From positions 1 through 37,237 of the IMG/VR virus record IMGVR_UViG_3300044451_000459: 37,237 nucleotides of DNA; one strand, 5' to 3'. This DNA is from a virus. Of this stretch, positions 1 through 37,237 are shown one piece after another; positions within the stretch are counted from its first letter, which is position 1, and every line of letters begins with the position of its first letter. The notes beneath the pieces were generated by a model. That model did no database searches. It saw nothing but the letters and a program-made list of their open reading frames with translations, and was not told the DNA's origin. A program made the translations under genes and the position numbers.

Positions 1-1539
1 TCAATTAGAAGGTGTTCTGCCTTTGACCTGTCCACCACCAATATTTGTGATCGTAACATTACCTTGATAAATAAACCCAGCTAAACCAGCAACACCATTT
101 CCAAGAGTTGATTCACTAGCTTTACCATTCTCACCAACGTTTCCACCATCACCAGCTGCTAAACCTGTTCCTTCAGCACCATTACCCACAACAGATAGCG
201 TGGCATTCGTACCAGCAATGTTATCAAGTGTTTTACCTTCAGGTGCGGTTTGATTGATATTACTGCCACCTGTGCCGAGTGGAATACCGCCACCGCCTGC
301 ACCAACAGCATAATATTCTTGAGCACCAATTGAATACTCAGATTTGCCAGCTGCACCGCCACCGCCACCGCCTGCAATCAAACCATAGTTTCGTACATCA
401 ATAAAGCTACTAGCATTCTGTGCAATGATAGCTGTACCACCATCGCCAACCATTGCTACGTTAGCATCATAATAACCGCCTGAACCACCAGTACCATATA
501 TATGACCATAGTTAATGATTTGACGGCTTGAACCATCCAACCAACTACCAGAAGTAACAGCAATAAGAGTAACGCCTGAAGCAATAACAAATACTGCGCG
601 TGTAGTTGCTGTTGGAGCACCATAGGTCTGAATAAATAATTCTAAAAGGCTTACATTCGTAAGATTCTGGTCTACATAGACAACTTGGCCGTCCAAATCA
701 TCCTGATTTTTGTAGTAAGGGTATGGATAGCTATTTAAGTTCTCTAAATCCGTATTTGAAGCACCAAAGCCCTTGATTGTAAGATATGCAAAACGTTCTC
801 GTTGTCCACTAGTACTGCCGCTGACATAGTCAAATCGGAAGTTAACGACGGTTCTACATTCCTGTAAACCATTCTCCAACTGAACTGTTTCGTCGTAAAT
901 ATCTAATAAACGAATAGCAGAATCATCTTCTGCATTCTGATTCTCACGTTGCCCCTGATACAGTGCAGAGACATTTAGAATATTAGAAACACCAACAGGC
1001 AGATAGACTTGTGCATTGTAATCACCATATACAGTTCTTACTTTAATTGTTTGCTCAATAACACCATTCGGCATGATATGAGCACTAATATTTTCTACTG
1101 TATGTTTTATCTGCCAGTTCTGCGGATCATCTATATAAATCTTCGGGTTTATCGTTGTTTCAGGTGTCAGCGTTCTGTAAAGCAAACGAAAGTCTTTGCG
1201 CATTACATATTGAGGATGTGGATTTACTGCATCTAAGTGGTCTTGATCTGCTTTAATACGCGCATTACGTTCATTATCAATAATTGATTGAACGATATCC
1301 ATTGCAGCATCTAAATCATCTTTGCCTGCCAAAGCATCATATAGTTGACGACGTTTCTCTGGATCTAAAGTAATACCTCTAAGCTCAAGTATGTTTGCCA
1401 GTTCTTCTTGTATCGTATTGAGAAAATCAGGAGTGAGATAAGTTGCATCTTGGCCACTTAAATCAGAATTATCATGAAAACCCGCTTTGCCAGCTCCATT
1501 TACGTCTGGACGTGCGTTTACACTATCAATTCGTTTCAT
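1..1539 (-). CDS. Tail fibre protein with glycine-rich C-terminus
   Basis: A 512-residue protein, last gene of the leftward baseplate operon, in the place where Mu carries its fibre gene S. Residues 1-110 resemble the N-terminal attachment part of phage fibres. The middle is beta-rich. From about residue 340 onward the chain is dominated by glycine runs (for example AGGGGGGAAG and AGGGG) between short beta-like segments, a composition seen in receptor-binding fibre tips. Its ATG overlaps the stop of the upstream gp48-like gene (ATGA), so translation is probably coupled. The likely role is host recognition at the distal tail; the receptor cannot be inferred. No separate fibre-assembly chaperone follows inside the window, but one could lie beyond base 1. 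Confidence 0.85.
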   Translation of the reverse strand: MKRIDSVNARPDVNGAGKAGFHDNSDLSGQDATYLTPDFLNTIQEELANILELRGITLDPEKRRQLYDALAGKDDLDAAMDIVQSIIDNERNARIKADQDHLDAVNPHPQYVMRKDFRLLYRTLTPETTINPKIYIDDPQNWQIKHTVENISAHIMPNGVIEQTIKVRTVYGDYNAQVYLPVGVSNILNVSALYQGQRENQNAEDDSAIRLLDIYDETVQLENGLQECRTVVNFRFDYVSGSTSGQRERFAYLTIKGFGASNTDLENLNSYPYPYYKNQDDLDGQVVYVDQNLTNVSLLELFIQTYGAPTATTRAVFVIASGVTLIAVTSGSWLDGSSRQIINYGHIYGTGGSGGYYDANVAMVGDGGTAIIAQNASSFIDVRNYGLIAGGGGGGAAGKSEYSIGAQEYYAVGAGGGGIPLGTGGSNINQTAPEGKTLDNIAGTNATLSVVGNGAEGTGLAAGDGGNVGENGKASESTLGNGVAGLAGFIYQGNVTITNIGGGQVKGRTPSN

Positions 1540-2072
1540 ACTTGTTCCTCAATGTCATGTCGTACATAGGCTGGTAGATAGTTTTCAATAATGCAGGCCA
1601 TATCTGCTCTTATTGGCGCTTTTAAAATGAGTTTGACTTTAAAGCGTAAGCTTTCGGTGTTGACTGGAGACGTACAAGGTGCGGTGCATTGAGTTGGTGT
1701 GTAACGTACTAAATCAATCAACTCAACGCCAAAAAGTTCCAGTAGTTCTTCCAAATAAGTCCGATTAAGCACGTTTTTAGTCTTTTGAACCCATTGAATA
1801 ATCTGTAATCTTTCTTCAATGGTTTTTGATCCATTTACCGTGCATTTGAATGGCAAACCTAAAGACTGTTCATATTCTTCTAATAGTTCAACTGGAATGC
1901 CTTCTATAAATGAAAGCAATCGCTTTGCATCCATGTCAGCTTGAGCCAATACCTTTGCATGAGCGTTGATATCAATTGCAATAACAGTGTCTTGTGCATT
2001 GTCATATCCACCAACAGGCAGTAATTGGCGAAGTACTGAAGCATAAAGCTCTACAGTTTGATCAAATGTCAT
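1536..2072 (-). CDS. Mu gp48-like tail/baseplate protein (YmfQ/DUF2313 family)
   Basis: A 178-residue protein whose size and position, between the gp47-like baseplate gene and the fibre, match Mu gp48 (YmfQ/DUF2313 family). Family members link the baseplate periphery to fibres. The N-terminal half is helical (around LRQLLPVGGYD). The C-terminal half has the typical region about the ELFGV..L segment followed by a Cys/Pro-rich stretch. The start overlaps the gp47 stop by ATGA, and the stop overlaps the fibre start in the same way. Family assignment is firm; the molecular role is inferred from Mu and P2 (gpI-like) architecture. Confidence 0.85.
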   Translation of the reverse strand: MTFDQTVELYASVLRQLLPVGGYDNAQDTVIAIDINAHAKVLAQADMDAKRLLSFIEGIPVELLEEYEQSLGLPFKCTVNGSKTIEERLQIIQWVQKTKNVLNRTYLEELLELFGVELIDLVRYTPTQCTAPCTSPVNTESLRFKVKLILKAPIRADMACIIENYLPAYVRHDIEEQV

Positions 2073-3115
2073 ACGTAATCCACCACCAAATTACCTATAC
2101 GAAGCCAGCCAGTAATTAGGTTGGTATTTGTAGGTGTTTGATTTGTATTAGGTGTGATCTGTACATCGACCACACCAACTAGTTCTTTAATACGACTGAT
2201 TAGAGTCGTGACTAAGAAAGGTTCAGCTGGCTTTAATTGCCCGACATATTCACGTACAACTTGCTCAACAACATCTAAACCAACAGAACCTGTTACTAGA
2301 ACAGTAAGGTTTATATATTCTTTAGTTGGTGCATAAGCTCTAACATCTGCCCAGAATCCTGAATAATCGTCTAAAGCAGCCTGAACAGCAGCCAATAAAG
2401 CAGTACTTGGTGAGTTAGGTGGATTACCAACTGCTGTTACCGCAACATCTAATGAACCAAGTCCCCGACGTTTCGGAAAAATAAAAATATCTGCAACACC
2501 TGATACATCTTTAACAATTCGCTCTAGATCAGCTTCACGGTCACGGATTAGGCCAAGTGCTTCCTTCGCTTGCATACGTTGACGCCAAGCTTCAACTTCC
2601 TCAACGTCCACGCCACCAGACATTTCAATTACATCGACCTGTGATGCAACACCAGCTAAAGGGCTAACCCATAGCAATTGTTGACCATCAAAATTCCAAC
2701 TCACGCCAGCCTGTTCAGCAATGACTTGAATTTCTCTAGATTTATTTGCAGTCAGTTGCTCTTTGTACAATGTGAGCCAGTAGCGACCTTTACCATCTGT
2801 AATTTTTGTACCCGCTGGAACAGTTACAGATGTATTTGAAATGGCTTTGACGCGTCCTGCTGCTTTAGAGCCACCATTACGGGGACACTCTAAACGCACA
2901 GCATGTATATAAAGGAAAGGTTCATCAGCTGTCGCAACAAACATCTGTTTTTGAATATAGATTTGATGATGATATAAACCTTCAACTACTGAAGCAGTAC
3001 CATCAGCACGAATTGCAGCATCTGAGTCATCATTAATGGTTAAACCAGTCTTATTTCTGATTTCCTGAACAATATCCTGACGAATCTGAGAAAAGCTTTT
3101 TGTTGAAAATGCCAT
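2069..3115 (-). CDS. Baseplate wedge protein, Mu gp47 / baseplate J-like
   Basis: A 348-residue baseplate J-like protein. It has the family N-terminus (ATG AFSTKSFSQIRQDI), a middle beta domain with the typical PAGTKI pattern near residue 105, and the conserved segment around GLGSLDVAV. Homologues (Mu gp47, P2 J, T4 gp6) form the wedge ring of contractile-tail baseplates. I chose ATG at 3115 because AGGTGG lies 5 nt upstream. A GTG at 3124 in the same frame would add three residues and overlap the previous gene. Neighbours are gp46-like and gp48-like genes, as in Mu. Confidence 0.92.
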   Translation of the reverse strand: MAFSTKSFSQIRQDIVQEIRNKTGLTINDDSDAAIRADGTASVVEGLYHHQIYIQKQMFVATADEPFLYIHAVRLECPRNGGSKAAGRVKAISNTSVTVPAGTKITDGKGRYWLTLYKEQLTANKSREIQVIAEQAGVSWNFDGQQLLWVSPLAGVASQVDVIEMSGGVDVEEVEAWRQRMQAKEALGLIRDREADLERIVKDVSGVADIFIFPKRRGLGSLDVAVTAVGNPPNSPSTALLAAVQAALDDYSGFWADVRAYAPTKEYINLTVLVTGSVGLDVVEQVVREYVGQLKPAEPFLVTTLISRIKELVGVVDVQITPNTNQTPTNTNLITGWLRIGNLVVDYV

Positions 3116-3116
3116 A

Positions 3117-3479
3117 TCAACCACCTACAGCTACAAAATATGGAATTGTCTGCTTTTCGCCAGTGAGCTTGGTTACTTCGATAAGCAAATCAACTTGGCT
3201 CTGCACTGTTTGAGTAGCACTTACTACAACTGAAGCGAGTCGGTCTGGCACTAAGTCAGATAAAGCTTCTTCAGCGTATTGTTGTTCTAATTGCACAATG
3301 CGTGGCACATCCTTTGAACGACGTAGTGTGTATGAACGGCTCCCAAGATTCGGATCCTTCCAGTACTTGCGACGATGTATATTTAAACGCTGACAAACAG
3401 CCTGTACCACATCATCCTTAAAAGCCTGATCAAGGCTGAGTAGTACATAATCTTTCGTTTCTAAATTAATAGTTCCCAT
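3117..3479 (-). CDS. Baseplate protein, Mu gp46 / GP46 family
   Basis: A 120-residue protein of the Mu GP46 family, a gp25/W-like baseplate component. It shows the usual central YWKDPNLGSRSYTLRRSKD segment with short helices and strands around it. It lies between gp45-like and gp47-like genes. The spacing is 2 bp after the gp45 stop, with the next start immediately downstream, so the three are surely co-translated. By analogy it sits in the wedge, bound to the J-like protein and helping to trigger sheath contraction. Confidence 0.88.
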   Translation of the reverse strand: MGTINLETKDYVLLSLDQAFKDDVVQAVCQRLNIHRRKYWKDPNLGSRSYTLRRSKDVPRIVQLEQQYAEEALSDLVPDRLASVVVSATQTVQSQVDLLIEVTKLTGEKQTIPYFVAVGG

Positions 3480-3481
3480 AA

Positions 3482-3961
3482 CTACTCCATAGGTTCTGAT
3501 GGTGGTGGGCTATTGCCATGTGTATGAGGGTTATAGGCATCGCGCATTTCTTGCATTGATCCTGTTTTATCTGAAATGTCTTCTGTGGCTTTGATATAGC
3601 CATCTACATCAACATTTCCTTTCATTTTGATGCCGTCTTTTTTGAGCCAGATTGAATGACCAAATTGGTCGTAAATGCAGGTTTCACCTTCAGAAACATT
3701 GATAACTACGGGGCCACCTGTAGTTGCAATGACAATTGAGCGTGAAGTTTTCCCCTGAAGCGGAAGCACCACAACACGTGAGCCTTCTGGGATATAAGAG
3801 CTGAAGCCTACTTGCTGAAATAATTCGATTTCCTGAAGCGTTTCCTCTGGTAAACCTGTAAGTTGAAGTACTTTTGAACCACCGCGTGCAACGATCCCTT
3901 GGAATGACTGTCTGATTTGGCCTAAAGCCTTGTTAATTTGGCGCTGTACCATCTGAATCAT
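3482..3961 (-). CDS. Baseplate spike / assembly protein, Mu gp45 (V-like)
   Basis: A 159-residue protein of the Mu gp45 / P2 gpV type, the membrane-piercing central spike. It has an N-terminal helix, an OB-fold-like middle (around SRVVVLPLQGKTSRSIVIAT), a beta-helix-like segment with SIWLKKDGIKMKGNVDVDGYI, and a His/Pro-rich end (NPHTHGN). A HxH motif near the end is the usual iron-binding tip feature of such spikes. Its start overlaps the hub gene stop (ATGA). The sequence shows the motif; piercing and metal binding are family knowledge. Confidence 0.9.
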   Translation of the reverse strand: MIQMVQRQINKALGQIRQSFQGIVARGGSKVLQLTGLPEETLQEIELFQQVGFSSYIPEGSRVVVLPLQGKTSRSIVIATTGGPVVINVSEGETCIYDQFGHSIWLKKDGIKMKGNVDVDGYIKATEDISDKTGSMQEMRDAYNPHTHGNSPPPSEPME

Positions 3962-5013
3962 TTGTTTTTCTCCTTTAGAATTAAAGGATTTGCCCAGTCG
4001 CCTTGGCGTTTTAAGAGTAGCTTTGTGGTTTTGCCTTCTTGACGCGATAAATTAAAAGTACAGCCCACTACAGCCCATTTTGCTGTAGCGCGGCTTAAAG
4101 CATTCGTTTCAATGTTTACATACCAACCAGTAGCCCAAAGCTTTCCATCGACCTGCCAGTCTGGAACAACAGCAATCAATGTGTTAGCTTCAAAGTCATT
4201 GTCTTTTTTAATTTTCTCTAGTGCTGCATCAGCTTCAGCTTGGGTTTCTACATCACTCAAAGTAACGATTTTCAATCGATTAAAGCTGTACTGAGTTTTT
4301 GCTGTGGTTTCAGAAAGAATGTACTGACCGTTACCATCCTGACTAAGCACTTTGATTTCACTAAAAACATTTGATACATCATTTGTGTATTGCAGACTTA
4401 AAACGTTGTTATCGTTGTTTAAAGGTTTAATTAACTTTAATGGAGTCTTAACGTAATACGGATTTGCGAATGGATCGCCAACTACTAGCTTGCCGTCTGG
4501 CTCTAACCACACATGTTGACCTGTGACCTGTGCAGCTTTAATAAGTGCATCCCATAAGGATTCCGAAGGCTCTATAGATACTTTGTTCTTCAGCCAAGAA
4601 TTATTTTGAATAGAAACATCGTGGAAGAGTGAACCAAGGTCACCATTCAAAATAAAACGACCAATAAGCTCTTCAAGAGTAATTTGACGGCCGTTAAAGA
4701 TAGGCACAGAGCAATTAATTAATTGACCTACAAGATCACGACCAGATATCTCAAGGCCGTAACCATCACGGTTAATTCCTTCCTGCACTCGGTCTGCAAT
4801 TGATGTAAGAATTAATTGATTCGCAAAATAAAGCTGAACAGGACTACCGCCTGAAATACCTTCAGGTAATGGCTGACCGCTTTTATGAAAAAGATTCAGG
4901 CTCCAATTCTCAGCTGGAGTATCGATCTGATTGTCTACAACAGCATTATTCCAGCCTGAAATCTCGTATCCACCAATCACCAGCTTGATTTCATTGCCTT
5001 GGTTATCTCGCAT
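3958..5013 (-). CDS. P: Baseplate hub protein, Mu gpP (gp44)
   Basis: A 351-residue hub protein of the Mu gp44 / P2 gpD class. The start EIKLVIGGYEISGWNNAVV is typical of Mu-like P proteins. The middle contains GRDLVGQLINCSV and WDALIKAAQVTGQHVWLEPDGKLVVGDP, the two hub beta-barrel signatures. The C-terminus ends in a tail-lysin-like fold without visible catalytic residues. The gene overlaps N upstream by 11 bp and gp45 downstream by 4 bp. It would sit above the spike and close the tail tube. Confidence 0.92.
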   Translation of the reverse strand: MRDNQGNEIKLVIGGYEISGWNNAVVDNQIDTPAENWSLNLFHKSGQPLPEGISGGSPVQLYFANQLILTSIADRVQEGINRDGYGLEISGRDLVGQLINCSVPIFNGRQITLEELIGRFILNGDLGSLFHDVSIQNNSWLKNKVSIEPSESLWDALIKAAQVTGQHVWLEPDGKLVVGDPFANPYYVKTPLKLIKPLNNDNNVLSLQYTNDVSNVFSEIKVLSQDGNGQYILSETTAKTQYSFNRLKIVTLSDVETQAEADAALEKIKKDNDFEANTLIAVVPDWQVDGKLWATGWYVNIETNALSRATAKWAVVGCTFNLSRQEGKTTKLLLKRQGDWANPLILKEKNK

Positions 5014-6175
5014 AAACAGTGACCTCCATACCTACCTGAAGGACAGCTGGATTCATCAAATCCTGATTTAGACGCAAGATTTCATCTGCACGGCTCATGT
5101 CCTGATATAAATAATGAGCAAGCCAATGCAATGTGCATGGTACTGGTACACGTACTTTCGTAATCGGTGGACGTGTTTCTATTAACTCTTGAATCTGAAG
5201 ATGTATTTGGTCAGCAGCTTCTTTATAAACCTGAATCTGAGCAATATTTTCAAATGAAGAACCTTCACGCTCTTCATTAATAGCCTGTTGTAATGCTTTA
5301 CGTACACTTTGGCGGACTACTGCAAGCTCCATCGGATTGAAGCTTATTGTGGTGTTTTCAGCCATTTCTTTACGTGTAGTGCTTACAACTTGTTGAGCAA
5401 CAGCAATATTGCTGGCGATATAGGTTGCACGCCATGTATGTTGTAACTCTGGAGACTCATCATCCTGAAAAAGTTTTTCAAAACGGTTCACACGGTTAAT
5501 GACATCGCGCCACTGAGAAATAGCAGAAATATTGGTGTCGAAAGTGACTAGTTTGGTGATGTCATCCACTAATCCAACAGCCCAATCATTGGGCGATAAA
5601 ATATCCTCAATGCCTTCTTTGACAATACCCATGTATTTACGGGCAGTTTCTAGGCCATTGCGGATGCGATTGACTGTTTCAAACAGTTTGTTGTTATCAG
5701 AGAGTTTAAGCTTATCTAGTGCCTTTTCTAGCGCGCTGGTTGGTGTATCAACAATCTTGCTTGGAGCAATAGTTGTAGGGGTAGAAACAGGAATAAATAA
5801 AGGTGTTTCTTTAGGTTCACCTTCAACAAATTCAATCGCAATAGCACAGAAATCGACATTATTGGCATCATGTTCAAAACGGTATGTGTTCACATACACA
5901 TTCATAATGCCATGAATAGGATGAATTAATTCACCAGCACCAGTCGTCCTCAGTGCAGCAACTAAGGCATCCATCGATTGCTTATAGTCAGTTCCAGAAT
6001 AAATAGCATTAATTGAATATCGAAGTGGTTCGTTACCCATATCTTCAATTGATGCTTTGTTTGAATATGGAGCTTGTTTGATAGCAAGCGTTTTAGACAT
6101 ACCATCGTCCACAGACGTGCATTCAAAATGAACACCACGAAAGCTTGCGTCTTGAAGATCAGTATCCCAGCCCAT
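5003..6175 (-). CDS. N: Mu gpN-like DNA circularization / tail protein (gp43)
   Basis: A 390-residue protein. The N-terminus (WDTDLQDASFRGVHFEC, then GNEPLRYSINAIYSG) is the conserved domain of Mu gpN, historically called the DNA circularisation protein and now regarded as a tail/baseplate component. The C-terminal half is helical, ending with a LysM-like tail (YLYQDMSRADEILRLN...VGMEVTVY), which resembles the P2 gpX-type motif. It is the first gene of the baseplate operon. Its ATG is preceded by GTGAGG, seven T residues, then ATG. The Shine-Dalgarno sequence is thus the 3' arm of a hairpin (see 6176-6198). Confidence 0.9.
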   Translation of the reverse strand: MGWDTDLQDASFRGVHFECTSVDDGMSKTLAIKQAPYSNKASIEDMGNEPLRYSINAIYSGTDYKQSMDALVAALRTTGAGELIHPIHGIMNVYVNTYRFEHDANNVDFCAIAIEFVEGEPKETPLFIPVSTPTTIAPSKIVDTPTSALEKALDKLKLSDNNKLFETVNRIRNGLETARKYMGIVKEGIEDILSPNDWAVGLVDDITKLVTFDTNISAISQWRDVINRVNRFEKLFQDDESPELQHTWRATYIASNIAVAQQVVSTTRKEMAENTTISFNPMELAVVRQSVRKALQQAINEEREGSSFENIAQIQVYKEAADQIHLQIQELIETRPPITKVRVPVPCTLHWLAHYLYQDMSRADEILRLNQDLMNPAVLQVGMEVTVYAR

Positions 6176-6198
6176 AAAAAAACCTCACTATTGTGAGG
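6176..6198 (-). terminator. Hairpin plus T7 with embedded ribosome binding site
   Basis: Read leftward, CCTCAC, a 4-nt loop and GTGAGG form a 6-bp stem followed by seven T and then directly the ATG of N. It has the form of a Rho-independent terminator for the tape-measure operon. Its 3' arm GTGAGG is also the only Shine-Dalgarno sequence for N, 7 nt from the start. The same arrangement recurs at 26624-26648. Confidence 0.75.
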
Positions 6199-6225
6199 CT
6201 ATTCTGTGAAATGTCTGGTCTTGAT

Positions 6226-6249
6226 ATAAGGCGGAAACGCTTCCGCTTA
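6226..6249. repeat. Late-operon boundary element, copy 1
   Basis: A copy of the dispersed 24-bp element, with arms GCGGAA (6231-6236) and TTCCGC (6241-6246) around ACGC. The outermost pair is weakened to G-T in this copy. It abuts the tape-measure stop codon and lies 50 nt before the N start codon. Confidence 0.85.
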
Positions 6250-8367
6250 TCTTTTCTGAAGATAGAATGGCGGAGCGCCATGTCTTGCTTCTTGAGTCGC
6301 TGCATTGTGGGAAATTGCATCAAGAAGTGAACCACCACCATTAAATACCATTGGCTTATTTTGACCAGTAACATTGATTAATGCATTAATTCTATTAATC
6401 ATTTCTTGGCTCAATTGATTTTGCTTTTGTTGTTCAGCAATTAATTGACTGCTTTTTTCTTCAGCTGAAGCTTGTTGAGCTTTGCCTTGCTCAATGGCTT
6501 GCTGTACAAAGTCTGGACGCTCACCACCTGAGCCAACACCGATCTTTGCAAGTAGGTCACTGACAGTCTTATATCCAGCATCATCAATAGGTTTAAATAA
6601 CTCAAAGCCAGTGTAAGCAGCGCCGACAAGACCTGCGGTTTTTGCTGCGTTTGTAGCTTTTGATGCCAAACCGCCTTTTGTACCAGCAGGCAATTCTGGT
6701 ACTTTGCCGCCACCCATACCGCGGAGAGTCAAAGCTGCTGCACCAGCTGCTAAAGCAAGGCCACCAACTGCTACAGCTGCACCATAGGTAACACCAGCCA
6801 AATTTTCATTTTCTGAGGCAGTTTTAATTAATGTTTCTTTGAAATCGCCCAATGAGCCAGACACAGCATCATAGGCTTTAGACTGTGCAAAAAGTTTTTC
6901 CTGATTTAATGCTTGATCTTTTGCCCATTCTGTCTGGCTAACCATTGAATAATCTGAAGCAACTGTACCGCCTGCATTAGGTAATTGCTTTCTTAAATCA
7001 TTTAAAGTGTCTTTGTTATAGACAACACTTAAAGCAGCCATTAGGGCCTGACGATCCGCGATAATATTACCGATCTCAGAACCCATTGCAATGTTACTCA
7101 TATCTTCCAAAGCAGCTGTACGTGCTGCTGAATTAGATGATTTAGCTTGTGCCTGAAGCTTTGTATATTGGGCATTACCAGCGAGTTGTCGCTCTAATAA
7201 TTTTACAAATGCTTCAACACCATAGACGCCTTGCTCACGCTGTTGAATTGAATAACTATTCCAGTCAAAGACCTGTTTGGGTTTTTTCTTACCATCAGAT
7301 TTTGTAGGATCGCCAGACTGTGCAACAACCGCATCACTAATAGATTTACTAAATTCACGACTTGATAGTTTTGCGAGCAAATTGACCACGTTATTACCAG
7401 CCTCATCAGCAGTACCAGCTGTTTTCATGGCAACTTGGTTCATTGCAACAAGTTCAACATAACCTTTTTCACCACTGTAACCAACAGCACGAGCGGCAGC
7501 CATTTGTTGAGCCAGCCATTTAGACATATCTTTATATTCAAAGCTGCCTAGTTGACCACCACGCACCGCAATATCGTGACCACGTTGTAAATCGGTGATG
7601 CCAAAGTCCTGCATCCGTGTTGTCAGTGTAGCTGCATCTGTAGCCGTTGCACCTGTTGCAAATGCTGTTTTAACAGCGGTATTCAATGCTGGAGCAACAT
7701 TATTAAGTTCGTATTTACCTGAAGCGATTAATGCATTTGCAGCTTCAGCAGCATCCTCACGCGTTCCACCACCACCACGAACTGCCGCCTTAATATATTC
7801 ATTTAATTGACCACGCGCTGCCAGACGCGCTTCTGGCGTCATACCTTGACCACCTGTAGCAGTTGCAGCAATGTATGTTAGTTGTTGATCATAATCACGT
7901 GGCTTCTGTAGAGCATTAGAGAAGTACATACCACCAGCCATAGCACCACCAGCAACGGCAGTACCTTTCTGCCACAACGACATTGTTTGTTGTGTTGACT
8001 GGTGTGTACGCTTGCTTGATTGTTCAACCTGTTTTGACCAGTTTGCCAATTGTTGAGCTGAACCGACTTGTTGTTTTAAAAGCTGGCTTTGAATTCTAGT
8101 CTGGATAGATTGTTGTCTCAGAACCCCCTCAATCATACGATTGGTACGCAGTAATTGATCACCGACACGGGCCGTATTTATAGTGGCTTGCGTACCAGCT
8201 TTTACACCGTTCACAAATTTAGTTTGAGCAGAACTTATCTGGGTCCACTGTGTATTGATTGTAGTATTGGCACGGATTTGCTGATTATTAAAGCGATTCA
8301 TTTCCTGAAAAGCTTGCTGGCCTTTAATCTGCAATGTAAGTGAGACTGTTGAATTGCTTCCGCTCAT
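6247..8367 (-). CDS. Tail tape measure protein (Mu gp42-like)
   Basis: A 706-residue tape measure protein, close in length to the Mu gp42 protein, so a Mu-sized tail is expected. The N-terminal 130 residues are Gln/Asn-rich and helical, followed by the TMP core (LWQKGTAVAGGAMAGGMYFSN, then the YIAATATGG...RLAARGQLNEYI region typical of phage_tail_TP901-type tape measures). A hydrophobic Ala/Gly segment near residues 528-552 may span a membrane during DNA entry. A helical Gln-rich tail follows. AGGA lies 8 nt before the ATG. It follows the chaperone frameshift ORF by 3 bp. The stop touches boundary element copy 1. Confidence 0.95.
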   Translation of the reverse strand: MSGSNSTVSLTLQIKGQQAFQEMNRFNNQQIRANTTINTQWTQISSAQTKFVNGVKAGTQATINTARVGDQLLRTNRMIEGVLRQQSIQTRIQSQLLKQQVGSAQQLANWSKQVEQSSKRTHQSTQQTMSLWQKGTAVAGGAMAGGMYFSNALQKPRDYDQQLTYIAATATGGQGMTPEARLAARGQLNEYIKAAVRGGGGTREDAAEAANALIASGKYELNNVAPALNTAVKTAFATGATATDAATLTTRMQDFGITDLQRGHDIAVRGGQLGSFEYKDMSKWLAQQMAAARAVGYSGEKGYVELVAMNQVAMKTAGTADEAGNNVVNLLAKLSSREFSKSISDAVVAQSGDPTKSDGKKKPKQVFDWNSYSIQQREQGVYGVEAFVKLLERQLAGNAQYTKLQAQAKSSNSAARTAALEDMSNIAMGSEIGNIIADRQALMAALSVVYNKDTLNDLRKQLPNAGGTVASDYSMVSQTEWAKDQALNQEKLFAQSKAYDAVSGSLGDFKETLIKTASENENLAGVTYGAAVAVGGLALAAGAAALTLRGMGGGKVPELPAGTKGGLASKATNAAKTAGLVGAAYTGFELFKPIDDAGYKTVSDLLAKIGVGSGGERPDFVQQAIEQGKAQQASAEEKSSQLIAEQQKQNQLSQEMINRINALINVTGQNKPMVFNGGGSLLDAISHNAATQEARHGAPPFYLQKR

Positions 8368-8370
8368 AAC

Positions 8371-8622
8371 TTAATCCTGTGACTTCTTAGAGTGTTTACG
8401 CACTGTTGAGACATAAGTTTTTGCATGCGTTTTTGCTGAGGTTTGAGGGGGTGCTTCTGGCTCCTTATTTGATACTTGAGGGGATGAAGGCCGCATATTG
8501 CCAAGAAAAGCTAATGCAATATGTAGAGGCAAATTAATTGCCTCTACATAAGGAATACCAATAGCCATCAAAGCTTTAATTAAATGGACACGCCCAATTA
8601 ATTCGCGGCTTTCACCTTTGCC
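8371..8622 (-). CDS. Frameshift extension of tail assembly chaperone (gpG-T type)
   Basis: An 83-codon open stretch in the -1 frame relative to the upstream chaperone. It overlaps the chaperone's last 25 nt and runs to 3 bp before the tape measure gene. The first good ATG (8568) has no Shine-Dalgarno sequence. The frame is open upstream of it through RELIGRVHLIKAL, which reads as genuine protein. In tailed phages the chaperone gene before the tape measure is nearly always extended by programmed frameshifting, so I read this as the T part of a G-T fusion of about 180 residues. The usable window is 8622-8598 because a TGA closes the -1 frame at 8625-8623. No classic XXXYYYZ heptamer is present; AAAG at 8619-8616 is the best slip candidate. 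It could instead be a separate small gene. Confidence 0.65.
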   Translation of the reverse strand, partial: GKGESRELIGRVHLIKALMAIGIPYVEAINLPLHIALAFLGNMRPSSPQVSNKEPEAPPQTSAKTHAKTYVSTVRKHSKKSQD

Positions 8623-8909
8623 TCAAGTTCAGCCTTTTTATCGAAGAAATGGGTTAAATTAAATTTTGATGTTTGTGCGATTTCATCATATGTAGGTTCA
8701 TATTGATTGCCATTTGAATCAATTAACTTAACCATCGCAACTACATCAGAAATAGATACATATTGCAGTCCAGTGATTTTCGACTGAGCTTCCACATATT
8801 CAAGTGCTGTCAAATCGGAAATAATAAACTTGGTGCACTTAATTTTTTTCTTATTGCGTTCTAAGTTAATCGCAACAGGCAGATCATCTTCAATAAAGAT
8901 TTTTTCCAT
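8598..8909 (-). CDS. Tail assembly chaperone (Mu gp41-like)
   Basis: A 103-residue protein between tube and tape measure, where Mu gp41 lies. It is acidic/lysine-rich with the family pattern of an N-terminal beta segment (INLERNKKKIKCTKF), then helices (LTALEYVEAQ, ISDVVAMVKLID, FNLTHFFDKKAELEAKV). It would coat the tape measure during tail assembly and not remain in the virion. The ATG lies 7 bp after the tube stop, with AGGT upstream. See 8371-8622 for its frameshift extension. Confidence 0.8.
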   Translation of the reverse strand: MEKIFIEDDLPVAINLERNKKKIKCTKFIISDLTALEYVEAQSKITGLQYVSISDVVAMVKLIDSNGNQYEPTYDEIAQTSKFNLTHFFDKKAELEAKVKAAN

Positions 8910-8916
8910 TTTTTAC

Positions 8917-9294
8917 CTACAATGTTTCGTCAATATAATCTAAACAGAACAACTGAAGCTCACGAACTGTTTCGCCATTCAAGTCATAAGTGGAGCCTCT
9001 AGAAGTGACATTACAGTCAATAAAAGTCTCTCGGTAATTCCCTGAAGGTGACTCGATTGAAATTCGGGCATCCTCAACATTGAGCCATTGCACTGCGTCT
9101 TTACCATCTGGAATGACTACAGTTGCAGTAAGTTCATAAGTTGTAATACCTTTCGATTTATATTTCACGCGTTGTTGGCGGTTCATCGTAGGGATTGGGC
9201 GGTTCCCAGTCACAACACTTGTACCAAGCCGTGCAACGTCGTAATCAAGCCCATTAAAGCTCATTACAATTGAGCCAACTGCATCTTCAGACAT
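8917..9294 (-). CDS. M: Tail tube protein (Mu gpM-like)
   Basis: A 125-residue beta-rich protein with the typical tube opening (SIVMSFNGLDYDVARLG), a central loop rich in Arg/Lys (NRQQRVKYKSKG) and strands such as YELTATVVIP. It matches Mu gpM in size and position directly after the sheath. It forms the inner tail tube through which DNA passes. It is the first gene of a tube-chaperone-tape measure operon. A terminator and boundary element copy 2 precede it, and AGAGAG lies upstream of the ATG. Confidence 0.9.
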   Translation of the reverse strand: MSEDAVGSIVMSFNGLDYDVARLGTSVVTGNRPIPTMNRQQRVKYKSKGITTYELTATVVIPDGKDAVQWLNVEDARISIESPSGNYRETFIDCNVTSRGSTYDLNGETVRELQLFCLDYIDETL

Positions 9295-9347
9295 TGTGTG
9301 TCTCTCTTTTTAACGATGACCCATTGTCAAATAACTATTTAAATAAG

Positions 9348-9371
9348 ATCAGGCGGAAATACTTCCGCCCA
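9348..9371. repeat. Late-operon boundary element, copy 2
   Basis: A perfect dyad, GGCGGAA (9352-9358) and TTCCGCC (9363-9369) around ATAC, with the flanks ATCA and CA shared with other copies. It lies 53 nt before the tube start codon. Confidence 0.9.
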
Positions 9372-9373
9372 AT

Positions 9374-9395
9374 AAAAAAGGCCGCAATTGCGACC
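9374..9395 (-). terminator. Rho-independent terminator after sheath C-terminal gene
   Basis: Leftward RNA: GGUCGC AAUU GCGGCC then six U. One stem pair is U-G and works only on the minus strand (C-A on the other), which supports leftward use. It closes the capsid-sheath operon 17 nt after the stop codon. Confidence 0.85.
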
Positions 9396-9412
9396 TTTTA
9401 AAAGAGAGTTGA

Positions 9413-10222
9413 TTAATAGACATCGAGTTGTGCATCTACTACATGCATGCCACGCACCCAATGTGCTGGGATTTTGCCGATAGCCCAAGTTTTGTTGTTT
9501 TCGTTCTGAATAACAGTTAATTGATCTTTCGTCGCTTCAACATTTTCAAGGATTTCAGCACGATCAAGTTTCAGAAGTTCAGCCAACATAACCGAGCGAA
9601 CATTACGTCGAGCTGCTGCTGTATTTTTGCGGCGACGTTCTTTACGCAAAGCCGTGCGAATAACTTTACGTGTGTAATCAATAACCAGTGCGCCATTAAT
9701 GTCCAGCATGATGTCATCTGCATCGCCTGAGTCTGGATTGATACGGAATGTAGAAATTGCGCGAACAATTTCAGGCTTGCCGTCAGCGCCAGTTTCGATC
9801 ATGCAAACGCCTTTGTTTAAGGCGGCATTAATACGTTCAAACTTCAACTTGTACTCATCAGAAACAGGCTTAACACCTTCAAGGTTTACACCATTGAAAG
9901 GTAAAGCTGGATCGTTTGAGTCTGCCAAAGCTGCCGCCATAGCTGCTGCAAGTTCTGGTTCTTGACCTGTTGCACCGTGATAGCAAACCACAACCACACG
10001 GTAACAAGTCTTCACAGGAACTTGGTCTGCAAAGGTTTCAGCAGCAACAATATCAGTAAATGGAACTACCAAAATCGCGGGTTTCTGGTTGATTGCATCA
10101 CTGACAGAAGTTAAGTGATCAATCCATGCAGCTGTATCAGTTCCAGCAGCTGGAGGAGCTGATACAGCAATGATGGTGTGTCCTAAAGGTGCGATGGTAT
10201 CGAGTGTATTTTGAAGAGTCAT
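9413..10222 (-). CDS. Tail sheath protein, C-terminal part (Mu gpL-like)
   Basis: A 269-residue protein matching only the C-terminal two thirds of a Mu-type sheath. It opens with a TLDTIAPLG helix like the segment that follows the accessory domain in intact sheaths. The core signatures PAILVVPFTD, LSNDPALPFNGVNLEGV-type (DSNDPALPFNGVNLEGV), RAISTFRINPDSGDADD and a final WVRGMHVVDAQ strand follow. The missing N-terminal domain is encoded separately at 13926-14276, and a 1228-codon gene lies between. It has its own start and a good AGGA 7-8 nt upstream, so it is expressible as a separate chain. The two parts total 385 residues, about the size of a minimal contractile sheath such as that of R-type pyocins. 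A terminator follows. Confidence 0.88.
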   Translation of the reverse strand: MTLQNTLDTIAPLGHTIIAVSAPPAAGTDTAAWIDHLTSVSDAINQKPAILVVPFTDIVAAETFADQVPVKTCYRVVVVCYHGATGQEPELAAAMAAALADSNDPALPFNGVNLEGVKPVSDEYKLKFERINAALNKGVCMIETGADGKPEIVRAISTFRINPDSGDADDIMLDINGALVIDYTRKVIRTALRKERRRKNTAAARRNVRSVMLAELLKLDRAEILENVEATKDQLTVIQNENNKTWAIGKIPAHWVRGMHVVDAQLDVY

Positions 10223-10235
10223 AATTAAATCCTAA

Positions 10236-13200
10236 TTAACGAATATAGCGAATATCAGCCACGATCCAAGTGTTGCCACTCGCAAATCGCTGATCAGTCC
10301 GACGTTCAAAGATGAAATGTTTATCTAGCGCAAAAGCAAATGTATTTACTTTGCCAGACGGAATGTTGCTTGTTTCAGGCTCTGTATAAATTTCGACAAT
10401 GTTTACACCATCGTAGGTCAAGAAAACTTTGTCATTTAGATTGCCCGTATACTCACTTGCTTTACCAAAATAAATTGTTGCAGGTAAATATTGCTGATGT
10501 TGATAACCGCCACAACCATAGTGACTCAAGGCGGTAGAAATCGGGACAGCAACATCACGGAAAGCTTTAACATTCTTAGTTCTAGCCATGCGATATAGAC
10601 CAGTTGGATTCGCGTCGGATCCAAACAAAATACAGTCTTGCATCGGAAAAACTGACACATGCTGTTCATTCAACCAATCCTGTCCACGACTGTCATAACT
10701 AATCATGCTTTGCTGAGCAGTTGCTGGGTTTTCAATAAACCAGATATTTGAAGTGACAGTTGAATTTGGGTTTTGAAAAGCGCCATCGCCCATAACCACC
10801 CACACGCCTTGCCAGAATGGGTCATACTTCATTGAATGAATATGCATAGAGCCACGTCGCGCATCATCAATGAATGGTGAAGTCTCAATATCTAAAATAA
10901 CTTGGTAAGTTTTCCCGTTATCCTTCGAGAAGTTAATTCGACCTTTACCGCGCCCTTCAGAAGCCAATTTATAGCCCGATGTTAGAACAACGTTATCTGA
11001 GCAATCAGTACCCCAAGCGTTATAGTGTTCACCGTTAACATCTTGGTATCCCGTTGCTTCTAACCAAGTTACACCCTTATCAATTGAATAAAACGCTGTT
11101 GTTCTGCTAACTAGAACAAAAGTTCCATCGCCTGTAACACGCATGAATCCAGCTGGAGCATTAGCATTAATTAGGTTCAAACCTGCACTATTAAATACAC
11201 CGCGTTTTTCTGTACCAACAGTCGTTGTTGCAATACAGCGCGAATTTAGATCATCAACAGTTGTTTTATATAACGCTGTACCTTTTCTTAGATAAACAGT
11301 GTCATCACGATCTATGAATGCAATCAAGAAACCATCTGAATCAATGTAACGCAAGTTGTTTAAACGATTGGGCAATAAAGACTGTCCATTCATTAATTCA
11401 TAATCTGAAGCAGTTTGCTGAACTGTTTTTAAAGGTCTGAAAAGCTGACGGCCAACACTAAAAACATTTTGTGGCTGGGCAGTTAAAGCATCCTTTAAGC
11501 GTAAATAATCACTTAAACCTGTAGGTGCTACATCATTTAAATATTTAATGAATGCTACATACGGGTTATGAATTCCCAAAGTTTTGATAAATCGCTTCAA
11601 CTGCAATGGTGCGGTAGCAGTCGAATTGATGTAGATATACATTTCAATATAACTAACATCATAAGGGCCGTACTTTGCTGGTATCCACACTTGATTTAAC
11701 GCATAGCTATTATCGCGATTAAATGTAAGTGTGCGAATTTCAGCGCCCATTTCTGTTGTTGATCCATCACGGAAATAACGGATCCACAGTTTTGTTGGGT
11801 TAACAGCCATATCTGACATATTTAACTTAGCTAAAAACGTCAACAGAATATTTTTAGTGTTGTTTTTTGGCATGTTTACTATCCAGCGTAAACCTTGTCC
11901 GTCGCCAGTAGCTGTTGTGTTCGGAATTGATAAAACTCTATCCGTGCCATCTGTTGAAATGGGGTAATCGACTGACAGTCCGTACTTTGTAAATCCCGAT
12001 AGTGTCGGATAATCAAAATCACTAACAACTGTACCTGTACCGTCACTTATAAAATAATCAGAAAAAACTTTATCAGTAGCATACTGAACTTCAGTTAGTA
12101 ACATTCTGCCGAGTTCAACAGTCGCATCACCAGTAACATTTACTGCAATAGCTAAACGATAGGTTTCTGCCGTGGTCGTCAAAGGCACATTAAGTACACC
12201 TCCAACAGCCGAAAAATTTCGACTTACTCCGCCTATAGGCGAAATATCAGCGCGTACATGCGAAAAAACACACTGAGCAGTACCAGTCCCCAACGTTGCT
12301 ACAGCATCAGGAAAACTTACGTAATACGTAGTGTTGGGCTTGATATTTCCATTGGTGACAAACTCAAAATGTGTTCGGTTCGATGTCACAACACGTTTGC
12401 CACTCAAATTTTTCGGCATGAATTCCGAATTTGGCGCACTTGAATAATTTTGAATTGGTTTGGTGTTTACAACTGACTGAATAATATCGGTTTTAATTGT
12501 CGCTATATCAAGCTTATCACCGATTTTCAGTTGTCCGTTCACTGCAACAGCGTCATAACAAATATCAAATGAGCGTAAAGTGATTGGATCTGTCGTACTG
12601 AAGTTGGTTATCGTCAATTGCACACTAGAAACAAGTGAATCGAATTGCACAGCACCAATACATTCAACACCACCGACAGCTGTAGGGAAATAAGGAATAT
12701 CATGGAATGTAGCAGGTGATGTTCCAGCTCGAAAGCCTCGAAAATAAAGTCGACAATCACCTGTAGCGACTTGGTCTATATACCCGCAATAGTTAATTCG
12801 ACTTGCATTCTCGACATTAAATGTCAAAACATAAGAGCCATTTGCTGGTATAGAAATATCGCCATTTTCGTTTACAACAACGCCAGCCGTGTTTGGATAT
12901 AACGTCCATTTTGGAAGTAAACTTCTACGTGTTGCAACACGCGCTGTTACACGGTCGATTGGTTCACGTGTACGCACAAATGCTGTTGTTGGGACTGATT
13001 CACCAATATAAAAATCTTCAATAATTAATTCAGCGCCATTCACAACATGCGGCGTAATTGTTAAACGATTAAATACAGCGCGGTTAGCTTCTGTTAATGA
13101 AGTAAGTTCTGCAAGTTTAATCCAACCCACAGTTCCATTTGGAATCGTTCCATATACGCTTAAAAAGTTTGAACCATCATTCTTGATCGCTTGAACTAGC

Positions 13201-13922
13201 AAACGCATAGTGCCAGCATTCAAAACAGCACTTTTTACTTTTGCCCAGACCTGAATTTTTGACCTTAGCTCACCGTTAAATGGCACTGAAAATCCGCCCG
13301 TTACGTTAAGATTTTTATATCTTATTTCGGTAGGTGCATAGTCAAGTTTAGTTGTCGTCTTATCAAAACTATTTGCATTGAAATTCGGATTGTGGGCATT
13401 GATTCCACGATACAAATTGATATTAGTCTTAGAGTCAATCTGACCATTGAAAATCTTTTCAAGATCATAGGGTGATTTTGTCAATGTTGTAGCGCTTGCA
13501 ACATCTTTAAAATAATCGCCACCCTCAGTTGCAGACATTACTTTGACTGTGACGTTCAAAGGTATGTTAGCAATATCAGCATTTGCCTGAGCAAGAGTTA
13601 AATAAGATTTAAAATAACCTCCCGCAGTTGTTTGTTGAAGGTACTCAAGCGTATCAATACGTTCATTCTGAGCATCATCACGCATTTGACTAGCTCGACT
13701 TACTTCTGTAACGGAAGTCGGTGTTGCAAAGTCATTTTCATTTTTTAATGCAGCTGTTCCTAGACCTTTTTTAACAAGATCAACAATTTGTTCAAGAGGA
13801 GCTTTTTTTGTTTCTTCTCCCTGCACAAGTGGAATTACATCTCCAGCAGTTACACTAGAAGTTGGTTCTAACTCACTAATCGGAGTTCCTGGTACTTCAA
13901 TTACAACAGTTTGTTGAGCCAT
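10236..13922 (-). CDS. Large tailspike-like protein inserted within the sheath gene
   Basis: A 1228-residue protein. The N-terminal ~70 residues (PGTPISELEPTSSVTAGDV, later GTAALKNENDFATP) look like the attachment domain of Acinetobacter phage tailspikes. A short coiled segment and a long beta-rich middle with jelly-roll-like repeats follow. Near residues 945-1010 are two Asp-box (BNR) motifs, SIDKGVTW and SKDNGKTY, in a C-terminal region that looks like a sialidase-type beta-propeller. It could bind or cleave surface polysaccharide, but no catalytic residues can be assigned. The gene starts 3 bp after the sheath N-terminal gene, whose last codons (CCG GAG TAA) supply its GGAG. It ends 13 bp before the sheath C-terminal gene. 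Its location inside the sheath locus is unusual. Confidence 0.8.
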   Translation of the reverse strand: MAQQTVVIEVPGTPISELEPTSSVTAGDVIPLVQGEETKKAPLEQIVDLVKKGLGTAALKNENDFATPTSVTEVSRASQMRDDAQNERIDTLEYLQQTTAGGYFKSYLTLAQANADIANIPLNVTVKVMSATEGGDYFKDVASATTLTKSPYDLEKIFNGQIDSKTNINLYRGINAHNPNFNANSFDKTTTKLDYAPTEIRYKNLNVTGGFSVPFNGELRSKIQVWAKVKSAVLNAGTMRLLVQAIKNDGSNFLSVYGTIPNGTVGWIKLAELTSLTEANRAVFNRLTITPHVVNGAELIIEDFYIGESVPTTAFVRTREPIDRVTARVATRRSLLPKWTLYPNTAGVVVNENGDISIPANGSYVLTFNVENASRINYCGYIDQVATGDCRLYFRGFRAGTSPATFHDIPYFPTAVGGVECIGAVQFDSLVSSVQLTITNFSTTDPITLRSFDICYDAVAVNGQLKIGDKLDIATIKTDIIQSVVNTKPIQNYSSAPNSEFMPKNLSGKRVVTSNRTHFEFVTNGNIKPNTTYYVSFPDAVATLGTGTAQCVFSHVRADISPIGGVSRNFSAVGGVLNVPLTTTAETYRLAIAVNVTGDATVELGRMLLTEVQYATDKVFSDYFISDGTGTVVSDFDYPTLSGFTKYGLSVDYPISTDGTDRVLSIPNTTATGDGQGLRWIVNMPKNNTKNILLTFLAKLNMSDMAVNPTKLWIRYFRDGSTTEMGAEIRTLTFNRDNSYALNQVWIPAKYGPYDVSYIEMYIYINSTATAPLQLKRFIKTLGIHNPYVAFIKYLNDVAPTGLSDYLRLKDALTAQPQNVFSVGRQLFRPLKTVQQTASDYELMNGQSLLPNRLNNLRYIDSDGFLIAFIDRDDTVYLRKGTALYKTTVDDLNSRCIATTTVGTEKRGVFNSAGLNLINANAPAGFMRVTGDGTFVLVSRTTAFYSIDKGVTWLEATGYQDVNGEHYNAWGTDCSDNVVLTSGYKLASEGRGKGRINFSKDNGKTYQVILDIETSPFIDDARRGSMHIHSMKYDPFWQGVWVVMGDGAFQNPNSTVTSNIWFIENPATAQQSMISYDSRGQDWLNEQHVSVFPMQDCILFGSDANPTGLYRMARTKNVKAFRDVAVPISTALSHYGCGGYQHQQYLPATIYFGKASEYTGNLNDKVFLTYDGVNIVEIYTEPETSNIPSGKVNTFAFALDKHFIFERRTDQRFASGNTWIVADIRYIR

Positions 13923-13925
13923 AAC

Positions 13926-14276
13926 TTACTCCGGTTCAATCAAAGCACCGCCTTCAGTCTGAAGCGCGCTTCCACCTTCGGTCTGAATAGCTGCCTGAGT
14001 TTGAAAGCCTTCAATTGCAAGTGCAATGGCTTGCACATTAACAGTTCGATTTGTTTTAACAGCAGCTGTAATCATTCGCCCAGCTTGTGAGTTAGCACCA
14101 AACTTGGTATCAGCATCAGCTTTGTCATAAACGTCGACTGGCGTAAATTGCTCAGACAAAACATCCAGCGTCACAAATAAAACTCGCTGATCGTTTAAGG
14201 GTAAACCCGTCCGCTGAGTATTGATATTGACGCTGGTGTATACGTCTGGAACTTTAATATTTGCAGAAATAGACAT
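13926..14276 (-). CDS. Tail sheath protein, N-terminal part
   Basis: A 116-residue protein that reads as the N-terminal domain of a contractile sheath: VPDVYTSVNINTQRTGLP, then a strand-rich segment LNDQRVLFVT, TKFGANSQAGRMITAAVKTN and VNVQAIAL. In intact Mu-type sheaths this last strand leads into an accessory beta domain and then into the part found here at 9413-10222. The chain instead ends in a QTEGG-repeat tail and stops. Position after gp37 and before the tube also fits sheath. It might function as a two-chain sheath with 9413-10222, or be one half of a gene broken by insertion. It is not Mu gp38, which is shorter and different. Confidence 0.8.
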   Translation of the reverse strand: MSISANIKVPDVYTSVNINTQRTGLPLNDQRVLFVTLDVLSEQFTPVDVYDKADADTKFGANSQAGRMITAAVKTNRTVNVQAIALAIEGFQTQAAIQTEGGSALQTEGGALIEPE

Positions 14277-14279
14277 AGC

Positions 14280-14891
14280 TTAATTTTCCTGAAACTCAAC
14301 ACGATCCGAGGCATCAACAATGCCATCGTCTGGTTGATAGTAATAATCGACTTGAACACCCAGCAGATCTTCAACAGTCTCAGCCTCTTCACGGTCTCTG
14401 TCAGAAGCCGTGATGGTGTATTGGGTATGAAATTCTTGAGCAAGTACACTGACTGATTGATCACGTGTAGTTGTATTAAAAATAGTTTTGGTACGGCCCA
14501 GTTCTAATGAAGCTAAGCCTTTAATGCCAACACTTGATAAGTCATTACCAATGAGTAAGTTCTGGACATGGCTAAGCATTTTAAAAGTACCGATGTCACG
14601 ACCCGCACCTAAGCGTTGAGCTTCTTCATTACGCACAGAACGTGCACCGACCAAAACAATCAAGGTGACTGGATATTCAGTCTTGTTATGTGAGATTTTT
14701 TTGGGAGTTCCCGAACCTTGAAATGTCACCCATATCGCGGGAAAGGCTTTTACAAATGCCAATGTTTCGCCATCAAACTCACCACCATAAGTTTTGATTG
14801 CACGAACCCAAGGCCATGCCTTACTTTCAACCTGTTTATGCATAACATCTTTCATGCCTTGCACAACAATACCGAGATCAAGATTTACCAT
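14280..14891 (-). CDS. Mu gp37-like protein (DUF1834)
   Basis: A 203-residue protein of the DUF1834 / Mu gp37 family, with the characteristic start MVNLDLGIVVQGMKDVM, the segment FVKAFPAIWVTFQGSGTPKKI and the GARSVRNEEAQRLG motif. Position after gp36 and before the sheath agrees with Mu, where this protein is thought to act at the tail terminator/connector. The start overlaps the gp36 stop. The stop is 3 bp from the sheath N-terminal gene. Confidence 0.88.
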   Translation of the reverse strand: MVNLDLGIVVQGMKDVMHKQVESKAWPWVRAIKTYGGEFDGETLAFVKAFPAIWVTFQGSGTPKKISHNKTEYPVTLIVLVGARSVRNEEAQRLGAGRDIGTFKMLSHVQNLLIGNDLSSVGIKGLASLELGRTKTIFNTTTRDQSVSVLAQEFHTQYTITASDRDREEAETVEDLLGVQVDYYYQPDDGIVDASDRVEFQEN

Positions 14892-15319
14892 CCACGACCT
14901 CCGAAATCATTGCGTCCGACTTGAAACATCACATTATTTGATGAAGTTTTAACAGGCTCAGACTCACCAGCTGGAGCATTACCAAGGCTGACTGTACCTT
15001 TTGCAATTTCCTTTAATGTTTTAATTGCATTGTCATAACGAGTACGGATTGGATCATTTTCAGAAATTGCTCCAGTACAAGCGTGATAACGTGCAATGTG
15101 GCAAGCAATACTTTCTAAAAATGGAGGAACAGGTTGCAACGGCAGCTTATAACGACCAATGAGGTAGCCATCAACTTCTGAATTCGCTTCTTGCAGTGCT
15201 GCATTCAACTTGTCGTAGTTAATAGCATCTGAATATTCAGATTCTTCATTATCAGTGAGCTGAATAAGTTCACGCTCACCAAACTTCGCAATCATCGCAG
15301 CTGCCGTTGCATAGCTCAT
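14885..15319 (-). CDS. Mu gp36-like head-tail connector protein (DUF1320)
   Basis: A 144-residue protein with the DUF1320 hallmark start SYATAAAMIAKFGERELIQLTD, followed by YDKLNAALQEANSEVDGYLIGRYKLPL and the PPFLESIACHIARYHAC segment. Mu gp36 lies between capsid and gp37, as here. It probably is an adaptor ring below the portal. It is followed by gp37 with a 7-bp overlap and preceded by the major capsid gene by 3 bp. Confidence 0.92.
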   Translation of the reverse strand: MSYATAAAMIAKFGERELIQLTDNEESEYSDAINYDKLNAALQEANSEVDGYLIGRYKLPLQPVPPFLESIACHIARYHACTGAISENDPIRTRYDNAIKTLKEIAKGTVSLGNAPAGESEPVKTSSNNVMFQVGRNDFGGRGW

Positions 15320-15322
15320 GGG

Positions 15323-16231
15323 TTACGCCTCCGTACCAGTAGAGCCGTAAATGGTTTGCCAGAAACCATAACCACCCGCACCACGCGCTTCGACACCAAA
15401 ATAGAAAACACCTTCCATAAATACGTTTGGTGAATCCATACTAGTCATCTGCACAAAAACTGGCTTCTTACGTTGCTGGTACACGAAAGGCTTAACAGGT
15501 TTGGTTGTATCAAGAAGGAACCATGCATTGTCATCTGTTAGACGAGTTGAAACCTTAACCTTAGCAGTGCCTTTATAAGGGTTTGGTTTACCATCTTCTA
15601 ATTGAGCATTTGTCATCAAAGCATTAGCAATGTCTTCAAGCGCAGGAGGCACAAGCAAAAGGTTTGGTGTGATATTTAAAGGACGGCCTTCTTCATCTTT
15701 AAATTTTCGCATTGCTGTGCGCGCGGCACCGAAAGAAGCTCGAGCAGCCTCCTGTGATGCGATTGAAAGTTTCTTGGTGCCTTTATTGCTGACAGTAGTT
15801 TTACCAACTTTATGATTATTAGAAACCATTGGTTGGCCGTCATAACACTTGGCAGTAAATACAGCATTAGCAGCTTCAAATACAATTTCATCAGGATGCT
15901 GTTTTGCAGACCAAGCAGCCGATTCAGCTTGCGGTTTATAAATACCAAGTTGATCATCTTCAATATTGTCACGAAGCACCTCAATCGTTGCTTCATAATT
16001 TTTATTGCGAATGACGTAATCATATTCTGAAAGTTTGGCAATATTTTTTTTGCCAACCCATTCTTTCATTTGTGGAAAATTCGACAACCAACGATAGTCC
16101 TGATATGCACCATTGCTTGGGATAACCATAGCAATATCAGGGTATTCAACTTGAGTATCATTAAAAGTCAGGTTAAAAGCCTTACTCAAGTTTAAGAAAA
16201 TTGCATTTAAATTCGCGCCATTAACGATCAT
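15323..16231 (-). CDS. T: Major capsid protein (Mu gpT)
   Basis: A 302-residue Mu gpT-type major head subunit with an HK97-like fold by family knowledge. It has the conserved start MIVNGANLNAIFLNLSKAF, the segment WLSNFPQMKEWVGKK, the IEDDQLGIYKP motif and the C-terminal FYFGVEARGAGGYGFWQ strand, all typical of gpT. I chose ATG 16231, which overlaps the upstream stop (ATGA) and gives the MIV start seen in Mu. An ATG at 16240 would add three residues but sits 1 nt from the Shine-Dalgarno sequence. Scaffold and protease are encoded just upstream. Confidence 0.95.
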   Translation of the reverse strand: MIVNGANLNAIFLNLSKAFNLTFNDTQVEYPDIAMVIPSNGAYQDYRWLSNFPQMKEWVGKKNIAKLSEYDYVIRNKNYEATIEVLRDNIEDDQLGIYKPQAESAAWSAKQHPDEIVFEAANAVFTAKCYDGQPMVSNNHKVGKTTVSNKGTKKLSIASQEAARASFGAARTAMRKFKDEEGRPLNITPNLLLVPPALEDIANALMTNAQLEDGKPNPYKGTAKVKVSTRLTDDNAWFLLDTTKPVKPFVYQQRKKPVFVQMTSMDSPNVFMEGVFYFGVEARGAGGYGFWQTIYGSTGTEA

Positions 16232-16638
16232 TCTACCCATACTCCATTTTCATCAATACCCACTACACGACCAGCTGCTGACAAGGTTCCACCACCATCT
16301 GTTTCAGCAACTGTTTCGTTATTTTCGATATAACAAGGCTTACCAAACGATGCCTGAGTCACAGGATCGGTAGCACTGTTAGCAAATAAGAACGCATCAT
16401 GAGTACGTACTAAAACGTATACGTCACCATTACCGCCATCAGTGTTATCAACGCTATCTTCATAGCGACCTAGATAAGTCAAACCTGTTGCAGCAGTTGC
16501 TGTTACTGCATGACCTGTGGCATCAACAACAGCAATAAAACCAGCCATTACCGTTGCACCAGCTTTGACTGGCACAGGAATCAAACCAACTTCACGACGC
16601 AAGGTTTGACGTTCTTCTTGAGTTAAAATACTGCCCAT
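16228..16638 (-). CDS. Putative head decoration protein
   Basis: A 136-residue protein between protease/scaffold and major capsid. It is rich in Ala/Gly/Thr and beta strands: VPVKAGATVMAGFIAVVDATGHAV, LTYLGRYEDSVDNTDGG, then a repeat-like CYIENNETV segment. This is the look of capsid cement/decoration proteins that occupy this locus in many Mu-like phages. It lies tight in the operon (2 bp after I, overlapping T). The function is inferred from position and composition. Confidence 0.65.
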   Translation of the reverse strand: MGSILTQEERQTLRREVGLIPVPVKAGATVMAGFIAVVDATGHAVTATAATGLTYLGRYEDSVDNTDGGNGDVYVLVRTHDAFLFANSATDPVTQASFGKPCYIENNETVAETDGGGTLSAAGRVVGIDENGVWVE

Positions 16639-16640
16639 GA

Positions 16641-17186
16641 TTATTTAGCCTCGTTCCAGTCAATACCCATCAAATTACCGACAGCTAATGTCTCAGCAGA
16701 AACCTGCTGTTGGTTAGGCTGGCTTTGTTGTTGAGTAGTGGTTTGCTTTTGGGTTAAAGCTGCAATTTTTGGCAAGCTTTCAATATGAGTTTTTACAAAT
16801 TCTGGATTAGTCTTTGCTTGTTCTTTAATCCAGTTAATTGTTGTTGCACCAGTTAGACGACCATCACTACATGCAGCATCAATGAGGTCGTTAATTTCTT
16901 TAGCCTTGTTGGCTGCTTCTGCTGCACCAGCCTGATTTACAGCCTCTTGATATACAGCCATAGGTACAAATTGAGTTGGATCAACAGTTGCTTGATTATT
17001 TGCAGCTGTCTTAACTTCAATCGCCTTGGTAAAAGCAGCGTCCAGTGTTTGTTCACCAGAGACAGTAGTTCCAAACGCAGTATCAAATTTGCCAAAAGCG
17101 CTATTTGCAGCAGCAATCGCTTCCTGCTCAGTTGCAGTTTCAGACAAACCGATTTTTTTGAGCATGAGCTTTAGAAACTCATTCAT
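16641..17186 (-). CDS. Z: Internal in-frame scaffold protein (Mu gpZ-like)
   Basis: The same frame as I, starting at an internal ATG (codon 173, MNEFLKLMLKKIG). GTGAGGA lies 7 nt upstream, a better ribosome binding site than that of the full gene. It would make a 181-residue scaffold consisting of the helical Gln-rich region. Mu expresses scaffold Z from the 3' part of I in the same way. The start and its ribosome binding site are seen in the sequence; use as a separate product is inferred. Confidence 0.7.
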   Translation of the reverse strand: MNEFLKLMLKKIGLSETATEQEAIAAANSAFGKFDTAFGTTVSGEQTLDAAFTKAIEVKTAANNQATVDPTQFVPMAVYQEAVNQAGAAEAANKAKEINDLIDAACSDGRLTGATTINWIKEQAKTNPEFVKTHIESLPKIAALTQKQTTTQQQSQPNQQQVSAETLAVGNLMGIDWNEAK

Positions 17187-17702
17187 TGTTGAATCCTCAC
17201 GGTTTTGAGACAAAAAATCCTGTGCCGCTGCTGCAAGTTTTGCAGGCGGTAGAGAGTCGATATTTGGAGTGTTAGTTAGTGCAACGTTAATGAGGCCATG
17301 AACATCCCCAGTTGCGTCGTATAAAATGAATGGTGAAAGGTATTTGTATTCTTCAGCTTCAATATAGTCTTTGGCTTTTTTAGTCCATGACCAATTGTTA
17401 GAACATAGACCAACACCATCCACATATTCAAAGCCACCAGCTCGCAGCCAACCTGAAGCTGGAGCTTCTTTGCCTTCTTGTTTTGCAGCAATAATTGCAT
17501 GCTCATAATCAACGAGCATATCAATAGTTCGAGTGTTCAGTTGAGCTGCTAATGCGCGACCATTTTCTGGCGTTAAACGCCAGTAAGGTGCATCAAACGG
17601 ACGACCATCAATGCCTTTAAAAATTCCTTCAGGAATAAGCACCAACTTATCAGCAGATAACTTTATGTCGAAAGCGCAAAGGGCTACGAGTAATTTGTTC
17701 AT
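16641..17702 (-). CDS. I: Prohead protease with scaffold domain (Mu gpI)
   Basis: A 353-residue Mu I-type protease/scaffold. Residues 1-165 form the protease part with the signature YWRLTPENGRALAAQL, MLVDYEHAI (probable catalytic His in DYEH), PASGWLRA and YLSPFILYD, followed by ALTNTPNID (Thr/Ser region). Residues 173-353 form a helical Gln/Ala-rich scaffold with a C-terminal QQQ-rich tail. It heads the capsid operon, 52 nt after boundary element copy 3, though no strong Shine-Dalgarno sequence precedes its ATG. An internal start probably yields the scaffold alone (see 16641-17186). Confidence 0.92.
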   Translation of the reverse strand: MNKLLVALCAFDIKLSADKLVLIPEGIFKGIDGRPFDAPYWRLTPENGRALAAQLNTRTIDMLVDYEHAIIAAKQEGKEAPASGWLRAGGFEYVDGVGLCSNNWSWTKKAKDYIEAEEYKYLSPFILYDATGDVHGLINVALTNTPNIDSLPPAKLAAAAQDFLSQNREDSTMNEFLKLMLKKIGLSETATEQEAIAAANSAFGKFDTAFGTTVSGEQTLDAAFTKAIEVKTAANNQATVDPTQFVPMAVYQEAVNQAGAAEAANKAKEINDLIDAACSDGRLTGATTINWIKEQAKTNPEFVKTHIESLPKIAALTQKQTTTQQQSQPNQQQVSAETLAVGNLMGIDWNEAK

Positions 17703-17754
17703 AACATCGACTTTTAAAACGATGGTATGAGATTAGAATGAGGGGAGAAAAAAG

Positions 17755-17778
17755 ATCAGGCGGAAACACTTCCGCCCA
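17755..17778. repeat. Late-operon boundary element, copy 3
   Basis: A perfect dyad, GGCGGAA and TTCCGCC around ACAC, between the gpG stop (4 nt away) and the I start (52 nt away). Leftward it is followed by TGAT, C and six T, so this copy might also terminate transcription. Confidence 0.9.
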
Positions 17779-17781
17779 GTT

Positions 17782-18258
17782 TTAGAAATTAAATAATTGA
17801 TGCCAGTAATGGTCTACATCATCAAATATGGCAAGCTCTGCCTCATGTTGTAAATTGCCGTTCTCATCCATTGGTAAAAATGGTCTGGCAGGAATATTCC
17901 CCCAAGGCAAAGGCCCATTTCTTGAAGACTTGCCATATTGACCTTGCTTCGCACCAAAATGCATTGTTGGTGCTTTAGGGTCATTAGTCCCAATCTCGAC
18001 CTCATTGTCTGAAACTCTTGTAGTAATGCTGCGACGCAACTGACCTGATTGGAAAAGCTTTTTCCCTGACTTACGACGCTCCAAGGTAACTGGACTCAAA
18101 CCTGCCCATGCAGGACGGCCTTCAGAATCAAAGTTGTCTTCGGTAACAGTCAAAAAGCTATTGGCAATTGAGTGCCCCAAAGGAGATGTATCAAGCATTG
18201 CTTCAGCAACGCGAGTCAGTCGAGTCCTTAGCTCTCTATTGCCCAGTTCTATCGTCAT
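17782..18258 (-). CDS. G: Virion morphogenesis protein (Mu gpG, phage_tail_S family)
   Basis: A 158-residue protein of the virion morphogenesis / tail completion family. It shows WAGLSPVTLERRKSGKKLFQSGQLRRSI, the GTNDPKAPTMHFGAKQG segment and a proline-rich PARPFLPMDENG end, all diagnostic for Mu gpG and P2 gpS relatives. It follows gpF with an ATGA overlap and ends the portal-F-G operon. By analogy it completes the head-tail connection. Confidence 0.9.
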   Translation of the reverse strand: MTIELGNRELRTRLTRVAEAMLDTSPLGHSIANSFLTVTEDNFDSEGRPAWAGLSPVTLERRKSGKKLFQSGQLRRSITTRVSDNEVEIGTNDPKAPTMHFGAKQGQYGKSSRNGPLPWGNIPARPFLPMDENGNLQHEAELAIFDDVDHYWHQLFNF

Positions 18259-19514
18259 TGAATCAACTCCAGTCCTTCAGATTGCCAGTCTTTTTTTCGC
18301 ACAATCTTAGACACACCAAAAGTGCCAGTTGTTCCACTCATTGAGAACTGAACAACATCCTTCTCAAGGACATAAAACAATAGCTCGCTTTTAGGGTCCC
18401 AAAATACTTGCTTGGCTTCAGTAATTAACTGAGGTAAGGCTATCAAACGACTAACCGCTACACCCGAATATTCTTTATTAACAATTATTGCATCACTTAA
18501 AAATAAAATTGGTGATTCAAGCGGCACGCCTCTGCTGAAGAGTGATTTCACGGCAGCATCCTGAAGGGAGCCAATGGTACTGGTCTCATTTCTAGGTTCA
18601 GCCAAACGCAAGGCATTCTGAATAAACTTTTCGTGGATTTTAGCCCGTGTTGGTGTATTCAATAATTCCTGAGTTTGTTTTAATCCTTTGTACGAACCCA
18701 TTAAATCTGTTGCCCGCTGCGCCATTACATTATCAATCAAATAACTGGTAGCTGGTGATCCATTGAAGCCAGCTGCTGGAGCGAAGATCAGTGTGCCGTC
18801 TTTGGTTGGAATATTAAATTGAGTCCGTTTGGCAATAACATTCATGCCAGTATTACGATCTGTACCAACTTTTTCATTAATTGTTCTGGCATGACCTTTG
18901 CCAGTTAATATTTCTTTGCCTTCAACCTCACGACTGGATCTGGCAATAATACGGCATTTACAACCCCATTCTGACGGTGGATAGGCTACCGACCAAAATG
19001 GATCGTCATAACTAAAAATCTTGCCATTCAATGCCACATGTTGTTTGCGCGGGTTACTAATGGAGATATGACGCCATTCCCAATATGGACGAGTTTCAGC
19101 ACCTGCAAGCATGGCTTTATAACGGCCAGCTGCAAAAGCAGATTGCATGTTTGTTTCATAAATTGTTCGCAATCGGCGTGGGCTGCCAAGCTGTACTTCC
19201 TGTTCACGGCCTTCAGGGTTAACGACTATTTTCTTTCCCCACCAGCCTTTGTCTTGAAGCGTAGGTGTAATACTAGCTTTCCACTGCTCAAGCGACTGGC
19301 CTTGCTGCATCGCTGTAATTAACGACTGGCGAATATCTTGGAGCAGATCCATACGTGCAACTTTTGCCACGGTAAATGCTTTGCTGTGCGCATTATCAAG
19401 TGTTTCATGCCAGTCCCAGCCAATCTTGAAGCCTTTATTTTCTAAATAAGAAATTGCATCTTCAGGGGGCAATGTAAACAGAGCGTTCAGCTCTGGCCGT
19501 TGTGCTGTAGGCAT
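18255..19514 (-). CDS. F: Head morphogenesis protein (Mu gpF / SPP1 gp7 family)
   Basis: A 419-residue minor head protein of the MuF family. The helical N-terminal part leads to the family core YETNMQSAFAAGRYKAM (near residue 123), the WEWRHISISNPRKQHVALNG segment and WGCKCRIIARS (near residue 188). Residues ~330-419 form an extra C-terminal domain (IALPQLITEAKQVFWDP...LLFYVLEKDVVQF), a position where MuF proteins often carry toxin-like nuclease domains; I cannot assign catalytic residues. It starts by TAATG overlap with the portal stop. Confidence 0.9.
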   Translation of the reverse strand: MPTAQRPELNALFTLPPEDAISYLENKGFKIGWDWHETLDNAHSKAFTVAKVARMDLLQDIRQSLITAMQQGQSLEQWKASITPTLQDKGWWGKKIVVNPEGREQEVQLGSPRRLRTIYETNMQSAFAAGRYKAMLAGAETRPYWEWRHISISNPRKQHVALNGKIFSYDDPFWSVAYPPSEWGCKCRIIARSSREVEGKEILTGKGHARTINEKVGTDRNTGMNVIAKRTQFNIPTKDGTLIFAPAAGFNGSPATSYLIDNVMAQRATDLMGSYKGLKQTQELLNTPTRAKIHEKFIQNALRLAEPRNETSTIGSLQDAAVKSLFSRGVPLESPILFLSDAIIVNKEYSGVAVSRLIALPQLITEAKQVFWDPKSELLFYVLEKDVVQFSMSGTTGTFGVSKIVRKKDWQSEGLELIQ

Positions 19515-21127
19515 TAGCTTTGCTCCGCTTGAACACTCAGACGGCCCAATACTTCACTTGCAAATATCAAGCGTGTGAGTTTTTCCTGTAATGCTGGTTC
19601 GTCATCAGCTGGATATGCATCCTGTAAAAGCGCAAGTATTTCTTCTTCATTGCCTGACTGCATTTTTGCCAAGAGCTGCTTGGTCCACGACTCAACCGTG
19701 TCTTGTGCAATATTGGTCTGATCCTTCAGCAACAGTTGCAGAGCTTGCTCTTCAATAGGGAGCTGCGCAGAATTGGCAGCAATAATACCGCCCAACAATT
19801 GAGGCTGGTATGTGTTCATTGCCAAATTAGGCACAGGCCCATTTTGAATTGTTAGGATTGGTTCTTTGTCATCGGCAGGCTGTGGAATACCAAGCCTTTC
19901 ATGAGGCCATGACACAGGGATTCTCATGCCAACACGTACCAATTTTTCAAGAGAATTACCAAATACCTCCATATCTTCAGTATCAGATGTATCAAAGAAA
20001 AAGCTCGGATAACGGTCAGGTTGTATATTTGGATAGTTCAGCCGCATCAAAGGGCTGACAAGGTAATCCGTTAATGACCTTGCTAATTGTTTAGCATCAG
20101 ACTTTTTAATCTTTTCAAACTGGATTTCATGTGTATTTGATTGGGCATTGGTACTGGTTTTACCGTCAGCCTGACTTAATAAAGTTCCACCAACAATAAT
20201 TTTTGAAGCTGTTTTCTCACACCAATCAATTAGTGACATGTGATTTTTGGTGTCACCGTCAGCAGCTGACTCAAAGTCTAGGCTCATACCATTAGGGATA
20301 ATCCCTCCAGCATTACGCCCTATAGACATAACTGCACGCAGTAAAGTCATTTTTTCCTGATCGGTTGCACCTGAAGGATATTTACCAAGGCGAATAGGTA
20401 AACCATAAACTTCAAGGAACTGCATCACATCACGAATGCCATAATTCTTAAAGATAAACGGCCAGCACAAAATTCGGTGTAACCCAGATCGGGCAATGTA
20501 TCCTGATTTAGCTTTATGACGATGAATAAACCATCCAAAGTCCCAAAACTCTGCACCCTCTGGACTACCGTCATTTAGGCGCAGCTCATTGGGTTTATCG
20601 AATGGCGTCATGAAATTACGCGCCAATTGATGCTCAAAGCTTTTCGGCAGCCATAAGTTGCCAACTTGATGCCATTCAATTTCTTGACAGCTGTAACCAT
20701 GCCCAACAGCATCCATCGCATCAAACAAAAACATTTCAAAGTCTTGAATGTCCTCAATCCATTCACGAACTTCTTCAGCAATTTTCTTTTCTTGCTCAGA
20801 TGCATTTTTTGGTGGCTTAACACCCCAGTCCAGACCGTTAATGCCTTTCTTGCGTTTATCCATTTCGGAAAATATATGGCCGTCACGTTCTTCCATGTCC
20901 GCAAATAGGTCAGCTTGAGCTTGTAAATTGCCTTGTTCAGCATCGGTGAGTAAGCGATACAAATGCTGTGGCGTCATTCCAACAACAGGATGTTCTTGAG
21001 CCTGATTTGTTAGCCATGCAATTTCAGCAGTCTGATTAGTTTCAAGTGCAGTACGATCTTGTTTTTTAGAAGTGCGGTCTTTTTTAGCCATGATAGATGC
21101 AAATACAGTTTGAGGATTCTGCACCAT
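19514..21127 (-). CDS. Portal protein (Mu gp29-like, DUF935)
   Basis: A 537-residue DUF935 portal with the conserved HIFSEMDKRKKGINGLDWGV segment, the LPKSFEHQL and RSGLHRILCWPFIFKNYGIRD region and a GTLLSQADGKTSTNAQSN stretch typical of Mu gp29. It forms the dodecameric DNA gate at the head vertex. The ATG at 21127 has only a weak, distant AAGG. An in-frame ATG at 21091 (MAKKDRTSKK) is an alternative, but also lacks a strong Shine-Dalgarno sequence. It is the first gene of a portal-F-G operon, after boundary element copy 4. Confidence 0.93.
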   Translation of the reverse strand: MVQNPQTVFASIMAKKDRTSKKQDRTALETNQTAEIAWLTNQAQEHPVVGMTPQHLYRLLTDAEQGNLQAQADLFADMEERDGHIFSEMDKRKKGINGLDWGVKPPKNASEQEKKIAEEVREWIEDIQDFEMFLFDAMDAVGHGYSCQEIEWHQVGNLWLPKSFEHQLARNFMTPFDKPNELRLNDGSPEGAEFWDFGWFIHRHKAKSGYIARSGLHRILCWPFIFKNYGIRDVMQFLEVYGLPIRLGKYPSGATDQEKMTLLRAVMSIGRNAGGIIPNGMSLDFESAADGDTKNHMSLIDWCEKTASKIIVGGTLLSQADGKTSTNAQSNTHEIQFEKIKKSDAKQLARSLTDYLVSPLMRLNYPNIQPDRYPSFFFDTSDTEDMEVFGNSLEKLVRVGMRIPVSWPHERLGIPQPADDKEPILTIQNGPVPNLAMNTYQPQLLGGIIAANSAQLPIEEQALQLLLKDQTNIAQDTVESWTKQLLAKMQSGNEEEILALLQDAYPADDEPALQEKLTRLIFASEVLGRLSVQAEQS

Positions 21128-21150
21128 TGTGAAATTTTAGCGGCCTTAAA

Positions 21151-21174
21151 ATCAGGCGGAAATGCTTCCGCCCA
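21151..21174. repeat. Late-operon boundary element, copy 4
   Basis: A perfect dyad with loop ATGC, flanked by ATCA and CA. It lies 23 nt before the portal ATG at 21127 (59 nt if 21091 is the true start), 122 nt after the methylase stop. It is one of two copies flanking the methylase gene in direct orientation. Confidence 0.9.
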
Positions 21175-21260
21175 ATTTCATGCGCTGATTTGCGATTTAA
21201 GCGACTTATTCTGTTTTACGGATCATTGCAGCAAAATACAAAACAAAAGCCGTAAAGAGC

Positions 21261-21288
21261 GTTTATAAAGATTTATAAATCTATAAAC
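21261..21288. promoter_or_regulatory. AT-rich nested palindrome downstream of methylase
   Basis: A perfect 14-bp palindrome AGATTTATAAATCT (21269-21282) lies inside outer arms GTTTATA and TATAAAC. TTTATAAA-like units repeat at 10-bp steps. It sits 8 nt after the methylase stop and upstream of the portal. It could be an operator or an AT-rich stem. No function is assigned. Confidence 0.4.
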
Positions 21289-21296
21289 ACCATGCT

Positions 21297-22064
21297 TCAG
21301 TAATTGGTGATGATGAGTTCCTGTTTTTCATCACGTCCTGAGCCAGAATTACCCACTGAATATTTAATTTTGGTGGTTGCAATATTCAGCCCATCAAATG
21401 TGGCACGCATGTCTTCATGATCATTTATCGAGAGCATAACTTTACTTTTACAGGTCTTCATTAGCTCAGCCATTTTTTCATATTGATCTAAACCAAAACC
21501 TACACCATAGCCAGCTAATTTCCAGTACGGTGGATCGGCATACATAAAGCTATGAAGACGATCATACTTCAGTAAACATGCATCCCAAGTTAAATGCTCA
21601 ACTGTCACTCCTGAGAGACGCAAATGCGCTTCACTCAATTGTTCTTCGATTCGGAGTAAATTCACTGGTCGAGCTGTGGTTGCTGTACCAAAAGTTTGAC
21701 CAGACACCTTTGCTCCAAATGCTGTGTGCTGCAAATAATAGAAACGAGCTGCACGTTGAATGTCAGTCATCATTTCAACACTTGCAGATTTAAGCCATTC
21801 AAACATCTGGCGACTGACCAGCGCCCATTTAAATTGGCGAACGAACTCTTCAAGGTGATGCTGAACAACTCGATACAAGTTCACCAGCTCACCATTCAAA
21901 TCATTAATGACTTCAACTTTTGATTGTTCTTCACGCATAAAAAATAAAGCTGCGCCGCCTGCAAACAATTCTACATAACACTTATGTTCTGGCATTTTTT
22001 CAATCAGTTGCGACACCAGACGACGCTTACCACCCATCCAAGGAACAATTGGCTTGGTTTTCAT
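21297..22064 (-). CDS. D12-class adenine-N6 DNA methyltransferase (Dam type)
   Basis: A 255-residue DNA adenine methylase of the D12/Dam class. It has the AdoMet-binding motifs PWMGGK (residues 8-13) and ELFAGGAAL (32-40), and the catalytic DPPY (177-180) in YADPPYWK. Length is typical. The target sequence cannot be read from the protein. It is inserted between the terminase and portal genes, where Mu has no methylase. Flanking copies of the boundary element and a 180-nt structured leader suggest it is a mobile accessory unit. It likely protects phage DNA from host restriction or alters regulation, a role analogous in purpose to Mu mom. Confidence 0.92.
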   Translation of the reverse strand: MKTKPIVPWMGGKRRLVSQLIEKMPEHKCYVELFAGGAALFFMREEQSKVEVINDLNGELVNLYRVVQHHLEEFVRQFKWALVSRQMFEWLKSASVEMMTDIQRAARFYYLQHTAFGAKVSGQTFGTATTARPVNLLRIEEQLSEAHLRLSGVTVEHLTWDACLLKYDRLHSFMYADPPYWKLAGYGVGFGLDQYEKMAELMKTCKSKVMLSINDHEDMRATFDGLNIATTKIKYSVGNSGSGRDEKQELIITNY

Positions 22065-22110
22065 TATTTCACCTACTGCAAAACTTTTTCATTTTTGATA
22101 GCCTGCAATA

Positions 22111-22188
22111 ACTGTGTGCACAGTAACGAGGCTAAGCCTGCGGTAGCACTTTTACCAAAGGGGGCGACTCTTGCTCCAACAAGAGTCG
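22111..22188 (-). promoter_or_regulatory. Methylase leader with two dyads
   Basis: The 182-nt gap between methylase and the rightward gene contains ACTGTG-TG-CACAGT (22111-22124) and a 9-bp stem CGACTCTTG / CAAGAGTCG with a 6-nt loop (22165-22188). Neither is followed by a T tract on either strand, so terminator function is unlikely. They are candidates for an operator and a 5'-UTR stem of the methylase. Confidence 0.4.
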
Positions 22189-22227
22189 TCACCTCGTTTT
22201 GAATTATTAAAAAATTAAAACTTGATA

Positions 22228-22251
22228 ATCAGGGGGAAGTCTTTCCGTGCA
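22228..22251. repeat. Degenerate boundary element, copy 5
   Basis: Matches the consensus at 18 of 24 positions by hand alignment: ATCAGG, GGAA, TTCCG and terminal CA are kept. Read rightward it supplies the ribosome binding site (AGGGGGA) and the GTG start of the 22247 gene. Confidence 0.5.
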
Positions 22252-22984
22252 AAATCCAACACCAACACCAACACCAACACCAACACCAACACCAAAAACA
22301 CCTATTTATAAAACATGGGTCTTTTGGGTAGTTGTTTTATATTTATCTTTCATTATTTTATACACCCTAATATTTTGCTTAAGTGAGGGGAAAAATGTTT
22401 TACTCCCTTCAAATGAATTAGGTGACTTTCTAGCAGGTGCTTTTGCACCATTAGCTTTTTTATTTTTAATCTTGGGATATAAGCAAAACAATGAATCAAT
22501 CAGGATTCAAAGTGAAGAGTTAAGAGCAAGTACTGAAGCGCTACAATTACAAGTCGCTGAAATGAAAGAGTCTGTTGATCAACAGAAAATAATGGCGCAA
22601 CTACAGCAAGCTGAATTAGAAGATAGACATAATACTCTTGCGCCAGTGATTAGTTTTCAAGCTTTAGTTGGTGTCGAATATGGCAGGATTTATTTTAGTT
22701 TTACTCTTACAAATCAAAGTGAAAATGCAGCAAAGCATATTACTCTTGAACATTTACCTAATACAAAGCAGGATTTTGAATTTTTCCCTAAAGAGTACCG
22801 TCAAGTATTTAATTCATCATTTACTCCTGTTGAAGATGCACTTTACCGAGAAAACAAAGATGTTGAACGAGAAATAACTATTGGGTTTGAAAATATTTTA
22901 GGTCGCAAGTATGAGCATAAATATAAGATAGCCACAATTTATGACAATGGAAACAGACATATGCGGGTTGAAAGAATTTTCTAA
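22247..22984 (+). CDS. Membrane protein with Pro-Thr leader and coiled coil (moron candidate)
   Basis: A 245-residue protein of unknown function. It starts at GTG (22247) with AGGGGGA 9 nt upstream. Residues 4-15 are six Pro-Thr units. Two membrane helices follow (about 22-45 and 62-80), then a coiled coil rich in Glu/Gln (about 85-130), then a soluble C-terminal domain. The topology suggests the coiled coil and the C-terminal domain share one side of the inner membrane, probably the cytoplasm. It is the only rightward gene among the late genes and converges on terminase with a 4-bp overlap of stop codons. This fits an independently expressed moron. Superinfection exclusion or anti-phage roles are possible but not shown. 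Confidence 0.8.
   Translation: MQNPTPTPTPTPTPTPKTPIYKTWVFWVVVLYLSFIILYTLIFCLSEGKNVLLPSNELGDFLAGAFAPLAFLFLILGYKQNNESIRIQSEELRASTEALQLQVAEMKESVDQQKIMAQLQQAELEDRHNTLAPVISFQALVGVEYGRIYFSFTLTNQSENAAKHITLEHLPNTKQDFEFFPKEYRQVFNSSFTPVEDALYRENKDVEREITIGFENILGRKYEHKYKIATIYDNGNRHMRVERIF
22256..22291 (+). repeat. Six CCAACA hexamers
   Basis: Six perfect tandem CCAACA units encode (Pro-Thr)6 at the N-terminus of the membrane protein. Unit gain or loss changes linker length but not frame. Confidence 0.95.
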
Positions 22985-24537
22985 AACCACCCAACAGAAC
23001 CAGACCAATCATCATAATCATCTGAATTCAGCTCCATTTCCTCTTTTGACGGTAGTGGAGTAAATTCAATTGGAGCACTAGGATTCTTTGATGCGTAGTC
23101 AGCAAGTAAATGTGCTATGGCGCTATCACCATGTCGGTCTTTATTATTTGAGTTAGATTTTCCCATTGCTGGTATACGTGCAACGCCATTCACCAAAACA
23201 AATGCACGGTGATCCTCCATGACATCTTGATCGGCAGGCATATTCTCAATATCACCATCCTCTAGAGCGGCTTTAAAATGTGGAGTATGTTCCCGATACC
23301 ATGATTCTGTAAGCATGACTGCTTCGATTCGATCCCCATGAAGTACCTGCATAGCTTCCGCCAAGAAACCACCATTACCACCAGCATCATGTGCGCCTTT
23401 ACTAAAATTAGGCAGCTTGGCAACAATGAGACGTAGAAACTCTTCTTGTTGTTTATAGGGGACTTTAAACATCTCAAAAAGAAATGGGATTTTCTTCTTT
23501 GTATTTTGCTGTTCAATTAGAGGCCAAAATGAACAAGCATTCTGCTTACGCGCAAAGTCTAGGCCATAAAAACTATTTGCCTTTGGCGGCAATGCTTCCA
23601 AAAGTGGCAATAAATGCTCATCAAAAAATTCTTTGACTTCAGCATTACGAGTTTCTTCACTGACATTATTAAAATCATCCCAGCCTTTCGGAGCCTCGAA
23701 ACGTATAACAGGGACTGAAGCATCTTTTTTACCCTCAAGTAGTGATAGAGGTAACCAGCGTCCACCACCTTTACTCGGAATAACATCAAGTTCTTCATCA
23801 GCTGCATCACCATAGAATTTATAAGTATCTTCCACCCAAGCTTCTTCTTCAGCTTTGTTGTACTTAATCTTCTTACGTAAGCAAACACGCTTATATAGAC
23901 CTTGATCTACAGCTTCACGGAAAGTTGTACGGTGAACTGTACCTTTACGTTTACCAGCTCGAATTTCTTTGATCAGTTCATTAAATGGATTATCTTCACC
24001 ATCATGTGTACTAATAACTCGCACACAACCGCCCCAAATCAATAGCGCAATAGCTGCCTTTAAAAGCTCTGATTGTTGCTCATGGAATCCATATTCATCC
24101 AGCACAACACGACCTTGGCGACCACGCAAGTTTGATGGGCGTGAAGTTAAAGCCTCAATACGTTTACCAGACTTAGGAAAGCGAATAGTGAAAGTCTGAA
24201 TGTGTTTATCACCATCCTCCCAAAGGCCTTCTTCAACTTCACTACAGGCAGCATCAAATGCCTTTGCCCACATAGCGCAAGCTTGAATAAATTCAACTGT
24301 CATATCCTTGTTATATCCAAGGTAATAACAATTCTGACCACCATCACTTGCAGCATCTAAAACAGCATCAGCTGCCTCGGCCCATGTTAGGCCAATACGA
24401 CGGGATTTTTCCGCAATCTTCAAGGGACTTTTATCAGCAATCCAAGCTTGCTGATATGGCAACAATACTGCTGGCACATCTTCATAACCCGCTGAGTTAA
24501 GAATCTCCCGTGGATCAGTGACTTTTTGTTCGCTCAT
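22981..24537 (-). CDS. Terminase large subunit (Mu gp28-like)
   Basis: A 518-residue terminase motor. The ATPase part has a Walker A-like EKSRRIGLTWAEA (near residues 43-55) in the degenerate form typical of Mu gp28, and Walker B VVLDEYG (144-150) with the catalytic Glu. The C-terminal nuclease part begins near FYGLDFARKQN (first metal-binding Asp). It packages DNA by headful cutting in host DNA, by analogy with Mu. The start overlaps gp27 (ATGA). The stop overlaps the convergent membrane-protein stop. Confidence 0.94.
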   Translation of the reverse strand: MSEQKVTDPREILNSAGYEDVPAVLLPYQQAWIADKSPLKIAEKSRRIGLTWAEAADAVLDAASDGGQNCYYLGYNKDMTVEFIQACAMWAKAFDAACSEVEEGLWEDGDKHIQTFTIRFPKSGKRIEALTSRPSNLRGRQGRVVLDEYGFHEQQSELLKAAIALLIWGGCVRVISTHDGEDNPFNELIKEIRAGKRKGTVHRTTFREAVDQGLYKRVCLRKKIKYNKAEEEAWVEDTYKFYGDAADEELDVIPSKGGGRWLPLSLLEGKKDASVPVIRFEAPKGWDDFNNVSEETRNAEVKEFFDEHLLPLLEALPPKANSFYGLDFARKQNACSFWPLIEQQNTKKKIPFLFEMFKVPYKQQEEFLRLIVAKLPNFSKGAHDAGGNGGFLAEAMQVLHGDRIEAVMLTESWYREHTPHFKAALEDGDIENMPADQDVMEDHRAFVLVNGVARIPAMGKSNSNNKDRHGDSAIAHLLADYASKNPSAPIEFTPLPSKEEMELNSDDYDDWSGSVGWF

Positions 24538-25082
24538 AAACCAATAATCCCTAAGATTTCTTTCTTAACTTCATCAACAGTATCTTTAGACATACCGCCT
24601 TTTTTGACAATTTTTTCTACAGCTTTAGCAGCTTGTTGAACACGCTCGTTAACTTCTGATTGCCATTTTTTTTGGTTCACAGAGGCTTTGGCAATTTCAG
24701 CAATACCTTTACCAGCTTTTGCCATGAGCATGATTCGATCTGCTGGGTCTGCATCAGGATTTTCTGATTCTTGTAAAGCAATGAGTGCATTAAACAATTC
24801 AGTCTGAACCAACGATAAAACAGCAGAGCTACGCATATCACTATCATCGGGCGCAGCATCGGCAATCATCATGGCTGCTTGAGTACTGGCCTGAACCGCA
24901 GCAAGTTTTTGTTCTACTTTTTGACCATAACGATGTACGCTTGACTTGCTGACGTTGTAACCACGCTCTTGCAGAATTTTTGCAATTTCTTCATAACCAC
25001 AAAAACCTTGATCCATAAACCGCTTATCAAGCCAAGTTTTATCCTCAGCACTTAGCAAATCAATTGATGACTCTCTTGCCAT
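24534..25082 (-). CDS. Terminase small subunit (Mu gp27-like, DUF3486)
   Basis: A 182-residue DUF3486 protein. The N-terminal region has a helix-turn-helix (YEEIAKILQERGYNVSKSSVHRYGQ), as expected for a pac-site recogniser. The rest is helical, with Lys-rich C-terminus (VEKIVKKGGMSKDTVDEVKKE). It lies directly before the large subunit with a 4-bp overlap. Confidence 0.9.
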   Translation of the reverse strand: MARESSIDLLSAEDKTWLDKRFMDQGFCGYEEIAKILQERGYNVSKSSVHRYGQKVEQKLAAVQASTQAAMMIADAAPDDSDMRSSAVLSLVQTELFNALIALQESENPDADPADRIMLMAKAGKGIAEIAKASVNQKKWQSEVNERVQQAAKAVEKIVKKGGMSKDTVDEVKKEILGIIGL

Positions 25083-25090
25083 GTGTCACC

Positions 25091-25402
25091 TCAGTTCCAG
25101 TATTTTTCTGGACGGGCAATACCAGCTTGGCAATCAATTGTGTACTCCACAATATCAATGCCCAAACGATCTAGCTTTGCATGCCAATGACCATCAGGCT
25201 GCTTTTTAATTTCAACCAGCTTACGCTCTTCCAAATAGTCCAATTGAACATGTAATTCTTGTGGGGTCGTATCGGGATACAAGGCACGCATTACATCAAG
25301 CAATAAAGTATCCAATGCACCTAAAGGGCGTGCTTTATCTAATGCATTCAGCAAATGCCAACGCATGCCTTCACGACGAATTTTTTGCATATCAAAAGAC
25401 AT
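25091..25402 (-). CDS. Small Mu-type winged-helix protein (VpaChn25_0724-like family)
   Basis: A 103-residue protein in the gp26 position of Mu-like phages. It has a winged-helix pattern (RWHLLNALDKARPLGALDTLLLDVM, then QELHVQLDYLEERKLVEIKK) and the family ending ARPEKYW. It may bind DNA or the terminase complex. Start overlaps the upstream stop as TAATG. The family name is from memory of Mu-like genomes, and the function is unknown. Confidence 0.8.
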   Translation of the reverse strand: MSFDMQKIRREGMRWHLLNALDKARPLGALDTLLLDVMRALYPDTTPQELHVQLDYLEERKLVEIKKQPDGHWHAKLDRLGIDIVEYTIDCQAGIARPEKYWN

Positions 25403-25743
25403 TATTCTAACCCCTGTTTAATCTGTACTTTTTCAAGCTTTTGAGCTACAGCGTCCAGCTTGGCTTCAATAATAGTTTGACCGCGAATATAGTCATCACG
25501 GGCAATGTAGCGAAATGGCATATCGGCTTGGAACTGAAGAAACTCACGTTCAAGCTTTCGTAAATCTTCTTGTCCCTTCAAGTGTTGACGAGACACTTCT
25601 TCAATTTTTTGATTTGTTGATTCAAAATTCTGCTGAATACTATTACTAATTTGATTGCCTAACAGTTTAAACATCCCCCAGACTGTACTAATGACAGTCG
25701 AAAGAATGATAAATATTTGATAAGGCTCAAGTTGTATGGTCAT
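25402..25743 (-). CDS. DUF2730-type membrane-anchored coiled-coil protein
   Basis: A 113-residue protein of the DUF2730 family found between lysis and terminase genes in Mu-like phages. An N-terminal membrane helix (FIILSTVISTVWGMFKLLG, residues ~10-28) is followed by a Gln/Glu-rich coiled coil. It overlaps the upstream holin-like gene by ATGA. A role in lysis (spanin-like) or packaging has been considered for the locus; nothing here decides. Confidence 0.8.
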   Translation of the reverse strand: MTIQLEPYQIFIILSTVISTVWGMFKLLGNQISNSIQQNFESTNQKIEEVSRQHLKGQEDLRKLEREFLQFQADMPFRYIARDDYIRGQTIIEAKLDAVAQKLEKVQIKQGLE

Positions 25744-26126
25744 GCATCCTCCTTAATCGTTTCGGATGCAGGTGGTAAAGGCTTTGGTTTAGTCTGATTA
25801 ATAAAACGACCAATAAGCCCCAAAACAGCCAAGCCTAAAGTTATTTTGGATTGTGCATCTGCTGGTAATGTTGCAATTAATTCAGGTGGCAATGTGTCAT
25901 AAAAAGTTTGAACTGCCACGATGCCAGCAAAGGCAACGTTACTAAACCATTTCCAACCTGTACGCCAATTGTGTACCAAGACCCCAAACTGCATGGTAGA
26001 GCCATGAACACTTTGAATATATTGAGGTTCAATAATTTTCTTAGGATTGTTCGCTAAAAGTTCTTTCTTTTGTTGTCGTAAACGACGAGAAAGCTCTTGA
26101 GGAGAAACACTATATTTTTTATTCAT
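25740..26126 (-). CDS. Holin-like membrane protein
   Basis: A 128-residue protein directly after the endolysin. A positively charged N-terminus is followed by two hydrophobic segments (WFSNVAFAGIVAVQTFYDTLP and ITLGLAVLGLIGRFI) and a charged tail. Two membrane helices with positively charged ends next to an endolysin are the usual holin picture. The middle DTLPPELIATLPADAQSK stretch recurs in phage holins annotated in related genomes. Start overlaps the endolysin stop by ATGA. Confidence 0.7.
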   Translation of the reverse strand: MNKKYSVSPQELSRRLRQQKKELLANNPKKIIEPQYIQSVHGSTMQFGVLVHNWRTGWKWFSNVAFAGIVAVQTFYDTLPPELIATLPADAQSKITLGLAVLGLIGRFINQTKPKPLPPASETIKEDA

Positions 26127-26623
26127 GGCGTATCTCCAGCAGCATAACGGAGATTGCCAACCACTCGACGCGCCCAGCCACGACCAAAGCTATTGAATGT
26201 TGAAAGCTTGGTATAAAACTCAAGACGCTCAGCAATGAATAAAATGAGTACATCATCAAGTGTCATTTTCTTAATAGCACCTAATGTCTTATCACCAACC
26301 ACACCATCATCCAAAACACCGACTGCACGTTGAAGCATACGAATGGCATTGCCAATGCCATGATTAACAGCTGCATCAAAAATCTGATAGCTAATAGCTC
26401 CAGTATATTGATCACACTTAGCACGATTCCAAAAAGCTACGCGGTAAATTTCTTTAGCTTGTAGACGAGACATGCTTTTCATAGAGCCTGTATAACCATT
26501 TTCTCGCGCTGTTTTTATTGTGATACCCCAATTGGTTTCCCCACCAGGGTCTTTAGGATTATTTACATAGCCACCTTCATGACCAATAGTCCGTTCAAAC
26601 ACTTCATCAAAAGTGATAGACAT
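26123..26623 (-). CDS. Endolysin, GH108-type N-acetylmuramidase
   Basis: A 166-residue lysozyme of the GH108 family. It shows the catalytic Glu16 in GHEGGYVNNPKDPGGETNWG, and the usual C-terminal peptidoglycan-binding helical part (GVLDDGVVGDKTLGAI). No signal peptide or SAR helix is visible, so release depends on the holin. It is the first late gene of the leftward lysis-packaging operon. GATGAGG, the 3' arm of a hairpin, lies 7 nt before ATG with only T between (see 26624-26648). Confidence 0.94.
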   Translation of the reverse strand: MSITFDEVFERTIGHEGGYVNNPKDPGGETNWGITIKTARENGYTGSMKSMSRLQAKEIYRVAFWNRAKCDQYTGAISYQIFDAAVNHGIGNAIRMLQRAVGVLDDGVVGDKTLGAIKKMTLDDVLILFIAERLEFYTKLSTFNSFGRGWARRVVGNLRYAAGDTP

Positions 26624-26648
26624 AAAAAAACCTCATCAAATGATGAGG
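26624..26648 (-). terminator. Terminator after the repressor-lipoprotein operon, doubling as endolysin leader hairpin
   Basis: Leftward: CCTCATCA, TT, TGATGAGG and seven T, then directly the endolysin ATG. It should terminate leftward transcripts from the lysogeny operon. The 3' arm GATGAGG is also the only Shine-Dalgarno candidate for the endolysin. Confidence 0.8.
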
Positions 26649-26675
26649 CTATGTTGCTATCTGAACTATATTTTT

Positions 26676-26699
26676 ATCAGGCGGAAATGCTTCCGCTCA
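26676..26699. repeat. Late-operon boundary element, copy 6
   Basis: Arms GCGGAA and TTCCGC around ATGC, with the outer pair changed to G-T. It begins 52 nt before the endolysin ATG and ends 10 nt from the lipoprotein stop. Confidence 0.9.
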
Positions 26700-26709
26700 G
26701 TTTAAGAAT

Positions 26710-27264
26710 CTAGATATTTACCATACAAGTTACTGGATAACCTTCTTTGTAGTGACTTGCATCTAACTGAAAAGTATATCCATACTGATGGCTTGAAATT
26801 GATGTTTTTGAGCCTTGATTTAAATGGTTTTCAAGGTCATAAAGAACAGCAGGAACTCGGTTGTCAATATTTCCAAAAATCTTTTGACAGTCTTTTGCAG
26901 CCACAGCCTTTGACTGTTCAAAAGATTCTTTATTAAAAACTTCAACAACTAAACCTTTCCAGTTTTCTGTGTTTGGTTCTTTGATAATTTTAATGCTGTA
27001 CCAATTATTATTTGGCACAAATTTAGTATCTGCTTTGACATCATTTGGTAAAAACTTTACTTCACCACCATCGTTTGAATGGCTGATTTGGTAAGCTGGA
27101 TAAATACTTTTAACCACGTTAGCAAATTGGGAAACACTCAACTTTGCAGCTGGGTCAGATTCACTATAGTTTTGTTTCACATAAGGAGGTTCTGACTGTG
27201 GTTGTTTTTGCGTAGAGCAACCAGCTAATAATAATAATCCAACAACACTAATTAACTTTTTCAT
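26710..27264 (-). CDS. Putative outer-membrane lipoprotein in lysogeny operon
   Basis: A 184-residue protein with a classic lipoprotein signal: MKK, a hydrophobic core, and lipobox LLAGC with Cys16 followed by Ser, which favours the outer membrane. I recognise no domain in the rest. I start at ATG 27264, one base after the repressor stop (TGAtATG), rather than at an upstream in-frame codon inside the repressor gene, because this exposes the signal peptide. Coupling to the repressor implies expression in the prophage state; surface lipoproteins in this setting often change host surface or block superinfection. That role is inference. Confidence 0.8.
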   Translation of the reverse strand: MKKLISVVGLLLLAGCSTQKQPQSEPPYVKQNYSESDPAAKLSVSQFANVVKSIYPAYQISHSNDGGEVKFLPNDVKADTKFVPNNNWYSIKIIKEPNTENWKGLVVEVFNKESFEQSKAVAAKDCQKIFGNIDNRVPAVLYDLENHLNQGSKTSISSHQYGYTFQLDASHYKEGYPVTCMVNI

Positions 27265-27265
27265 A

Positions 27266-27913
27266 TCAGTAAAAAGTCCCGCGACTTGGTGGTATCCATC
27301 TGCCAATAATTTCAATATCTGTCGATTCATTTAAATCGAGTTTCATTGGCAGATACTTTTCATTATCTGACAACAATAACAATTCATTAAATTGACGTTG
27401 CACACGTTTGACCCAGAAATTCTCTTGATTTCTCACAACGTAAATAAATCCATCTGTAAGTTCTTTATCAATTGTATTGATTAATAACGGCTCTTTGTCA
27501 TGAATAGTTGGCTCCATAGAATCGCCTTTTGCATAAACGATGACTAAGTCCTTTGCATAAAACCCATGTCTTGAAAGCCAGTCTTTTCTAAATGCCAATC
27601 GACTAGCAGGTTCTGTTTCACCCAAACAAACTGCACCATCACCAGCAGACACAGAAACATCATAAACGTTGACTAAATCAAACTCACAAGCAAAGTCACT
27701 ATTTAGTGACTGATTGGCTTTTCTGCCAGTCACAATGTAGCCAATATCAGCGCCAACTTCTGCAATTGCAGCTAAATAACCAGCTTTAGGCTGCGTTAAA
27801 TCTTTCTCGTAATCTATCTGACTTTTCTTGGTAGTGCCTGCTAACTCAGCAAAAACTGGTTGCGTATAACCCAGTCGCTCACGCTCTTCTTTAAGTCTTG
27901 CTCCAATAGTCAC
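27266..27913 (-). CDS. CI-like repressor (HTH_XRE plus S24 peptidase domain)
   Basis: A 215-residue lysogeny repressor. An XRE helix-turn-helix occupies residues 2-60 (IGARLKEERERLGYTQ, FAELAGTTKKSQIDYEKD). A linker follows, then an S24/LexA-like domain with Ser132 (KGDSMEPTI) and Lys169 (FWVKRV) as the catalytic pair. An Ala90-Gly91 pair lies where cleavage would be expected, but is not proven. I chose GTG 27913, with GGAG 8 nt upstream. A GTG at 27922 would add three residues. It is transcribed away from ner, with a lipoprotein gene coupled downstream. This kind of repressor can be induced by RecA/SOS, unlike Mu c. Confidence 0.92.
   Translation of the reverse strand: MTIGARLKEERERLGYTQPVFAELAGTTKKSQIDYEKDLTQPKAGYLAAIAEVGADIGYIVTGRKANQSLNSDFACEFDLVNVYDVSVSAGDGAVCLGETEPASRLAFRKDWLSRHGFYAKDLVIVYAKGDSMEPTIHDKEPLLINTIDKELTDGFIYVVRNQENFWVKRVQRQFNELLLLSDNEKYLPMKLDLNESTDIEIIGRWIPPSRGTFY
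27695..27710. promoter_or_regulatory. Operator-like dyad O2 inside repressor gene
   Basis: A perfect 16-bp dyad, GTCACTA-TT-TAGTGAC, in the linker-coding part of the repressor gene. It shares the form GTMACTANNTAGTKAC with sites at 27940 and 28209. Confidence 0.65.
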
Positions 27914-27932
27914 AAAAAACACTCCAATAATA

Positions 27933-27972
27933 TTGACAAGTAACTAAATAGTTACTAATGTGGTGCTATAAG
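27933..27972 (+). promoter_or_regulatory. Early promoter/operator region with dyad O1
   Basis: The 100-nt divergent gap between repressor and ner. It holds TTGACA (27933-27938), a perfect dyad GTAACTA-AA-TAGTTAC (27940-27955), and an extended -10 TG-C-TATAAG (27964-27972). The dyad covers the place of the -35 for that -10. TTGACA with 17-nt spacing to TAATGT is the alternative promoter. On the other strand TATTAT (27927-27932) may be the -10 for the repressor. Binding by Ner or the repressor is inferred. Confidence 0.7.
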
Positions 27973-28013
27973 TTCTACTTAATGCAACTTTAGCCACACA
28001 AGGGAAACTAAAT

Positions 28014-28220
28014 ATGCACCTAAAAACTGCCGAAGAAGTAAAACAGGAATTTATCCAACAAGGCATTCCTGTTTCATCATGGGCTGAAAGTAAAGGTTTC
28101 ACCCCACAAGAAGTTTACAAAGTACTCAACGGTCAATCTAAAGGAAACTTTGGACGTGCCCATAAGATTGCCGTTGCCCTCGGCCTAAAACCAGAACCAA
28201 AACAGAAAGTCACTGTTTAG
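28014..28220 (+). CDS. Ner/Cro-like DNA-binding protein
   Basis: A 68-residue helix-turn-helix protein (VSSWAESKGFTPQEVYKVLNGQ), first gene of the rightward early operon, opposite the repressor. This is the place of Mu ner, which turns down early transcription. AAGGGA lies 9 nt upstream of the ATG. Its stop codon lies within the operator-like dyad O3. Confidence 0.85.
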   Translation: MHLKTAEEVKQEFIQQGIPVSSWAESKGFTPQEVYKVLNGQSKGNFGRAHKIAVALGLKPEPKQKVTV

Positions 28221-28224
28221 TTAC
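28209..28224. promoter_or_regulatory. Operator-like dyad O3 at end of ner
   Basis: GTCACTG-TT-TAGTTAC, a near-perfect match to the O1/O2 form, spanning the ner stop codon. It directly abuts the 10-bp iterons. Confidence 0.6.
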
Positions 28225-28254
28225 TTTGCACATATTCGCACATTTTTGCACACG
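28225..28254. repeat. Three tandem 10-bp iterons
   Basis: TTTGCACATA, TTCGCACATT and TTTGCACACG lie head to tail, with GCACA at exact 10-bp steps (28228, 28238, 28248), so on one face of the helix. They lie between O3 and the next gene. Protein-binding iterons are likely; the ligand is unknown. Confidence 0.7.
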
Positions 28255-28263
28255 GGGAAAGAG

Positions 28264-28431
28264 ATGAGACAAAAACAATCAGGAAGTATTGCATTTCGTT
28301 ACCTAATCATCTTCGTAACGACATTCGGTTATGTCCAATGGTTCTTCGCTGAACAGGATAACGAAGAGCTTAAACAGCAACTAATGTCAATCAAGTTCAC
28401 TCAAGGAGATGGGCATGAGTTCAACAAATAA
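28264..28431 (+). CDS. Small membrane protein
   Basis: A 55-residue protein of unknown function with one membrane helix (FRYLIIFVTTFGYVQWFF, residues ~10-27) and a charged C-terminal tail. ATG 28264 is chosen over an upstream TTG because GGGGAAAGAG sits just before it. Its end overlaps the next gene. Confidence 0.65.
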   Translation: MRQKQSGSIAFRYLIIFVTTFGYVQWFFAEQDNEELKQQLMSIKFTQGDGHEFNK

Positions 28432-28711
28432 ATCAGCCGTGAAAGTTCTACGCGTTTTATTCGCGCTGCGAGGTCATTACGTTTTCGGCCTTAGCAATAA
28501 ACAGCTTTCTGAAAGCTTAAAAGAAACACCTGTATTTATTACTCGCGCACTCCAAACCCTTGAAGCGGATGGTTGGGTAGAAAAACGTGACAACGGCAAC
28601 TATGCCCCAAGTGTGAAGACGGTCAAATTTGCAACAGCGTGTAAAGAAGAATGTGACCGTGTTCAAGCACGTATTAATGAATACAACCAACGTCTTAACA
28701 CACAGTTTTAA
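28415..28711 (+). CDS. Winged-helix DNA-binding protein
   Basis: A 98-residue protein with a winged-helix pattern: SNKQLSESLKETPVFITRALQTLEADGWVEKRDNGNY (recognition helix and wing). This is the MarR/IclR-like arrangement seen in small phage regulators just before the transposase genes. ATG 28415 is preferred, 6 nt after AAGGAG; an ATG at 28409 overlaps the ribosome binding site. A role in early transcription control is inferred. Confidence 0.75.
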   Translation: MSSTNKSAVKVLRVLFALRGHYVFGLSNKQLSESLKETPVFITRALQTLEADGWVEKRDNGNYAPSVKTVKFATACKEECDRVQARINEYNQRLNTQF

Positions 28712-28723
28712 TAAGGGTTCACT

Positions 28724-29608
28724 ATGAGTAATGAAGTAATCACTGAAGTTGAAATTCAAAATCATACAAAGGCTGTTGCAGGTTTAGCAACGCAACTTGG
28801 TTATGAAGGGGCTTTAACTGTAGGGGCATTGGAAGATGAAATTCGCTTTTTCCAACAACGTACTGTTGAAGCAGTGATGGAGCTTGGCAAGCGCTTATTA
28901 ATCTTAAAAGAAATTACACCGCATGGTGAGTTTAATAAGCGTGTTGAGATGTTGAACTTCACTCCACGCATGGCACAAAAATTCATGTCAGCGGTGTTGA
29001 AATTCTCAAAAACGAATTCGAGTTCGCTTTTGCAGAAAGCTGGAAATCAAACAAAGTTGCTTGAGCTTGTAACGCTAGATGACGATGAAATACAAGTCAT
29101 CGAACAAGGTGGAAGCATTGGTGAGGTTTCATTAGACAGCATTGAAACTATGTCAGTACGCGAATTAAAAGATGAACTTCGCAAAATTAAAGCTGACAAA
29201 GAAGCTGGTGACTTACTCCTCCAAAAGAAAGACCAAAAGATTAATGAACTAGATGCAAAGCTCACAAAGCTTCAGAGTCCAGTTCAAATTAAAAAGCGTG
29301 CTGAATCTGAAGAACAACTAATTGCAGCTAAAGCTTTAGAAGAAGCCAACACCGCATGTTTAACAATGCACAACGACACAGTGCGTTTTAAAAATACGGT
29401 CAACTCAGTTTTAGACACAATCAATGAGCATGGCCTTTACAACATCCAAGAACAACTTGAAGCCCTCGTTATCAGCGCATTTCAACAGATTGCACAAACT
29501 AGTGTTGAGCTAGGAATTCAAATTGATTTTGAAACGATGGTGAACCCAGCATGGTTACCTGCGGATCAAGACGCTGCTGCATTTGATGCAACAAACGTGG
29601 AGCAGTAA
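28724..29608 (+). CDS. DUF3102-like coiled-coil protein
   Basis: A 294-residue protein immediately upstream of the transposase. Residues ~35-100 match the DUF3102 pattern (VEAVMELGKRLLILKEITPHGEF...LNFTPRMAQKFMSAVLKF), a fold thought to bind DNA. A long coiled coil runs over ~145-215. The position before transposase is common in Acinetobacter and Pseudomonas Mu-like phages. AAGGG precedes the ATG. Function unknown; a transposition or partition accessory is possible. Confidence 0.8.
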   Translation: MSNEVITEVEIQNHTKAVAGLATQLGYEGALTVGALEDEIRFFQQRTVEAVMELGKRLLILKEITPHGEFNKRVEMLNFTPRMAQKFMSAVLKFSKTNSSSLLQKAGNQTKLLELVTLDDDEIQVIEQGGSIGEVSLDSIETMSVRELKDELRKIKADKEAGDLLLQKKDQKINELDAKLTKLQSPVQIKKRAESEEQLIAAKALEEANTACLTMHNDTVRFKNTVNSVLDTINEHGLYNIQEQLEALVISAFQQIAQTSVELGIQIDFETMVNPAWLPADQDAAAFDATNVEQ

Positions 29609-29610
29609 TC

Positions 29611-31362
29611 ATGACAAATCCAAACTTAGCAAAACAAGATTATTTGCGTGAGATTGCAGCCAAACTTACTGCTGCTGAGTTTGGTGGAAAAGCTGCGATT
29701 GTAAAAACCGCATGTGACTTTTTAAGTCTTAGCAAACCGCAACTTTACCGTGAACTTGAAAAAGTAGGTTTTAAATCTGAACGTAAACAGCGCTCTGATA
29801 AAGGCAAAACAGTTGTGCCGACTGAAGTCGCAGAAATGATTGGTGGCATGGTGCATGTGGCAACACGCGCCAATGGCAAAAAAACTTTACCTGTGACAAC
29901 GGCACTGGAAATGTTGATTGCAGATGGTAAAGCACCAAAAGTATCAGCAGCAACCGTTGGTCGCATCATGAAACAAAACATGTGCCACCCCAAACAACTT
30001 GCAACACCATCGGCACATACACAGCAAAAATCGTTACACCCAAACCACGTTTGGCAAGTCGATGCGTCTATCTGTGTTTTGTTCTACCTGCCTAAAGGCG
30101 GTATGCAAGTGATGGATGAGAAGAAGTTCTACAAGAACAAGCCAGCCAACGTGAAGAGAATCGAAAATGATCGTGTGATTCGTTATGTCATGACCGATCA
30201 CTTCTCAGGCTCAATTTATGTTGAGTACGTGTACGGAAGTGAAAGCTCTGAAAACTTAATTGAGATTTTCTTAAACGGTATTCAAAAACGCTCTGATAAA
30301 GAACCAATGCACGGTGTTCCAAACATCCTCTACACAGACAAAGGTTGTGCAAACACTAGTGGATTATTCAGGAATTTACTTGAGCGTTTAGATGTAACTT
30401 TCATACCCCATGCAACTGGTAATTCACAAGCAAAAGGCCAAGTTGAAAACGCTCAAAATATTGTTGAAACACAGTTTGAAGGCCGTCTGCGTTTCATGCA
30501 GATCAACAATATCCAAGAGTTAAATGCAAAAGCAGCGGATTGGCGCATGTTTTGGAATGAAACCAAAATTCATAGCCGTACTAAGCGCAGCCGTAATGCA
30601 GTTTGGCAAACGATTAAGCCTGAACAATTACGCTTTGCTCCACCAATGGAATTATGCCGAGAGCTTATCAGCACAGTACCAGTTGAAAAAACAGTTAAAG
30701 CCAATCTTACAGTTAGTCATGCCATTCAAGGCTATGGCTCACAAGACTATGACGTTCGTCATGTTGATGGGGTTTACCCGAAAGCCAAGTTGCAGATTGT
30801 AGTGAATCCATACCGTGCGCCATGCATCGATGTATTAACCAAAGATCAGCACGGCAATGAAGTCATTTTCACATGTGAGCCGTTGCAGGTTGATTGGGTT
30901 GGTTTTGGAAATGATGCAGCTGTAATCGGTGAAGAAATCAAAGCAATGCCACAGAGCGCAATTGATGAAAACCGCAAACGCATCCTCAAGAACGCTTATG
31001 GCGCTGAAACGCTGGAGCAAGTTGATAAAGCAATTGCCAAGAAGAAACCAGCGTATGAAGGTCAGCTCAATGCTATGGCCGATGTTGCTGCGGTTGAAGT
31101 TCCGACCTACATCAAGCGTGCTGGTGAGCAAGTCACTACACCAAAACAACGTCGTGAATCTGCACCAATTTCAGCAGTAGAAGCTGCAAAAGAAATTCGA
31201 GGCTTAATCGGTGACCTGTGGACCACAGATCACTACAAAGCCCTCAAAAAATCTTATCCAGATGGTTTAGTCCCTGCCGATGCAGTACGTGAAATTGCTG
31301 AAGCAATCAAGGCTGAACAAGAACTTCCACAACAACGACCACAACTTCGCGTTGTCGGTTAA
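29611..31362 (+). CDS. A: MuA-like DDE transposase
   Basis: A 583-residue transposase for replicative transposition and integration. N-terminal helix-turn-helix region (LSKPQLYRELEKVGF, ~38-55) and a second DNA-binding part lead to an RNase H-like core with D151 (VWQVDAS), D243 (YTDKG) and E279 (GQVEN). The D243-E279 spacing is 35 residues, the D35E form of retroviral and Tn7 TnsB-like enzymes, shorter than in MuA. The C-terminal part includes a Mu-type beta barrel and a basic tail. GGAG lies 9 nt upstream. It is followed by its ATPase partner. It should act on phage ends, which lie outside this window. Confidence 0.95.
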   Translation: MTNPNLAKQDYLREIAAKLTAAEFGGKAAIVKTACDFLSLSKPQLYRELEKVGFKSERKQRSDKGKTVVPTEVAEMIGGMVHVATRANGKKTLPVTTALEMLIADGKAPKVSAATVGRIMKQNMCHPKQLATPSAHTQQKSLHPNHVWQVDASICVLFYLPKGGMQVMDEKKFYKNKPANVKRIENDRVIRYVMTDHFSGSIYVEYVYGSESSENLIEIFLNGIQKRSDKEPMHGVPNILYTDKGCANTSGLFRNLLERLDVTFIPHATGNSQAKGQVENAQNIVETQFEGRLRFMQINNIQELNAKAADWRMFWNETKIHSRTKRSRNAVWQTIKPEQLRFAPPMELCRELISTVPVEKTVKANLTVSHAIQGYGSQDYDVRHVDGVYPKAKLQIVVNPYRAPCIDVLTKDQHGNEVIFTCEPLQVDWVGFGNDAAVIGEEIKAMPQSAIDENRKRILKNAYGAETLEQVDKAIAKKKPAYEGQLNAMADVAAVEVPTYIKRAGEQVTTPKQRRESAPISAVEAAKEIRGLIGDLWTTDHYKALKKSYPDGLVPADAVREIAEAIKAEQELPQQRPQLRVVG

Positions 31363-31371
31363 GGAGCAACC

Positions 31372-32649
31372 ATGAAACAACAAGACTGCTCGACAAAACT
31401 CAAGGATCTAATTTTAGACAACGGAATTATACAAGCCGACTTAGCTCGTTACGTACAGCTAAGCCCGTCATCGATCAACATCATCATCAACTGCCTGAGA
31501 TGGCCGAAGAAGAATACTGATTTTGTGAAAGCCCGTTTTAGAGAGTTCTTGGTCAACGCAAAGATTAGCGAGTTAGAAATCGACAACGCATTCAACGAAA
31601 TGTTTGATGCACCACCACAAAAAACACTTCTCGAAAGACTTGGCTCTGAAGCAGCAAGTGAAAGAGAACTTGATCACGTGTATCGCGCTTTAGTGGCGCG
31701 TCACGGAAACAAACAAATTAATGAACTTTTAAATGAGGACGAACAAGCCATGTTGCTCGCAAAACAGTCGTTGACTCAACAAGCTAAAAAACATTTTGGC
31801 TTGTTTGATAACCCTTTCACAAATGAAGTTCGTGCAGTTGAAGAACTATTCTTGAATAGCGACATTAACTATGTGCGTCAAGCCTTATATCAGACAGCTA
31901 AACATGGCGGATTCATTGCCATTTCAGGTGAGTCAGGTTCAGGTAAATCGACTTTACGACGCGACCTTCAAGACCGTATTCGTCGTGAAAAATTACCAAT
32001 TTTGGTTATCGAACCATATGTCATTGCAACTGAAGATAATGACATTAAAGGTAAGACGCTTAAATCAAGCCATATTGCTGAAGCAATTATTAATACGGTC
32101 AGTGCTGGTCAAGAAAAACCGCGTATATCTGCCGAGGGTCGTTTTCGCCAAGTCCATACGATTTTAAAAAATTCAAGCGAAGCTGGTTATAGCCATTTAT
32201 TGATAATTGAAGAAGCTCACAGCTTGCCAATCGCTACTCTTAAACAGTTAAAGCGTTTCTTTGAATTAGAAGACGGCTACAAAAAACTTATCGGAATCGT
32301 CTTAATAGGTCAGCCAGAACTTGCAAATAAATTAAGTGAGCGTAACCCCGCAGTTCGTGAGGTTGTACAGCGCTGTGAGAGCGTAACACTTGACCCTTTA
32401 ACAAACACTTCATTAGTTGAGTACTTACAACACCGAGTTAAAAGCGTTGATAAAAAGCTGGAGTCGATCATCACTGAGGACGGCATTCAAGCAATTGTAG
32501 ATCGCCTAACTCATATCAATAGCGCTGGCAAAACCACACGCTCACTTTTATATCCACTTGCCATTGGCAACTTAATTACCAGTTCAATGAACCTCGCAGC
32601 GGAAATTGGCGAGGACGTTATCACACGCGACATCGTGATGGGGGTTTAA
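31372..32649 (+). CDS. B: MuB/TniB-like transposition ATPase
   Basis: A 425-residue AAA+ protein: N-terminal HTH (IIQADLARYVQLSPSSINIII), a linker, then FGLFDNPF (the start shared with ExeA/TniB-type ATPases), Walker A GESGSGKS (186-193) and Walker B LLIIEEAH (276-283), and C-terminal AAA lid. It selects target DNA and activates the transposase. It starts after AAGGAG, 9 bp from the transposase stop. It is larger than Mu MuB (312 residues) because of the N-terminal extension. Confidence 0.93.
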   Translation: MKQQDCSTKLKDLILDNGIIQADLARYVQLSPSSINIIINCLRWPKKNTDFVKARFREFLVNAKISELEIDNAFNEMFDAPPQKTLLERLGSEAASERELDHVYRALVARHGNKQINELLNEDEQAMLLAKQSLTQQAKKHFGLFDNPFTNEVRAVEELFLNSDINYVRQALYQTAKHGGFIAISGESGSGKSTLRRDLQDRIRREKLPILVIEPYVIATEDNDIKGKTLKSSHIAEAIINTVSAGQEKPRISAEGRFRQVHTILKNSSEAGYSHLLIIEEAHSLPIATLKQLKRFFELEDGYKKLIGIVLIGQPELANKLSERNPAVREVVQRCESVTLDPLTNTSLVEYLQHRVKSVDKKLESIITEDGIQAIVDRLTHINSAGKTTRSLLYPLAIGNLITSSMNLAAEIGEDVITRDIVMGV

Positions 32650-32652
32650 GTC

Positions 32653-32751
32653 ATGAATTTTAATTTAAAAAATGTACTCACTGTGAGCTTTACGCTTTGG
32701 GCCTTTTCGGTTGCTGTCGTGATGGCTGTATTAGGAGGTTGCAATGGTTGA
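32653..32751 (+). CDS. Tiny membrane protein (32 aa)
   Basis: MNFNLKNVLTVSF then a hydrophobic helix (LWAFSVAVVMAVLGG) and CNG. A GGGGG stretch lies upstream. It overlaps the next gene by 8 bp, and its own codons hold that gene's AGGAGG. Conserved use is unknown; it may be a coupling leader. Confidence 0.5.
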   Translation: MNFNLKNVLTVSFTLWAFSVAVVMAVLGGCNG

Positions 32752-32956
32752 TTTTGCAGATGTAGCGGAAGGCATTGCTGAAGAACGTATTCAGCAAACC
32801 CTTTCAAATCGACAAACCTTTGATGGTGAAAGTGAACACGAATGTATGAACTGTGGAAACGAAATTCCAGAACGTCGTCGTGCATTGGGCAACGTCAAAC
32901 TTTGCATTGACTGTCAAACCGCAGTTGAAAGTGACTCTAAACACTTCAGGAGATAG
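32744..32956 (+). CDS. DksA/TraR-type zinc-finger protein
   Basis: A 70-residue protein with CMNC (34-37) and CIDC (54-57), a C4 zinc finger of the DksA/TraR family, after an acidic helical N-terminus. Such proteins bind the RNA polymerase secondary channel. Many Mu-like phages carry one. AGGAGG lies 5 nt before the ATG. It may tune host and phage promoters during infection. Confidence 0.85.
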   Translation: MVDFADVAEGIAEERIQQTLSNRQTFDGESEHECMNCGNEIPERRRALGNVKLCIDCQTAVESDSKHFRR

Positions 32957-32958
32957 CT

Positions 32959-33057
32959 ATGACTCTAGAAATTATTAGCGGTTCTTTAATCATGACCATT
33001 CTTGCAGTTGCAGCAGTATGGGCACGAATTAGCGAGGTGATGACATGTCCTATGTAA
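32959..33057 (+). CDS. Tiny membrane protein (32 aa)
   Basis: MTLEIISGSLIMTILAVAAVWARI... is one membrane helix with a short tail. AGGAG lies 7 nt upstream. It overlaps the next gene by 13 bp. No recognised family. Confidence 0.5.
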   Translation: MTLEIISGSLIMTILAVAAVWARISEVMTCPM

Positions 33058-33242
33058 ATAAAAAACGTGCTCAGTTTGCCAAGGATATCGACAAATTAGT
33101 CAGTGGTGATTATGTGCTTGTGCCTAAACAACCTACTGAAGAAATGGAACGAGCTGGTATGGCAGCAGGCGCTGGTTTTTTAGCTAAAGCTGTTTATCAA
33201 GCAATGGTTAAGTCGGCACAAGGAGTGAAAGCAAATGGGTGA
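33045..33242 (+). CDS. Hypothetical protein
   Basis: A 65-residue protein with a basic start (SYVNKKRAQFAKDIDK), a VLVPKQPTEEMERAGMAAG segment that resembles phage proteins with a PTxEM helix, and an Ala-rich end. GAGGTGATG lies upstream. It overlaps genes on both sides. Function unknown. Confidence 0.6.
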   Translation: MSYVNKKRAQFAKDIDKLVSGDYVLVPKQPTEEMERAGMAAGAGFLAKAVYQAMVKSAQGVKANG

Positions 33243-33459
33243 AGCAAAGCGTCGTGGCACTAAAGAAGAACGAGTTGCTCAGGCAATTGAACGTAATGAA
33301 GCAACCAAGGCAGCAGCCAAACAAGCGGTAATTGCAAGACGCCAAAAGCTTCAATCCAAAGGTAAAACAATTGGTCTTAGCCGTCTGCCTTTTGGTTTAG
33401 CAATCGCCTTGGCTGCTGTGGGTTCAAGTGCATTTGAGGTAGGTAAAAATGAAAACTAG
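33235..33459 (+). CDS. Basic small protein with MGEAKRR start
   Basis: A 74-residue, very basic N-terminal half (MGEAKRRGTKEERVAQAI...) followed by a hydrophobic C-terminal segment (LPFGLAIALAAVGSSAF). The MGEAKRR opening is common among small phage and bacterial proteins. AAGGAG lies 9 nt upstream. Function unknown; a peripheral or single-pass membrane protein is possible. Confidence 0.6.
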   Translation: MGEAKRRGTKEERVAQAIERNEATKAAAKQAVIARRQKLQSKGKTIGLSRLPFGLAIALAAVGSSAFEVGKNEN

Positions 33460-34135
33460 ATGCCCAGCATGTGGGGCGACCACTAGCCTAGATGCCCTTT
33501 TAGGGCATGGTGATACCAGCAAAGCTTTTGTTGCAACACTTGCCTTGGTGGGTGATTTAGCTCAGCCACTAGTGAAGTACTTAGGAATGTTTCGCTCACT
33601 AAACCGTGACCTGACATTTGAACGTACAGCAAAGCTTATTGGTGAAATTGCTGAGGATATTAATGCTCAACAAATTAAGCGTGGTCACCACAGTTATCCA
33701 GCTCCTAAAGCAGCATGGATCTGGGCAATCAACACAATGCTTGAACGTCGTGACCAAGGCAAATTGCAACTGCCATTAAAAAACCATGGCTATCTGTATG
33801 AGGTGATCAGTTCATTCAAGCCAGAAAATGCACCAGCACCAACAGAACGCCGAGCAGCTGCTGCACCACGAGCGAAAACTGAAGAAGAACGTGCTGCTGA
33901 ACAAGCTGAACATGAACGTCAAAAGCATACACGCCCAAATCTAAGCGTTACCGAAATGCTTGGCTTTACACAAATGAATAAGAAACAGCCTGAGCGCGGG
34001 CTGAAGAACATCCCCAAGGAACAACTTATGGCGCATGTCGCTCAGAACAAGCAGCTAAATGAATCTTTAGAACAGTGTTACCAACGCCTCAAGGCTGCGG
34101 AAATTGAATCAGAACAAGGAGCTACACATGAATAA
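33449..34135 (+). CDS. Hypothetical phage protein with N-terminal CPAC motif
   Basis: A 228-residue protein. The N-terminal CPACGATTSLDALLGH looks like half of a zinc ribbon, and occurs in phage early proteins of unknown role. The middle is helical and aromatic (WIWAINTMLERR). An Ala/Glu/Arg-rich linker and a helical C-terminus follow. Its start overlaps the previous stop. A link to replication or to transposition is possible from position only. Confidence 0.65.
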   Translation: MKTRCPACGATTSLDALLGHGDTSKAFVATLALVGDLAQPLVKYLGMFRSLNRDLTFERTAKLIGEIAEDINAQQIKRGHHSYPAPKAAWIWAINTMLERRDQGKLQLPLKNHGYLYEVISSFKPENAPAPTERRAAAAPRAKTEEERAAEQAEHERQKHTRPNLSVTEMLGFTQMNKKQPERGLKNIPKEQLMAHVAQNKQLNESLEQCYQRLKAAEIESEQGATHE

Positions 34136-34745
34136 GCCTATTACAGAAGGTTATTGGGAAAACGCTTCAGGTGCATTTGTACCAGAAGCCAATGTCAAAG
34201 AAATTGACAAATTGCGTGATCAAACAGTTCGCAAACTTCATGAGAAAGCAAAAGAAATCCATGACCTTTTAGCGGAGTTCAAGGTTGAAGGCTTTGCTGA
34301 TATTGCCAGCTTTATCCAAATTTCTACCGACCAATACGGTGCAAAAGTTGGCGGTAATAAAGGCAACGTAACGCTCATGAGCTATGACGGACGCTTAAAA
34401 ATCCAACGCAATATTGCGGAAAACATCAGCTTTGATGAACGTTTGCAAGCTGCAAAACAACTCATTGATGAGTGCCTTGAAGAATGGACTGAAGGCAGCC
34501 GTGACGAAATCAAGGTCATCATTAATAACGCATTCCACGTAGACAAAAAGGGAGACATCAGCACAACCAAAGTACTTGGATTAAAACGCATTGAAATCAA
34601 CCACCCGAAATGGAAGCAAGCAATGCAGGCCATTTCAGACAGCATCAACATTATTGGCAGTAAAGCCTACTTACGTTTTTACACCCGCGATGACGCAACT
34701 GGTGGTTACTTACCGCTATCTCTAGACATCGCATCTATTTCTTAA
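34128..34745 (+). CDS. DUF3164 family protein
   Basis: A 205-residue protein of the DUF3164 family common in Mu-like early regions. It has the typical opening ([25 protein letters not shown]), the [10 protein letters not shown] segment and a C-terminal [24 protein letters not shown] 34128 has AAGGAG 6 nt upstream. An ATG at 34104 would lie deep in the previous gene. Function unknown. Confidence 0.85.
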
Positions 34746-34762
34746 AACAGGAACTTTTAAAC

Positions 34763-35035
34763 ATGAAAAAAACTGACTTAATCGCAAACATCGCAATGGA
34801 CGCTAATTTAACTAAATCACAGGCAACAGCTGCACTACAAGCAGTGGAAGATGCAATCGTTGCTGCTTTAGCTGAAGGCGGAAGTGTTTCTTGGATTGGC
34901 TTCGGAACTTTTTCCGTAAAAGAACGCGCTGCGCGTACTGGCCGTAATCCAAAAACTGGTGAAGAGCTACAAATTGCAGCGTCAAAAGCACCTTCATTCA
35001 AAGCAGGTAAAGCTCTTAAAGAGGCTGTGAAGTAA
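34763..35035 (+). CDS. Phage-encoded HU-family DNA-bending protein
   Basis: A 90-residue HU protein of full length, with the family signature [18 protein letters not shown] and Pro63 (RNPKTG) that intercalates into DNA. Mu transposition needs host HU to assemble the transpososome and IHF at the enhancer. A phage copy would free this phage from host supply. The ATG is 15 bp past the DUF3164 stop. The stop overlaps the next start (TAATG). Confidence 0.93.
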
Positions 35036-35214
35036 TGGCAACAAAAGTAAATCACTTAGATGCTCTTGAAAAGAAAGGTCTAAAAGTCGTTCGGAAGTTC
35101 AACCTTTGTGGTTATTTCGAGTACCACGTATTGGACAGTAACAATCAAAGAATTGCGCGGGACACGGTTCAACAACGTGCTATCGAAATGGCTTTGAACA
35201 CCCTAATTGCATAA
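35035..35214 (+). CDS. Hypothetical small protein (59 aa)
   Basis: Starts within the HU stop (TAATG). Lys/Leu-rich N-terminus and a strand-rich middle (FNLCGYFEYHVLDSN) followed by a helix. No recognised family. Coupling to HU suggests joint expression. Confidence 0.6.
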   Translation: MATKVNHLDALEKKGLKVVRKFNLCGYFEYHVLDSNNQRIARDTVQQRAIEMALNTLIA

Positions 35215-35225
35215 GCGAGAACAAA

Positions 35226-35435
35226 ATGAAATTTAAAGTTGAAGTAACAAAAACTTTTACGCAAGACCACATTATTGATGCAGATGATGCCAATCATGCA
35301 AGAGAAATCGCATCAGAAATTTCGGAATTTATGGAAGCCAGCCGTAAAACCTTTTTTGAAAGTACATGGCAAGTAACACCAGTAGATCCATCAAATCAAA
35401 CTACATATCAACCTCAACAGAGTTATCTGAAATAA
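35226..35435 (+). CDS. Hypothetical small protein (69 aa)
   Basis: A 69-residue protein with a strand-helix-strand pattern (MKFKVEVTKTFTQDHIID, then ANHAREIASEISEF). GCGAGAACAAA precedes the ATG. Its last codons and stop lie in the 5' strand of the hammerhead stem II, so cleavage of the RNA would leave this gene's 3' end on the upstream fragment. Confidence 0.6.
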   Translation: MKFKVEVTKTFTQDHIIDADDANHAREIASEISEFMEASRKTFFESTWQVTPVDPSNQTTYQPQQSYLK

Positions 35436-35502
35436 GCGAAACACAGGCATTCGTGCCTGTGTCTACTGGATGTCGTGATCCAGTACTGATGAGCAGCGAT
35501 AG
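35423..35502 (+). ncRNA. Hammerhead ribozyme, type II
   Basis: All hammerhead parts are present in order on the + strand. GAA (35438-35440) is G12-A13-A14. Stem III is 9 bp (35441-35449 with 35454-35462) closed by a TTCG loop, and its outermost pair is A15.1-U16.1. C35463 is the cleavage-site C17 in a GUC triplet. Stem I is 8 bp (35464-35471 with 35478-35485) with loop GTCGTG. CTGATGA (35486-35492) is the other core strand. Stem II is the open stem: G93-C37 and C94-G36, an asymmetric internal loop, then TTATC (35423-35427) with GATAG (35498-35502). Predicted self-cleavage falls between 35463 and 35464, in the early polycistronic mRNA between two small genes. The core and two long stems are seen directly; activity is inferred. 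Confidence 0.92.
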
Positions 35503-35516
35503 GGAGAACCATCCAA

Positions 35517-35666
35517 ATGAAAAAATGCACTGTTGGTAACCGCCACAAATGGGAACACATCAAGAATGTTCAATTAACAACACGAACTAGCCGCAGTATT
35601 TCTATCAGCATAAAAGGTTTCTACAAATGTGCTTGTGGGGCTAAAAAATTAGGATACACACAATGA
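35517..35666 (+). CDS. Hypothetical small protein with C-x-C motif (49 aa)
   Basis: MKKCTVGNRHKWEH... basic, Ser/Thr-rich, ending in FYKCACGAKKLGYTQ, which resembles half of a zinc ribbon. GGGAG is 11 nt upstream, in the stretch just 3' of the hammerhead. It is the first gene on the RNA fragment downstream of cleavage. Overlaps the next start by 4 bp. Confidence 0.6.
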   Translation: MKKCTVGNRHKWEHIKNVQLTTRTSRSISISIKGFYKCACGAKKLGYTQ

Positions 35667-35731
35667 TTAAAGTTGAAGATTTAGAAAAGTTACCACCTGA
35701 AGTGGTGGAAAGTTTGGGAGAAGTATCGTGA
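35663..35731 (+). CDS. Tiny protein or leader peptide (22 aa)
   Basis: MIKVEDLEKLPPEVVESLGEVS between two overlaps (ATGA at start, GTGA at end). It carries the GGGAG of the next gene in its codons. It may serve translational coupling, or be a helical micro-protein. Confidence 0.45.
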   Translation: MIKVEDLEKLPPEVVESLGEVS

Positions 35732-36036
35732 GTGAAATCAGACCTTATATACACATGGAATTGTCCCCAGAAGAACAGCAGATTATTTTAGAGCGTCGAG
35801 CTGAAGAAGCCCACATCGCCGCAACTGAAGCTTTTCAAATTAAAGCATTAAATGTTGCAAACCTTTGGATGCAATGGTCTGAGAAAGAAGGATCTGGGCT
35901 AACACTTTCAACATTTCAGTCATCTTATGAATTTAATTATTTAGAAGCTGACTTACCTCTAATGTATGAAGCTGTGAAAAAAATTATGCAGGTAGTTCAT
36001 AGCCTCCAAGTTCCAAGGGAGAAGTCACAATGTTAG
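35728..36036 (+). CDS. Hypothetical protein (102 aa)
   Basis: A GTG start at 35728 with GGGAG upstream. Acidic helical N-terminus (LSPEEQQIILERRAEEAHIAATEAF), aromatic middle (LWMQWSEKEG) and a helical end. No recognised family. Followed by a small membrane protein with overlap. Confidence 0.6.
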   Translation: MSEIRPYIHMELSPEEQQIILERRAEEAHIAATEAFQIKALNVANLWMQWSEKEGSGLTLSTFQSSYEFNYLEADLPLMYEAVKKIMQVVHSLQVPREKSQC

Positions 36037-36236
36037 TACTTGCACTGCTACTTGTCCTTATTATTGGCTTCTACAATTGTTTTAATGAAGCAAAACTTGC
36101 ATGGAAAGCACGAAAAAATACAGGTTTAACAGTTTTTGAACGTCGTTCAAATATTTGTAAAGCTGGCTCATTTCTAACTCTTGCAGTACTTGCCTTAATT
36201 AGCCTTTGCGACACAGCTAAGGGAGTATTTTGGTAA
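36030..36236 (+). CDS. Small two-helix membrane protein
   Basis: A 68-residue protein with hydrophobic segments at residues ~2-15 and ~46-62 around a basic loop (KLAWKARKNTG...FERRSN). Function unknown. The stop overlaps the gemA start (TAATG). Confidence 0.6.
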   Translation: MLVLALLLVLIIGFYNCFNEAKLAWKARKNTGLTVFERRSNICKAGSFLTLAVLALISLCDTAKGVFW

Positions 36237-36676
36237 TGAAATTCAATAAAAAAGCTAATCTGATCAAGCTAATCCATGTAGGAAAAACCAAACTTGGTTT
36301 AGATGATGAGCTTTACCGAGACATTCTTACAAGCACTACTGGTAAAACCAGTTCAAAAGATCTGAACCTAGCACAGCTTGAAGCTGTGCTGGATCGCTTC
36401 AAACAACTTGGCTTTGAAGTTGAATCAAAAAATAAATCAGGTGTTAAGAACTTAGCAAGTGATGCGCAAAGCAAATTGATTCGCCACTTATGGTTGCAAC
36501 TACATGCAGCTGGTCATGTCAAAAACAGCAGTGAAAAAGCTTTAGCAAAATTTGTAGAGAACAAGGTTGGTGTGAGTGCATTGCAATTTATGAGCAGCCA
36601 TCACGCAGACATGATCATTACTCACTTACGCCAATGGTGCAAACGTTGCGGCATTGAAAGAACAATAAGAAAGTAA
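36236..36676 (+). CDS. gemA: GemA-like regulatory protein (Mu gp16, DUF1018)
   Basis: A 146-residue GemA/DUF1018 protein with the family opening (LIKLIHVGKTKLGLDDELYRDILTSTTGK), the LEAVLDRFKQLGFE helix and a C-terminal helix around LRHLWLQLH-type residues (IRHLWLQLHAAGHV). In Mu, GemA modulates host gene expression and precedes mor, as here. ATG 36236 overlaps the previous stop, with GGGAG 10 nt upstream. An in-frame TTG six bases earlier is less likely. Confidence 0.92.
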   Translation: MKFNKKANLIKLIHVGKTKLGLDDELYRDILTSTTGKTSSKDLNLAQLEAVLDRFKQLGFEVESKNKSGVKNLASDAQSKLIRHLWLQLHAAGHVKNSSEKALAKFVENKVGVSALQFMSSHHADMIITHLRQWCKRCGIERTIRK

Positions 36677-36705
36677 AAACCCCAGTGCGCCAACACTGAG
36701 GTTTT
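36676..36705. terminator. Bidirectional terminator between gemA and mor
   Basis: A 12-nt stem (36676-36687 with 36694-36705) around CGCCAA, overlapping the last base of the gemA stop. Rightward it has one C-A mismatch, then TTTTAAATT. Leftward the mismatch becomes G-U and the stem is followed by five U, so the leftward form is the better terminator. Confidence 0.7.
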
Positions 36706-36787
36706 AAATTCCACCCACCGACGAAAGTAAGAGGAGATAAATCATAAGACTGCTAAATCTTAACATGGGATAACAGCGGGAGCAATT

Positions 36788-37237
36788 ATGGTTTATCGTC
36801 CTCACATCACTGATGCACAACAATTATTTTCTGATGAAGAACTCATTGCACTTATGCCAAAAAACTTTGCATTTGTGGCGAAGCTTATCGGCATAAAACC
36901 AGCTTTGAGTCTAATTGAGAGCTATGGCGGCATCCTAGTTTTTGTACCCCACAAACACGCGCTAGGCATTCATCATGAGCTATCACAGATCATCGGTTAT
37001 TCAAAGCTACAGCTGCTATCAGAGCATTTAGGGAACAATTCAATAGAAGTGCCTATGGCGACAACAATCACGATTGCAATGCGTAATAGAACCATCCGTG
37101 AAATGGCTGCAAGGAAAGAAAGCCGCTCTAAAATCGCCCGTAAATTTGGCGTGACTATCAGAACAATCCGCAGTATCGTAAATGGCGAAGAAAAGCTTAA
37201 ATTCCATTTAGACCAGAATCTGGATTTATTCGAATAA
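36788..37237 (+). CDS. mor: Mor-family transcription activator
   Basis: A 149-residue Mor/C-family activator. Its N-terminal dimerisation part (DEELIALMPKNFAFVAKLIGIKPALSLIESYGG) is followed by the typical VPMATTITIAMRNRTIREMA segment and a C-terminal helix-turn-helix (RSKIARKFGVTIRTIRSIVNG). Mu Mor turns on middle transcription, and C turns on late genes; only one family member is visible here, so it may do both. GGGAG is 5 nt before the ATG. An 82-nt gap with the terminator at its start separates it from gemA. The last base of the window is its stop codon. Confidence 0.95.
   Translation: MVYRPHITDAQQLFSDEELIALMPKNFAFVAKLIGIKPALSLIESYGGILVFVPHKHALGIHHELSQIIGYSKLQLLSEHLGNNSIEVPMATTITIAMRNRTIREMAARKESRSKIARKFGVTIRTIRSIVNGEEKLKFHLDQNLDLFE

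Follow-up and report, generated by a model that had tools for sequence, protein, structure and literature searches.

Does the early operon of a Mu-like phage carry a complete hammerhead ribozyme at a junction between two of its genes, and what would such an RNA do there? The question is raised by the viral record IMGVR_UViG_3300044451_000459 of IMG/VR, analysed here over its whole length of 37,237 nucleotides (the window). The early operon is of the Mu-like kind, with transposase A/B, HU, GemA, and Mor all on the plus strand. The minus strand carries an S24 repressor-like gene, a GH108 endolysin-type gene, a Mu-type portal, a gpT-type major head protein, and tail genes. Late genes (1-28000) run leftward and early genes (28400-37237) rightward, with GemA and Mor at the right end of the record. 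This order is unlike that of Mu, and many relatives also have GemA near a contig end. The named hosts of the closest GemA relatives are Acinetobacter.

The Rfam model RF02276 (Hammerhead_II) matches the plus strand at 58.5 bits, above its gathering cut-off of 37, with an E value of 9.2e-10. The match is full length and comprises model positions 1-66. The catalytic core is complete and contains G12-A13-A14, C3-U4-G5-A6-N7-G8-A9, A15.1-U16.1, and H17. Stems I and III are closed by loops and stem II is open toward both ends, which is the type II permutation. The shuffle z-score of the fold is -3.1. An isolated secondary-structure prediction, made without the pseudoknot, slightly favours a fold that breaks stem II (-25.9 vs -24.7 kcal/mol). 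The model match bears out the original prediction: the early operon of this Mu-like phage does contain a complete hammerhead of type II. The anatomy agrees with that prediction on the GC/GC stem II, the 9-bp stem III with its UUCG loop, the 8-bp stem I, the CUGAUGA strand, and the cut position. Its motif start at 35423 does not hold, as the RF02276 motif begins at 35434. The parts of the ribozyme and the genes around it are collected in the table.

Features of the ribozyme locus and its surroundings in the window
Feature	Positions	Strand	Basis or remark
Transposase and AAA partner	29611-32649	+	
DUF3164	34104-34745	+	
HU	34763-35035	+	
Ribozyme-free gene junction TAAGCGAGAACAAAATG	35208-35228	+	One gene upstream; also in six relatives
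Upstream gene, 69 aa, no family match	35226-35435	+	Its TAA (35433-35435) shares two bases with the start of the ribozyme
Complete RF02276 motif (type II hammerhead ribozyme), 69 nt	35434-35502	+	Rfam match, kept in relatives
Stem II, 5′ strand (GC)	35436-35437	+	Pairs with 35493-35494; sequence, pair counts
Core G12-A13-A14	35438-35440	+	Invariant in 36 of 36 distinct Acinetobacter copies
Stem III, 9 bp, UUCG loop	35441-35462	+	100% of cells paired, two double-sided covarying pairs
C17, predicted cleavage C35463/U35464	35463	+	Hammerhead chemistry; C17 invariant in the Acinetobacter set
Stem I, 8 bp, loop GUCGUG	35464-35485	+	99.7% of cells paired, five double-sided covarying pairs
Pseudoknot, loop I half (UCGU)	35473-35476	+	Covariation with the 3′ tail
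Core C3-A9 (CUGAUGA)	35486-35492	+	Only position 7 varies in relatives (U/C/A)
Stem II, 3′ strand (GC)	35493-35494	+	Sequence, pair counts
Pseudoknot, 3′-tail half (GCGA)	35496-35499	+	Pair counts, covariation
Shine-Dalgarno-like GGGAGAA, directly 3′ of the pseudoknot	35502-35508	+	Sequence
Downstream gene, 49 aa	35517-35666	+	Predicted 53-nt leader after cleavage
GemA	36230-36676	+	
Mor	36788 on	+	

The Rfam search finds no second match at gathering thresholds anywhere in the window. In the early region (28000-37237) no other family appears up to E=1, and a second ribozyme or further RNA family there is rejected. The printed stem II of RF02276 pairs model positions 2-58 and 3-57, which sets a G opposite a G, whereas the chemical stem II is 3-58 and 4-57. 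The curated stem II therefore looks shifted by one base.

A type II model search of the window and its relatives, suggested along with the original prediction, matches the window and gives exactly one RF02276 match in 49 of 53 close GemA loci from viral contigs. These matches lie on the same strand as GemA and upstream of it at varying distance. All seven Acinetobacter genome loci reached through GemA have the ribozyme, as do 14 of 149 Acinetobacter genomes. Three of 274 genomes drawn from the class contain it, one being the Acinetobacter centre genome. A plain DNA search with 2 kb against phage records returns HU genes only and no near relatives. Carriage of the window ribozyme on plasmids is rejected, as a search of plasmids gives no match. 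In a distant GemA locus of 33% identity (L055:1736-1810), a hammerhead-like fold below the cut-off has a different stem II and tail.

Position 7 is the one hammerhead core position that tolerates any base. Across the 36 distinct Acinetobacter copies of 69 nt, C, U, and A occur there, and every other core position is invariant. Loss of core positions in close homologues, which the original prediction had named as grounds against itself, is thus not seen in this set. Two loci without a match (L013 and L034) are rejected as losses; in them, DNA matching the late-gene region of the window replaces the early region. The other two loci without a match show that copies can erode. L043 has a degenerate copy, and L044 has at the corresponding junction (2745-2810) no more than a remnant (TAAGCAAAATACAGGC...). 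After this remnant comes TCCCGCCATTTGGCGGGATTTTTTT, a strong hairpin that resembles a terminator and has seven T. The hairpin is taken for an intrinsic terminator, even though the terminator scan made no call there, and 3′-end formation looks as if it had passed from the ribozyme to the terminator. L033 has lost one stem II pair. The ribozyme is not strictly required, because the copy in L043 is degenerate and only a remnant persists in L044.

These three loci make decay conceivable in general. That the window copy is itself decayed or a chance resemblance, and presently inactive, is nevertheless very improbable in view of the invariant core, the covariation, and the full-score model match in nearly all relatives. 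A structural search built from core strings and stem tests points the same way: it finds 237 type II hammerheads in the loci examined and none in the control of reversed DNA (3.3 Mb, both strands).

Across the 36 distinct copies, 99.6% of the cells of the named structure are paired, and 62 cells are changed on both sides. Registers slid by 1-3 columns give 0 to 5 double-sided changes, against 62 in the true register. The 4-bp UCGU/GCGA pseudoknot between loop I and the 3′ tail is complete in 45 of 47 distinct Acinetobacter junctions. In a wider set of 91 ribozymes, de-duplicated so that members differ by at least 6 bases, the pair between loop position 3 and tail position 4 varies and occurs as G-C (67), C-G (16), A-U (4), and U-A (2). 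The search pattern fixed the tail to the third base only, and this pair was free to vary. It is formed in 89 of 91 ribozymes against a shuffle mean of 57 and a maximum of 69, where the shuffles ignore relatedness and relatives are not independent samples. The four pair types occur in unrelated contigs, which makes descent alone an unlikely cause of the pairing, and one viral contig (L080) holds G-C and C-G versions alike.

The original prediction had also proposed five further stem II pairs, with a possible tertiary role. Such an extension (35423-35427 with 35498-35502) is complete in one of the 47 distinct Acinetobacter junctions, the window itself, compared with 45 for the pseudoknot. The extended stem II is therefore rejected as private to IMGVR_UViG_3300044451_000459. 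The conserved closing contact, as judged from these counts, is the pseudoknot between loop I and the 3′ tail. The invariance of the core, together with the covariation of stems and pseudoknot, is a clear sign of selection on the ribozyme RNA.

In the window the ribozyme follows directly on a stop codon between HU and GemA, as originally described, and the TAA even overlaps it. A sigma-70 promoter or plus-strand terminator nearby is rejected as the explanation of the junction, since 35420-35520 contains no such site. A 13-pair inverted repeat at 36676-36705, in the gap between gemA and mor, reads as a terminator of the minus strand. A hammerhead pattern scan of viral contigs gives at least 120 contigs, a sample biased by the exact pattern, and the structural test confirms hammerheads in at least 105 of them. 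Among the 105 confirmed contigs listed, GemA is present in 76, Mor in 64, DUF3164 in 61, and any Mu-like marker in 87. On the strand of the ribozyme, DUF3164 and HU mostly precede it, and GemA and Mor mostly follow it. Distinct junctions, defined by unlike upstream sequence, number 165. In 149 of them, against 9.7% of random sites, an open frame of 50 codons or more is closed by a stop codon 4-21 nt ahead of G12; in 107 of those 149 the stop codon begins at a distance of 4-7 nt. In 126 of the 165, against 14% of random sites, a start codon accompanied by a Shine-Dalgarno-like site follows within 40 nt. The ribozyme therefore fills the space between two genes.

The cultured Pseudomonas transposable phages JBD30, a laboratory model, and MP42 contain the same type II hammerhead family, at 66.2 bits each, and the ribozyme of MP42 is that of JBD30. 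The JBD30 hammerhead (L206, 2971-3042) is unannotated and occupies a 70-nt gap two genes before mor. It lies just upstream of the gene that precedes gemA, so that gemA comes second after the ribozyme. The stop codon of the gene before it overlaps the ribozyme, and a start codon follows about 8 nt after stem II. A 101-nt stretch that holds this ribozyme has matches in 125 phage records, among them D3112, DMS3, and MP22. The JBD30 and MP42 hammerheads share with the window the family, the gemA-proximal junction, and the overlapping upstream stop codon. They differ from it in their G+C-rich stems, a consensus UGG/GCC-type pseudoknot, a closer start codon, and different flanking small genes.

In the Acinetobacter phages, the same ribozyme is bordered by gene families in many combinations, ten on the upstream side and at least eight on the downstream side. 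Two kinds of downstream neighbour each occur with both of the upstream families U0 and U2, so that all four pairings exist across the ribozyme (a four-gamete pattern). The many combinations, including all four pairings, indicate that genes have reassorted across the ribozyme. The ribozyme is also flanked by a short AGCGA repeat. Joining its two ends across this direct repeat would give TAAGCGAGAACAAAATG, the sequence of the ribozyme-free junction one gene upstream. Such a match suggests either a deletion or an empty site of older date. In many phages several hammerhead copies flank single genes.

All of these features would suit a mobile joint, in which a near-identical short sequence lets recombination swap early-operon cassettes and cleavage serves to make insertions harmless by giving them their own mRNA ends. 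As the main explanation this is unlikely. Phage genes often reassort at gene boundaries anyway, and the relatedness of the flanking genes was grouped by simple alignment score only. DNA homology alone also leaves the invariant catalytic positions, the double-sided stem changes, and the compensated pseudoknot unexplained.

The best explanation is instead that a genuine type II hammerhead probably cuts the early polycistronic RNA at the gene junction during transcription and so partitions the early mRNA. That the ribozyme cuts phage mRNA at this junction is in itself very likely, because the motif is kept in nearly all relatives and in the well-studied Pseudomonas phages. The loop-closed stems III and I would fold first. 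The 2-bp stem II and the pseudoknot of loop I with the 3′ tail would then align the core, and the RNA would be cut between 35463 and 35464. A hammerhead cut leaves a 2′,3′-cyclic phosphate on the 5′ side and a 5′-OH on the 3′ side, predicted here at 35463 and 35464, respectively. The upstream mRNA would thus end in a flush stem III hairpin with a cyclic phosphate, and the downstream mRNA would start with the stem I hairpin and a 5′-OH. Structured ends of bacterial mRNAs should slow 3′ exonucleases and 5′-end-dependent RNase E, and both new ends would be expected to resist these activities. With protected ends, the cut would separate the fate of the part from the transposition genes to HU from that of the GemA/Mor side without a terminator. 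The genes gemA and mor would stay transcribed, and the two parts of the early mRNA would no longer be tied to each other in stability and translation. The role in mRNA processing put forward in the original prediction is plausible. Structure, conservation, covariation, and geometry are properties of the sequences, and it is from these that we infer cleavage in the cell, stabilised halves, separated expression, and competition with ribosomes.

This competition follows from the stop-codon overlap and from the ribosome-binding site beside the pseudoknot, as ribosomes there would compete with folding. Cutting would then be expected to precede the occupancy of the junction by ribosomes, or to take its place. 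The same arrangement could serve a regulated switch, in which translation, a host factor, or Mg2+ controls cleavage and the GemA/Mor side differs between lysogeny and lytic growth. In most phages the ribozyme abuts or overlaps the stop codon, with the start site close after the pseudoknot, and in JBD30 the start lies so near stem II that initiation must compete with the pseudoknot. Such a switch is quite unlikely, however, as the ribozyme lacks a ligand-binding domain, its stem III and loop I are uniform and of small size, and the tight placement may simply reflect compact phage genomes. The folding model also predicts near-equal accessibility of the Shine-Dalgarno site in cut and uncut RNA (0.63 and 0.60), so that an unmasking of the ribosome site on cutting is not supported; this near-equality also speaks against the switch.

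Cutting of the early mRNA may be one case of a broader arrangement. It is conceivable, though doubtful, that transposable and other phages use type II hammerheads as a general part of their gene junctions. Such a part would span about 60-70 nt from a stop codon to the next ribosome-binding site, cut each mRNA joint, leave flush hairpins, and act as a seam for the exchange of gene cassettes. The extreme would be L080 (IMGVR_UViG_3300017605_000570), in which ten type II hammerheads stand about 200-390 nt apart on the minus strand at 3.9-6.8 kb. A single ORF fills 87-96% of eight of the nine spaces between them, which means that nearly every gene of the operon is separated by its own ribozyme. 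Neither GemA nor another Mu-like marker is found in the 7 kb examined of this contig. Arrays of 7, 6, and 4 type II hammerheads occur in L059, L157, and L158, with two in L059 only 17 nt apart. Many hammerheads of these arrays have a shifted CAGCC/CTGCC tail after stem II.

A review (PMC6155905) calls the role of hammerheads in bacteria and phages an open question. The relatives described here make it testable, as JBD30 has a ribozyme at the matching junction and D3112, DMS3, and MP22 have a near-identical stretch. Single-base core mutants, the natural degenerate copies, and the ribozyme-free junctions are ready comparisons. The flush hairpins of the type II form, together with the geometry of the junction, also offer a concrete reason why this permutation would suit the partitioning of operons.

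Much of the family is already known. PMC3088659 (Perreault et al. 2011) describes type II hammerheads with a pseudoknot between loop I and the 3′ tail, which is necessary and is rescued by compensatory changes. In that study, 14 of 18 tested hammerheads cleaved in vitro, and clustered hammerheads flank prophage genes. Three tandem arrangements cleave in vitro, tandem phage hammerheads cleave in transcripts of about 2 kb, and one tandem arrangement cleaves in E. coli. According to PMC10085705, which cites earlier comparative genomics, bacterial hammerhead and twister ribozymes are associated most strongly with Mu-like phage genes; the cited work is assumed to cover part of the present observations. 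With the Mu-like association and the prophage clusters thus published, the view that such hammerheads are little described in transposable phages is not sustained. Literature searches for Acinetobacter prophage hammerheads and for hammerheads with gemA gave nothing relevant. Nor does the literature covered here describe the Acinetobacter and DMS3/JBD30 cases, the reassortment, or the geometry of the junctions, although this does not establish that they are new.

The window ribozyme itself adds one more member to the known Hammerhead_II family. It shares with RF02276 the permutation, the core, the 2-bp stem II, the pseudoknot of loop I with the 3′ tail, and the length. Its UCGU/GCGA pseudoknot is a compensated variant of the RF02276 consensus UGGU/GCCA. 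The prophage setting and the location between genes are as in PMC3088659, whose sections consulted here do not describe the stop-codon overlap and the adjacent ribosome site of the window. The neighbourhood of GemA, Mor, HU, and DUF3164 is the same as that of the Mu-like phage hammerheads and twisters in PMC10085705. What is contributed here is the junction geometry, in which the copies fit between genes and the flanks reassort around the ribozyme.
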